Part shown: positions 1 to 43,744 of the stretch, piece after piece
How the letters are laid out: each line of letters begins with the position of its first letter
How positions within the stretch are numbered: position 1 is the stretch's first letter
IMG/VR virus record: IMGVR_UViG_3300044684_000342
Span: 1 to 43,744 of that record
Origin: a virus
Length of the DNA: 43,744 nt
Reading direction: 5' to 3' (one strand)
Notes under the pieces: model-generated
The model's database searches: none
What the model saw: only the letters and a program-made list of their open reading frames with translations
What the model was told of the DNA's origin: nothing
Translations under genes and position numbers: made by a program

Positions 1-127
1 AAGTGCAGCCCGGGTATAAGCGTTGCAACCTCTGGTTTAAAACGGCTGGGATCGGTGTTGCCATTAAACGTTTCATATCCACCCGGGTAAAACAGGCACA
101 TACAATCATCGTAGATGCCCCGGTCGT
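1..127. repeat. Direct terminal repeat, left copy (circular assembly overlap)
   Basis: These 127 bases are identical, in the same orientation, to the last 127 bases of the window (43618-43744). The length equals a common maximum k-mer size of short-read assemblers, so this is most simply the overlap left when a circular or circularly permuted genome is assembled, not a biological terminal repeat. Joining the copies gives a unit of 43,617 bp and restores an uninterrupted gene across the junction. Confidence 0.95.
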
Positions 128-287
128 TTTTGCCGGGCACGCCCATTGTATCAAGGTAGTAACCACGGAAGGCGATTATATAAACCAACTTGCCGCCATA
201 TTTGGCAATAACCTTTGCAAGTTGGCTATCTATATCAGCCGGTAATTTTTTGCAGGCCTCTTCTGCTGTGATTTTGGGTCTATTCAT
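1..287 (-). CDS. Putative endolysin / cell-wall hydrolase, N-terminal part (continues at the right end)
   Basis: This is the first half of a gene cut by the arbitrary ends of the circular assembly. It starts with ATG at 287 and its remainder lies at 43326-43744; joined, the gene codes for 192 residues. The start overlaps the stop of the upstream membrane-protein gene by eight bases, showing translational coupling in a lysis cassette. The N-terminal part (begins MNRPKITAEEACKKLPADI) has no obvious signal peptide. The conserved region is in the other half. The endolysin role is inferred from that motif and from the neighbouring membrane proteins. Confidence 0.7.
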   Translation of the reverse strand, partial: MNRPKITAEEACKKLPADIDSQLAKVIAKYGGKLVYIIAFRGYYLDTMGVPGKNDRGIYDDCMCLFYPGGYETFNGNTDPSRFKPEVATLIPGLH

Positions 288-651
288 ATATGTAGAATTG
301 CAGCACTACGTAGGTAATGCAGGTTAAAAAGAATACAGCCGGGTAAACATCCCCCCATACTCTATCAATAACACTGCCCTGCGGGTCCTCCGGGTGCGTA
401 TAAAACAACGCTCGGCGTGGGGTACGGAAGTAATTAAGCGCTGTGTTAAACAGCGGCAGGTGCAATACCAGAAGCGCAGCAACCACCAGCCAGCTACGGC
501 ACAACCACCATGCGTTAAGGGCAACTGTGGCATAATACAGTAACCATACGGTATGATTTATTCGCTTCTGCTGTTTATCGAAACGGTACGCCTGATACTT
601 GCCTACGGCAATATTAAGCACCCAAAAAAATATCTGTATTAGTAAAATCAT
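280..651 (-). CDS. Polytopic membrane protein of the lysis cassette
   Basis: A 123-residue protein with four likely membrane-spanning segments, at about residues 1-17, 32-50, 53-72 and 102-121, separated by a basic loop (FDKQQKR) and a loop with charged and proline residues. It overlaps the preceding 32-residue gene by ATGA and the following endolysin gene by eight bases, so it is translated with them. The position right before the endolysin suggests a holin or holin-assisting role, but four spans are unusual for a phage holin and no family is recognised. Function unproven. Confidence 0.8.
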   Translation of the reverse strand: MILLIQIFFWVLNIAVGKYQAYRFDKQQKRINHTVWLLYYATVALNAWWLCRSWLVVAALLVLHLPLFNTALNYFRTPRRALFYTHPEDPQGSVIDRVWGDVYPAVFFLTCITYVVLQFYIYE

Positions 652-746
652 ATATTGATAAGTTTAAGCCAAAAGGCTAATATAAGCATCCCAGTGGCAA
701 TAATCGCCAAGTATGTAAGGATGATTTTTTTGAAGTCAATTTTCAT
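648..746 (-). CDS. 32-residue single-span membrane peptide
   Basis: A short gene beginning MKIDFKKIILTYLAIIATGM and ending at a TGA. It overlaps the upstream gene and the downstream gene by ATGA at both ends, the usual sign of coupled translation, which is the main reason to accept it. The peptide has a basic N-terminus followed by one hydrophobic span of about 21 residues. It sits between a spanin-like gene and a membrane-protein gene, so it may be a small holin, antiholin or other lysis factor. No homologue is recognised. Confidence 0.6.
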   Translation of the reverse strand: MKIDFKKIILTYLAIIATGMLILAFWLKLINI

Positions 747-1285
747 AACTTAATACCGGGTTTGAATTTTAAAAAAACAGTTACTGCCAGTATTACCACT
801 ATGATGCCAATCAACGACCAAAACCGTATAATCCACTTATTAGCTGCCGCCCTTGCATCATTTTCCTTCGCCCGTGCATCCTGCACCGCTGCCTCTTTTC
901 CAGCAATTGCTCTCTGGCATTCGTTAAGCAATCTGTTATCGCCGTTAATGGTGCGCGTAACTGTATCGTGTACAGTTTGCAGCTTAAGCGTGCGCTCCTT
1001 TATACGGATAGTATCGATACGATTAAGCGTGTCCCGCAACACGGTTGTATCGTATCCAATAAGCAAATGAGTAATAGTATCGCCGGGTTTATATACATAG
1101 TTGGTATCGATTTTAACCGGGTTACACTCCAGCCATTTATCTACCACCTGCTGCGTTTTGTCGTTGCTTTTAAGCACTTGTTTTACCGGGTTGCAGCAGT
1201 AGAAGGTAATAACGAATATGGCACCCCATATCCTGTATTGCGTTGCCCGGGGGCCTGCGCTACAAAGAATTTCGATTAGTTTCAT
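743..1285 (-). CDS. Spanin-like two-anchor protein
   Basis: A 180-residue protein with a hydrophobic N-terminal segment ending in a Cys-Cys pair (about residues 19-31, FVITFYCC), a polar middle part with beta-type and coiled-coil character (residues about 60-150) and a C-terminal span (about 156-173). An N-terminal hydrophobic stretch with a possible lipobox-like cysteine plus a C-terminal membrane anchor is the topology of unimolecular spanins, which fuse the two membranes after the endolysin has acted. This is inference from topology and context; the lipobox is not canonical. The gene has its own promoter just upstream (1315-1345), placed directly after a terminator, so the lysis unit can be expressed separately. 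Confidence 0.7.
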   Translation of the reverse strand: MKLIEILCSAGPRATQYRIWGAIFVITFYCCNPVKQVLKSNDKTQQVVDKWLECNPVKIDTNYVYKPGDTITHLLIGYDTTVLRDTLNRIDTIRIKERTLKLQTVHDTVTRTINGDNRLLNECQRAIAGKEAAVQDARAKENDARAAANKWIIRFWSLIGIIVVILAVTVFLKFKPGIKL

Positions 1286-1314
1286 GGTTTTGGTGTTTAA
1301 TATAGTTTACCCAA

Positions 1315-1345
1315 CGAATGTAATACACTTTGTAATACCAGCAAA
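1315..1345 (-). promoter_or_regulatory. Promoter-operator module, copy 1 (lysis unit)
   Basis: On the minus strand: -33 TTTG (1345-1342), 19-base spacer, -7 box TACATTCG (1322-1315). The spacer and -7 box contain GTATTAC-AAAGT-GTATTAC (1338-1320), a variant of the 19-bp repeat found in six other promoters of this genome. It lies 30 bases upstream of the ATG at 1285, and its -33 box shares bases with the U-tract of the upstream terminator. It is the most divergent copy. Confidence 0.7.
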
Positions 1346-1377
1346 AAAAAAGTTCCCGAGCACGACCGCTCAGGAAC
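1343..1377 (-). terminator. Rho-independent terminator of the late operon
   Basis: On the minus strand, GTTCCTGAGC (1377-1368), a six-base loop and GCTCGGGAAC (1361-1352) form a ten-pair stem with one wobble, followed by nine T residues (1351-1343). It lies after the holin-like gene ending at 1419 and directly abuts the promoter of the lysis unit. Confidence 0.88.
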
Positions 1378-1418
1378 GTTGTTATGATACAAACATAACC
1401 CACATGAAAAAAGAATAC

Positions 1419-1688
1419 CTACTGCGCAGGGGGTTGCGGGTTCTTGTTGCTTCCTTTCCATAACTCAATCGCCTTCGCGAAGGGTTCACCGAAAACAATA
1501 CCCATACTAATAATAACAAGTTCAAACAATTGGGTTTGCAGCGTTGGCTCTAAATGCACCTTGCCGCCGGTGCATAGATTAACAATGGCTACACTAGTAA
1601 ACAGCAATATAAACCACAGCATAGCGCCACGCTTGCTACTCATTACACCCTGCGCATCTTTAATCATTCCTATAATTAATTGCCACAT
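1419..1688 (-). CDS. Holin-like membrane protein
   Basis: An 89-residue protein with an amphipathic N-terminus containing KDAQG and SSKRGAM, a hydrophobic span at about residues 22-41, a short extracytoplasmic loop with a CTGGK turn, a second span at about 54-70 and a charged, proline-rich C-terminal tail. The size, two spans and tail resemble class II-type phage holins that make the inner-membrane hole releasing or activating the endolysin. It is the last gene before a strong terminator and about 1.1 kb upstream of the endolysin. The holin call is based on topology and context only. Confidence 0.75.
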   Translation of the reverse strand: MWQLIIGMIKDAQGVMSSKRGAMLWFILLFTSVAIVNLCTGGKVHLEPTLQTQLFELVIISMGIVFGEPFAKAIELWKGSNKNPQPPAQ

Positions 1689-1722
1689 AATAAATCAGGC
1701 CCTTAAACCGGGGCTCCCGGCT

Positions 1723-2064
1723 TTAGAATAAAATAATCAATAACGGGCCTGCTACTGCGCACAGCCATGCAACGGTCGAGACTGTTTCCCACGGGTCTTC
1801 ATCATCATCCTCTACAAAGTACGCCCAAATGCCAGAAAGCCATAAGCAACCAAACCAGAATAATATCATACCAACGATATCGAATACGCTACCCGGGTGC
1901 GTGCAGCAGTACATATACTGCTTATCTATGTCACACGGTTGTGGTATCCAATAAAAGAAAGCGGTTGCAAAGAGGGCGATACCAATTACCAGCACATTTA
2001 CCGCTATTTGTGCTATTTTTTCGCCAATAGGCTTATTAGCCCATTCTTTTTTCGTGTCTGCCAT
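1723..2064 (-). CDS. Three-span membrane protein, unknown function
   Basis: A 113-residue protein with a soluble basic N-terminus (MADTKKEW), spans at about residues 21-42, 61-83 and 93-113, a cysteine-containing loop (QPCDIDKQYMYCC) and an acidic cytoplasmic-type loop (EDDDEDPWE). It lies between a holin-like gene and an XhlA-like gene, in line with them and closely spaced. A role in lysis or in superinfection exclusion is possible from context; no family is recognised. Confidence 0.75.
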   Translation of the reverse strand: MADTKKEWANKPIGEKIAQIAVNVLVIGIALFATAFFYWIPQPCDIDKQYMYCCTHPGSVFDIVGMILFWFGCLWLSGIWAYFVEDDDEDPWETVSTVAWLCAVAGPLLIILF

Positions 2065-2065
2065 G

Positions 2066-2314
2066 TTACTGTTTTTTGATTATGAAATTGAAGATAGCCA
2101 AAAGAATGGCGCTTCCGGTGCCAATAATCCATTTTATTAGCAAAGAATTTGCCCGGCTGCGCTTATCTGCGGCGCTTACCCGTTCCTCTACCACAACCAA
2201 CCTGCGCACCATGCCGCCGCTTTGCGTGATACCATCGCCCATCAAGGCCGTGTATATCTCGTTAAGCCTGTCCTTTATCAAATCGATGTCATTGTCCCGA
2301 ACGTTTGTTTCCAT
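2066..2314 (-). CDS. XhlA-like tail-anchored coiled-coil protein
   Basis: An 82-residue protein with a helical, heptad-like N-terminal part (residues 1-58, rich in Asp, Glu, Arg and Leu) and one C-terminal membrane span (about 59-79, KWIIGTGSAILLAIFNFIIK). This resembles haemolysin XhlA-type proteins, which are short coiled coils anchored by a C-terminal helix and often found next to holins. It lies between the large tail fibre gene and other membrane-protein genes. The similarity is one of architecture, not of clear sequence identity. Confidence 0.75.
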   Translation of the reverse strand: METNVRDNDIDLIKDRLNEIYTALMGDGITQSGGMVRRLVVVEERVSAADKRSRANSLLIKWIIGTGSAILLAIFNFIIKKQ

Positions 2315-2331
2315 AGTTTTTATAGGGGGTT

Positions 2332-5300
2332 TTAAATTTCCTCGAGTATTAATATGTAGGCATAGCAGGAGTTGCCGCTGCTGCTATCGGTTAAGGTTAC
2401 AGTGACATCCACGGCATTGGATACGGTTGTGTCAATGGTGGTAGTGGCAAAACCATTGGTCATGTTTTTGGCACCCGGGCCATCCTCGGTAAAAAACATG
2501 CCCTGTGCCATAACGGTGCCGGTGCTGCCAGTTGTGCGGCAAGTAAAATCACAATGCACCTCATACCCTTTATCAACCTTATTGGTGCCCAGCCCGGCGT
2601 TACCGCTGGCAGCTATTACAGTTCCGCCCAGCTTAACCTTCCAGTTCATTTGCGCCGGGTTGGTGGCATCGGTGTTATACTTTCCGCGCACGGTTACACG
2701 GTATGATTTGCCAGCGGTAAGGTAATTGGCAGGTATAGTAAGGGTGCCAACGCCACTGCCTACAAGCGTTGTCTCAGTATTGGTTCCATTTACCACTGCA
2801 TCGGCGGTTTGGGTAAATTTTTGCTTTAATGGCTGCCGCTGTATTAAACCAGTAGCGGTATCTATTAACGCCTGATATTGTGTTGTTGGCGTGGATATAA
2901 TCTGTGCACTATCTTTATTTATTGTCACTGCGCCATTAACTTGTAATACATGGCCATTATTTGTTGTTGTTTTGAGTAAAAAATTACCGTCTGGCGTAAT
3001 TCTCATCCTCTCTGAATTGCCGCCTGTTGAAAAATTTATAAAACCAGTTGCGTTATCTGCCATAAATCCAAGATTAGCAGGACTATTTGAGTATGCGCCA
3101 ATAGCTGAATTGTTTCCAAAAATACCATAAGGTGTATACCCGCTTGATTTTATACCAAATCCGGAAATATAACCAGAATTATTGACTGCTTTATATTCAG
3201 CAGAAGCACCATTACCAGAATTATTATTAGTTATAATATATCTTGCTAATGCATTTATGTTTTCCAACAAATCTATCTGTCCCGCTGGATCAGTCCCGAC
3301 ACCGACACCGCCATCGCTTCTAAATATATTCCCATTTAAAACCTTTACAGCAGTTGGATCGATAGATAACCTTTGAGTTAAAGTAGCACTTGATCCTGCC
3401 GCACCAGTTGGTGCCGTATATGCATATATTGTACTTCCGTTAAACTGCAAAATGGATAAATCACTGGCTACTCTACGAACCCAACTACTACCACTGCTAT
3501 TAAAGTATCCATTGTTTGAAAGAAAACCATTTCCATCAGCACTAGATTGCACTTCGAATGTACCAGCTTTTAAAGTACTATTATTTGAAGTGTTACCTGC
3601 AATCTCGAATTGATTGACTGGTGAAGTAGTATTAAATCCTATTGAACCGTTATCGTAAAGAGAGCTATTGCCTACCGTATTGGGGCCTGTAAATTTTGAA
3701 ATGCGATTTGTTGTGCCAGAAATTCCCGTAAAGGCTGCCGCTGCCGATGCAGTGTTTGAAATATGTGTGGCTAAAAAATTTCCGTCTATTACCCTTCCTG
3801 AAGAACAATAAGGTATACCAAACTGTACAATTTTTTCCACGGTAGCATCTACACCTGCCTGATTAAGATGAATTCCATCGCCAACACTGAAGGAAGATTT
3901 TAATACATTGTTACCCGACTGAAGAGTATCCCACACGCCTGATATGTAATAAGAACCATATTTTGCAGCTATATAATTTTTAAGGGCAGTCATGCCTACT
4001 GAAGTACTTGTATTTGTAACGGTGTCTTCAGGCATTACTATGTGATAAACTAACGCGCCTGTAGCTTGTTCCAGTGCTGTTAAGCTATCATATGCCGATA
4101 CAACCTGAGCAAAGGTTTTTCCGTGCCGAAAACTATTCGAACAGGTGTTGTTAACTATAACACGCGCACCTATCTTTCTTATCTCATCAATACCGGCTAA
4201 ACTATAAGCAACTTCATCGCCTTCACCTGCATGTGTAACAACGGAAGGGTATGTAGCATTTAATTCAGACCCTAACCTTGTCGTGAAATAATTTGCAAAA
4301 CCGAGCTGTGTCTTACTATCCCCTTCAATTAATATAGAAGGGAATTGTGTTTCGGCTGATTCTATTTTTAAATATTGTAGTTGTTGCGTTCCACTCGTGG
4401 CATAGATTGCAAAATAACAACGCGCTGGTGCCTTCCCTGCGCCTCCGGCAGGATTTGGGATTGTATAAGTAACTGTTACCGGGCTCCCGCCTGTTGTAAC
4501 ATTGTTAGCTGTAACTATAAATGCACTGTCTTTAAATTCAACAACTATATTGATTAAGTGATTTGTGTTGAAGGCAATATTACTACCACTTGTCTGCAAA
4601 ACACTCCCTGTAGATTGTGCAATATATATAGGAGTTGACAGTGAGTTATTAAATCCAAAACTTCCAACTAAATCATAAGGGACTGTTGAACTGTAATATT
4701 TTAATCCAAATGCCATACCGCTACTCGCTGTAAGCGCACCAGTCAATTTAACACCAACTGTCATCTTCCATTTGGACAAAGCTGTCGGCCCCAGTATTGT
4801 AAAATAATCTGCTCCAAACGTTCCGCTACCTCCAGAAATGTCAATGTATTGGCCGTTCATGTTCATTACAGCAGAACCAGTCGGAACAAAGTCGTTAGTA
4901 TTTACCCAAGAGCTTTTATTATATAAAACACCTAATGTTCGTTCTGTTGGCCATTGACATACATTTCTTAGGTCACTAATAGCCGTATCCCTTCGATAAT
5001 TGGTAGAAAATATTGTTGAATCGGCTGTAAACGCAGAATTGCTGGCAAATTTATATACCATTTTATCAGGCCCCAATGCCAACAACTTATAAGTGGTATC
5101 CGGTGCAGTTGGCACGTTTACTAACTTGAATTTTAACGGTAAGGATACGCCATTGCTATCCAGCCGGGCCACCAGAGAATCGGTATATATATCGAAAGTG
5201 TTTTGCTTGCTTACCCTTATTGCTTGCTGCTGTATTAAGCCATTTTGAACAAAAAACGCAGCCGTGTTCAGAAAACCGCTCGCCGGCTGCACCGTGAAAT

Positions 5301-6258
5301 ACTCGGGGCGCGCCTGTACAACCATACTGAGCGAATCGCTCGTATTGGCAACATTCCTTAAGTCGTCATACCACAAGTGCCCGGTATTGGTAGAGAATTG
5401 GTAATACCCCAACCGCTTCATTCCGGCATAACCTCCAGTGCCATCTGTGTAATATTTGAATTGCCAACCCTTAAGGGTATCGATGAAAAGATTGTGATTT
5501 GCCCAATTGTGCGTATAGTCCCCGGTAGCCGTCAGGGCCGCCGTGGCTAAATTTTTGCCGGTTAACCCGGCTACAGGCACCTTATATAGTACATTGGTTT
5601 TACCGCTGTTCTGTAGCGGCCCTACCGCAAACACGCTATCGGCAGCAGACTTTGCCACCGCCTTACCTATATATATACTATCTGCTGCATTTATGGTAAC
5701 CGTTTGCCCAGCCGCATTATCGCCCAGCGTTATGGTGCTGGTTTTGCCGCTGGCTGTAACGCTCTCCGCTATGCCGCCTGCGCTGTATACAATGGAGCGC
5801 GTGGCGCTATCGCTTGTATTGGCGGCATTCCTTATTGTATGTGCTATGGTAAGGGCCTGCGTAAATGAATTGGGAACGAAATTAAACTGCACACGCTGCG
5901 GGCCGCCAAAATAACTACCATACCCGGTAAGTCCCAAAAAACCTACTGAGTCGAAGTTCAGGTTCTTGTTATTCCAGTGCTGCGTATAGTTACCGGTAGC
6001 TGTAAGGCTGCTGGTGGCAATGTTAACAGATAAGCCAACCAATGATACCCATACGCCGGATGAGTTTTTGAAATACACCACATCGTTTTTAACTGCAATG
6101 CTGCCTATGGGTGCAATTAATAAGGTATCCTGTGGCGGCGTAAAGGTGCTATCTGATTTAAGGAACTGGTATTGCCAGCGCCCGTTAACTTTCTGCCATG
6201 TCTGTGCATGTGCAGCCAGTGTACAAAAAAAAGCGAGTAGAAAAGCTATGCGCTTCAT
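2332..6258 (-). CDS. Large tail fibre / receptor-binding protein with SGNH esterase domain
   Basis: A 1308-residue protein. Residues 1-19 (MKRIAFLLAFFCTLAAHAQ) form a textbook Bacteroidota signal peptide, which is odd for a virion protein. Residues about 80-165 and 240-316 are two copies of one repeat (LTATGxYT...NxANTSDS). Residues about 450-635 look like a concanavalin/LamG-type jelly roll. Residues about 640-815 are an SGNH/GDSL hydrolase with GDS at 646-648 and the Asp-x-x-His pair at D794 and H797, suited to removing acetyl or acyl groups from surface polysaccharide. Residues about 830-1130 resemble fibre repeats (a NGSIGFNTTSP motif), and the C-terminal 170 residues look like a separate beta domain. 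DNA for residues about 405-1120 is clearly richer in A and T than the rest. The start overlaps the preceding stop by ATGA. No S74-type chaperone domain was seen. Confidence 0.85.
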   Translation of the reverse strand: MKRIAFLLAFFCTLAAHAQTWQKVNGRWQYQFLKSDSTFTPPQDTLLIAPIGSIAVKNDVVYFKNSSGVWVSLVGLSVNIATSSLTATGNYTQHWNNKNLNFDSVGFLGLTGYGSYFGGPQRVQFNFVPNSFTQALTIAHTIRNAANTSDSATRSIVYSAGGIAESVTASGKTSTITLGDNAAGQTVTINAADSIYIGKAVAKSAADSVFAVGPLQNSGKTNVLYKVPVAGLTGKNLATAALTATGDYTHNWANHNLFIDTLKGWQFKYYTDGTGGYAGMKRLGYYQFSTNTGHLWYDDLRNVANTSDSLSMVVQARPEYFTVQPASGFLNTAAFFVQNGLIQQQAIRVSKQNTFDIYTDSLVARLDSNGVSLPLKFKLVNVPTAPDTTYKLLALGPDKMVYKFASNSAFTADSTIFSTNYRRDTAISDLRNVCQWPTERTLGVLYNKSSWVNTNDFVPTGSAVMNMNGQYIDISGGSGTFGADYFTILGPTALSKWKMTVGVKLTGALTASSGMAFGLKYYSSTVPYDLVGSFGFNNSLSTPIYIAQSTGSVLQTSGSNIAFNTNHLINIVVEFKDSAFIVTANNVTTGGSPVTVTYTIPNPAGGAGKAPARCYFAIYATSGTQQLQYLKIESAETQFPSILIEGDSKTQLGFANYFTTRLGSELNATYPSVVTHAGEGDEVAYSLAGIDEIRKIGARVIVNNTCSNSFRHGKTFAQVVSAYDSLTALEQATGALVYHIVMPEDTVTNTSTSVGMTALKNYIAAKYGSYYISGVWDTLQSGNNVLKSSFSVGDGIHLNQAGVDATVEKIVQFGIPYCSSGRVIDGNFLATHISNTASAAAAFTGISGTTNRISKFTGPNTVGNSSLYDNGSIGFNTTSPVNQFEIAGNTSNNSTLKAGTFEVQSSADGNGFLSNNGYFNSSGSSWVRRVASDLSILQFNGSTIYAYTAPTGAAGSSATLTQRLSIDPTAVKVLNGNIFRSDGGVGVGTDPAGQIDLLENINALARYIITNNNSGNGASAEYKAVNNSGYISGFGIKSSGYTPYGIFGNNSAIGAYSNSPANLGFMADNATGFINFSTGGNSERMRITPDGNFLLKTTTNNGHVLQVNGAVTINKDSAQIISTPTTQYQALIDTATGLIQRQPLKQKFTQTADAVVNGTNTETTLVGSGVGTLTIPANYLTAGKSYRVTVRGKYNTDATNPAQMNWKVKLGGTVIAASGNAGLGTNKVDKGYEVHCDFTCRTTGSTGTVMAQGMFFTEDGPGAKNMTNGFATTTIDTTVSNAVDVTVTLTDSSSGNSCYAYILILEEI

Positions 6259-6842
6259 GCGGTTATGGTTTTCGTATAAATATAAAAAAGTTCTTGAGCA
6301 TTGTCTAAAGTTTCTCCATTCGTTAACGTAAGTATACCAGTTACCTTATTCCATACCCAATCCTGCCGGCGTATTGGGCGTATCTCCCGCTCAATGTACA
6401 CGAGGTCGTAACCAATAAGGCTACCGCCATTTTTATCCTGTGGCGTTATTACTGTGGTGCCATCTGCGCCACTTACGAAACTTGCGCTATCTACCAGTGT
6501 CTGCATATTGCTACCGGGTGTTATTGGTGGTGTGGTTGGCGGTGGTACACCTGCCCCGGGGCTGGGTGGCCGCTGGCTAACAATATACATGCTGCTGCCA
6601 TTGCCGCCGTAATAAGTTGAGTAAAGAATACCGGATAAGGTGTATGCCTGATTTATCTGCTGATCTGCAACCAATGCATCATCGTATACATATGCCTGCC
6701 CGCTTGCCGGCACATCATCCACGCCTTGCGCCGTACCGCTACTATCCTGTAACAGCTTGAACAGATTATCTAAGCTGCCGTATGTATTAAGGCATACATC
6801 GTATATACTTTGGCCCTGTATTGCTTTAAAGTTTTTGAGCAT
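6255..6842 (-). CDS. LysM-type baseplate or tail-tip protein
   Basis: A 195-residue protein starting MLKNFKAIQGQSIYDVCLN. The first 35 residues match the LysM pattern (GQSIYDV...YGSLDNLFKLL), as in tail protein X and related phage baseplate proteins that hold the baseplate together and may touch peptidoglycan. A proline-rich linker follows (residues about 85-105), then a C-terminal part with alternating beta-type pattern. ATG at 6842 is preferred to a TTG at 6851. It overlaps the preceding gp25/gp46-like gene by 17 bases and the following fibre gene by four. Confidence 0.75.
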   Translation of the reverse strand: MLKNFKAIQGQSIYDVCLNTYGSLDNLFKLLQDSSGTAQGVDDVPASGQAYVYDDALVADQQINQAYTLSGILYSTYYGGNGSSMYIVSQRPPSPGAGVPPPTTPPITPGSNMQTLVDSASFVSGADGTTVITPQDKNGGSLIGYDLVYIEREIRPIRRQDWVWNKVTGILTLTNGETLDNAQELFYIYTKTITA

Positions 6843-7137
6843 TTGGTTCAACGGTTAAATTACCACGGTTATCAATTGCTGTTTTTACGGCATCGCTCTT
6901 ATACCCATCGCTCATAAGGTTTAGCTTAAGCGCCCGTTCGAGCACCTGCTGCTGGCCGGCGCTATTAAGGTACTGGAAAATACCAACGCCATCGGCCGGA
7001 TTCTCCTTCCACCAGCCCGGAAATGCCGCAATGGTATCCATTACGTGCTGTATATCACTTTCCTGTATGGCAAAATCACCATCATCGGTAAAATATAAGT
7101 CGTTTTTATACAGTCCTATATCCTGATTGTTAGCCAT
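6826..7137 (-). CDS. Baseplate wedge protein (gp25/GPW or Mu gp46-like)
   Basis: A 103-residue protein with the pattern NDLYFTDDGDFAIQESDIQH near the N-terminus, then FPGWWKENPADGVG and a helical second half. This is the shape of the small baseplate wedge proteins of contractile tails, which nucleate wedge assembly around the hub. It lies between the spike-like gene and the LysM-type gene and overlaps both, as expected in a baseplate operon. The exact family (gp25 or gp46) cannot be settled by reading. Confidence 0.75.
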   Translation of the reverse strand: MANNQDIGLYKNDLYFTDDGDFAIQESDIQHVMDTIAAFPGWWKENPADGVGIFQYLNSAGQQQVLERALKLNLMSDGYKSDAVKTAIDNRGNLTVEPNAQKL

Positions 7138-7621
7138 GTGTAACGTTTAAGTTCTCGATATCTGTTCGCTGTGTTAACGGCAGATTGGGTATAACCGGCG
7201 TAGGTGCCAACCCGTTTACCTTGCTGTTAAGTGCGTTAAAAGCGTTCTGTATAGCATTAAGCGCTTCCAGTAGCCCGGCTACAACGGGTATGCCGCCCAA
7301 ATTTCCATCCTTCAGCGTAATAACGCCATTAACCCATAATGTAGCCGAGTCTAACTCGCTAAACATTACAACACAGGGCTGCACATCTTTGCCATACGCT
7401 ACCAGTATGGTGCTGCCAACCGTAGGCACCAGTAGCAGGCCATCATCATTAACCGGCATCAGGAGAACTTCGCTTAAGTCTGCGGTAGTCTTACCGCTTA
7501 TGGCCTGTGCCGAGCATATGCGGGCATCGGCATCCACCGTAACCACCTCAGCTAAAACCAAACCGGGTATGTCAAGAAACTTTGTTCCGGCCAGTTGTTG
7601 TATTGCTTCAGCTAATAGCAT
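7130..7621 (-). CDS. Baseplate spike protein, gp45/gpV-like OB fold
   Basis: A 163-residue protein. The first half has the OB-fold pattern of phage spike proteins (GLVLAEVVTVDADARICSA, then LLVPTVGSTILVAYG), the second half a short beta stretch with repeated glycines (VNGVITLKDGNLGGIPV) and a C-terminal helix and tail. It probably forms the trimeric needle tip below the hub. The order hub, spike, wedge matches Mu genes 44, 45 and 46. The gene overlaps its neighbours by 14 bases upstream and eight downstream. Confidence 0.78.
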   Translation of the reverse strand: MLLAEAIQQLAGTKFLDIPGLVLAEVVTVDADARICSAQAISGKTTADLSEVLLMPVNDDGLLLVPTVGSTILVAYGKDVQPCVVMFSELDSATLWVNGVITLKDGNLGGIPVVAGLLEALNAIQNAFNALNSKVNGLAPTPVIPNLPLTQRTDIENLNVTHG

Positions 7622-8843
7622 TGCCCTGTGCGTCGATTTTTGTTATAAGATAATCTACCTCAATCTCCTGTCTTAACCCGGTTATGCCGCCGCTATACCT
7701 TACGCTCCTTACCTTGTACCGTCCGTTTCGCTCTGGCAGTATCGGGTCTAAGATATTAATATTATCACCTTGCTGTACAAAAGGTATCCCGAAAGTAATG
7801 AATTTGCCACGCATACCACTATAGTAGTATTTCTTTAGTTCTGCTGCGGCCAATTGCACCAGCTTATCGGTTGTTTCTACGTTCCAGAAGTGCAGCGTAC
7901 GGCGCTCGCCTACTACATTGGGCGCATAGTGTGCATGGCTGCCCTCTGGCTTTGTAATGCTTATTATCTTGCCCTTACGCAACGTAACCAATACTTCCAG
8001 CCTCCGGTGCCTTGTCTTTGCCTTGCCCTGCTTATTTGTTGTTGCGAGTTCTACTTTGTTTATGCTGTACGCCACGGCAGAAAGCTCCACATCGTCGGCG
8101 CGGTTGTACTCCAGATCATCGCTTATAATATTCTGCTGAAAGCGGAAGGTTTTAACACCGGAATCAATCGCGTCTTGTTCCAGATATACAAGGCTCCCCA
8201 CGCGTAATTCGGTGCCCCCGCGAAAGGTTGAGTAAAAATGATAATCTTTGCGCAGCCGGGCCAGCACCTCGGCCACCGTTTCATTCTCTACCGTAAACTG
8301 CCCGAGGGATGTATTAGTGGTAACATTAACAGTATATGGCGTTCCGGCGAGCATATCCTTTAATATATCCTCCATCGACATGCTGGCCGGGTATGTTTTA
8401 TTCTTGCACTGTAATTGCTGCAATGCCCATGTATTATCCATACATTCCAGCTCAATCGGTTTTCGACTGCCTACTTTGGTAATGAAACCGCTGAATATTA
8501 CACTAGTTTGTAGCCTCTCGTTATTTTGGGCATCGAAAAACCTGTACCCGACTTCCAGCTTAACCATATCACCGCGTAAAAAAAGCGGCTCGTTATTACT
8601 AAAACCACCAATATTAACGGTAGTGCCGCCCAGCGGTATAAGTTTACCGTTTGCATCCCTTACGTATACATTTTTGGGCAGGGTAATGCGCGCCGTATTA
8701 GATATCTCCTGCCAGCTACTTGATGCCTCGAACTGGGTGATAAAGTTGTAAATAAGCGTACGGTTGCGGTTTGGAAAATCCGCAGTTGGCTGCTGCACAA
8801 ATACCGTGCGCGTAAATACCCTATACATCCCGCGATTGCTCAT
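7608..8843 (-). CDS. Baseplate hub protein, gp44/gp27/gpD-like
   Basis: A 411-residue protein with the features of contractile-tail hub proteins: an N-terminal beta domain with LKVELGYR-like pattern (GDMVKLEVGYRFF, residues about 92-104), a FSGFI strand, a middle helical domain with MEDILKDMLAG and a C-terminal beta domain (RGKFITFGIPFVQQGDNINIL) that handles the spike. It links tube and spike. It overlaps the DUF6046-like gene upstream by four bases. Identification rests on pattern, size and gene order. Confidence 0.78.
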   Translation of the reverse strand: MSNRGMYRVFTRTVFVQQPTADFPNRNRTLIYNFITQFEASSSWQEISNTARITLPKNVYVRDANGKLIPLGGTTVNIGGFSNNEPLFLRGDMVKLEVGYRFFDAQNNERLQTSVIFSGFITKVGSRKPIELECMDNTWALQQLQCKNKTYPASMSMEDILKDMLAGTPYTVNVTTNTSLGQFTVENETVAEVLARLRKDYHFYSTFRGGTELRVGSLVYLEQDAIDSGVKTFRFQQNIISDDLEYNRADDVELSAVAYSINKVELATTNKQGKAKTRHRRLEVLVTLRKGKIISITKPEGSHAHYAPNVVGERRTLHFWNVETTDKLVQLAAAELKKYYYSGMRGKFITFGIPFVQQGDNINILDPILPERNGRYKVRSVRYSGGITGLRQEIEVDYLITKIDAQGNAIS

Positions 8844-9490
8844 TGTATCTGTAATTCGACTGGCAGGTCGCTTATTGCGTTAATTGTGAAATTTTGTTTA
8901 CTAAAGCCGCCCGGCTCTTGGTCAAGCGTGTAATCTTGCACCACTATATTGAATATCTCCATCATTTGCAGGTAGCGGCTTACCACTGGCAGCGTTATTG
9001 GGGCCTTAAGTATGTCGCGCAGATCGCTCATATCTTCCACCGGGTAAATGCCGTTAGGCCCCGTAAGAATGCCATTTATGGTAATCTGCCAATCATCCAT
9101 ACCTATGTATTCCTTCACTGTACCATTCCTGCCCTGTATTTCTGTTTTTACAATTCGCTTCGGCTGGCTTACTGTAATGAGAACGGTTGCCAGTGTAAGG
9201 GTCGGGAAGGTAACGGTACGCCCGTTTTCATCCGTATAACTACCCCCCACAAAGGTAATATCTGCAACAACCGGCGTGCCCAGCGGTGAAAGGTACAGCG
9301 GCTGCTCATTTGCCGGCCCCTGCGGTATTTTATTATCGTACGGGTTGTCATCCTTTACCACCGGGGGACGATTTGCAAGTTGATACCGCAACGATAGTTC
9401 CCGTATGGTTTGCGCCACAGGTATTATATTATAAGGCTGCGTACGTGCGCGGTCGACTTGGCTTTGTAATATATTATAATTTTGTGGCAT
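8840..9490 (-). CDS. DUF6046-like baseplate/tail adaptor
   Basis: A 216-residue protein similar in layout to a family common in Bacteroidota phages and annotated DUF6046. Visible features are a central beta region (VKTEIQGRNGTVKEYIGMDD followed by WQITINGIL), a DLRDILKAP helix and a C-terminal strand-rich part (FTINAISDLPVELQIQ). It lies directly between the tape measure gene and the hub gene, the place of a tail-hub adaptor such as Mu gp43 or gp53-like proteins. Function is inferred from the place. Confidence 0.72.
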   Translation of the reverse strand: MPQNYNILQSQVDRARTQPYNIIPVAQTIRELSLRYQLANRPPVVKDDNPYDNKIPQGPANEQPLYLSPLGTPVVADITFVGGSYTDENGRTVTFPTLTLATVLITVSQPKRIVKTEIQGRNGTVKEYIGMDDWQITINGILTGPNGIYPVEDMSDLRDILKAPITLPVVSRYLQMMEIFNIVVQDYTLDQEPGGFSKQNFTINAISDLPVELQIQ

Positions 9491-9491
9491 A

Positions 9492-11162
9492 TTATTGTCC
9501 TGCTACCACTTGCGAATCGTTTACAGCCGATAGCAGCGCCTGCGTTACTATCTCCTTTGCCTTTTCTGGCGATTCGTTAAAGTGTACCGTTTTCACGGTA
9601 AATTCTTTTACCAGATTATTTATATGGATATTTATGGTAGTAACCCGGTTGCCAGTAACCTTACTGGTCTCATGGGTTTTTATTTCTGGTTTGGGCACCA
9701 TATCGCTGCCGGCCTCATCCAGCTTTTTAGGCCCTTTGGCCAGTACAGATCGGTACTGCTTCAGTTTATTAATCTGTGCCATTTCTACGAATCCTAAATT
9801 CGCCATGCCGTTAACCTTTTCTGTATTATCTACGATCATGTTTATCTGATCGTTTATGTCTTTGGCAATAAGCGCGTTTTGTTCCTTAACCGAGTACCGT
9901 ATGGCGTTGCCACTTTTATCAAATGCTTTTATGCCATATTTATACTTATCAGCTATCTGGAATATAAGGTCTTCCGTCTTATCGGATGCTATCTTTACCG
10001 TATCCTGCAACGATAGGTTTAACTTATCGTTCTCCCGCTTCGCATCCTTAGCCGCACCGCTAAATGCAAAGTATGCGGTAGTCAGCGCCGCAATAGCTGT
10101 CAGTGCTAATCCGAATGGGTTACTCAAAACAGATTCTTTTAATAGTTGAAAGCTGCCTGCCAGCAATTTGGTTGCGGCATTAGCCGTTAAAAAACCTTCC
10201 CCCAGTAGGGTAATGCTGGCATATTCTATCTTCTGCCACAATACCGCGCTTTGCAAAGCCAGTTTATACAGCTTAAAGGCACCAACTCCTAAAAGCACAC
10301 CCTTAGCCAACCCCAATAACATCTCCCTGTTCCGTTTAACCCACTCGTAGGCATCCCCCAGCCATTTTATCATATCCATGCCAGTGGCGATAAGATCAGA
10401 TACAGCCGGCTTTGCATCGTTGAATATACGCACCTTTAATTGAAAAAGTGCATCGCCTAAGTTACTAATACCAACACTGGTGCTGTTAGCCATCTTCTCC
10501 AACCCCTGTGCGTACGCGCCACCCTGCTCATGTGCCTTTGCCAGTGCATAACGCAGCATGTCGTACGATACATCTAAATCCTTCACCTTGCTGATAGGTA
10601 GGTTGGTGGCATCGGCCAGTATCTTATATATGTTTATGCCGGCATAAGCGAATTGCTTTATATCCAGCGCCGTGGCCTTGCCCGTGTTCTTGATCTGCTG
10701 AAGGTTAACAACCATGCGCTGCAACTCCACATCGCCGCCGCCCGTTGCGCTTATGGCATTGGCTAAATCCAACACTGTGCGCCGGGCCTCCTTTGCACTG
10801 CTGCCGGCGCTAATAAGCGCCTTGTTAGCCTGTAGCAACCCCTCAAACGCAAACGGCGTTTTAGTGGCATCATTCATGGTGTCCTGAATAACCTTTGCTG
10901 CTTCCTCGTTGTTTTTAAGTAACGTGCCTAAACCTATTTGAGCATTTTCTACCTGCGAACCGGCCTCAATCACACTTCCTACAAACTGTTTTACGGCCTG
11001 AATGCCAAATGCCACCCCAACGGCTGCGCCGACACGGTTTAAAGTTCCCTGTAGCCCGTTCATGGTGGTCTCGAATCTATTGGCCTGTGCATCCGCCTGC
11101 TGCAACCGCTGTGTAAGTAAATCGTTGAGCGATAGCGTGTATTTAACCTGTGTATCTCCCAT
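9492..11162 (-). CDS. Tail tape measure protein
   Basis: A 556-residue protein, short for a tape measure but typical in content: an N-terminal coiled coil (LTQRLQQADAQANRFETTM), a tape-measure N-terminal domain with VKQFVGSVIEAGSQVENAQIG and FAFEGLLQANKALISAG, and two hydrophobic segments (about residues 278-300 and 345-370) that may enter the host membrane. It sets tail length and is ejected with the DNA. It is preceded by the tail assembly chaperone pair and overlaps the end of its frameshift extension in TAATG. Confidence 0.88.
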   Translation of the reverse strand: MGDTQVKYTLSLNDLLTQRLQQADAQANRFETTMNGLQGTLNRVGAAVGVAFGIQAVKQFVGSVIEAGSQVENAQIGLGTLLKNNEEAAKVIQDTMNDATKTPFAFEGLLQANKALISAGSSAKEARRTVLDLANAISATGGGDVELQRMVVNLQQIKNTGKATALDIKQFAYAGINIYKILADATNLPISKVKDLDVSYDMLRYALAKAHEQGGAYAQGLEKMANSTSVGISNLGDALFQLKVRIFNDAKPAVSDLIATGMDMIKWLGDAYEWVKRNREMLLGLAKGVLLGVGAFKLYKLALQSAVLWQKIEYASITLLGEGFLTANAATKLLAGSFQLLKESVLSNPFGLALTAIAALTTAYFAFSGAAKDAKRENDKLNLSLQDTVKIASDKTEDLIFQIADKYKYGIKAFDKSGNAIRYSVKEQNALIAKDINDQINMIVDNTEKVNGMANLGFVEMAQINKLKQYRSVLAKGPKKLDEAGSDMVPKPEIKTHETSKVTGNRVTTINIHINNLVKEFTVKTVHFNESPEKAKEIVTQALLSAVNDSQVVAGQ

Positions 11163-11712
11163 TATTTATCCATTTGGCCGGTTTGCTGTAGTGCATACTT
11201 TAATTGGCACCACGCTTTAATGTGTTGATCTTCGTCCAGCGTGTCCGGGTCTACCCCGAAATAAAAACGGATGAGAGCGCCTTGCTTAATAAACTCAGCG
11301 CTTTCATCCGTTATAGAATATTCTTCTATTTTTTTTTAATCTGATTGATAGCCACACGGATGATTTGCACGCTGGCCGCCAAACATGCGCCCATGTAAAT
11401 CTCATCGTACTGCTGGTCGGCGCTGCTTATGCGGTAATCGCTCTCTTCTTTTAAGAGTGCAATATCCAGCAACTCGGCCGCTACCTCCATTTCACCGCGC
11501 TTGCTGCCTTCATCGATTATACGCAATTTAGTTAACCGGGGCGGTTCCTTTAAATAACCTACAATCGGGTCGGCTTGTGTAATCATATCGGCCTCCCGGT
11601 AAAATAATATCGGGTAAACCTTTACGCCGTACTTTGCTGCAAGTTCAACGGCTCTGGCCTCTGCGCCTGCTAGCGTGATTTCGTGTGCTGGGGGTTGTGT
11701 TATATTTTCCAT
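11162..11712 (-). CDS. Tail assembly chaperone, -1 frameshift product (gpGT-like)
   Basis: Reading starts at the ATG at 11712 and shifts back one base on a run of nine A residues (11337-11329, minus strand), just before the TAG at 11328-11326. The -1 frame is then open to TAA at 11164-11162, adding 55 residues (IEEYSITDESAEF... to ...QTGQMDK) to give about 183. The extension ORF has no usable start of its own and ends exactly at the tape measure ATG. A short and a frameshifted chaperone before the tape measure is the gpG/gpGT arrangement known from lambda and many long-tailed phages. The shift itself is inferred. Confidence 0.72.
11326..11712 (-). CDS. Tail assembly chaperone, short form (gpG-like)
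   Basis: A 128-residue protein starting MENITQPPAHEITLAGAEAR and ending in KKK. It is mainly helical with a DIALLKEESDYRIS pattern and lies between tube and tape measure genes, the standard place of the chaperone that coats the tape measure protein during tail assembly. ATG at 11712 lies one base after the tube stop codon, so a TTG further upstream is less likely. The last three lysine codons form the slippery run used for the longer product. Confidence 0.8.
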   Translation of the reverse strand: MENITQPPAHEITLAGAEARAVELAAKYGVKVYPILFYREADMITQADPIVGYLKEPPRLTKLRIIDEGSKRGEMEVAAELLDIALLKEESDYRISSADQQYDEIYMGACLAASVQIIRVAINQIKKK

Positions 11713-11713
11713 G

Positions 11714-12127
11714 TTATCTGTCGATTTTACCAATTATTAAAGGTACTGTTACCAGTAGTTTGGTATCGCCCTGATTGGCATCTAGTGCATCTTCTGTGAA
11801 TTCGCATGCACGCAATATATCCCGGTCCGGCTGCAACCTTGTGCCGCCAAAAACTACAGGTATATCAAACCACGGTATTTTAGTTGGATCGCGGTCGGGG
11901 CTGGCGGCTATAATACGTTTCCATTCATCCGTATATAGTTCAATGCTGCCCTCATACTCGCGGTTACCATAACCCCGGCTAATAGGCTCCTGCCCCCAGC
12001 CGTAGTTATTTTCCTTTTTCTGTGTGCGCTTATAGTTGATCTTGGTTATACCAACCACCGGCACCCCGAAAAGAACAAGGGTAACGCTACCCCAGCTCCA
12101 GTTAACGCCGTTTATAAGTACTGCCAT
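11714..12127 (-). CDS. Tail tube protein
   Basis: A 137-residue protein. The pattern (MAVLINGVNWSWGSVTLVLF, then GVPVVGITKINYKRTQKKEN and a REYEGSIELYTDEW strand) is that of tail tube proteins in Bacteroidota phages: a small beta barrel forming stacked hexamers through which DNA passes. It directly follows the sheath gene, as in Mu (gpL then gpM), and precedes the chaperone. The size is normal for this protein. Confidence 0.82.
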   Translation of the reverse strand: MAVLINGVNWSWGSVTLVLFGVPVVGITKINYKRTQKKENNYGWGQEPISRGYGNREYEGSIELYTDEWKRIIAASPDRDPTKIPWFDIPVVFGGTRLQPDRDILRACEFTEDALDANQGDTKLLVTVPLIIGKIDR

Positions 12128-12132
12128 TGTGA

Positions 12133-13671
12133 TTAAGAGATTGAAACGTTATAGCCGATTTTTACTATGATGTTGCGGGCTACACCTACCGGCACAATGT
12201 TTATAGCAATAACCAGTTGCCCGGTGCTAAGTACATTTTGCGTGGAATCGATGTCAACTTCGAAAGAGCTGATTTCGCCATCCCGTTCCATCTGAAACAG
12301 GTTTGTTTCTGCCAGCGTTTTAAAGTATTCTATCGATACATCGGTAAGTGTGCCATCCGAATTCAGGGTTATTGGCGCGCCAAGTGCAGGTATAAGGCTG
12401 GTGTACACACCGCGTACAGCCTTCTGTATTGTGCGGTTGTTCTCTGCATAGGCGTAATCGCTGGTAATTGTAACGGCCATGCGGCTCTCGTTGTTATACG
12501 TGCCGGCAACCCCAACAAATTTACGCAGAAAGTTGTACGCCTTGTCCTGTAGCGCACTAAGTACGTTTTCTGTGCTTTGGCCCAAACTCGATACCAGCAC
12601 GCCATTGGCAAATGCAGGTATATCCAATTCAGTGCCATCGCTCATGTTAAACTTGGCAACCCACGAGATATCCTCCTCCACACTGGCAAGGGCTAAAGCG
12701 CCCAGCACTGCACCTAAATCGGTAATAGATTTACCATAGGTGGCATAAAGGAAGGCACCCAGCGCACCACCATCCTGCCCGATAACCGGCATAACCAAGT
12801 TACTGGCAAGGGTGGAGGCGTCAGCCATTGTCGTAATGTCTGCGGTGCCGCTTATATCCGCCGCATATACGCCAATCAGCGGTTTATGCTGGCCGAATTG
12901 CCCGTTTAAAGCGCTATGCAGTGCCTGTATATCTGCTGTGGCAAACGCTGCTCCGTCTTTGTAGAAGCCAATCTGCCGTATTTTACCACTGGCTGCGGTT
13001 ACCAGAGAACCAACCTCGGCGGTAAATGTGTAAGAACCGGGTACAGCAAAGAAACCTACCCACAATTGCCCCTTCGGCTGGATGCGGAAGAATTCGCTGA
13101 TATGGTAATGCCAAACGGCCTGCAAACTTGCCGCGCCACCGCTAAACTGTGTTACAGTTACTGCCAGCGTTGCTCCGGCGCTCAACGTTGTTACCAACTT
13201 GGTGCCGGTGTTAAGGTATACACCGTACTTTTGGGGTGCTGTAATTGCTACGCTGCCGGTAGTATTAACGGCACTGAAGCCGTGGTTAACGGTGCCGGCG
13301 TTGATAATGGCCGCAATTGCTGCGCCCACAGCCGTAACGTTTGCCTCGGTGGCCGTTTTTGTATAAGTGCCTAAATCCACGGCCCCGCTGGGCGTGGTAA
13401 CACTTATATCAATGGTATCGCCGTTTGTACCGGCAGCAGTTACTAATACGGTGCCCGCTGCTGCGGTAGCATCGCTATAGTCTGCTTTAATACCAGCGGC
13501 CTCGGCATCTGCTGGGCTAAAAAACTGCTTTACCCGGTTGGTTGTTGTAAACCCGGAAGGCAACTTATTATCGGCACAGAAGAATCCCAGTCCGCTTATG
13601 TAATCTTCCCCGGGGAGCGGGCGGCCGAGGCCACCCTGCCCGAGGATAAAGGTTATGTTATTCAGGCCCAT
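12133..13671 (-). CDS. Contractile tail sheath protein (DUF2586-like)
   Basis: A 512-residue protein. The N-terminus (MGLNNITFILGQGGLGRPLP) and the C-terminal half (FNMSDGTELDIPAF..., YNNESRMAVTITSDYAYAENN, IVPVGVARNIIVKIGY) match the layout of DUF2586-type sheath proteins. Residues about 62-185 form a threonine- and alanine-rich insertion of repeated beta type (TATEANVTAVGAAIAAI) that probably projects from the sheath surface. The sheath contracts on infection and drives the tube through the envelope. Its presence defines the phage as a myovirus. Confidence 0.85.
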   Translation of the reverse strand: MGLNNITFILGQGGLGRPLPGEDYISGLGFFCADNKLPSGFTTTNRVKQFFSPADAEAAGIKADYSDATAAAGTVLVTAAGTNGDTIDISVTTPSGAVDLGTYTKTATEANVTAVGAAIAAIINAGTVNHGFSAVNTTGSVAITAPQKYGVYLNTGTKLVTTLSAGATLAVTVTQFSGGAASLQAVWHYHISEFFRIQPKGQLWVGFFAVPGSYTFTAEVGSLVTAASGKIRQIGFYKDGAAFATADIQALHSALNGQFGQHKPLIGVYAADISGTADITTMADASTLASNLVMPVIGQDGGALGAFLYATYGKSITDLGAVLGALALASVEEDISWVAKFNMSDGTELDIPAFANGVLVSSLGQSTENVLSALQDKAYNFLRKFVGVAGTYNNESRMAVTITSDYAYAENNRTIQKAVRGVYTSLIPALGAPITLNSDGTLTDVSIEYFKTLAETNLFQMERDGEISSFEVDIDSTQNVLSTGQLVIAINIVPVGVARNIIVKIGYNVSIS

Positions 13672-13684
13672 CTATACAGGGTTT

Positions 13685-13963
13685 TTAGAATTCGAGATTG
13701 TCGTTTGGCTTGCCAGCAGGCACGTTAACGGTAACCGCTTCTTCCACTTCATCGGCCGGTTCATCTTCTTTTTGCAAGATGTATTTTTTGAACCCGGGGC
13801 GTTTATGAAAGTGATATTCGCCGTTGTCGTTAATCCATGCAGTTTTAACGTGTGGCGCATGTTCTGCTATAATTTCTATAGCCTCCTGCACTTTGGTTTT
13901 AACTGCTGTCTCTGCTGCTGGTTGTTCGGCGGCAGCTTTATCCGCCTTCTTATTCTCTGCCAT
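13685..13963 (-). CDS. Small charged protein before the sheath
   Basis: A 92-residue protein with a lysine- and alanine-rich N-terminus (MAENKKADKAAAEQPAAE), a short core with AWINDNGEYHFHKRPGFKKY and an acidic tail (DEPADEVEEA). Proteins of this type often lie between capsid and tail genes in Bacteroidota phages. It could be a head-tail or capsid accessory protein; no family is recognised. Confidence 0.75.
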   Translation of the reverse strand: MAENKKADKAAAEQPAAETAVKTKVQEAIEIIAEHAPHVKTAWINDNGEYHFHKRPGFKKYILQKEDEPADEVEEAVTVNVPAGKPNDNLEF

Positions 13964-13990
13964 GTGTTTACGTGGTTTGTTTGTTTACAA

Positions 13991-14362
13991 TTAGGCTGCT
14001 ACGGCGCGGCCAACTTCAACCCATGAGGTGCCATCAAAGCAAAACGTAGCGCTTGCCTGTTTGTTTGCTGTAACCGTCAAGGTACCTGCCGATGCAAAAC
14101 CAGTTCCGAAAGTTACGATCCTGTTCGTGCCATCGGCATTGAAAAGGAGGCATAATTCATCGCCAATCTGCGGGCGCGTAGTTTCGCCGGTAATTGTTAA
14201 GGCCCCGGTAAGTTGGGCAACTTTAACAATGGTTTGGGCACTTGCTAATTGCAGCGCAATAGTGGCTGCGTATACTGGTGCCTGATACTCTACCGTGAGT
14301 ATCCTTCCGGTGTTATCCTGATTACGTGCCGAGATTAGCGGGTAACGTGCGGTAGTAGACAT
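13991..14362 (-). CDS. Putative capsid decoration protein
   Basis: A 123-residue protein that is almost wholly beta in pattern (ATIALQLASAQTIVKVAQL, ALTITGETTRPQIGDELCLL, GTLTVTANKQASATFCFDGT) and lacks charged helices. It lies directly after the major capsid gene, where decoration or head-stabilising proteins are usually encoded. The decoration role is inferred from position, size and fold pattern. Confidence 0.7.
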   Translation of the reverse strand: MSTTARYPLISARNQDNTGRILTVEYQAPVYAATIALQLASAQTIVKVAQLTGALTITGETTRPQIGDELCLLFNADGTNRIVTFGTGFASAGTLTVTANKQASATFCFDGTSWVEVGRAVAA

Positions 14363-14391
14363 ATTTAAAAAGTTTTAAAGCGGTTTTGAAA

Positions 14392-15405
14392 TTAGGCTGT
14401 CAGCTTTGTGTAAAGTACAACCTGATCGGGGAACCCGGTTTGGGTATCCATTTTAAACAGGCCCTTAACAAAGAACATTTCACTGTTCGGTTGCAGGCGG
14501 GCAATTTGCAACTGCTCGTCTGTTACGCTGTTAATACCTATCCACAGATTTGAGCTGATGTCGGGGTTGGCAATGCATACCACAATTGTATTGTCGGGCA
14601 CACCTGCACAGGGCACAACTTCATAACCTTTGAAACGGTTGATACCTTTTTCAGTGGTATCGTTGTTTTTATACAGCGCTTGAGTAAGGAAGTCCTCGTA
14701 CAACTGCTGAGTAGGATAGCCAACAATGAATTTCAAGCCGCTTACACCATATTTAAAGAGTAACGCTTTGGGCACCAGTTTATAGGCGCGGTTCATTGCA
14801 TCGTAAATATTCTCCTGTCCTGCGCCGGCTAAACCGCTTACCAGTGTAGCCGGGCTACTTACCAGTATGGTATTGGCGTCATCGAGCAGCTTCTTGATAA
14901 GGCCATCGAAATAAAAGTAAATGCTATCGCCGGCATCAGCGCCTTTGGTAGTGGGGTCTACAGCAGCGCCATCGGGTGCGTACTGTATACGGCCACGCCA
15001 TGTATGAAATTCAAAGAATTCATTCAGGCGCAACATGGTTTGCATCATCATGAACGCTTCTGCGGTCTGTGGCAACTCGCGGGCCAGCAGGCTGGGGCTA
15101 AGTTGTTCAGCATACCAGTGCTGCTCATAATCGCGTGGGTTAAATTCATAATAAAGCATCGCGTCCTGCGGATTCAATACTTTACCATCCACGGTTACAG
15201 TGCCTTTACTTTGCGGCGTAGCTGCCCGGCGCTGCATGAAGTTGCTTACCTCGATGCGTGGAATTGTGTGCTGTTTCTTGATGCCGTCCTTAACATAGGC
15301 GCATCCCTTTTGTACGGTATCCGCACCTACTACGGCGCGGGTAATCATATAAGACGCCACCGTACCGGCGTATGATGTGTCAGATATTACGAGTGCTTCA
15401 GGCAT
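14392..15405 (-). CDS. Major capsid protein
   Basis: A 337-residue protein located directly after the protease-scaffold gene, as expected for the major head protein. Size and features fit an HK97-fold capsid of the Mu type: an N-terminal arm rich in small residues, a long helix region (TAEAFMMMQTMLRLNEFFEF), a P-domain part with IYDAMNRAYKLVPKALL and a C-terminal beta region (DNTIVVCIANPD). No cleaved delta domain is obvious because the scaffold is part of the protease gene. Assignment is by order and size, with moderate sequence support. Confidence 0.82.
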   Translation of the reverse strand: MPEALVISDTSYAGTVASYMITRAVVGADTVQKGCAYVKDGIKKQHTIPRIEVSNFMQRRAATPQSKGTVTVDGKVLNPQDAMLYYEFNPRDYEQHWYAEQLSPSLLARELPQTAEAFMMMQTMLRLNEFFEFHTWRGRIQYAPDGAAVDPTTKGADAGDSIYFYFDGLIKKLLDDANTILVSSPATLVSGLAGAGQENIYDAMNRAYKLVPKALLFKYGVSGLKFIVGYPTQQLYEDFLTQALYKNNDTTEKGINRFKGYEVVPCAGVPDNTIVVCIANPDISSNLWIGINSVTDEQLQIARLQPNSEMFFVKGLFKMDTQTGFPDQVVLYTKLTA

Positions 15406-15434
15406 AAACCAAGTGGTTTAAAAATTTTTACTAA

Positions 15435-16565
15435 TTATTTTACTTCAGTGCGGCCGTTAAGGCGGTTTTGAATGCGGGCCATTTCAAGGGCTACTGCATT
15501 ATCCAACTCGCTTACCTGCGCGCCGCCTTTGTTGCCCTGTTCGCCAACTTTAATGCGGTTGCTTACTTGGTTAACGGGTATAGATTCCAGTAAATCCTTT
15601 GTACCATCGTAATCAGCGATAGCCCTGTCAGTCCATTTTGCAATAGTCTCGGCATCGTTTTTAATGGTTTTAAGGTTTACAGCAGCCTTTACCAGCGCCT
15701 CGGCGTTTACTTTTTTAGCAGCCTTTTCAGCAGCTTCTTTTTCGGTTTTCAACGTATTAACCGTAGTGGTTAAATTAGTTTTTTCCGTTTCAAGTGCCGT
15801 GATTTGGTTGCGCTGTGCTGTCAACGTGCTTTCCAGCTCGCGGTTGCGATTTTCAATCGCGTTAATGGCTTCGAGTACTGCGTCCTCGTTTGCCTGTGGC
15901 ACCAGCTTAAGCCGGTTGCATATTCTGGTTAATGAAACTTCGGGCATATTGTGCTCGGTTTTAAAGATGTTGTTAAGTATAAGTGATGCCTCCTTCCAGA
16001 CCGATTTCGCATCGTTTGAAATGTCGGCTGTCATGCGCTTTTTATTGTATTCGCTGCTGCCTTGTATGCTATCGCACAAACCCATGCGTTTAGCATCCTC
16101 TGCCAGCAGGTAAGTTGTGCGGTTCATTATGGCGCTAACTTGTTCCTCGCTCATGCCGCACCGGCTGGCAACCATAGTACACAATGCGCTCTTCATAGCA
16201 TCAATGGCTTCGCCGCTGGCATCTCCAAATGGGTTGTGATACATAAGCACGCCATAGTCGGCCATTATGCGATTGCGGCCAGCCTGAAATAATACAGCGG
16301 ATATGCTGGCAGCAATGCCCATGCAGTAGGTGTCTACCTTTGTTTTAGTACGCAGTATGGCGTTGTATATATCAAAGCCATCCATAACCTTGCCGCCGGG
16401 GCTATTAATCCATATTTGGATTCTGCTCTTGCCCATTGTATCCAGCGCTAAAAGCTCACGGGCAAACGCAGGGCCATCTATGCCGTAGCCGTCTTGCTCA
16501 TCGTACCCGATGTGCCGGTCTATCATCATTATTGGTTCCTCTGCGGTTGCATCGACTGTATACAT
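15435..16565 (-). CDS. ClpP-type prohead protease joined to scaffold
   Basis: A 376-residue protein. Residues about 45-180 are a ClpP/S49-type serine protease domain: IWINSPGGKVMDGFDIYNAI, the nucleophile in GIAASIS (Ser87) and the catalytic histidine in MYHNP (His110). Residues about 225-320 are a long charged coiled coil (repeated TAL/TEKT heptads), the scaffold, which templates the procapsid and is then digested. An internal Met207 (MPEVSLTRICNRL, codon at 15947-15945) could start a separate scaffold, as in other phages with nested scaffold genes. It lies just before the capsid gene. Upstream it faces the plus-strand gene at 16669. Confidence 0.88.
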   Translation of the reverse strand: MYTVDATAEEPIMMIDRHIGYDEQDGYGIDGPAFARELLALDTMGKSRIQIWINSPGGKVMDGFDIYNAILRTKTKVDTYCMGIAASISAVLFQAGRNRIMADYGVLMYHNPFGDASGEAIDAMKSALCTMVASRCGMSEEQVSAIMNRTTYLLAEDAKRMGLCDSIQGSSEYNKKRMTADISNDAKSVWKEASLILNNIFKTEHNMPEVSLTRICNRLKLVPQANEDAVLEAINAIENRNRELESTLTAQRNQITALETEKTNLTTTVNTLKTEKEAAEKAAKKVNAEALVKAAVNLKTIKNDAETIAKWTDRAIADYDGTKDLLESIPVNQVSNRIKVGEQGNKGGAQVSELDNAVALEMARIQNRLNGRTEVK

Positions 16566-16618
16566 ATAGCAACATTACCAATGGTTTGTAATTATTTTAA
16601 AAATTTGGGGCAGAAATA

Positions 16619-16650
16619 TTTGCATTGTATTACGCTGCGTATTACATTTG
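16619..16650 (+). promoter_or_regulatory. Promoter-operator module, copy 2 (plus-strand island)
   Basis: Plus strand: -33 TTTG (16619-16622), 20-base spacer, -7 TACATTTG (16643-16650). The 19-bp core at 16627-16645 is GTATTACGCTGCGTATTAC. The leader down to the ATG at 16669 (CTATACAAACACACCAAA) differs in one base from that of copy 4 at 38 kb, so the duplicated unit extends through the leader. Confidence 0.85.
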
Positions 16651-16668
16651 CTATACAAACACACCAAA

Positions 16669-16902
16669 ATGACAATAGCCGAACAAATTGCCAAAATAGA
16701 AGCCGAGATACAAGTTTGCGATAATAATATGCAGCGCATACTAAGGATGGAGGGCTGTGCAATACCGGAACAGCTTACTGGCTCGTATAAAAAAGAATAC
16801 GAAACAGAATTCGGCACCAGAGCAGTACTTCAGAATTATATAACGCGCATAGAATGCATATGTAACAGTGCATTGCGTTACGTGGACGTAAACTTATCAT
16901 AA
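16669..16902 (+). CDS. Small helical protein in a reverse-oriented island
   Basis: A 77-residue protein starting MTIAEQIAKIEAEIQVCDNN, mostly helical with four cysteines and a basic-acidic middle (SYKKEYETEF). It is transcribed rightwards against the late genes around it and starts 19 bases after the -7 box of its own promoter, which fixes the ATG at 16669 over an upstream one at 16648 inside the promoter leader. A hairpin at 16947-16971 follows. Function is unknown; such insertions in late operons are often morons or regulatory genes. Confidence 0.8.
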   Translation: MTIAEQIAKIEAEIQVCDNNMQRILRMEGCAIPEQLTGSYKKEYETEFGTRAVLQNYITRIECICNSALRYVDVNLS

Positions 16903-16946
16903 TCTAAAAGGGACGGTTCGATCAGATCATCACAAGAACCAAATAG

Positions 16947-16971
16947 AAGGCCCGGTATCGCCCCGGGCCTT
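16947..16971 (+). terminator. GC-rich hairpin, probable terminator between the island genes
   Basis: AAGGCCCGG (16947-16955) pairs perfectly with CCGGGCCTT (16963-16971) around a seven-base loop, followed on the plus strand by ATTTAACTGTT, a weak U-tract. It lies between the plus-strand genes at 16669 and 17002 and probably terminates or attenuates transcription of the first one. Confidence 0.65.
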
Positions 16972-17001
16972 ATTTAACTGTTAAAACCAAACAATAATAT
17001 A

Positions 17002-17313
17002 ATGGCTTACGATTTAAAACTTACCGCCAAACAGCGCGTAGACTTTTACATGGAGGCGCTACAGTGTTTTAAGACACGTTCCGAAGGCCCCTACGTTTGT
17101 AATGTATTAAAATGTCTATGCAGGGATATGTATCCTGAATTAATTCGATACCCGGCGTTTGAGGGGTATGCTAACGAATTTTGTGAATTAAATTTCCCCG
17201 AATTTTATGAGCAGCTTAATGGAGAGTACTCATGGCCCGAGACAGAGGCAGGTAACTTAAAGCGAGTGGCCGCATTGGAGGCTGCAATTGCATTGGCTAA
17301 TAAGAATGCTTAG
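17002..17313 (+). CDS. Acidic protein of unknown function in the reverse island
   Basis: A 103-residue protein starting MAYDLKLTAKQRVDFYMEAL, helical, with four cysteines in the first half and aromatic-rich motifs (RYPAFEGYANEFCELNFPEF). It is preceded by an A-rich leader (AAACAATAATATA) typical of genes in this genome. Its 3' end overlaps the 3' end of the convergent ribbon-helix-helix gene by 17 bases. No promoter of its own is visible, so it may depend on read-through from the promoter at 16619. Function unknown. Confidence 0.75.
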   Translation: MAYDLKLTAKQRVDFYMEALQCFKTRSEGPYVCNVLKCLCRDMYPELIRYPAFEGYANEFCELNFPEFYEQLNGEYSWPETEAGNLKRVAALEAAIALANKNA

Positions 17314-17491
17314 ACTGAGTTGCCGGCTGCTGCCGCCGCTGGTAGTATTCTTTAAGGGCCTCCGCCACAATACTCGACTGGCTGGCCCCGGTTGCATCCG
17401 CCTGCGATATTACTTTCTCTTTTATCGCGGGCGGTACGGTAACCTTTATTCTGTTATCATAAGAGTATTTTCCTACTGTTTCCTTCGCCAT
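17297..17491 (-). CDS. Ribbon-helix-helix (CopG/Arc-type) DNA-binding protein
   Basis: A 64-residue protein starting MAKETVGKYSYDNRIKVTVP. The core NRIKVTVPP (beta strand) followed by IKEKVISQADATGASQSSIV and AEALKEYYQRR (two helices) is the ribbon-helix-helix pattern of small repressors that bind short inverted or direct repeats as dimers. ATG at 17491 overlaps the stop of the preceding fibre-like gene in TAATG, showing coupled translation with late tail genes; longer ORF versions start inside that gene. Because it is the only clear small DNA-binding regulator in the genome, it is a candidate ligand for the 19-bp repeat in the seven promoters. That link is inference. Confidence 0.78.
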   Translation of the reverse strand: MAKETVGKYSYDNRIKVTVPPAIKEKVISQADATGASQSSIVAEALKEYYQRRQQPATQSKHSY

Positions 17492-18357
17492 TAGGGTGCT
17501 ATTAAAAGGTATTTTATTGCCAAAAATTGTGTATTCCCTGCCGCTGTAGTGCTTATTGCAAAGTAAAAACCGGCATTGTCGTACGCTCCTATCTGCAACG
17601 TACACATAAAGTTATCATTGAATCCGCCCCAATCGCTGTGCCCGCTGTTACCTATGGTGCCATAAGGCAGCCAGTTGGCATCCGGCAGCGCGGCCGGGAA
17701 GTTGTATCGGTATGCCGATAAACCATTGGTACTACCTGCCAGCAGTATACAGTTAGGGTCTGCCGGCGTAGTGTTAAGGTCACCTATATATATGTATCCG
17801 CTTTTTACCACTTTATTAACGCTGGCCTGCGTATTAGTGATAGTTAGGTTGGGATAGGTGCCGGTAATGCTGATATTTGTACCGTTGATGAGGTTTACCT
17901 GTGGTATATTGGTATTAACACGCTGGCAATCATTGTAATTTGATATACCGCTACCCCCCAGCGCCGCATTGCACACCACTTTGCGTATCTGGTGTATGTT
18001 GCGTGTAATTCCATCGGTAAACTGAACGCCGTCTGCATTAGTGCCGCTGAAAAACGTGGTGCCAATGGTAAGTACTGCGGTTTGCGTGGCACCAGCGGTA
18101 AACGTTGCGCCATCAAATAGAAACACCTCGCCGTTATAAAAACAACTACCGGCGCTAATGGCAAAATTTGAACCGCTGCCGCTGTTTACCATGCCCTGCA
18201 ATATGTAAACTACCGCCGGGTTGTAGCCACTGCCTATCCATCCCTTTATAGCTTCCGCAATTGCTTCCGTGTAAGCGTTCTGGATATGGATAAGGCTGCC
18301 AGATTTAAGCGGCATGCCCACGGCGTTACTTACTGCTGAGACGTCTAATGTACGCAT
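17491..18357 (-). CDS. Tail fibre-like or baseplate-attached protein
   Basis: A 288-residue protein. The N-terminal part (residues about 1-60) is helical with AYTEAIAEAIKGWIGSGYNP. The rest is beta-rich with glycine, asparagine and threonine repeats (NLINGTNISITGTYPNLTIT, a motif frequent in Bacteroidota phage fibres), and the C-terminus is a small beta domain (FYFAISTTAAGNTQ). It follows the gp48-like baseplate gene and is probably attached to the baseplate, perhaps as a short fibre or its connector. No catalytic motif is seen. Confidence 0.72.
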   Translation of the reverse strand: MRTLDVSAVSNAVGMPLKSGSLIHIQNAYTEAIAEAIKGWIGSGYNPAVVYILQGMVNSGSGSNFAISAGSCFYNGEVFLFDGATFTAGATQTAVLTIGTTFFSGTNADGVQFTDGITRNIHQIRKVVCNAALGGSGISNYNDCQRVNTNIPQVNLINGTNISITGTYPNLTITNTQASVNKVVKSGYIYIGDLNTTPADPNCILLAGSTNGLSAYRYNFPAALPDANWLPYGTIGNSGHSDWGGFNDNFMCTLQIGAYDNAGFYFAISTTAAGNTQFLAIKYLLIAP

Positions 18358-18362
18358 CTGTA

Positions 18363-19037
18363 TTAGTAGGTTTGAACTTGATAAATTATGCCGGCAACTA
18401 TATACCGGTCTGCAAAATTGCGAACTATCTTCTCCCTGTTAGCCGCCACAGTATCCAGTGCGTTGTACACTGCCAGCGGAATCCATATAGTTAGATTGAA
18501 ATAATCGCTAAAGGTATAGGCATTTATAACAACCTCCGTGCTATTATTGGCATATACCGTACTGCTTTGCGCCTCCGTCCACCCAACTATAAAAGGTTTT
18601 GCCGGCTTTGCATTGGCCTGTAAGTAAATATCGCTCACGTTAGGCGGCTGCCTGAAAACGGTGCCAAAATACTTATTAAGCGCATACGTCAAAATTAACA
18701 CATTGCCGTTATATAACACGCGCTCGAATACGCCGATGAAATTATCCTGCACCCGTACCCAATACGCATCATTTGGCGGTGTATGGCCTAAATTGCCATC
18801 AACTATACTTTCATATACAGATGCCTTATACAATACCCGGTCACCCGAGTTGTACGTGGTACTGATTAAAAACGGTGCCGCAGTACTGCCGGCCCGGTAG
18901 TCACCCAGCCATAGGTCACGCAGGTATTGCAAAGGCTTGAAGAGAGCTGCTACCCATGAACGCATGTACGTTCCCCGTTTATCGGGCGGCAGTAATTGAT
19001 TTCCGACGTTGGTATAGTTGATGTCGTATATGCTCAT
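18363..19037 (-). CDS. Baseplate protein with carbohydrate-binding-like module
   Basis: A 224-residue protein starting MSIYDINYTNVGNQLLPPDK, followed by RGTYMRSWVAALFKPLQYLR, a helical docking region. Residues about 60-95 carry the pattern YNSGDRVLYKASVYES...PPNDAYWVRV, typical of CBM5/12-like modules seen in tail and baseplate proteins. A C-terminal helical part follows. The place after baseplate J suggests a Mu gp48-like role connecting the baseplate with fibres. Function inferred. Confidence 0.7.
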   Translation of the reverse strand: MSIYDINYTNVGNQLLPPDKRGTYMRSWVAALFKPLQYLRDLWLGDYRAGSTAAPFLISTTYNSGDRVLYKASVYESIVDGNLGHTPPNDAYWVRVQDNFIGVFERVLYNGNVLILTYALNKYFGTVFRQPPNVSDIYLQANAKPAKPFIVGWTEAQSSTVYANNSTEVVINAYTFSDYFNLTIWIPLAVYNALDTVAANREKIVRNFADRYIVAGIIYQVQTY

Positions 19038-19267
19038 TTCTTACGCCTTTTTTTTGGTGGCGTTAAATTGCTCGGGTACTTACCCTTGCTGCTTTTGTTT
19101 ACTTGCCGGCCGCGCATTATCTGCCCAGCCGTTGCATGGTTTTCTGCCAAATCAGGCCCCGGGCGCATTGGCTGCGAATATTTATCGAGCGCCCTGTTCA
19201 GTGTGCCCGCTTCCCCCTCGTATGCCTTTGCCAGTGCTTCCAAGCTGGCCGGTGTTAGTTTGTTCAT
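19034..19267 (-). CDS. Small basic protein in the baseplate block
   Basis: A 77-residue protein starting MNKLTPASLEALAKAYEGEA with a very basic C-terminus (PPKKRRKK). It overlaps the following baseplate gene by four bases (ATGA), which supports it. Its first 86 bases overlap, in another frame, the end of the 66-residue ORF at 19182-19382. Two stop codons in its own frame lie immediately upstream of the ATG. Function unknown. Confidence 0.6.
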   Translation of the reverse strand: MNKLTPASLEALAKAYEGEAGTLNRALDKYSQPMRPGPDLAENHATAGQIMRGRQVNKSSKGKYPSNLTPPKKRRKK

Positions 19268-19382
19268 GCGTTATTATGGTTTTAAATTGCTGGTATGTCT
19301 CCCAACTCATGCAATACTTCGGCTGCTGCCGTGTCTTTTGCATCTGCTGGGCCATCCATTTAGAGATTTCGTCTATGGTCAT
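19182..19382 (-). CDS. Small protein overlapping its downstream neighbour
   Basis: A 66-residue ORF starting MTIDEISKWMAQQMQKTRQQ. Its ATG overlaps the stop of the baseplate J gene, which supports real translation. The N-terminal 40 residues look like a folded helical unit with aromatic residues; the C-terminal part (GSTGKGIRGGSGHTEQGAR) overlaps the next gene in a different frame and is low in complexity, so the true protein may be mainly the first half. Function unknown. Confidence 0.55.
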   Translation of the reverse strand: MTIDEISKWMAQQMQKTRQQPKYCMSWETYQQFKTIITHEQTNTGQLGSTGKGIRGGSGHTEQGAR

Positions 19383-20227
19383 TACTGTGGTATGAATGTC
19401 AAGCTATCAGCCAGTGTTGCGCCTACCGTATCCTCGCTTATCGCGTAACCGGCCAGCGTAGGCCAGTACCTGCTCGCTAATGTGTTGCCTGTAACCAATG
19501 CCGTACCGCTACCGTATGGCGTAGCTGCTGCACGCGCAACAACGTTATGAAAAACCACGTCCTCTACGCCGGCTACCGCTTTCATAGCCAGCTCCAAATC
19601 GCTTACCTTGATACGCCCATTAAACGGTATGCCGGAAATGTAGGCATTAATAGCCGCAATCACATCTGCCTGTATAACGCTACTGTATAAACCCACATAG
19701 TATATATCGGCCTGCACATAAAGCCGGTCTGCATCCAATGAGACACAGTTATAAGATACACCAGCTACGGCAGCCACGTTGATATAACTTTGCAGGGCTG
19801 CCAATTCCGGGCCACTCAGGGCCTGCGGCGGGTCACCTTTAGCCACTTTAATGGTTACAATATTGTTAACATCCGTGGTAACGCTGCACCGCGTAATTAT
19901 ACGCAGTGTTGGGTCTACTATTGGGTATACTACGGCAAAATTTATAAGCTGGGCAACCTGTGGCGTGGTGGCGCTATACTGAAAGTTAAATACCTGTGCC
20001 TGAATCCATGTCGGCGTACCCGGTGCCGCAATTGCTACCAGCCCTTCTATGATGGCCGTCATTACATCAATTGCCTGCTCCAGCAAGTTAACGGCTACAG
20101 CAGTAATAAACGTCCATAAGCGCCATATAGCTCGCTTGCTGGTGCTTGTAAGTTTGGTACTCAGCACCGGGTCTGCGGCCACTGCGTCCGTTATCTGTTT
20201 CTGTATCGTTGCTATGCTGCGCGCCAT
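19382..20227 (-). CDS. Baseplate J / Mu gp47-like wedge protein
   Basis: A 281-residue protein. The N-terminus (MARSIATIQKQITDAVAADP) with IWRLWTFITAVAVNLLEQA, the central VAKGDPPQALSGPELAALQS and the C-terminal AAINAYISGIPFNGRIKVSD part, followed by AMKAVAGVEDV, are characteristic of baseplate J-like proteins, which form the wedge dimers surrounding the hub. It follows the tail terminator and small tail genes; in this genome it is separated from the hub genes by the head genes, an unusual rearrangement compared with Mu. Confidence 0.83.
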   Translation of the reverse strand: MARSIATIQKQITDAVAADPVLSTKLTSTSKRAIWRLWTFITAVAVNLLEQAIDVMTAIIEGLVAIAAPGTPTWIQAQVFNFQYSATTPQVAQLINFAVVYPIVDPTLRIITRCSVTTDVNNIVTIKVAKGDPPQALSGPELAALQSYINVAAVAGVSYNCVSLDADRLYVQADIYYVGLYSSVIQADVIAAINAYISGIPFNGRIKVSDLELAMKAVAGVEDVVFHNVVARAAATPYGSGTALVTGNTLASRYWPTLAGYAISEDTVGATLADSLTFIPQ

Positions 20228-20230
20228 GTA

Positions 20231-20755
20231 TTAAGGTTGCGGTATGATGTAATTTTTTGGATCGCCAAACGTTGCATTTATAACCGGCGTAGGGTTCGTC
20301 GTGCTAATATACTGCTTTGCTCCTTTATCATCTATAAAGTGACTGATAAAATCTATTGTGTACTCGTAGATATTATCATGATCGAAACTTTGCTGCTCCT
20401 GCAACTTCATCATAGCGCTGCATGCAGTGGGTTCAAACAGCATCAGCGCAGCTATAACCTTATCCCGCAAATCAAATATTAACAAATCCTGTTCAAAGTT
20501 GCCGGCCTGATCGTCGTAGAATTCATGCACCAAATGCACGCGGAAGGCCAAATCTGCTGCGCTTACGCCGCCCTCCAGTTGCCCCCACTCTACATCGTTC
20601 AGCACCTCCACGAATGCGGCTGGTTTGGCGTAATTGGGGTATTTGCCCTCAATCTCCATCGTTATCTGATTATTGAACACGCGCACCGTTTGCAGGTCGG
20701 TTATGGTTTTTAACTGCGCGAGTACATCTTGTATAGGTTGTTTAATTCCTGCCAT
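20231..20755 (-). CDS. Tail terminator-like protein (gpU/gp37-like)
   Basis: A 174-residue protein with helix-strand pattern: an N-terminal helix (PIQDVLAQLKTI), strands (TVRVFNNQITM, AAFVEVLNDVEWG) and a C-terminal strand pair after LRDKVIAALMLFEP. Size and order (after the virion morphogenesis gene and before baseplate J) fit the tail terminator that caps the tube and joins it to the head. Pattern support is moderate. Confidence 0.65.
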   Translation of the reverse strand: MAGIKQPIQDVLAQLKTITDLQTVRVFNNQITMEIEGKYPNYAKPAAFVEVLNDVEWGQLEGGVSAADLAFRVHLVHEFYDDQAGNFEQDLLIFDLRDKVIAALMLFEPTACSAMMKLQEQQSFDHDNIYEYTIDFISHFIDDKGAKQYISTTNPTPVINATFGDPKNYIIPQP

Positions 20756-21053
20756 GTGCTGCCAGTATGTTATGAACGTTTTCTACGTATTCCAGAACCA
20801 TTGTATCTATCTGGCCCCGGCCGCCTTTCAATACTTTTACGCCCTCAAAGGTTAAGTTTTCCTGCTCCTCCGGCGTTACTTCCTGATTGCGCATTACCTC
20901 GACGCCCTTAACAAAGGACATAAAAGCGGTTGGCTTAAGGCGTACTGCCGCTAATGGTTTACAGGAGTATTTCTGCGCCCAGCCTACTGCCTGCGCTACT
21001 AAATCTATCGCAACGTTAAACGTGCGGTTATAATTTGAATGATCTGTCGGCAT
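20742..21053 (-). CDS. Conserved small protein of the neck region
   Basis: A 103-residue mixed helix-strand protein starting MPTDHSNYNRTFNVAIDLVA. It overlaps the virion morphogenesis gene by 26 bases and the terminator-like gene by 14, placing it firmly in the head-tail joining operon. It may be a neck or tail completion factor; no family is recognised. Confidence 0.7.
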   Translation of the reverse strand: MPTDHSNYNRTFNVAIDLVAQAVGWAQKYSCKPLAAVRLKPTAFMSFVKGVEVMRNQEVTPEEQENLTFEGVKVLKGGRGQIDTMVLEYVENVHNILAAHGRN

Positions 21054-21486
21054 ATTTTTTGATGATTTCTATGTTCTTTGCACGCATTGCGTTGCTTTCG
21101 CCCATGTACTGCCGCCGGGGCATTGGCGCACCATTGCGCATCTTAAGGCCCTCGTTATGTATAGCAGCGTATGGCAGGCGTACGCGGAACGTTACTTTAC
21201 TTGGTGTTATAAGTTCGAGTGATGCGTTTACAGCCCGGCGCAATGTGCCTTTGCCTACCAATATGGTGCGTGTGCGCCTGCGCAGGCCCTTATTCTTTGG
21301 GTACTCATACTCCTTTGTACCCTTTATGCGCCGGTTTACCTCGGGCCACTTCTTTCCATCCCATGACTCAGATTTGAACGATTGCAGAAAATATTTTTTG
21401 TTAGCCATAGCCAGCTCGCGCATTGCCAGCAGGTTGTTGCTTTTAAACTGTTTTGCAATCAGGTCAAATTTAAACTTATTCGGCAC
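21028..21486 (-). CDS. Virion morphogenesis / tail completion protein (Mu gpG-like)
   Basis: A 152-residue basic protein. The motifs SWDGKKWPEVNRR, TILVGKGTLRRAVNAS and YAAIHNEGLKMRNGAPMPRR followed by YMGES match the phage virion morphogenesis family (Mu gpG, P2 gpS), which closes the tail end for head attachment. It starts with GTG at 21486, four bases after the stop of the MuF-like gene; the next in-frame ATG is 21 codons later and would remove part of the domain. Confidence 0.8.
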   Translation of the reverse strand: MPNKFKFDLIAKQFKSNNLLAMRELAMANKKYFLQSFKSESWDGKKWPEVNRRIKGTKEYEYPKNKGLRRRTRTILVGKGTLRRAVNASLELITPSKVTFRVRLPYAAIHNEGLKMRNGAPMPRRQYMGESNAMRAKNIEIIKKYADRSFKL

Positions 21487-21490
21487 ATGG

Positions 21491-22216
21491 TTATTTTATA
21501 GGTAATCCGAAATTCTCTTTGGCAAACTTACGATCTCCCTTTGGTACGTCAAAATATGGGTGATCTTTATTAAACAATTGCTTAGTTATGCCGGCATTTG
21601 TAAGGAATACCGGGGACATTAGTTTCTCGCTGTCTCCTACCACCTGCATAAGCCTGCCCTTCTCTGTTAACTCGGCGCTGCCCTGCGTCTCCTGCGTTAC
21701 AATGCAGTAGCAGTTGTAGTGGTTGCACGGGTATATCTTGCGCCATATTGGGCTGTTAACCGGCGCTACAATACCATCCAGCGGCCGGCATATCTGGCAG
21801 GCATCGCCAATGGTGCTGTATTTCAGCAGCGGGAACAGGTCACTATCCTCTGTTATTATTTGCCACTGCTTTGCCTGCAATGTCTGCTGCACAGCCGTAT
21901 TATCCTCCGCATCAGCCCAACCCTCGTACTTATTATAGATGGCGTTGCCAATGGGTTCGAAGTCCTTGAAATTCTTTACACCCTGTGCAGCGGTTTGCAA
22001 ATCTCGAACAAGGTTATAAGTCTTTGCACCAGCAAATGCCTGTGCATTTAGCTTAAGCGACTCGGCCAGATCGGCAAATGCCTTATCTGCTCCAATGCCT
22101 TTATCTACCGCAGCCATAAGATCAGCGCTTACGCCACGGTAGTATGTAACGGGTAGTTTTTTGGTGGTGTATTTACCACGGAAAACACCCATAATTAAAT
22201 CGTTATTTGACGCCAT
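21491..22216 (-). CDS. MuF-like minor head protein
   Basis: A 241-residue protein from ATG 22216 (an ATG at 22234 would add six residues). The C-terminal domain has the MuF signature: ACQICRPLDG...PIWRKIYPCNHYNCYCI, with conserved Cys and His residues that probably bind a metal ion. MuF proteins are minor head components made next to the portal and are ejected or help assembly. It overlaps the portal gene end; a GGAGGG sequence five bases before the ATG supports the shorter start, though it also codes for portal residues. Confidence 0.83.
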   Translation of the reverse strand: MASNNDLIMGVFRGKYTTKKLPVTYYRGVSADLMAAVDKGIGADKAFADLAESLKLNAQAFAGAKTYNLVRDLQTAAQGVKNFKDFEPIGNAIYNKYEGWADAEDNTAVQQTLQAKQWQIITEDSDLFPLLKYSTIGDACQICRPLDGIVAPVNSPIWRKIYPCNHYNCYCIVTQETQGSAELTEKGRLMQVVGDSEKLMSPVFLTNAGITKQLFNKDHPYFDVPKGDRKFAKENFGLPIK

Positions 22217-23597
22217 ATAGGCCCTCCATAGCATTTTTTAACTTGGCTGGGTTACCCGGTTCCGGCATAGTTGGTTCCGGCGCGTCCGTGGTTGGTATGC
22301 CTGTACGTTCTTCAAAGTATGCGGCATCCATCTTTAGCCCGGCGTTCTTCATTGTTAATGCAATCTGCGCAGTGGCCTGATTGCTTTCGTCTTGCCGCCT
22401 GCGGAACTCCTCCATTTCATCGTCATTCTTAAGCCGGTAGCTGTAGCCCTCTGGTATGCGGCTTATACCTAAATCACGCACCCGGGGCAGTATCTCCTTG
22501 TTAACTATGGGCGTAATAAATCGGCCGTCCTTGCTTTGCTTATCCCGTAGGGCCTGCGCCGTTGGGTTGTCCTCGCCGCTGCCGGCACCTAATTTCCCCG
22601 GAACGCTGTCCATTGCATCCGCGTGTCCGAGTACAATTTTAGAAACTGTTTTCTGGCATCGTTGCTCAAGGTTGTCATAACCTTGCCATCCTGTACCCCC
22701 GAGGGCAGTTTCCAAGAACTCAATTTCGTCCAGTGGATCAATAATCGCATACCCCGAAGACCCCATGTTACGCACTGCTGCCTCGAGCTCGGCGCGTTCC
22801 GATTCGGTTGTTTTAGTTGTCTTACCAACACGGTACGGCTGCGAGTAAAGTTCAACGAAATCACCATTATAGCCCAATACATTGCGTAGGAAAATCTCAT
22901 ATAGCGCTATTTTATAAAACAGCCCGTAGCCGCATTTGCTGGTGCCGTTCTCTGATTTAGTTTTAACGTAAATATGCCACGGCTTTGTATCCGGGTCGTC
23001 CCAGCGTTTGCCGGTAAGCGAGTATATCAGGGTGCTCACTAATTCCCTGTCCGGGCTAACGTTCCACCTGCGCACCAGCTCCACATCCTTTAACTGGCCG
23101 CCCTCTACATCGCCCAAACTTATAAGGCTGTAGCCGAAGAATATGGCATCAAGGGCGTACTCTATGGCATCCATAAACCATGCGTACTCCTCGAATTCAG
23201 CGGTAAGGTCTTCGCTGGGCACCCATTTACTTCCCTGTTTTTTACCTATCTCGAAACCGCGCAGCAGGGTTAAGTCCTTCCTTCTTTCCATCACACTGTA
23301 CACATGGCCGTTAAGTATTGTATCAATATACATGCGCTGCATACGTACCCGGTGCGGGTAGTATGCAAACTCGGCCTCGGTAATTGCTCTGCGCCATTCA
23401 CCTATATCCACCTTTATGCGGTCAAGCTGAACGGGCGTAAGGTAATTACTCAGATTGCGTTTAATGCCATCGGTCGATTTATCCTGCCCGGTGGCTAAAC
23501 TTACCTTCCCATCCGGATTTCGGTCGGTTGCAACTGATTTGATGTCAGATTGAGTTGCAAAGAAGTAGGAACGTATTGCTGATAACCCGGTTTTCAT
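22203..23597 (-). CDS. Portal protein (Mu gp29 / DUF935 family)
   Basis: A 464-residue protein matching the DUF935 portal family: LTPVQLDRIKVDIGEWRRAI near residue 53, GHVYSVMERRKDLTLLRGFE (96-115), FGYSLISLGDVEGGQLKDVE, GYNGDFVELYSQPYRVGK and the C-terminal QATAQIALTMKNAG helix. It forms the dodecameric channel at the head vertex and docks the terminase during packaging. The order terminase, neck, portal, MuF is close to Mu. Length is normal. Confidence 0.88.
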   Translation of the reverse strand: MKTGLSAIRSYFFATQSDIKSVATDRNPDGKVSLATGQDKSTDGIKRNLSNYLTPVQLDRIKVDIGEWRRAITEAEFAYYPHRVRMQRMYIDTILNGHVYSVMERRKDLTLLRGFEIGKKQGSKWVPSEDLTAEFEEYAWFMDAIEYALDAIFFGYSLISLGDVEGGQLKDVELVRRWNVSPDRELVSTLIYSLTGKRWDDPDTKPWHIYVKTKSENGTSKCGYGLFYKIALYEIFLRNVLGYNGDFVELYSQPYRVGKTTKTTESERAELEAAVRNMGSSGYAIIDPLDEIEFLETALGGTGWQGYDNLEQRCQKTVSKIVLGHADAMDSVPGKLGAGSGEDNPTAQALRDKQSKDGRFITPIVNKEILPRVRDLGISRIPEGYSYRLKNDDEMEEFRRRQDESNQATAQIALTMKNAGLKMDAAYFEERTGIPTTDAPEPTMPEPGNPAKLKNAMEGLYGVK

Positions 23598-23605
23598 ATT
23601 ATCTT

Positions 23606-24514
23606 TTAGTATGTGTTGTTATTTTTAACATTACCGCCATAGCGTACCCGGCCACCAGTACGCGGCTGTATTGGCACCAAGTTTATGGCAGTAGCCTCGC
23701 CGCCCGCAAAGTCTTTGCGCAGCATTACTATGGCATCATCATAATCCTTAACGCGCAGCTCCGGTATATTACGCGGCGCTATGCGGCTGTGTACATAGTA
23801 TAGGGTAAAAGATACTACAGCCCATACAACCAATTGGCTACGGTTATCGCCGGCATTCCAGTAAGTTGTATCGGTTATATCCGTGGTAGGCGGCACAGTA
23901 TAGGTAACACCAGCACCCCAATACTGCATGCCGTTTATAGGATCATCGGGAAAAATATTCCCGAAGGGCACCTGCGCGTATGTGTAGTATTGTATGGCAA
24001 ATTCCTGCGATATATTAATAGATGCAATGTTGCAGGTGTAGACTTTGTTGTTCCAAAATACTTTATCACCAACTTTGTACATGGCTTTGTAGTCGAACTC
24101 CGCCTGTGGCGCTGGTGCTGAGTATATTGCATACTGGTAGCCTATTAATTGCCATTCGGCCGGCGTGAAGGTGCCGGTCGTGGTATTGTTAACAATGGAT
24201 TTGTATACGTTAGGCGTTTTGGCACCAGCAGGCGTATAGGTTACGTAAATGCCAAGTGCGTAGCTCGTAGCGCTTACCCATGCATCTGCATCAATGTACA
24301 CCCGGGTAAATGCGTTATACGTTTTAGTCTTATCCCACTTGTTTGTAGGCGCAAACTCCCGGTTAATAACATACTTCTGCACCAGCAGCGTACTGGCCTT
24401 TTCTACCGCCCTCTGCTCTGCGGTTTGCAGTATTGTTGGGTCGCTGCCTATAACTTGGTTCAAGTTGTCGGCTTGTATGGAGACTTTATAATCGGCTGGA
24501 GTAAGATATCCCAT
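23606..24514 (-). CDS. gp36-like (DUF1320) neck protein with inserted sugar-binding-like modules
   Basis: A 302-residue protein. The N-terminal part (MGYLTPADYKVSIQADNLNQ, AEQRAVEKASTLLVQKY) and C-terminal part (VVWAVVSFTLYYVHSRIAPR, RVKDYDDAIVMLRKDFAGG) are those of Mu gp36-like neck proteins, normally about 140-150 residues. Between them, residues about 58-230, lies an insertion with repeated patterns AWVSATSYALGIYVTY, YKVGDKVFWNNKVYTCN and TTYWNAGDNRS, resembling CBM5/12-type modules. The protein should link portal and tail, and the insertion would be displayed at the neck. Confidence 0.75.
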   Translation of the reverse strand: MGYLTPADYKVSIQADNLNQVIGSDPTILQTAEQRAVEKASTLLVQKYVINREFAPTNKWDKTKTYNAFTRVYIDADAWVSATSYALGIYVTYTPAGAKTPNVYKSIVNNTTTGTFTPAEWQLIGYQYAIYSAPAPQAEFDYKAMYKVGDKVFWNNKVYTCNIASINISQEFAIQYYTYAQVPFGNIFPDDPINGMQYWGAGVTYTVPPTTDITDTTYWNAGDNRSQLVVWAVVSFTLYYVHSRIAPRNIPELRVKDYDDAIVMLRKDFAGGEATAINLVPIQPRTGGRVRYGGNVKNNNTY

Positions 24515-24570
24515 CGTTACAAATCAGTTTAGGTAAAAGTAGCGGTTTATAAAAAAATATCTAAAAATAT

Positions 24571-24601
24571 TTTGCGCGTAATACGAAACGTATTACATTT
24601 A
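24571..24601 (+). promoter_or_regulatory. Promoter-operator module, copy 3 (plus-strand gene at 24.6 kb)
   Basis: Plus strand: -33 TTTG (24571-24574), 19-base spacer, -7 TACATTTA (24594-24601). The core at 24578-24596 is the perfect palindrome GTAATACGAAACGTATTAC. It lies 17 bases upstream of the ATG at 24619 and points against the surrounding late genes. Confidence 0.82.
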
Positions 24602-24618
24602 CATAGTAAAACAATGCT

Positions 24619-24861
24619 ATGATAAACTTTAACATCAATGATTTTAAGCCAGTTCTTATATACGCATCCCTTAAAATGTATGGCGGCAATAAGGTGGCAA
24701 TATTAAGGGATTATACGAACGATATATTTATGCCTAAGTACTTCCCATATTACTCCATAAACGAATATCCTCGGGTACTTGCCATTCTCGGCCCTAAGTA
24801 CATGGTTTTAAACATGCGCAGGGTATTCGAACTTCATCCGGGCATAGCGCAGTACAATTAA
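24619..24861 (+). CDS. Small protein of unknown function, single-gene reverse island
   Basis: An 80-residue protein starting MINFNINDFKPVLIYASLKM with a basic, aromatic-rich core (MPKYFPYYSINEYPRVLAIL). It is encoded on the plus strand between the terminase and neck genes, and its stop overlaps the terminase stop tail-to-tail. It has its own promoter (24571-24601) of the dispersed palindrome type; the closer ATG at 24614 is followed at once by a stop, so 24619 is the start. Function unknown. Confidence 0.78.
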   Translation: MINFNINDFKPVLIYASLKMYGGNKVAILRDYTNDIFMPKYFPYYSINEYPRVLAILGPKYMVLNMRRVFELHPGIAQYN

Positions 24862-26441
24862 TGGCTATGCTTATGCACGTTTTTACCTACGATTGGTTTA
24901 GTAACCTTGCCACCGCGCAAGTACAGCATGTACTCATCATGCAGGTTGGTAGTAATAACATACCGCTTTGCATCGCTCGGGTGCCCGTACTTCTCGTAGG
25001 TTATGCCAGTAACCGGGTTTTTAACCTTCAACTTCTTAAGCGTTCCATCACTATCCTCTGGCGCGTATTGGTAGTCGCTTATGCTCTTTTCGCACCTTCG
25101 GTTTATAAGTATGGCAACGTTTGTGCGCCGGGCATAGGACTCGTTAATAAAGCCAGCCGATTGCACTACGCTGGGGTTCTTGCTTTGCAGCCTCATGCGT
25201 GGGTTGTATGCCGCCAAATACTCCGCAATCTTGGTGTAAAAGTTTTCTCCCTTCTCTAGCTTTGTATCCTCTTTTAAGCTGGTTCTGTCACCGCACACAA
25301 ACAAACCGCCTACCTTATGCACCGGGTAGCGCTTTATAAACTCGCTGCATACATCCCGCACCCGGTTACGCGGGTCTTCTAAGCAGATCTCATCTATCTG
25401 CACAGCTAAATAGTTTTTAGTTAGCACCCAATGCTCATCTGGCCGCAACCGCTCTGCTATTAGCTGCATGCGTGGCGCGCTGTATAGCTGCCATACAAGG
25501 CAGGTAAGGTATGGGTTAACGTTTTCGTCCCACGATAAGAATATTGGCTGCTGCTCGCACCAGTACAGGTCTGTAGTGCAGGTGGCACGCTTAAAATCCT
25601 TCCAAAACTCGCCGCCTGTGCGTATTTTGCCCCAATTCCCCAGCCCATATACATCATAGTATTCCGGGTCGTTTATACGATCCCATTCGAAATCATCTAT
25701 GGTTGCCTGATCTTTGAAGTGTGGCCCTACGATGAATGGGTTGTCGAGGTAATTGGTTTTAATAACCAGCATGTTGCCGGTATCGTTTACCTGCAACCCT
25801 GCCACGGTTAAGTCTATAAGCCGGCCCTTACTATCTACCCACATGGCAGCGCTGGTATCTACTGGCCGTAGGTTGGATTTATCAAATAGCTTAACCTTAA
25901 TCCAATGGTCTTCGCTGATTGGGTTAAATATGCCAATAATCTGCTGCCCGGGTTTACCACGCAAGCGCTTACGTATCTGCTTAAGATCAGTTTCATCGAA
26001 CTGGCTTATTTCCTCCAGTATTATGCGCTTAAAACCGCTGATACCTTTAATCTTTTCCGAGTCGTCCAGCCCACGGAAGCGTATGTACGCGCCTGTGTCC
26101 TTGCACTCTATGTAATGCTTTTGCAGCTTAAAACGGTCTGTTAGCTTCCACTTTGTAATGACTTCCCTGAAGTCGCTGTATATGCTATCCTCGATGTCTA
26201 CGCTGTACTTTCGCAGAACCATTGCCGTCTCATCGCCACTACGCAGCATGTTGTAAACCAGCAATTGTACCACGCTGTATGTCTTACTGGCCGAGCTGCC
26301 GCCATATACAAAAATAAAACGTAAGGCAGTATTCTGAAACGCTGCCTTAAGTATAAAAAAAACTTTAGTGAATACGCGCCGCCGGAACTTAATATGCACC
26401 TTTGGCACCGGGGGTTTAGTCGTCGACGAATTCATCATCAT
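24858..26441 (-). CDS. terL: Terminase large subunit
   Basis: A 527-residue protein. Walker A is GGSSASKT (residues 47-54), Walker B is FKRIILEEIS (137-146), and the motif IGIFNPIS follows as in motif III. The C-terminal half holds the RNase H-like nuclease, with an aspartate in GLFVCGDRTS and further acidic residues. It cuts concatemers and drives packaging by ATP hydrolysis at the portal. It overlaps the small-subunit gene by 26 bases; three ATG codons in a row open the gene, so the start is uncertain by two residues. Confidence 0.93.
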   Translation of the reverse strand: MMMNSSTTKPPVPKVHIKFRRRVFTKVFFILKAAFQNTALRFIFVYGGSSASKTYSVVQLLVYNMLRSGDETAMVLRKYSVDIEDSIYSDFREVITKWKLTDRFKLQKHYIECKDTGAYIRFRGLDDSEKIKGISGFKRIILEEISQFDETDLKQIRKRLRGKPGQQIIGIFNPISEDHWIKVKLFDKSNLRPVDTSAAMWVDSKGRLIDLTVAGLQVNDTGNMLVIKTNYLDNPFIVGPHFKDQATIDDFEWDRINDPEYYDVYGLGNWGKIRTGGEFWKDFKRATCTTDLYWCEQQPIFLSWDENVNPYLTCLVWQLYSAPRMQLIAERLRPDEHWVLTKNYLAVQIDEICLEDPRNRVRDVCSEFIKRYPVHKVGGLFVCGDRTSLKEDTKLEKGENFYTKIAEYLAAYNPRMRLQSKNPSVVQSAGFINESYARRTNVAILINRRCEKSISDYQYAPEDSDGTLKKLKVKNPVTGITYEKYGHPSDAKRYVITTNLHDEYMLYLRGGKVTKPIVGKNVHKHSH

Positions 26442-26988
26442 CTTCTATTTCGGGTTGTGCCTGCTGGTCTGGCTGGGTAAGCGGTTCATCATCATCCACT
26501 ATATCTACAATTAGCTGCACAGTGGTAGCCTTCTGTTTATTATCCACCTCGTAGCCACCCAAATGACGCATTAACATATCAAGCGCCTTGTTCTTGTCGT
26601 TTAGCTTGATCTTTTTAATGGTGCCAATGGTTTCGCCGCCAACGTTTATCTCGCTTATATCTATCCCCATAAGCGCTGCACGCATGTTGGCCGTCATCTG
26701 TTTAGGGTTTTTAAGTTCCCCGTTCTCGCCGTACAGTTCACCCGGGTCGGCAAAGGCAATTTTACTCAACTCTGCCAGCACCCGGCTTAACTGTACCTGC
26801 CCAGCAAACTCTCCCGCCTCGGCGCGCAGGCGATTTATTTCGGCTTGAATTTTTGGCATTGCCATCCACCTGCTGGCAGTTACGTGTGCCCCCAATGGTT
26901 TACACCCGGCGCGTATGGCAGCAGCGGTGCCATTACCGTCCCGCAGCCACTCGACGCAAAATTTCTGCTGTTTGATCGTCAGACCCAT
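26416..26988 (-). CDS. terS: Terminase small subunit
   Basis: A 190-residue protein. Residues 1-60 have the Terminase_2 pattern (LTIKQQKFCVEWLRDGNGTA, AAIRAGC, ASRWMAMPKIQAEINRLR), a helix-turn-helix that binds viral DNA at the packaging start. The middle has the AELSKIAFADPGELY segment and the C-terminus is strongly acidic (EPLTQ to EIEDDDEFVDD). It directly precedes the large subunit, overlapping it. Confidence 0.9.
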   Translation of the reverse strand: MGLTIKQQKFCVEWLRDGNGTAAAIRAGCKPLGAHVTASRWMAMPKIQAEINRLRAEAGEFAGQVQLSRVLAELSKIAFADPGELYGENGELKNPKQMTANMRAALMGIDISEINVGGETIGTIKKIKLNDKNKALDMLMRHLGGYEVDNKQKATTVQLIVDIVDDDEPLTQPDQQAQPEIEDDDEFVDD

Positions 26989-27349
26989 AATGTCGCTTTA
27001 TTATTGGCAACAATATTAACTGAAATTGCTCAAATGACCTAAACTCAAACCCGTCTCCGCCGCAACGGCGCAGGATTTCAATGAAATCAAGTTGATTATC
27101 GCTCAAAGAATCGTTACCAACTTTAGCATCAAACCCATATGGTGCCCCGGGGCATACCAAAAACAAATCCAGCGCACCACTACGCAAACCAATGCTTTTA
27201 TAGTGGCTTATCCGTTTTATGTGGCCGACCTTACTTTCCCCCGGGTGTGGTGGCACTTCATTCTGTACCGCGAACAAGCTGCCCCGTATTATTGGGAATG
27301 TGTTGTGTGCCCACTGGAAGGCTTTGGCCTGTAGCTGATCGTGCGTCAT
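26933..27349 (-). CDS. VRR-NUC-like nuclease
   Basis: A 138-residue protein with the order expected for VRR-NUC/resolvase-like PD-(D/E)XK nucleases: LFAVQNEVPPHPGESKVGHI, HYKSIGLRSGALDLFLVCPG, then FDAKVGNDSLSDNQLDFIE. The first catalytic acid is in GALDLF; the E-x-K motif is replaced by D-A-K, conservative. Such proteins may resolve branched DNA before packaging. It overlaps the small terminase gene by 56 bases and the upstream gene by four. Confidence 0.75.
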   Translation of the reverse strand: MTHDQLQAKAFQWAHNTFPIIRGSLFAVQNEVPPHPGESKVGHIKRISHYKSIGLRSGALDLFLVCPGAPYGFDAKVGNDSLSDNQLDFIEILRRCGGDGFEFRSFEQFQLILLPIIKRHYGSDDQTAEILRRVAAGR

Positions 27350-27567
27350 TGGTGTATAGTTAAAATTGTTGCTGCCCGTGCTATAAGGTCGTGCTCTGTG
27401 CCCGGGTTGTTGTATGTTTTCTTTACCAGTTCCTTTGCGCTATCGTCGTTATCTGCCAGCACTGCCACGTTAATGGGTACAGCATTAGGGGCGGTAACGA
27501 TAAAGGTATAACAGTAGCGGGAGCGGAGGAAAATTGCCAATTCTTCGGCACTCGTTTTTCTTGCCAT
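27346..27567 (-). CDS. Small protein of unknown function, first gene of the late block
   Basis: A 73-residue protein starting MARKTSAEELAIFLRSRYCY, with a strand-rich core (TFIVTAPNAVPINVAVLADN) and a helical C-terminus. It overlaps the nuclease gene by four bases and is the first minus-strand gene after the TGTAAC-repeat region, so it is probably first in the late transcript. No family is recognised. Confidence 0.72.
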   Translation of the reverse strand: MARKTSAEELAIFLRSRYCYTFIVTAPNAVPINVAVLADNDDSAKELVKKTYNNPGTEHDLIARAATILTIHQ

Positions 27568-27811
27568 AGTGGTGTAACTTTTTGTTTGTTATTGAATGTT
27601 AATGTCTTATACGGTTACAGTTACACCAAAAAAAATACTGTAAACTTCTCAGCTTTTTTACTGCACGATAATTAATTTAATTATGTAGCACAGTTTTTTT
27701 ATATAGTATATAAACTCTAGTGTAACTAGTGTAACTAATAAGATAAAGAGCTGTAAATCAACGGTTACACTTATTTTTTAATTTGTGTAACCGTTCTGTA
27801 ACGGCCTGTAA
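27568..27811. other. AT-rich non-coding region with nine TGTAAC repeats (candidate origin or control region)
   Basis: The largest gene-free stretch of the genome. TGTAAC occurs nine times, at 27573, 27721, 27730, 27786, 27797 and 27807 on the plus strand and at 27614, 27620 and 27764 on the minus strand. Two are in a tandem 9-mer (TAGTGTAAC, 27718-27735). ACGGTTACAC (27761-27770) and GTGTAACCGT (27785-27794) form a perfect inverted repeat around a 14-base AT loop. Positions about 27665-27718 are almost pure A and T. Iterated sites beside an AT-rich segment are typical of origins, but a late-promoter control region or packaging site next to the terminase is equally possible. Confidence 0.6.
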
Positions 27812-28072
27812 CTATTTGGGCCACCCCGGGCGTTTTGCCAGCATGCGCCCCAACTCCATCATAGTTATCTCCTTTGCGCCGGCGGCTACAGCTTTGGCGC
27901 GTTTAGTTTTGCAAATATCAAAATGCTCATGGCTGGTGCCCGGGTACTGTATCCATTTTCGCGCCACGCCAATAGTATCTGCCATTTGCAACAATTCCTC
28001 CGTGGTATCTGCTACCATATGGCACATAATTAACCTACCAAAGGGTGCCTCCATGTTGTCAACGTATACCAT
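27812..28072 (-). CDS. DUF4031 family protein
   Basis: An 86-residue protein that fits the DUF4031 pattern along its length: MVYVDNMEAPFGRLIMCHMV, ADTTEELLQMADTIGVARKW, then HFDICKTKRAKAVAAGAKEI. Members are small, widespread in phages and bacteria, and of unknown biochemical role. It follows the primase-helicase gene by ten bases and is the last gene before the repeat region. Length is normal. Confidence 0.85.
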   Translation of the reverse strand: MVYVDNMEAPFGRLIMCHMVADTTEELLQMADTIGVARKWIQYPGTSHEHFDICKTKRAKAVAAGAKEITMMELGRMLAKRPGWPK

Positions 28073-28082
28073 AAACTTTGTT

Positions 28083-30302
28083 TTAAAATGGTTCTAAATC
28101 AGGAAATGCCGGCGGTGGTGCAGCCTGTATGCCGGCCGCTGGGTTTTTCTTTTCGTGTACGTAGTATACCCGGCTGGTTTTGCCCTCCACCTTCTTTATG
28201 TGCTGCCGGTAGCCCAGCCGTTTAAGTTCCTGCCCTACTTTGTTTAAGTTGGTTTTCTGGTTACTGTATTTATCGAGCTGCTCCTTTATTTTGCCAGCGG
28301 TAAGCTCTGATACCCCAATACCGGGGCCTTTAGCGGCTTCAAAGTATTCGTTAATAAGGTCATACTCAAGGGAATAGTCAATGAACTTATCATTGCGTTC
28401 GCCCAGCGTTTCAATGTCTTTGCCCAATATCTCCCACTCGTACCCAGCGTGGTACATGCGGAAAAGTTCAGCCCACATGGCATCCCGGTCTATTGTATTC
28501 ATCTTGGCATAATCTACGTAATCAACATGCACCGGGATAATACGCCGGTTACCCGTTGGGTCGTTCAATATATCCAACTCGTTGCATGTTCCGCCCAGCG
28601 AGGCCAACCGTTTAAGTTCTTGGCTACTGCGCCCATATGGCAACCGTATGGTAAACGTGTCTTTATCCGTCAGGGCCTTCAATCGCTTTTGCTCTTTCTT
28701 GTTCTTGCCATCGAACTCATCGTCCATTATAAGCACCTTATTACACATAAGTATATCGTCGTCTTTTCCGCCATCCAATTTACTTTCCGTATAATAATCT
28801 GCCGGGCTGCGCCATGCCCCGGGCAGCAGCCTGCGGAACACCCGGGTTTTGCCCGTACCGTGGCGCTCTCCTGCCAGCACCAGCACCAGCGGAGAGGGGC
28901 TGCCGTATATGCTGCTAACAATGCCTACTAACCACTTTGTGCCAAAATATACCATGCGTTCATAATCCTGCGCATCGCCCTGTAGGTGTATGCAGGACCA
29001 AAACTGGTCTATTTCGCCACTGTAGCTACGGTCTTTGTTATCCTGCCACCAGTCCAGAAAAGGGTTATACTCCGGTATGTTATTGCTAAAAATACACCGG
29101 CTAAACATATCGAAATTTAAGTCATCGAAAACCTTCTTGGCCTGTAAAAAGATGGAGTTAAGATCTCGGTCTGTCAACGATTTGCCGCTGTTTTCCAGCC
29201 GCAGCGTTACAAGGTTGTGGCGAAGGTTATAATTACTGCGCAGCCACGTTAACAGTGCATCAATGTCGTTATCATCTGGCTGTATATCATTGTCGTACGC
29301 CTGTTTAACAATGTGCTCGCTATCTGCTGCGCTAATGCCGGCAAATTGCTCGAGGTTCTTCATGATCGTGGGTATGTCCTGCCCGCCTTTCTTTAGGCTG
29401 GCAGTAACACCCATAACCTTTTTCGTTGTAGGGCTGGCAATGCTTATACCGGCTTGCTTCGCGTAGTAGTAGATTGTGCTTAGTGTGGCCTTCTGCCCGT
29501 GCCACTCCTTATCATGTTTAAGCGCCACCGTATACTGTTTATCGCAAACGTCAGGCGTATATTTTGCGGATATGGCGCTAAGGGCATGAAAGTACTGACG
29601 GCCAGATTCGCCAAACTTATGGCACAATGCAAAGCATACACGCAACCAATCCCGGTAATCCTCGCAGCAGCTTACGCCACGTTCCACCATTTGGCGTACG
29701 ATGTCGTCGAACTCATTTTGCACAAACACAACCGGAGGCGGCGCTGCCTTCTTTTCTTTGGGAAGGTACTTCTTCCACTGCTTTGCGTTTTCGTTAACGT
29801 GCAGGTAGGGGTCGTACGACACAAACCGAGGGCGGCTTACGTTTATACCCGTGGGGTCTACCGGCTGCTTATACTTCTTCAGGTAGTAATCGGCAATTGC
29901 CAAATACGCATCTCGGTGCCTATCCGGCTCAATGCGTATAATTACGCACAGGCCATAACCGCTGCAACTTACAAAGACGGCATAAGTGAACTCGTCTTTT
30001 ATTAGCATCTCTTTAACGGCGTTAACCTGTGTGCCTAAATCGTCAATGTCTATGCCAATATAACCGCTGTGCAGCACCAGCCTATCGTCGTACCTTGTAT
30101 CAAACGTACCGCTAAGGGTAACGCTGGGCAGCTTGTCTTTTAACTTATCACGCTCTTTTTTGTCACGCTGCGCCCGTATAGGGATTATCAGGTCTTGCCA
30201 TGTACCCGTTTTTACGTTTTCAAGGAATATATCGAACGGAATAACGGATCGGCTGTCTATATTCCAGATGTTGGGATACAGACCCAAGTTCGGTGAAGTC
30301 AT
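28083..30302 (-). CDS. Primase-helicase, BT4734/VirE type
   Basis: A 739-residue protein from ATG 30302 (a TTG two codons upstream is less likely). Residues about 20-190 are a BT4734-like, archaeo-eukaryotic primase-type domain with the acidic motif SGYIGIDIDDL (79-89), SCSGYGL (112-118) and NVSRPRFVSYDP. Residues about 200-275 resemble a PriCT-like helical segment. The C-terminal half is a VirE/D5-like helicase: Walker A AGERHGTGKTR (477-487) and Walker B KVLIMDDEF (522-530). The C-terminal tail is a winged-helix-like segment ending in a proline-rich stretch. It likely primes and unwinds phage DNA at the origin. Nudix and SF2 helicase genes lie just upstream. Confidence 0.87.
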   Translation of the reverse strand: MTSPNLGLYPNIWNIDSRSVIPFDIFLENVKTGTWQDLIIPIRAQRDKKERDKLKDKLPSVTLSGTFDTRYDDRLVLHSGYIGIDIDDLGTQVNAVKEMLIKDEFTYAVFVSCSGYGLCVIIRIEPDRHRDAYLAIADYYLKKYKQPVDPTGINVSRPRFVSYDPYLHVNENAKQWKKYLPKEKKAAPPPVVFVQNEFDDIVRQMVERGVSCCEDYRDWLRVCFALCHKFGESGRQYFHALSAISAKYTPDVCDKQYTVALKHDKEWHGQKATLSTIYYYAKQAGISIASPTTKKVMGVTASLKKGGQDIPTIMKNLEQFAGISAADSEHIVKQAYDNDIQPDDNDIDALLTWLRSNYNLRHNLVTLRLENSGKSLTDRDLNSIFLQAKKVFDDLNFDMFSRCIFSNNIPEYNPFLDWWQDNKDRSYSGEIDQFWSCIHLQGDAQDYERMVYFGTKWLVGIVSSIYGSPSPLVLVLAGERHGTGKTRVFRRLLPGAWRSPADYYTESKLDGGKDDDILMCNKVLIMDDEFDGKNKKEQKRLKALTDKDTFTIRLPYGRSSQELKRLASLGGTCNELDILNDPTGNRRIIPVHVDYVDYAKMNTIDRDAMWAELFRMYHAGYEWEILGKDIETLGERNDKFIDYSLEYDLINEYFEAAKGPGIGVSELTAGKIKEQLDKYSNQKTNLNKVGQELKRLGYRQHIKKVEGKTSRVYYVHEKKNPAAGIQAAPPPAFPDLEPF

Positions 30303-30313
30303 AGGCAACTAAA

Positions 30314-30784
30314 TTAATCGATGTAGTCAATAGTAACAAAATTGATTTTGTCGGGATTGTTGCCCTGCCGTAAATAATTAATACCCAACGGCACCAGCCA
30401 GTTAAGGTTCGTAATTATATTCGGCGGCAGTGCTGCGCACGGCACCCACTGTACTAACTCATCGGTTAACGATTTTGCCTCACCATGTTGTTTTTCGTCG
30501 TAAATGCCAGCGAATATAAGCACCCGGTAATTGCTATCACCGTTGTATATGGTGCCAACGCTGCTCCAGACAAAGGTTGGAATTTTTAAGCCGGTTTCTT
30601 CCTTGAACTCGCGGCTTACGCTAATGCGCGGCGGTTCTCCCGGTTCTATTTTGCCACCGGGGAAATTATAGTAACCAGCTTGCCATTTTGGGCGTGTCTT
30701 TTTAAGTAGTAGTACGCTACGAAAGTCTTCGCTATAAAGCATACCTATGGTATACTCAAGGAAATCAGGCTTCTCGGTATTCAT
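30314..30784 (-). CDS. Nudix hydrolase
   Basis: A 156-residue protein with a complete Nudix box: GGKIEPGE then RISVSREFKEETGL (residues about 43-66), matching G-x5-E-x7-REUxEExGU, with the catalytic glutamates present. It hydrolyses a nucleoside diphosphate linked to a group X; likely substrates are (modified) dNTPs or mRNA caps/NAD-capped RNA, which cannot be told from the sequence. It sits between the helicase and primase genes. In a genome with a DNA-modification pair it might cleanse the nucleotide pool, which is inference. Confidence 0.9.
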   Translation of the reverse strand: MNTEKPDFLEYTIGMLYSEDFRSVLLLKKTRPKWQAGYYNFPGGKIEPGEPPRISVSREFKEETGLKIPTFVWSSVGTIYNGDSNYRVLIFAGIYDEKQHGEAKSLTDELVQWVPCAALPPNIITNLNWLVPLGINYLRQGNNPDKINFVTIDYID

Positions 30785-30785
30785 C

Positions 30786-32330
30786 TCAGTTTGGGTTTAC
30801 ATTGTTTTGCCAGTCCGGGAAATGCTCCCGTAGTTTACGGAATAAGTGTTCCTGTGCGCGGTCCCGGTGCCATTGGTTGTACTTTTTACCAACCTCCGTA
30901 CACCACTCTGCCGCTTTCACATGGTACTGCTGCAATATAAATGCAGCGTTTTCATCTGTCATCTTTGGCACCACCTGTTTTGCATTTTTTGCCAGTGTGT
31001 CGCCAATTTGAAAAAACGGGTAATACTCCTTCCGGTGTTTGTTATTGGCTATTACAGCCTTAACGTCAATGCCTTTGGTTATTACCACAAATTCGGCCAG
31101 TTCCTTTTCTGCATCCTCTGGTTTACGGGGGAATTCGTATCCACAGTGGGGGCATACCCGTACCTGCGCTGCCACAATTGCATCGCATTGCGGGCAATCT
31201 TTTACCGGGGCATTACCCTTGTTATCGCCGGGCCGTGGGGGATTGAAGAATATGTTTTCCCAGTCCCGGGGATCGCACCAATCACCATGCACCAGCGCAT
31301 TGCCGCCCATGTCTATTATGAAAAACGCATTCTTTGCCAGTGTTGGCCTGCCGCCACGGCCACACATTTGCAGCCATAGGGGCAGCGACATGGTGCTGCG
31401 GTTTATTATAACTGCCTCTATCGTTGGTTCATCAAACCCGGTGGTAGCAATACCCACGTTACACAATATTGCCCCGGGGGTGTGCTTAAACCACTGGAAG
31501 ATAGCATCGCGCTCTGCCTGCGGCGTTGTGCCATCTACATGCCGGCAATCATATCCCTTTTCACGGAAGGCAGCGGTTACCTTTAACGAGTGATCGATAT
31601 TGCAGTTAAAGATAATGGCTTTGGTGCCCGGTGCGTACTTTTCGTATGCCGTAACGGTATTCTGTATGTGCTTTGGTTTGCTGAAACTCAAGGCCATTAG
31701 GCCCTCGTCGAATTCACCGTTCTTTATCTTAAGTTCGCCCCGGTCTACCGTATCCTTCGGGTTAAAGGTTACGTTTTGGCACAGCCCGCGCTCTGGCTTG
31801 GTTTTGTTTAGATTTATCAGCTCCGGTATATCCACCCCGCATACTATGTCCTGATAGTAGTTTTTGAGCGGGTCTTTTTTACTGGCAGCCAGTGGCGTGG
31901 CTGTAAACCCAACCACAAAGGCAGTCGGGAAGTGTTTATGTATTTTGTTAAAGTTTGCAATATGGCACTCATCTATTATCACTAAACCTACCTTATCCAT
32001 TATGCGGTCGATACGCCGGTTAACGCTCTCCACCATGCCCACGTATACCGGCGCATCCGGCACCGTACGCATGCCTGCAATAATCGGCTGGCTTACTATA
32101 CCAAAACCGTTATATAGCGTGCGCCGGGTTTGCAGCAGCAACTCCTTCCGGTGAACCAGTATTAGCACACTCTTTTTTGCCTTAACGGTGTACCGCTGGC
32201 ATATGGCGCTAAATACCACCGTTTTGCCGCCACCAGTAGCCAGTTGGAATATTACATTCTTTTGGCCGCTGGCGAGTTTTTGCCCAACCCGATAAACGCC
32301 TGATTCCTGATATGGTTCCAGCGTTATCAT
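30786..32330 (-). CDS. Superfamily 2 DEAH/DECH-type helicase with zinc ribbon
   Basis: A 514-residue protein of the RecQ/RAD25-like SF2 family. Visible motifs: Q-motif region EPYQESGV, motif I ATGGGKT (about 31-37), Ia LVHRKELL, II DECH (in VIIDECHIANF), III FTATP, V ATTGFDEP and VI QMCGRGGR. A four-cysteine zinc ribbon (CPQCD...CPHCG) follows at about residues 390-410. It probably unwinds or remodels DNA in replication or recombination. It overlaps the DUF3310 gene by four bases. Confidence 0.9.
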   Translation of the reverse strand: MITLEPYQESGVYRVGQKLASGQKNVIFQLATGGGKTVVFSAICQRYTVKAKKSVLILVHRKELLLQTRRTLYNGFGIVSQPIIAGMRTVPDAPVYVGMVESVNRRIDRIMDKVGLVIIDECHIANFNKIHKHFPTAFVVGFTATPLAASKKDPLKNYYQDIVCGVDIPELINLNKTKPERGLCQNVTFNPKDTVDRGELKIKNGEFDEGLMALSFSKPKHIQNTVTAYEKYAPGTKAIIFNCNIDHSLKVTAAFREKGYDCRHVDGTTPQAERDAIFQWFKHTPGAILCNVGIATTGFDEPTIEAVIINRSTMSLPLWLQMCGRGGRPTLAKNAFFIIDMGGNALVHGDWCDPRDWENIFFNPPRPGDNKGNAPVKDCPQCDAIVAAQVRVCPHCGYEFPRKPEDAEKELAEFVVITKGIDVKAVIANNKHRKEYYPFFQIGDTLAKNAKQVVPKMTDENAAFILQQYHVKAAEWCTEVGKKYNQWHRDRAQEHLFRKLREHFPDWQNNVNPN

Positions 32331-32656
32331 TGGACGCCTTTTAATTGTTGTATACGTCTGTTAAGATACCACGCTGCTTTCTCTAAATCCTCTATCTCTT
32401 TTTTTGGGTCTTTTTTGCCAGCCCGGCTAATGTATTTTATGGCATTACCCAAACAAAAGTCCAGCCGCCACGCCTCTATAACTTTTATGGCCTCGTACGT
32501 ATATAAGCTGCCGCCATAATGTTCCGGGTGGTTTACCTGATCATATGCAGCAGGCTTTAGATGGTTCATCTTTTGCCATGTTTTGCATTGCAAATCGCAA
32601 TAAGGTTTACGGTCTTCGCATATACAGGAAGGATAATTGCCTTTGCTAATATCCAT
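32327..32656 (-). CDS. DUF3310 family protein
   Basis: A 109-residue protein. The C-terminal 70 residues match DUF3310: VNHPEHYGGSLYTYEAIKVI, FCLGNAIKYISRAGKKD and EIEDLEKAAWYLNRRI. An N-terminal cysteine-rich stretch (CICEDRKPYCDLQC) could bind a metal ion. DUF3310 proteins are common in phages and sometimes annotated as nucleotide kinases, without firm proof. The gene overlaps the helicase gene by four bases. Confidence 0.87.
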   Translation of the reverse strand: MDISKGNYPSCICEDRKPYCDLQCKTWQKMNHLKPAAYDQVNHPEHYGGSLYTYEAIKVIEAWRLDFCLGNAIKYISRAGKKDPKKEIEDLEKAAWYLNRRIQQLKGVQ

Positions 32657-32657
32657 G

Positions 32658-33035
32658 CTAAAGTTTTTTAATTGGTAATAGATACATTTTTGCAGTAATT
32701 CGCACCGGGTATCGGGAGTATGGCGGCTGGGTAGATATCAGTTCCATTAGTTCGGTGTCCTTACGCATCAATTCGGCAAAAATATGATTGCTAAAGCTGG
32801 TGGCTATCTCGCGCCTACGCTGCCAATCGGCTTCATCCGGGTGTAGGTTGCGCCACTCGGCCTCCATTGGGTCGAATTCGTGTTCGAATTTTAACTCAAC
32901 CGGGGTAATTTGCCCGGTTACCCGGATAATGCTTTTAACTGGCCGGTGCTGCATTTTGGCGTGCATAATAACTATTACGCCAATAAGGGCCAGTATAACG
33001 GCCAGCAGGATGCAAATTATTTGTGTGTCTGTCAT
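32658..33035 (-). CDS. Membrane-anchored protein of unknown function
   Basis: A 125-residue protein with an N-terminal span (about residues 4-25, IICILLAVILALIGVIVIMH) and a soluble part with tryptophan-rich, charged helices (EAEWRNLHPDEADWQRRREI) and a C-terminal strand pair. It overlaps the methyltransferase gene upstream by four bases (ATGA). Function unknown; placing a membrane protein within the replication block suggests membrane tethering or host-interaction work. Confidence 0.75.
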   Translation of the reverse strand: MTDTQIICILLAVILALIGVIVIMHAKMQHRPVKSIIRVTGQITPVELKFEHEFDPMEAEWRNLHPDEADWQRRREIATSFSNHIFAELMRKDTELMELISTQPPYSRYPVRITAKMYLLPIKKL

Positions 33036-33916
33036 GGTTTTATAAAGATTAATACGTTTTCGTGGATTTTTACAAGTTTCTTATTACCGCGCAGAAAAGT
33101 GTTGTTAACACGCAACTGCGCAGTGCCAATGGGTTGCAGCAGTATGGCCTCATTATACAACTTTGTACCTGCATCTATAAACGCCTGCTTTGTATGGCTT
33201 ACAAAATCCCTGTAATATCCTTTCTCGTCACGCATATCCCCAACCACAAAAATGGCAAAGCCGCCCGGCTTAAGTAGATATACGCATTTCTGTATTATGC
33301 TGCGGTAGGCTGCCATAAACTCCCGGTAGTCCATATTGCTAATATCACCGGGCAAATCACTGTACACCTCCAAATCAGCGTAAGGCGGGCAGCTAAATAC
33401 AACATCATACTCGCAGCCCAGTGCAGCAAGGCAGTCAAGGAATACGTTACTATCCCCCACATGCCACTCCGGCTGCGGCTTATCTGCCGGCAATATCTCC
33501 TGCGCCTGCCGCCGGTTGCTTAATACCTGTTCTTCGCGGATGTCTATTCCCGTGTATCTATACCCCAGATAATTAGCAACCAAACCACGAACGCTGCCTC
33601 CAGCAAAGGGGTCAATAATCTGGCCGCCCTCGGGGCAGTACCAACGGTACAGCAACTCGCACAGCGCTGGGTCGAAGATTGATACCTCGGACATTGCTTC
33701 CTCTGCCGTCCTGCCATACTTTTCGCTGAAAAAAGATGAACCATATGTTTTAACCTCCTCCCTGCTTTCTTCGCTTTTTATTCCTTTAGCCTTCCATGCT
33801 TTTTTTCTTTTTACCCAGCTACCTGAACGGGCGTCCAGCACAGAAAACGGGGGTTCTATGAATTTATCACGGAGTAGCGGGTCGCTGCTAATCTCCTCGC
33901 CAAACAAATCAGTCAT
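33032..33916 (-). CDS. DNA methyltransferase (amino-methyltransferase type, SCPPY)
   Basis: A 294-residue protein with the AdoMet-binding motif DPFAGGSVRG (102-111), the acidic motif YTGIDIR (121-127) and the catalytic motif FSCPPY (174-179), in the order I then IV. The SPPY-like form of motif IV fits N4-cytosine or N6-adenine transferases. The N-terminus contains SVLDARSGSWVKRKKAWKAK, and FDPALCELLYRWYCPEGG precedes motif I, a layout known in phage methylases. The PLP-enzyme gene ends eight bases upstream, so the two are made together. The target sequence is unknown; no restriction partner is present, so self-protection or part of a larger modification is likely. Confidence 0.87.
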   Translation of the reverse strand: MTDLFGEEISSDPLLRDKFIEPPFSVLDARSGSWVKRKKAWKAKGIKSEESREEVKTYGSSFFSEKYGRTAEEAMSEVSIFDPALCELLYRWYCPEGGQIIDPFAGGSVRGLVANYLGYRYTGIDIREEQVLSNRRQAQEILPADKPQPEWHVGDSNVFLDCLAALGCEYDVVFSCPPYADLEVYSDLPGDISNMDYREFMAAYRSIIQKCVYLLKPGGFAIFVVGDMRDEKGYYRDFVSHTKQAFIDAGTKLYNEAILLQPIGTAQLRVNNTFLRGNKKLVKIHENVLIFIKP

Positions 33917-33923
33917 ATAATAA

Positions 33924-34682
33924 TCAGGGTTTTAAGTAGGATTGTCTAATACCAACGCACCACATAAGGTCGCCTGCTTGCAAAAACTCTTGGCATTTTG
34001 CCTCATAAACCGGGTCAAGCGTAAAAGGTATATCTAAGTATGTAGGTACATAATCATCGTAGGCTTCCCGTGGCGCTACTAAGGTACACATAAATTGCCA
34101 GCCCATTGGTGCCCATCGTGTTAAACGCTTACGCGGGTCTGCGCCAACCATAACGCCAATTACGTGAAGGTTGGGGCGAAACAATTTAACACCATGCAGC
34201 ACACCGGCCAAACTCATACCGCCGCCCACTGGCATAACTATCCGCTTTACCTCCCGGGGTACATTCCGCACCTGCGCCATAGTTTCTACCACTGCAAAGT
34301 CGTGCTCCATTCCAAACGGTATATCTGTATATCCGGTCTGGAAAGCATACTCTTTGCTGCGGCTGGTAATTACATTGTTATACCCAGCCTTGTGCTGTAT
34401 TATAAAGCACCCAGCCTCGCGTGCCAATTCAAGTTCTTTGTTAAGCGCCCCCGTTGGTGTATGTGCAACACATGGCAGCCCTAAATGCTTTGCTATGTTT
34501 GCCACAATATTAACCTGTGGGCTGCTACGGCTGCCTGCGGTAGTTAAACCAACTTTGGCATCCTTTGCCAGTGCGTAGCAGGTGCGCACCTTGCCACCCC
34601 TTACGCCGGCTATTTCGAAGAGATCGTCGCGCTTAAACCAGTAAGCGCCATGTTTTTCAACGGGGGTTAATTCAGTAGCCAT
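33924..34682 (-). CDS. PLP-dependent fold type II enzyme (ACC deaminase-like), paired with the methyltransferase
   Basis: A 252-residue protein of the tryptophan synthase beta / ACC deaminase / D-cysteine desulfhydrase superfamily. Residues FKRDDLFEIAGVRGGKVRT carry the Schiff-base lysine (K31), TTAGSRSSPQVNIVANIAKH binds the substrate carboxylate (53-58), and PVGGGMSLAG (151-160) is the glycine-rich phosphate loop. It is about 80-90 residues shorter than ACC deaminase. Lying directly before the DNA methyltransferase, it is unlikely to serve plain amino-acid metabolism; it may supply or transfer a group used to modify DNA. That role is inference. It has a hairpin upstream (34697-34730). Confidence 0.85.
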   Translation of the reverse strand: MATELTPVEKHGAYWFKRDDLFEIAGVRGGKVRTCYALAKDAKVGLTTAGSRSSPQVNIVANIAKHLGLPCVAHTPTGALNKELELAREAGCFIIQHKAGYNNVITSRSKEYAFQTGYTDIPFGMEHDFAVVETMAQVRNVPREVKRIVMPVGGGMSLAGVLHGVKLFRPNLHVIGVMVGADPRKRLTRWAPMGWQFMCTLVAPREAYDDYVPTYLDIPFTLDPVYEAKCQEFLQAGDLMWCVGIRQSYLKP

Positions 34683-34696
34683 TGTCTTGGTAATTT

Positions 34697-34730
34697 ATAT
34701 GCCGGGTAACGGGTTTGCTACCCGGCATAT
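34697..34730 (-). terminator. Perfect 12-bp hairpin before the PLP-enzyme gene
   Basis: ATATGCCGGGTA (34697-34708) and TACCCGGCATAT (34719-34730) form a perfect stem with a ten-base loop. On the minus strand only AAATT follows, so it lacks a strong U-tract; on the plus strand TTGTTTTTAG follows. It lies between the SSB-like gene and the PLP-enzyme gene and may terminate, attenuate or mark an RNA processing site. Confidence 0.6.
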
Positions 34731-34736
34731 TTGTTT

Positions 34737-35102
34737 TTAGAATGGTAGATCGTCGTTTGCCTGTGGCGGTGTAAACGTACCACCAGCAGCGGCGTCATTG
34801 GGTGCAGCCCCGGGCAAATCAAACTCACCGGCCTTCGCAGGTTCATTCTTACTTTTTTGCACCCTGCCATTACCTATGTACACATCCTTTCCGCCGTTCA
34901 TTGCCTTATCCTTCTCTCTGCCATCCTTGCTGCTGTTAAGCTGTACGCTTACCTGCTTCCAGTCCGGGTCTTTCTCCGGGTCTACCCATATGGTTACGTT
35001 GGCATAATAATGCTGGTTTTTGTCGCTACGGGAGCAACTGGTGTGCCCCTTCTTTAGCTGTTCTACCAGCGTGGTTACGTCAATACTTGCGTTAAGTATC
35101 AT
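34737..35102 (-). CDS. SSB-like single-stranded DNA-binding protein
   Basis: A 121-residue protein. The first 80 residues have an OB-fold-like strand pattern (HYYANVTIWVDPEKDPDWKQ, VSVQLNSSKDGR, KDVYIGNGRVQKS); the rest is a disordered linker rich in Ala, Pro and Gly ending in NDDLPF, very close to the acidic tip DDDIPF of bacterial SSB that recruits other replication proteins. It probably coats single-stranded phage DNA. The N-terminal domain does not closely match classic SSB, so the call rests on the tail, pattern and place. Confidence 0.68.
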   Translation of the reverse strand: MILNASIDVTTLVEQLKKGHTSCSRSDKNQHYYANVTIWVDPEKDPDWKQVSVQLNSSKDGREKDKAMNGGKDVYIGNGRVQKSKNEPAKAGEFDLPGAAPNDAAAGGTFTPPQANDDLPF

Positions 35103-35500
35103 TATTTTACCTCCTCTTTTGTTTCTTCGGTTATGGGTGAAAGGTCGGCCAAATCAAGGTCGGCAGGAGGCGCGCTGTCTATTACATTGGCGCGGTCAAC
35201 GCCTGCATTAATCTGCGCATCAGCAGGGATAACAGTTGTGGTAACTGCATGCTCCTTATCGCCTTTTACCTTGAAATGCACCAATGCAAAGCCCGGGTTT
35301 AGGCCCTTTACCTTGTGCTGGGCGCTGGTAATTGTAAGCTCCAGTTCCTTGCCGGTAAACGCTTTTTTATCATCGCGTTCCTGCAAAATAAGGCGGTCGC
35401 CCGTTACAACCGGCGTACGCACTTTTCTGATCTCGCTGGTAATATCGCCATTAAGTACGGCGCTGAAATAATCGGTAGTTACTACATCCGTGTGTGTCAT
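35102..35500 (-). CDS. ASCH/DUF3850-like protein
   Basis: A 132-residue protein. The stretch TDYFSAVLNGDITSEIRKVR, TGDRLILQERDDKKAFTGKE and KGLNPGFALVHFKVKG follows the ASCH/DUF3850 layout (Y-F-x2-V-x2-G, E-x-R, G-D-x-L-x-L-x-E, then a strand), a PUA-like fold thought to bind RNA or modified nucleotides. The C-terminal third is acidic and disordered. It overlaps the SSB-like gene by one base. The family call is tentative. Confidence 0.62.
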   Translation of the reverse strand: MTHTDVVTTDYFSAVLNGDITSEIRKVRTPVVTGDRLILQERDDKKAFTGKELELTITSAQHKVKGLNPGFALVHFKVKGDKEHAVTTTVIPADAQINAGVDRANVIDSAPPADLDLADLSPITEETKEEVK

Positions 35501-35546
35501 GTCTGTTTGATTTTAGTGATAGTTTGTTATGAAATGGGTGAACAAT

Positions 35547-35810
35547 TTAGTGTTTTTTGTTACAAATAGGGCAGAAACGGCGCGAATTCTTTTGTCTCTT
35601 TAACTCCCGCTCCTGTGTCCTTGTGTACCCGGGCCAAACGTGCGCAATAAAATACCCAATGCCAGCAACATTAACAGCCCGTAAAAATTTGCTGCCACAA
35701 CCGGCCTGATATTTAGCCAGCCGCTCCAGCGCCTTCTCATCTCCGTCCACGAAACCAATGTAGTGCTGGGCGTGCTTATATGGCTGTTCAAGGGGGATAA
35801 GGTAAACCAT
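35547..35810 (-). CDS. GIY-YIG-like small nuclease-fold protein
   Basis: An 87-residue protein with the layout of a minimal GIY-YIG domain: VYLIPLEQP at the start, HYIGFVDGDEKALERLAKYQ, GCGSKFLRAV, IAHVWPG, then the glutamate in RTQERELKRQKNS and a C-terminal cysteine pair (CPICNKK). The first GIY is replaced by YLI and the second motif is H-YIG, so catalytic activity is uncertain. It lies between the Pif1-like helicase and ASCH-like genes. May act in DNA processing. Confidence 0.68.
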   Translation of the reverse strand: MVYLIPLEQPYKHAQHYIGFVDGDEKALERLAKYQAGCGSKFLRAVNVAGIGYFIAHVWPGYTRTQERELKRQKNSRRFCPICNKKH

Positions 35811-35813
35811 GTG

Positions 35814-36983
35814 TTATATTATTATGCGCAGGCCCTTCGGGCTCCGTGCGCGGCTTAATGCTACATATGTCTGCCCACGCTGAAAGGTTGGGCGGCGTAA
35901 ATCAACCGTAACCTCGTCAAATGTAAGGCCCTGCGCCTTGTGTATTGTTAAGGCGTATGCCAGCTTAATAGGGTATTGTACCACCTTACCAATCTCCTCC
36001 AACACCAGTTTATCCAGTTTACTATCGTAAACGTATTGCTTTTTAGTAACCTCCGCAGGTCCCAACGGCCACTCAACGCCATTAACCTGTATAAAGTGGT
36101 TCCCATCCCGGTGCCTAAATACACCTATGGTGCCATTACGCAGCGGCGCATCCCGGCTATTAATAAGGTACATTATCTTACAACCATCTTTAACCCGCAC
36201 GGTTTTCTCGAAGGGCAAGTCCTCTATTTTCATCTTGCCTTCTATTTCTGCCTCAAACACAAACTCCTCGCCCGGCTGCGCTTTTAACCCAGCAGTATTA
36301 TACTCTGCCACAGTATTATTGTGTGGTGCAAGTATTATGCCCGCTGCCTCTTTGGTTACAAACTGCTTAAAATACTCGGCCTTACCGCCCTCGCGCACGA
36401 TGTTAAGGGCTGCAATGAAATCGGGGTCGCTTTGGCGCATTATTTCATCGAGTTCAATATGGCGCAGGTTGATTTTTTTAAGGATTTTGGCAAATAGAAA
36501 GGTATCGCCGGTATAAGTTTGATACAGCACGGATTTTGTGTTGTCGTCGTATATAGGTGGCAACTGTTTGAGATCGCCAACAAAAACTAATTGGCGTTTA
36601 TCCAGCCCGGCCAAACCGTTTTTAATTAATGTATAGTGCATGGCATCCAGTACATCCGGGCGCAGCATACTCACCTCATCTATAATACACACATCTATTT
36701 TGCCCAGCACCATGCGCGTGTTCATCTTGACGTAATGGCATGCCTCAAAGTCCAGCACACCATACGGGCTAAGTTTGAACATACTATGAATGGTCTGCCC
36801 GTTGATGTTATTGGCGGCTATGCCTGTGGGCGCTATCGCCACAACATTGCGCCCCAATTGGGTAAGTTCTTTTATAATCTCGTTTACTATAAAACTCTTG
36901 CCAGTACCTGCCTTACCAGTAAGGTAAACGCTTTCGCCGCTGAGTACTGCTACCCTGAATTCTTGTTGTTTCTCTGTTAACAT
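35814..36983 (-). CDS. Pif1/Dda-like (RecD-type SF1B) helicase
   Basis: A 389-residue protein from ATG 36983 (a TTG start 11 codons upstream is less likely). Motifs: Walker A GKAGTGKS (about 23-30), Ia APTGIAANNINGQTIHS, II DEVSM, III VFVGDLKQLPP, V-type LTIHKAQGLTFDEV and VI VALSRA. This is the Pif1/Dda family, 5'-to-3' helicases that start replication forks and strip proteins from DNA. The length fits short phage members such as Dda. Its ATG overlaps the RecE-like gene end by seven bases. Confidence 0.9.
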   Translation of the reverse strand: MLTEKQQEFRVAVLSGESVYLTGKAGTGKSFIVNEIIKELTQLGRNVVAIAPTGIAANNINGQTIHSMFKLSPYGVLDFEACHYVKMNTRMVLGKIDVCIIDEVSMLRPDVLDAMHYTLIKNGLAGLDKRQLVFVGDLKQLPPIYDDNTKSVLYQTYTGDTFLFAKILKKINLRHIELDEIMRQSDPDFIAALNIVREGGKAEYFKQFVTKEAAGIILAPHNNTVAEYNTAGLKAQPGEEFVFEAEIEGKMKIEDLPFEKTVRVKDGCKIMYLINSRDAPLRNGTIGVFRHRDGNHFIQVNGVEWPLGPAEVTKKQYVYDSKLDKLVLEEIGKVVQYPIKLAYALTIHKAQGLTFDEVTVDLRRPTFQRGQTYVALSRARSPKGLRIII

Positions 36984-37546
36984 GGTTTGCCGTATTGTTT
37001 TACCACCTGCCGCCAATATATCAAACTGTTAGGTATTGGCATCATTTGCGGTTTATATGGTGGCTTTGGTGAAATGCTGAATATAATGCTCGTTTTAGCC
37101 TGCAACGGTATGGCGTAGCCATTTACCTGATGATTGTAGCCGAAGTGCTTTATAGCTGCCAGCAGCGGCATATCGCTTACCTTAAAATCAAGTACAACCG
37201 GGTGCTGGCTACATATTGTCATATCTACCCTGCCCTTATATTTAAGGTACAACCCCTCGCATATCATCGTGCAGCTTACCACCAGTTGCCGGCGCGCATG
37301 GCGTAGGGCCTGCCCCAATTGCTGCACTGCCGCCTGTGCTACCGGGCGCACAAGTTCGTATTGCTCGCCGTTATACTTGGCCGGCTCGAACAGGTACGTA
37401 TCCACAAGGCTACCAAACCGCATTTTATCGGTTGGGTCTACCCTGCCCCGGGTAGCAGCTTTAACGCTGCTGTAGCTAATACCGGGCATTTTAAGGTAGT
37501 CCTCAAATGGTACGCCGTCAAGTAGTTGTATATCGGTAATCTGCAT
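36977..37546 (-). CDS. RecE-like PD-(D/E)XK exonuclease
   Basis: A 189-residue protein. MPGISYSSVKAATRG and MRFGSLVDTYLFEP are the N-terminal signature of RecE/exodeoxyribonuclease VIII-like nucleases; the catalytic core is YKGRVDMTI (Asp) and VVLDFKVSD, in which D-F-K takes the place of the usual D/E-x-K. A PD-(D/E)XK exonuclease of this type makes 3' single-stranded tails used by the annealing protein encoded about 2 kb upstream. It is shorter than typical RecE nuclease domains. A terminator-like hairpin precedes it. Confidence 0.77.
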   Translation of the reverse strand: MQITDIQLLDGVPFEDYLKMPGISYSSVKAATRGRVDPTDKMRFGSLVDTYLFEPAKYNGEQYELVRPVAQAAVQQLGQALRHARRQLVVSCTMICEGLYLKYKGRVDMTICSQHPVVLDFKVSDMPLLAAIKHFGYNHQVNGYAIPLQAKTSIIFSISPKPPYKPQMMPIPNSLIYWRQVVKQYGKPC

Positions 37547-37560
37547 AGCGTAGGGTGTTT

Positions 37561-37595
37561 TAAAAACCGGCGGCCGTTGAAACGGGCCGGCCGGT
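37561..37595 (-). terminator. Rho-independent terminator after the 118-residue early gene
   Basis: On the minus strand a strongly GC-rich imperfect stem (about 37595-37566, ACCGGCCGGCCCGT pairing with ACGGCCGCCGGT, one or two bulges, short loop) is followed by TTTTTAAAA. It lies after the gene ending at 37621 and just before the RecE-like gene. Confidence 0.75.
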
Positions 37596-37620
37596 GGTTA
37601 ATCTGTACCTAATAAATATT

Positions 37621-37977
37621 TTAAAGATTGATCGATTTCAGATACTTGTGCTGGTCTTTAATCTGGCCCGATGCATAGCTGGTACGAGTAACCAGCGTAC
37701 CATTACGCAGTTCAATGGATTCGGTGTGCATTGTGGTGCCATACCGGCCATGCTGCCAGATGCCTTTAGCGATGGTGCCGTCAGCATTATACAGAGATTG
37801 TCTCTCTTTGCCTAAATCTTTACCGCGTACATAAAATACTTTGGTTACATCGTGTGTTACTTCAACCGGGTGCAGCGTATCAACAACCTCTACAGTATCA
37901 AACCCCCATTTTACTCCGCCGCGCTTGCCAATAATCTTCTTGGATTCGTAATCGGTGAATTTAGCTGTTAATATCAT
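37621..37977 (-). CDS. Early protein of unknown function
   Basis: A 118-residue protein starting MILTAKFTDYESKKIIGKRG, mostly beta in pattern, with several basic residues. The start at 37977 is set by the promoter: the -7 box ends 18 bases upstream, and a longer ORF start lies inside the leader. It forms a one-gene unit between promoter copy 4 and the terminator at 37561. No family is recognised. Confidence 0.78.
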   Translation of the reverse strand: MILTAKFTDYESKKIIGKRGGVKWGFDTVEVVDTLHPVEVTHDVTKVFYVRGKDLGKERQSLYNADGTIAKGIWQHGRYGTTMHTESIELRNGTLVTRTSYASGQIKDQHKYLKSINL

Positions 37978-37995
37978 TTTGGTGTGTTTGTATAA

Positions 37996-38027
37996 CAAAT
38001 GTAATACGTTTCGTATTACGCGCCAAA
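37996..38027 (-). promoter_or_regulatory. Promoter-operator module, copy 4
   Basis: Minus strand: -33 TTTG (38027-38024), 20-base spacer, -7 TACATTTG (38003-37996). Core GTAATACGAAACGTATTAC (38019-38001) is a perfect palindrome. The leader to the ATG at 37977 (TTATACAAACACACCAAA) matches that of copy 2 except for one base. Confidence 0.87.
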
Positions 38028-38028
38028 T

Positions 38029-38226
38029 TTATTCAGAACTTTTTTCAGAAGTTTTTTGAGCAGCTATAGCCTGATTGTTTTTGGTAATTATGATAGCAAT
38101 AAACTGCCCAATCATAAACGGCATAACCAATGGTGCCAAAACTATATCATACCAGCGGATGCCTGCGCCCGGAGTAACAGTAGCCCCGAGCACAAACATC
38201 ATGGAGAATAAACAGTAATATATCAT
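38029..38226 (-). CDS. Small two-span membrane protein
   Basis: A 65-residue protein with hydrophobic segments at about residues 1-19 and 26-48 joined by a short loop (TPGAGIRWYD) and a basic-polar C-terminal tail (KNNQAIAAQKTSEKSSE). It overlaps the coiled-coil protein gene by four bases. The next promoter starts two bases after its stop. Function unknown; an early membrane protein could affect host envelope or exclusion. Confidence 0.72.
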   Translation of the reverse strand: MIYYCLFSMMFVLGATVTPGAGIRWYDIVLAPLVMPFMIGQFIAIIITKNNQAIAAQKTSEKSSE

Positions 38227-39323
38227 TTCTGTAAGGTTTGATATTTAACGCCCTCTACTTTAACATTGGCGGCATCCAGCGCGGCAGCCATCTGCGCAAC
38301 CGTCATCTGGCTGTATTTTTTGTTCTTTACCTTCCCGCTGCATGCCTGAAAGTTGCCCATAAATGCTGCCATAATTTTAGCCACCCATTCCCACGAGTAA
38401 TCCTCGATAAGAATTTCGGTTGTCTCGACTATTGGCTTCATGCCTGCCGGCGCTGCAACGGCCATAGCAGTGGCATTGTTTACCAGCGTTACAGCAGCCT
38501 TATCGGCCTCTGTTTGTCGCTTCTCCTGTGACGTTGTCTGCTCAAATAACTGTGTTTGCTGGGCAACCGCTGCCGTAGGGTTGGCAAGATCGTGGGCATA
38601 CATGGAGAACTTTTCTTGCAATTCCTTAATCATCTCCGTGTATATGTCTGCAAACTTTGGCCGGGGTATTTTGGCAAACAACGCAGCCGCATCCTCTTTT
38701 GCAAGGTGTACGCTGTTAAACTTGTTCATCTTCCGGGGCTGCACTGTTTGCATGGCAGCAACGCACGTATTAACGGCTTCCTGCACCTTATCCGGTGGCG
38801 TCTTTGCACTTAGGCACGCCGTATAAGTTTGGTGTATAAAAGCACGCAATTGCGCCCGGTAATCCGCTGCAATATCAAGATATTCGTTCTCTACAAAGGT
38901 TTTGAATTCTGCTTCCTCGTTTGCTTTATCCTGCGCCGCAGTGGCTGCCTTTGTGGCCGCCTGCCGCAATTCCAGCTCCCGGGCCTTTGCCTTTATGAAA
39001 GGCTCATAAGTTGCCGGGTTGTATTCCTTTTCTACCTTCATGCACTGCTCTTTAGCAGCATCAAGGTATTTAGTAAAATCTTTGCGCGTATCAACCAGTA
39101 CAGTATAGCCAGAGTTATAGGCTTTGATTGCGGCATCGAGCGCCGGTTGGTCTTTAGTTTCCCAGCCCATTAGGTGCTGCTGCAAGGCAAGTGACTGGGT
39201 GGTAAGTTTTTTATCCATCGTGGCTTTACCACGGCCAATAAGATTCCAAACGTTTTGCTTTACGGCTTCTATGCTGGGTGTCTCCCTAACATACATAGCC
39301 AGTTCGCCCATGTTTAAGCTCAT
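38223..39323 (-). CDS. Coiled-coil protein of the recombination block (DUF1351-like layout)
   Basis: A 366-residue protein from ATG 39323, which overlaps the upstream ORF stop as ATGA. It is mainly helical: an N-terminal helical part, a long charged coiled coil (about 95-165, rich in Lys, Glu and Ala), a middle segment with ADYRAQLRAFIHQTYTA and a small C-terminal domain (YSQMTVAQMAAALDAANVKV). Proteins of this layout (DUF1351-like) often lie near annealing proteins in phages; the match is by layout only. Function unknown. Confidence 0.72.
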   Translation of the reverse strand: MSLNMGELAMYVRETPSIEAVKQNVWNLIGRGKATMDKKLTTQSLALQQHLMGWETKDQPALDAAIKAYNSGYTVLVDTRKDFTKYLDAAKEQCMKVEKEYNPATYEPFIKAKARELELRQAATKAATAAQDKANEEAEFKTFVENEYLDIAADYRAQLRAFIHQTYTACLSAKTPPDKVQEAVNTCVAAMQTVQPRKMNKFNSVHLAKEDAAALFAKIPRPKFADIYTEMIKELQEKFSMYAHDLANPTAAVAQQTQLFEQTTSQEKRQTEADKAAVTLVNNATAMAVAAPAGMKPIVETTEILIEDYSWEWVAKIMAAFMGNFQACSGKVKNKKYSQMTVAQMAAALDAANVKVEGVKYQTLQK

Positions 39324-39541
39324 TTTAGTTGCATTTTTTGGGTTATGCCCCGGGTGGCACCTTCTACGTAGCAAGTTTGGGCGTACTCGAAATCTTCTTC
39401 CTCGATTGCGCGGTTATAATGGTGTAGCAATTGCTCATCATCCAAATCATCTACCACCGGCATAAATACGGTATCATCGCCTACTTTAACCTGTTTGTAT
39501 ACTTTGCTCTCCAGTGTTTGCGGGGCTGCATAAAATTTAAT
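39320..39541 (-). CDS. ORF without ATG start, in frame after the Rad52-like gene stop
   Basis: An open frame of 73 codons begins with ATT immediately after the TAA of the Rad52-like gene and in the same frame; the protein reads KFYAAPQTLESKVYKQVKVG and onward, ending ...GITQKMQLK with an ATGA overlap into the next gene. The only in-frame ATG (39463-39461) would leave 47 residues and cut off a plausible strand-rich N-terminus. Initiation at ATT through termination-reinitiation, limited read-through, or the short form are all possible. Function unknown. Confidence 0.5.
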   Translation of the reverse strand: MKFYAAPQTLESKVYKQVKVGDDTVFMPVVDDLDDEQLLHHYNRAIEEEDFEYAQTCYVEGATRGITQKMQLK

Positions 39542-40258
39542 TTAAAAGTCAATAGGTGCATCCAAATCTACCGGCGGCGCAGTGTCGCCTTCAACGGGTG
39601 CAAAGAAATCGGCCTCAAACTTCGGCGCAGCAGCATCCACCTTTATTTCAGGTGTTACCACTACCGGGGCCGGCGGCGGCGTTACAACGGTTGGCGCTGG
39701 TGCCGGTGCCGGTATTTTAGGCGTATCTATAACCTCCGGCTTTTCACCCTTATATGGGTCTTCCTTGAACGCCGGGTTAAACTCGAGCGCCTCTTTACGG
39801 CTAACGTTACGGCCAAACAATGCGCCAATATGCTCGGCGGCATCCTTAATTGCGTAGCTTACAGCAGCAGGCGCAGCCAGTTGTATGGCATTATTTTTAA
39901 TGGCCGCCAAATCACTGGCAGCCTTGCCGGCATCTGTTTGCACAGGCATTGCGCCGGTGCCATCGTGAAAGTCCCACTCGTTAGTTGCTGGGTTGTAATA
40001 ATGCAGGCGTATAACCGCAACAACGCTGTTAAATAGTGGCGCTATGGTTTTAATATCTACGCGCCATTGGCCGCATATGCGGTCGAGCAGGTACTCGATC
40101 TTCTCAATGGGCAAATACTGCACCGGGGCCATTGGGTGTTTCTTTAACCACGATGCCGGTGGCGGCTGGTTTACCAGCGTTTTAAACCTGTCTTGCTTCC
40201 ATGCATCCGGGTTTTCGTTATGCAGCTCGGAAAGTGTAGGCAGTTGTCTTTGTTCCAT
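39542..40258 (-). CDS. Rad52-like single-strand annealing protein
   Basis: A 238-residue protein. Residues about 45-150 follow the Rad52/Rad22-type annealing pattern: YLPIEKIEYLLDRICGQWRV, SVVAVIRLHYYNPATNEWDF, GTGAMPVQTDAGKA and the C-terminal helix AVSYAIKDAAEHIGALFGRN. The remaining 85 residues are a proline- and alanine-rich acidic tail ending in PVDLDAPIDF, resembling SSB-type tails. It anneals complementary single strands during phage recombination and pairs with the RecE-like exonuclease. A candidate promoter lies within a hairpin just upstream. Confidence 0.77.
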   Translation of the reverse strand: MEQRQLPTLSELHNENPDAWKQDRFKTLVNQPPPASWLKKHPMAPVQYLPIEKIEYLLDRICGQWRVDIKTIAPLFNSVVAVIRLHYYNPATNEWDFHDGTGAMPVQTDAGKAASDLAAIKNNAIQLAAPAAVSYAIKDAAEHIGALFGRNVSRKEALEFNPAFKEDPYKGEKPEVIDTPKIPAPAPAPTVVTPPPAPVVVTPEIKVDAAAPKFEADFFAPVEGDTAPPVDLDAPIDF

Positions 40259-40274
40259 GTGTGTATGTATTTGA

Positions 40275-40306
40275 AAAAGTTATGGCGGCAGGTTCCGCTA
40301 CCCAAA
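40275..40306 (-). promoter_or_regulatory. Candidate Bacteroidota-type promoter without the 19-bp palindrome
   Basis: Minus strand: -33 TTTG (40306-40303), 20-base spacer, -7-like TAACTTTT (40282-40275), 17 bases before the ATG at 40258. The -33 box lies in the loop and the spacer in the 3' arm of the inverted repeat 40283-40327. The -7 box lacks the final G. Weaker than the other promoters. Confidence 0.5.
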
Positions 40307-40327
40307 TATTTTTCATTCCTGCCGCCA
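40283..40327 (-). terminator. Ten-bp inverted repeat, terminator or operator
   Basis: TGGCGGCAGG (40283-40292) and CCTGCCGCCA (40318-40327) are perfect inverted repeats with a 25-base loop. On the minus strand TAACTTTTTC follows, a short T-run. It lies between the gene ending at 40334 and the Rad52-like gene, and overlaps the candidate promoter, so termination and promoter control are both possible. Confidence 0.55.
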
Positions 40328-40333
40328 AAGAGT

Positions 40334-40657
40334 TTAATTACTGCGTACTACTAAAGCCTTATCGGTATCTCCGCCAAAAGAAATCTCGGCGTATCGTAGC
40401 TTATTGCTACCATCACTATAAGCGCCATTCTCTATGTACTTAATAAATTTGTTGCGCTTAGAGTCGTAATCGTAGGAAAGAGTCCATCCTTCTTTACTGC
40501 CATCTGGTGCAATAAAAAACGATCTATACCCATTTGCAGCCCCGTTTATTACAGGCGAAACGAGAGCACCAAATATTTCAACCGCTTTTGCGTGGGCGAG
40601 ATTTATATGCTCGTCGTAGGATACAACAACTATAGCATGGTGTTTTATGTAGCCCAT
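40334..40657 (-). CDS. Conserved phage protein of unknown function (YRSFFIAPDGSKEGW motif)
   Basis: A 107-residue protein starting MGYIKHHAIVVVSYDEHINL. The motifs GYRSFFIAPDGSKEGW and a C-terminal YAEISFGGDTDK are familiar from a group of small phage proteins of unknown role in unrelated hosts. It looks like an alpha-beta domain. It follows the 85-residue gene by two bases. Function unknown. Confidence 0.78.
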   Translation of the reverse strand: MGYIKHHAIVVVSYDEHINLAHAKAVEIFGALVSPVINGAANGYRSFFIAPDGSKEGWTLSYDYDSKRNKFIKYIENGAYSDGSNKLRYAEISFGGDTDKALVVRSN

Positions 40658-40659
40658 AG

Positions 40660-40917
40660 CTAAATATTGAATAGTGATTTAAAATTGTTTTCAGCAGCAG
40701 CCAGTAACTCATCCCACTTGGCCGGCTGGCAGGCACTAATATACTTTGTTACGTCTTCTGTACCCCAGCGGATAGAAAGTATATCGCAAGTGCGCATTGT
40801 GCCATCATCTCGGTAGGTTGTTGCCTGAGCTTCGACTTCCAGATCGCCAATATGCATCGGGCTGATACCATTTTCGTAGTACTGCGGAACAAGAAAGGTG
40901 AATTTTTTAACGCTCAT
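40660..40917 (-). CDS. Early protein of unknown function
   Basis: An 85-residue protein starting MSVKKFTFLVPQYYENGISP, beta-rich in the first two thirds with a DDGTMRTCDILSIRWG segment and a C-terminal helix. Its ATG overlaps the stop of the preceding 59-residue gene. No family is recognised. Confidence 0.72.
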   Translation of the reverse strand: MSVKKFTFLVPQYYENGISPMHIGDLEVEAQATTYRDDGTMRTCDILSIRWGTEDVTKYISACQPAKWDELLAAAENNFKSLFNI

Positions 40918-41093
40918 TTCTTTTGTTTTGCAAGTTTTTTTACAAACTCCCGAACAACAACCGAAAGAGATTGCTTATACAACTGCTTTGCTGCTATCTC
41001 GGCATCATTGGCATCCTTGTCTGCCACGCGATAGGTTTTTACAACCATAGGGTCTCCCGCTGCCGGTATCTGTAGTTTTTTTAATTGTGCCAT
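40914..41093 (-). CDS. Small basic protein, first gene after promoter copy 5
   Basis: A 59-residue protein starting MAQLKKLQIPAAGDPMVVKT and ending VKKLAKQKK, helical in its second half. The ATG at 41093 lies eight bases after the -7 box of its promoter, so the transcript leader is very short or nearly absent. It overlaps the next gene by ATGA. Basic and helical, it might bind nucleic acid; this is speculative. Confidence 0.7.
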   Translation of the reverse strand: MAQLKKLQIPAAGDPMVVKTYRVADKDANDAEIAAKQLYKQSLSVVVREFVKKLAKQKK

Positions 41094-41097
41094 AGTG

Positions 41098-41199
41098 TTA
41101 CAAATGTAATACTATACGTATTACGAACCAAATTATAAGTAAAATAAATACACGGATTAACCAGCCCAGCGCTGTAGCTACTGTATAGCCCAAACTCAT
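41098..41199 (-). CDS. 33-residue membrane peptide ending inside a promoter
   Basis: Starting at an ATG that overlaps the stop of the upstream gene (ATGA), this ORF codes for MSLGYTVATALGWLIRVFIL and 13 further hydrophobic residues, one membrane span. Its last eleven codons are the promoter copy 5 sequence, including the palindrome, and the TAA follows the -7 box. Either a real coupled small membrane protein or a chance ORF; the exact coupling supports the former. Confidence 0.45.
   Translation of the reverse strand: MSLGYTVATALGWLIRVFILLIIWFVIRIVLHL
41101..41132 (-). promoter_or_regulatory. Promoter-operator module, copy 5
   Basis: Minus strand: -33 TTTG (41132-41129), 20-base spacer, -7 TACATTTG (41108-41101). 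Core 41124-41106 reads GTAATACGTATAGTATTAC, with the outer seven bases of each arm perfectly paired. It drives the gene at 41093 and those following it. Confidence 0.83.
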
Positions 41200-41393
41200 T
41201 TTGTGCGGTGCCATTTCATTCGGTTTAGAAGTTCGAGGTTTTCGGGTGTTATGTCTACCACAATATCTCTGCCCGGGTTTGCCGCCATTTCGCGCCACAC
41301 CCTCTCTGCCTGCTGCTCGCCTAACAATCGCTTCAGCGCTGCCAGTAGGCTTACCTGAGGCATGCCCGGGGTAGGTATTGCGGTTTGTTTCAT
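41196..41393 (-). CDS. Small early protein of unknown function
   Basis: A 65-residue protein starting MKQTAIPTPGMPQVSLLAAL, with a helical, charged middle (KRLLGEQQAERVWREMAANP) and a short strand near the end. Its ATG overlaps the stop of the 104-residue gene as TAATG. A longer ORF in another frame over the same bases (41098-41403) is considered a shadow except for its last part. Function unknown. Confidence 0.7.
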   Translation of the reverse strand: MKQTAIPTPGMPQVSLLAALKRLLGEQQAERVWREMAANPGRDIVVDITPENLELLNRMKWHRTK

Positions 41394-41707
41394 TACAATT
41401 CATTGTTCATTGCAGCCATAAATAGTACAATGGTTTGGCGCAGCGGTGTAAAGCCATGATGTCGCTGCGTAGTACTGTATGCTGGGTCGTGGTAATGTAT
41501 ACCATATCCCCACCAGCTAGATGATGTATTTTCCTCTACCAACTGTTCGCATTCTTCCTTGTTTGGTTCGAATAACTTAAGCAATTCGTTGTCTATCCTG
41601 AGTGTAGTTGCAGAGCCGCAAAGACCGGTATTTTCGCCGTTATGTTTACTCGGTAAAAATCCATCTTCCATGCACTGCATGTAAAAATTTAGGTGTTTCT
41701 TCTCCAT
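41393..41707 (-). CDS. Early protein of unknown function next to the tRNA-like gene
   Basis: A 104-residue protein starting MEKKHLNFYMQCMEDGFLPS, with an aromatic patch (SSSWWGYGIHYHDPAYSTTQ) and a helical C-terminus. The ATG at 41707 is preferred; an earlier ATG at 41770 lies inside the tRNA-like gene. It begins 22 bases after the 3' end of that gene, so it may be expressed from the same transcript after processing. Function unknown. Confidence 0.72.
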   Translation of the reverse strand: MEKKHLNFYMQCMEDGFLPSKHNGENTGLCGSATTLRIDNELLKLFEPNKEECEQLVEENTSSSWWGYGIHYHDPAYSTTQRHHGFTPLRQTIVLFMAAMNNEL

Positions 41708-41728
41708 GATTATATTTTTGGGTATGAG

Positions 41729-41818
41729 TAGCCGGGGCAGGAATCGAACCTGCACGCAGCCATATTGCAAACACCGGGTATTATTTGCCCGGCACGTCTA
41801 CCGTTCCGTCACCCGGCT
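41729..41818 (-). tRNA. tRNA-like gene, leucine type with long variable arm and aberrant anticodon loop
   Basis: A 90-nt cloverleaf on the minus strand. Acceptor stem AGCCGGG/CCCGGCT is perfect with discriminator A; D arm ACG-GAACGGTAGA-CGT has the GG pair and the GGTAGAC shape of tRNA-Leu; T arm GCAGG-TTCGATT-CCTGC is perfect. The anticodon stem CCGGG/CCCGG encloses nine bases (CAAATAATA) instead of seven and lacks the usual U33, so the anticodon cannot be fixed. The variable region is 20 nt and can form a short stem. No CCA is encoded. A shift placing TTGCAAT (a cysteine-type loop) as anticodon loop gives a much weaker stem. It may be a decoy, degraded, or modified tRNA. Confidence 0.72.
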
Positions 41819-42062
41819 GGGTAATTGTCATTTCGTTGAAGCGTATAAAGGCCCTAACAACCTTGCCAACAACCACCGTGTAAACGTGTATTCCGATAGG
41901 AGTAACGCGCTCTATGTTGCAGTTGTGGGAGGTATGGTACTTAGATATCTCATTAACAGATGCATCGCCATCTTCGCGCATTGGGGCGCAATAAATGTAC
42001 TTTGAATGGCCTACGTTCCTGTATGTAAAAGTTTTACCGGAAAAGAATTCTTCGCGTGTCAT
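41781..42062 (-). CDS. Early protein of unknown function, 3' end overlapping the tRNA-like gene
   Basis: A 93-residue protein from ATG 42062 (MTREEFFSGKTFTYRNVGHS); an ATG at 42119 would add 19 residues but lies before a GC-rich hairpin, whereas 42062 is preceded by an A-rich leader like those of other genes here. The protein is beta-rich (ERVTPIGIHVYTVVVGKVVR) with a C-terminal DGTVDVPGK. Its last 38 bases, including the stop codon, lie inside the tRNA-like gene, an unusual overlap: the TAA falls in the anticodon loop. Function unknown. Confidence 0.68.
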   Translation of the reverse strand: MTREEFFSGKTFTYRNVGHSKYIYCAPMREDGDASVNEISKYHTSHNCNIERVTPIGIHVYTVVVGKVVRAFIRFNEMTITQPGDGTVDVPGK

Positions 42063-42086
42063 GCTGTATTGTTTGGTGTTAAAGTA

Positions 42087-42110
42087 GGGGCCGGCCTTCA
42101 CTCCGGCCCC
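42087..42110 (-). terminator. GC-rich perfect hairpin
   Basis: GGGGCCGG (42087-42094) and CCGGCCCC (42103-42110) form a perfect eight-pair stem with an eight-base loop. On the minus strand TACTTTAAC follows, a weak U-tract. It lies between the 40-residue membrane gene and the gene starting at 42062; terminator or RNA processing signal. Confidence 0.55.
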
Positions 42111-42142
42111 GGTTGCCATATATCGCCTTTCCTTGCCTGCTA

Positions 42143-42265
42143 CTATCTGGTAGTAAAAAACGGCCCATTGGTTGCCCGGAGGTAAGCCGTTACCAGCACA
42201 CCGGCAATTATAGCAACAATTGCTATGCGTACAATAATATCGGCGGTTGTGTACTTTTGTTTCAT
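42143..42265 (-). CDS. 40-residue single-span membrane peptide
   Basis: A short gene starting MKQKYTTADIIVRIAIVAII, with one hydrophobic span (about residues 9-28) and a polar C-terminus (ATNGPFFTTR). It has a clear ATG with an A-rich stretch before it (CATAAAACGTTAGAAA) and stands between two hairpins (42288-42307 and 42087-42110), so it appears as an independent small unit. Function unknown. Confidence 0.55.
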   Translation of the reverse strand: MKQKYTTADIIVRIAIVAIIAGVLVTAYLRATNGPFFTTR

Positions 42266-42287
42266 TTTCTAACGTTTTATGGTTAAT

Positions 42288-42307
42288 ACGGGCCGCTGCC
42301 AGCCCGT
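42288..42307 (-). terminator. Hairpin after the 59-residue early gene
   Basis: ACGGGC (42288-42293) and GCCCGT (42302-42307) form a six-pair stem with an eight-base loop, followed on the minus strand by ATTAACCATAAAA. It lies 24 bases after the stop of the gene at 42332. Weak U-tract; probable but not certain terminator. Confidence 0.5.
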
Positions 42308-42331
42308 TTCGGGTAATAAACCCATCATCAG

Positions 42332-42511
42332 TTAACCTTGTATGCCAAACTGCAATACCTGCTGCGCAATGGTAAAAGATGAAATTTTTTTAGTGTACAG
42401 GCGCTTAAGTGTCTTACCGCGCATGCCAGCAGGTACATGGGCTACTAATTTTGTACGGGTTGCGTCTAAGGTAACAGTCACGTTGTTGGTTACAGTTAGT
42501 GCTCTTTGCAT
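42332..42511 (-). CDS. Small early protein, possible DNA-binding or regulatory role
   Basis: A 59-residue protein starting MQRALTVTNNVTVTLDATRT, strand-rich at first and then basic and helical (KTLKRLYTKKISSF). The start is fixed at 42511 by promoter copy 6, whose -7 box ends 21 bases upstream; an in-frame ATG at 42589 lies before the promoter. It is a single-gene unit ended by a hairpin. Small basic proteins under separate control may be regulators; no family is recognised. Confidence 0.7.
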   Translation of the reverse strand: MQRALTVTNNVTVTLDATRTKLVAHVPAGMRGKTLKRLYTKKISSFTIAQQVLQFGIQG

Positions 42512-42532
42512 GGTGTTTTGTGTTTTGTTATA

Positions 42533-42564
42533 CAAATGTAATACGTTTCGTATTACGATCCAAA
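42533..42564 (-). promoter_or_regulatory. Promoter-operator module, copy 6
   Basis: Minus strand: -33 TTTG (42564-42561), 20-base spacer, -7 TACATTTG (42540-42533). Core GTAATACGAAACGTATTAC (42556-42538) is a perfect palindrome identical to those of copies 3 and 4. The leader TATAACAAAACACAAAACACC runs to the ATG at 42511 with one extra base group compared with copies 2 and 4. Confidence 0.87.
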
Positions 42565-42589
42565 TAATTCTCAATCTTTTTTCCTTCAT

Positions 42590-42667
42590 TTAACTGCGCT
42601 TTTCGACGCCCTCACCCTGATCTGCCAGTGCTTTAAACTTTTTAGCCAGTTCTAAGATAGTAGACAT
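42590..42667 (-). CDS. 25-residue peptide
   Basis: A very short ORF coding for MSTILELAKKFKALADQGEG then VEKRS, six bases after the stop of the 78-residue gene. It is a single amphipathic helix of the type seen in tiny conserved phage peptides (ILELA..F..LA..G). Its stop lies 26 bases before the -33 box of promoter copy 6. Acceptance rests on spacing and helix pattern, so confidence is limited. Confidence 0.4.
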   Translation of the reverse strand: MSTILELAKKFKALADQGEGVEKRS

Positions 42668-42673
42668 AGTGGT

Positions 42674-42910
42674 TTAAACTTTAAAATGGGAGAATGTTGA
42701 ATCTGCGTAATAGAAGGTAATCTCGTGGCCGCGCCAACACTTAGCAGAGTAGGGAACATTCCATATTTCTGCCATCTCCATATTGTACTGCCACTCGGTT
42801 ACGGTTATTGATTTATCGTCCTTTGGATGTATGCCTACCTTAGTAATAGGGCAGCCCGGGTGCAGCGCCTGTGCGGCCGCAAATAAAGTGCGTGGGGTGT
42901 GGTGTAACAT
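42674..42910 (-). CDS. Early protein of unknown function
   Basis: A 78-residue protein starting MLHHTPRTLFAAAQALHPGC, with a strand-rich middle (DDKSITVTEWQYNMEMAEIW) and a C-terminal CWRGHEITFYYADSTFS. It begins one base after the stop of the upstream gene, in the unit driven by promoter copy 7. No family is recognised. Confidence 0.72.
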   Translation of the reverse strand: MLHHTPRTLFAAAQALHPGCPITKVGIHPKDDKSITVTEWQYNMEMAEIWNVPYSAKCWRGHEITFYYADSTFSHFKV

Positions 42911-42911
42911 G

Positions 42912-43196
42912 CTACTGGTGGTTTATGAGTGATAAAATTTGTTTGGCATACTTAGGGAGTGCCCGTTTAGCCTGCTCCAGATGCTTACCGCTAAGGTGTT
43001 TGCCGCCCAGCAGCCAGTTGGCGTAATAGCTTAGGCGTTTTGCATCGAAGGCGTTAAAACCTACGCCATTAGCCTCAATGGTTACTTCTGATTGTTGTTC
43101 CTCCCGGGTTTGGCGTTCATGCAGCACAATTATTGCGCGCTCAATCCAGCGCTGGTCGCTGCTTAATTTCGCTTTAATTACTTCTACTGTGTACAT
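42912..43196 (-). CDS. Conserved phage protein of unknown function (ERQT...NGVGFNAFDA motif)
   Basis: A 94-residue protein. The pattern AIIVLHERQTREEQQSE followed by NGVGFNAFDAKRL and a C-terminal LSGKHLEQAKRALPKYAKQI helix is one I recognise from small proteins in many unrelated phages and plasmids; no function is assigned. It is first in the unit behind promoter copy 7, twenty-one bases from the -7 box. The motif suggests a compact helical domain. Confidence 0.82.
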   Translation of the reverse strand: MYTVEVIKAKLSSDQRWIERAIIVLHERQTREEQQSEVTIEANGVGFNAFDAKRLSYYANWLLGGKHLSGKHLEQAKRALPKYAKQILSLINHQ

Positions 43197-43217
43197 GGTT
43201 TTGGTGTGTTTGTATTA

Positions 43218-43249
43218 CAAATGTAATACGCGGCGTAATACGAACCAAA
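43218..43249 (-). promoter_or_regulatory. Promoter-operator module, copy 7 (first early unit)
   Basis: Minus strand: -33 TTTG (43249-43246), 20-base spacer, -7 TACATTTG (43225-43218). Core 43241-43223 is GTATTACGCCGCGTATTAC, the direct-repeat variant shared with copy 2. It lies between the terminator of the lysis unit and the gene at 43196. Confidence 0.85.
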
Positions 43250-43260
43250 TAATTTTTGAG

Positions 43261-43289
43261 AAAAAATCCCCGAGTAGACACCCGGGGAT
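43261..43289 (-). terminator. Rho-independent terminator after the endolysin gene
   Basis: On the minus strand ATCCCCG (43289-43283), a ten-base loop and CGGGGAT (43272-43266) form a seven-pair stem followed by a run of T (43266-43261, TTTTTTCTC). It ends the lysis unit, 36 bases after the endolysin stop, and is followed directly by promoter copy 7. Confidence 0.85.
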
Positions 43290-43325
43290 AACACCAAAAC
43301 AATAATTGCTATGAATATTGAAAAA

Positions 43326-43744
43326 CTACTGCCACCATGCTACCAGTGCGTAAGGCAAAACGTCCTGATTATTGGCCGTCATAAGGCTGTAAACCTTTGG
43401 TTGGAACTCGGGCCACTGATCAGGATGAACCGTTTGGCATCCCTCGCTGCTGGTTGTTGTATAGCCGCCTTTGTGCAGGTTAATGGCTATACCTTTAAAA
43501 ACTTTGTTACCCTCGCCATCGCGCCACACTGGTAAACTCTCGTCCGGAGTGGCCGGCCTGAATGCATCATAGCCGCCATCCGCATGCGTAGTAATGCCAT
43601 GTTTACCCTTCTTAAAGAAGTGCAGCCCGGGTATAAGCGTTGCAACCTCTGGTTTAAAACGGCTGGGATCGGTGTTGCCATTAAACGTTTCATATCCACC
43701 CGGGTAAAACAGGCACATACAATCATCGTAGATGCCCCGGTCGT
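43326..43744 (-). CDS. Putative endolysin / cell-wall hydrolase, C-terminal part (begins at the left end)
   Basis: This part carries the conserved region of a 192-residue protein whose start is at 287 on the circle. The motif GIAINLHKGGYTTTSSEGCQ, then TVHPDQWPEF, combines a histidine, serines and an S-x-GCQ cysteine. This resembles the His...Ser-x-Gly-Cys catalytic layout of L,D-transpeptidase/YkuD-like and related cell-wall enzymes, and occurs in small phage lysis proteins. It probably cuts or rearranges peptidoglycan. No signal peptide is seen, so it would need a holin. The enzyme class is uncertain. The terminator at 43261-43289 follows. Confidence 0.68.
   Translation of the reverse strand, partial: DRGIYDDCMCLFYPGGYETFNGNTDPSRFKPEVATLIPGLHFFKKGKHGITTHADGGYDAFRPATPDESLPVWRDGEGNKVFKGIAINLHKGGYTTTSSEGCQTVHPDQWPEFQPKVYSLMTANNQDVLPYALVAWWQ
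43618..43744. repeat. Direct terminal repeat, right copy
   Basis: Identical to positions 1-127 over all 127 bases. It should be counted once when the genome is circularised; see the left copy. Confidence 0.95.

Follow-up and report, generated by a model that had tools for sequence, protein, structure and literature searches.

What does a phage gain from a PLP-dependent enzyme encoded directly beside a DNA methyltransferase, and do the two act together? The question arises from a 43.7-kb tailed-phage record (IMG/VR record IMGVR_UViG_3300044684_000342), analyzed here over its whole length of 43,744 nucleotides and referred to as the window, in which both genes lie on the minus strand (Table 1). 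The original prediction, made from the letters of the DNA, described an SCPPY methyltransferase paired with an ACC deaminase-like PLP enzyme in the replication block and proposed a new DNA hypermodification, possibly involving nearby Nudix and ASCH-like proteins. The pair itself is real, with both open reading frames in place and both products above their Pfam cut-offs, although the spacing given as eight bases is 7 nt in the sequence. Its surroundings also fit a replication block, containing a VapE-type primase/helicase, ResIII and PIF1 helicases, and a Rad52-like protein.

Two proteins of the window

Based on its score against the Pfam family N6_N4_Mtase (PF01555; 46.5 vs 26.7 bits at cut-off, 5.8e-12) together with motifs I and IV, the window methyltransferase is classified as a predicted N6/N4 amino-methyltransferase. 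Motif I precedes motif IV, and a ParB domain is absent. The protein matches phrog_12517 (1.6e-90) and phrog_498 (5.3e-64), which also hold ParB-methyltransferase orphan enzymes such as Listeria B054 gp77 and Enterococcus phiFL3A gp36. These belong to the same methyltransferase family, with 44-45% identity to the window protein and the same motifs, but they carry the ParB domain that the window gene lacks, and no PLP partner was found for them in the stretches read. PADLOC gave only generic methyltransferase-type matches for this protein and none for the PLP protein.

The PLP protein scored above the Pfam PALP cut-off (PF00291; 46.7 vs 35 bits, 3.6e-12), and its AlphaFold2 model, for which the window protein was aligned with 50 phage homologues (51 sequences in all), reached a mean pLDDT of 95.5. 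Foldseek returned 495 PDB matches to this model at E<=0.001, the top ones all of fold-type II; D-cysteine desulfhydrase was the best of them at 6.5e-14, and 1.0e-12 was obtained for an ACC deaminase homologue, in keeping with the likeness proposed for the protein. As also predicted, it is shorter than its metabolic homologues (252 aa vs mostly ~317-341 aa for those with solved structures) and keeps the lysine (K31), the substrate-binding SSPQVN motif (residues 53-58) and the phosphate loop (GGG 153-155).

The active-site residues of ACC deaminase and D-cysteine desulfhydrase (lysine, S/Q loop, Y-E-x-K) are thus all present in the window protein. K31 aligns with the Thr position of 1j0c, an entry titled 'ACC deaminase mutated to catalytic residue', and the loop that aligns with SSPQVN in ACC deaminase 1f2d reads 'RQSNQTR'. 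The YEAK residues align with 'DPVYEGK' of 1f2d and 'DPVFEGK' of the mutant 1j0e, in a low-scoring stretch where the motif is identical by eye. PLP proteins pairing with this methyltransferase fall into two subfamilies, type 1, which resembles phrog_3650, and type 2, which resembles phrog_7093. Among type-1 sequences, Y226 is kept in 50/51 and E227 and K229 in 51/51, a single Tyr-to-Phe change being the sole exception to the full catalytic set in these 51 domains. Because the catalytic positions are invariant and align with ACC deaminase residues, the window protein is very probably an active amino-acid enzyme, and the same invariance disfavors a role as an inactive scaffold.

While the fold, the equivalent lysine and the Y-E-x-K motif are shared with ACC deaminase and D-cysteine desulfhydrase (1f2d, 1j0a, 4d8t), the window protein is only ~20% identical to these enzymes, is roughly 70-90 residues shorter and has a different gene context. 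Its scores fall far under the cut-offs of TIGR01274 (15.9 vs 392 bits) and TIGR01275 (29.2 vs 289.4 bits), which places it outside these metabolic families. The PLP family is nearly confined to phages, with 2 loci in 84,980 cellular genomes and none found in 72,556 plasmids.

Table 1. Positions of genes, motifs and neighboring features in the window
Feature	Position	Strand	Remark
PLP-dependent enzyme gene P0001	33924..34682	-	fold type II, 252 aa
K31 codon, PLP Schiff-base lysine	34590..34592	-	kept in 51/51 type-1 and 7/7 type-2 sequences
S54-P55-Q56 of substrate-binding loop SSPQVN (residues 53-58)	34515..34523	-	S54 and Q56 in 51/51 type-1 sequences
G153-G154-G155, phosphate-binding loop	34218..34226	-	GSG in nearly all relatives
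Y226-E227-A228-K229	33996..34007	-	corresponds to DPVYEGK active-site motif of ACC deaminase
Spacer, PLP stop codon to methyltransferase ATG	33917..33923	-	7 nt, read from sequence
DNA methyltransferase gene P0002	33032..33916	-	294 aa, N6/N4 amino type
Motif I DPFAGGSVRG, residues 102-111	33584..33613	-	(nearly) invariant in A3
Insertion place, methyltransferase residues 141-145	33482..33496	-	whole PLP domain here in relatives
Motif IV SCPPY, residues 175-179	33380..33394	-	C176-P-P-Y179 invariant in A3
DUF3850/ASCH-like gene	35500-35102	-	upstream side of PLP gene
Small-protein gene	35102-34737	-	between DUF3850/ASCH-like and PLP genes
Membrane-type protein gene	33035-32658	-	next after methyltransferase
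DUF3310 gene	32656-32327	-	
ResIII helicase gene	32330-30786	-	
Nudix gene	30784-30314	-	
VapE-type primase/helicase gene	30308-28083	-	
Rad52/22-like recombination protein	39542-40258	-	Pfam 22.0 vs cut-off 20.3 bits

Coupling of the two domains across phages

A tblastn search of phage records linked the PLP protein to the METHYLTRANSFERASE, returning a Pam4 protein that contains both domains, with the PLP match lying within the methyltransferase match. Profile scans of IMG/VR loci and of two cellular metagenome-assembled genomes, after removal of near-identical PLP domains (95%), gave a non-redundant set of 83 PLP loci. The PLP domain is fused to the same methyltransferase in 48 of these (38 nested, 4 C-terminal and 6 cut by contig ends), a frequency that argues against chance coupling; complete isolate genomes with the linkage include those of Pam4 and Erythrobacter ZS04. 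A further 26/83 are unfused but linked (adjacent or <=6 kb), 17 as next genes and nine within the locus; the original prediction had mentioned similar pairs in actinobacteriophages, and we find them as genes 1 and 2 of Mycobacterium phages Vincenzo and AlanGrant. The remaining 9/83 loci have a stretch without the methyltransferase, but four of these (L018, L020, L021, L063) carry it elsewhere on the contig, and three (L012, L022, L069) are partial contigs. Another, L027, is the Glutamicibacter phage Montesquieu with its thymidine-hypermodification context, and in the ninth (L091:5512-7779) PLP lies at the N-terminus of ParB and a different, TSPPY-type methyltransferase in one ORF, an independent pairing. 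From these sequences, the predicted PLP and methyltransferase domains are shown to be co-inherited and, in most relatives, to form one polypeptide, a coupling far stronger than the original prediction had guessed.

In most fusions, the PLP domain interrupts the methyltransferase Rossmann fold, separating the half with motif I and beta-2 from the half with SCPPY, frequently in the layout ParB - MTase N-half - PLP - MTase C-half. Of the insertions located, 44 (36 assigned by pattern, 8 by eye) come after the helix that follows beta-2 and before beta-3, and the one in L056 comes after beta-3; as these points are distinct, there were at least two insertion events in addition to the end fusions. 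Together with the C-terminal fusions and the L091 arrangement, these insertions indicate that the linkage has arisen more than once. An AlphaFold2 model of one nested protein (L062; pLDDT 81.6, pTM 0.62) shows both methyltransferase halves and the PLP domain folded, mostly at high confidence. Both PLP subfamilies pair with this methyltransferase, type 2 being found inside or beside it in Erythrobacter ZS04, L107, L124, L131, L132, L135 and L201, and the hosts of carrier phages range from cyanobacteria to mycobacteria.

A linkage survey had been named beforehand as a check on the proposed joint function, and its outcome is one-sided: PLP rarely occurs without the methyltransferase, whereas the methyltransferase commonly occurs without PLP, as in 100/183 tips of the methyltransferase tree. 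A whole-record search of 20 contigs (mostly long) with a PLP-less methyltransferase found no type-1 PLP homologue, though such a search can miss type 2, since in one of them (L130) a partial type-2 PLP ORF adjoins the methyltransferase. PLP status changes ~22 times on the methyltransferase tree, vs ~60 times with shuffled labels, and is therefore inherited yet repeatedly gained or lost. We found no residue signature of PLP partnership in the methyltransferase, 36 near-invariant columns being the same in PLP-positive and PLP-negative members.

Neighbor clustering for recurrent partner genes other than the methyltransferase yielded only replication and packaging genes. The suggestion that the Nudix and DUF3850/ASCH-like neighbors belong to the same system did not hold up and was dropped, as their homologues occur at 0/83 PLP loci.

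Several loci carry additional domains or gene copies. In L048, L058, L078, L079 and L080, a Cys-rich domain of ~170 aa (GGCC ... C..LG..GC ... KPVTC..YPL; weak DUF3109 match) lies between PLP and the methyltransferase C-half, inserted with PLP, and in some loci it is a separate gene between the two; further places are L071:6985-7569, L073:2600-3106 and L034, the record behind the last having a degenerate copy as seemingly the sole insert in its methyltransferase. This domain may serve the system as a metal or Fe-S partner. A C-terminal domain after PLP in L096:8769-9647 and L019:4872-5744 has amidoligase-like motifs (FG.E.E, GGE..TYP, H.H..VPG) and a weak match to phrog_2443 (0.046); if the amidoligase identity is real, it would add a third step, amide formation. 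Three phages (L098, L056, L108) each hold two close copies of this methyltransferase family, and in L056 only one of the two contains the PLP insert. The record of Erythrobacter phage ZS04 (L025) begins, ~1.4 kb ahead of the ParB-MTase-PLP gene, with a gene annotated as resembling PAPS reductase, a family related to DndC-type enzymes.

Relation to known thymidine hypermodification

The window PLP protein matches phrog_3650 (8.8e-28) and phrog_7093 (3e-11), both of which contain PLP enzymes from phage thymidine-hypermodification gene sets, and profile searches back from the window family recovered SN1_023 (5.6e-15) and the Vibrio 1.244.A protein (7.3e-20), itself a phrog_3650 member by score (3.7e-145). 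The first group comprises the ViI-like PLP enzymes (345 records, conserved across Ackermannviridae), of the 5-(2-aminoethoxy)methyl-dU (5-NeOmdU) pathway. By gene assignment, a PLP enzyme is named among the conserved 5-hmdU-transformation genes of Ackermannviridae (PMC6336734). In Vi01 and CBA120, ~40% of thymidine is replaced by 5-NeOmdU (PMC11721090). The ViI-like enzyme is homologous to the window protein and matches it at the K, S/Q and Y-E-x-K active-site positions; its gene, however, stands alone, in a genome where a thymidylate-synthase-family gene occurs together with pyrophosphorylase similarity, whereas in the window-type system the PLP enzyme shares a polypeptide with a SAM methyltransferase or is encoded next to it, and neither of those two features was found. 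Identity between methyltransferase-associated and ViI-like PLP enzymes is ~23-27%, and the substrate may therefore differ.

The second group, phrog_7093, is represented by SN1_023, the PLP enzyme of an M6-like cassette with pyrophosphorylases, a kinase and a radical SAM protein; the inclusion of a PLP enzyme in the M6/SN1 cassette is likewise a gene assignment (PMC9476957). SN1_023, of the 5-(2-aminoethyl)-dU (5-NedU) cassette, is homologous to both methyltransferase-linked PLP types, and type 2 (L107, L124, Erythrobacter) is closest to this group (4.7e-30 and 6.6e-24). None of the other M6-like cassette members (kinase, aGPT-PPase1/2, radical SAM, Nmad5) is a conserved neighbor of MTase-PLP. 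With type 1 resembling phrog_3650 and type 2 phrog_7093, both thymidine-hypermodification PLP types have methyltransferase-coupled counterparts.

Thymidylate synthase of the dUMP hydroxymethylase type (PF00303) was missing from all 13 MTase-PLP records tested (the window plus 12 others, several of them possibly partial) but present in 3/3 thymidine-type phages (Montesquieu, SN1 and Vibrio 1.244.A). An aGPT-PPase1 query likewise matched 0/13 MTase-PLP records, which include the complete Pam4, ZS04, Vincenzo and Alsa_1, and 3/3 thymidine-type phages, while an aGPT-PPase2 query matched only its own phage and is thus insensitive. Judged by gene content, the predicted MTase-PLP and 5-hmdU-type pathways are mutually exclusive within this sample. 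In Montesquieu, the PLP gene, annotated as ACC deaminase, abuts aGPT-PPase2, with thymidylate kinase and ribonucleotide reductase nearby, and this phage therefore probably has hypermodified thymidine.

Proposed function and alternatives

To our knowledge, the known amino-acid-type hypermodifications of phages depend on hydroxymethylation of a nucleotide by a dedicated hydroxymethylase, on a DNA kinase and on transferases of the pyrophosphorylase type. Lee et al., in their 2021 NAR paper 'Pathways of thymidine hypermodification', are said to describe amino acids being put on 5-hmdU and then reworked, including by PLP-dependent decarboxylases; in their 2018 and 2021 work, PLP homologues reportedly act as decarboxylases on DNA, the amino acid having been installed via a 5-hmdU kinase/pyrophosphorylase route. 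Given the homology between the PLP family and the enzymes of the thymidine-hypermodification gene sets, we favor DNA hypermodification as the best reading, as originally proposed: the two genes would form one functional unit that hypermodifies phage DNA, in which the methyltransferase half deals with SAM and the base while the PLP half reworks an amino-acid group on that base, with a probability of roughly 0.57. The idea that the genes work as a unit is thus borne out by the fusions, while the wider membership once suggested is not. Counting against hypermodification, we found no modified-nucleoside or biochemical data in the literature for any carrier phage.

Mechanistically, the methyltransferase half would bind SAM, flip out a base that carries an exocyclic amine (to go by the motif, C-N4 or A-N6) and attach a SAM-derived group to that amine, and the PLP half would then alter the amino-acid function of the DNA-borne group by decarboxylation, elimination or replacement. 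A SAM-using domain would so take the place of the 5-hmdU kinase/pyrophosphorylase route; if that route is absent, it is not the source of the amino acid, and SAM itself has an amino-acid chain. The most economical chemistry would be transfer of the 3-amino-3-carboxypropyl group of SAM followed by PLP decarboxylation, leaving a 3-aminopropyl base. This specific version, a single-polypeptide or two-gene DNA aminoalkylating enzyme that moves a 3-amino-3-carboxypropyl or aminopropyl derivative of SAM to an exocyclic base amine for decarboxylation or other reworking by the PLP domain, is our preferred specific guess, though less likely than not, and we know of no such aminoalkylated base in DNA. 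The likely benefit to the phage would be escape from host restriction.

The order of the two steps might instead be reversed, with PLP acting on SAM itself by decarboxylation or gamma-elimination. The methyltransferase half would then receive an altered donor, such as a vinylglycine-type intermediate or decarboxylated SAM, and move an aminopropyl or aminocarboxypropyl group instead of methyl; the end product might even be the same, the PLP chemistry merely preceding transfer. The nested architecture would suit such channeling, SAM is the sole amino-acid substrate expected for the methyltransferase half, and precedents exist in spermidine synthase, for aminopropyl transfer by a class-I fold, and ACC synthase, a PLP enzyme that uses SAM. 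A different donor should nonetheless leave its mark on the methyltransferase, whose conserved positions are the same with and without PLP, and the nearest phage homologues of the PLP enzyme belong to gene sets whose products modify groups already on the DNA (PMC6336734, PMC9476957); we regard this order of events as improbable.

That same lack of a mark, together with the frequency of the methyltransferase without PLP, means that the methyltransferase itself may do no more than methylate, in which case the PLP enzyme would have no amino-acid group on DNA to act on. PLP could then be a helper that clears or senses a small metabolite (SAH, a D-amino acid or ACC) or gives structural or regulatory support, as the many PLP-less methyltransferases of identical catalytic appearance and the ~22 changes in PLP presence, expected of a dispensable accessory, would allow. 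We consider this unlikely, given that the catalytic set is retained in all 51 type-1 domains bar the one Tyr-to-Phe, that phage homologues of PLP reside in hypermodification cassettes, and that a general metabolic helper would not have to be restricted to a single methyltransferase partner. Least plausible by far is that an orphan methyltransferase has a gene of ordinary metabolism next to it by chance, either for ACC deaminase or for D-cysteine desulfhydrase: fold and residues do resemble these enzymes, but the TIGRFAM scores and the near-absence of the family from cells speak against it, and the fusion at 48/83 loci contradicts it.

Implications

The papers examined do not describe a PLP enzyme embedded in a methyltransferase, although the architecture may have been mentioned earlier; the pair may be a variant within phage DNA hypermodification. 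The embedded PLP enzyme points to a seemingly undescribed, more compact chemical disguise of viral DNA, and if the aminoalkylating version is true, it would constitute a hypermodification route without a 5-hmdU intermediate. DNA labeling with primary amines is a possible use. The system offers a two-gene test case for a new DNA base and a probable anti-restriction strategy, and with SAM methyltransferase and PLP enzyme united in a single fold, many phages would reach charged DNA bases by a much shorter path.
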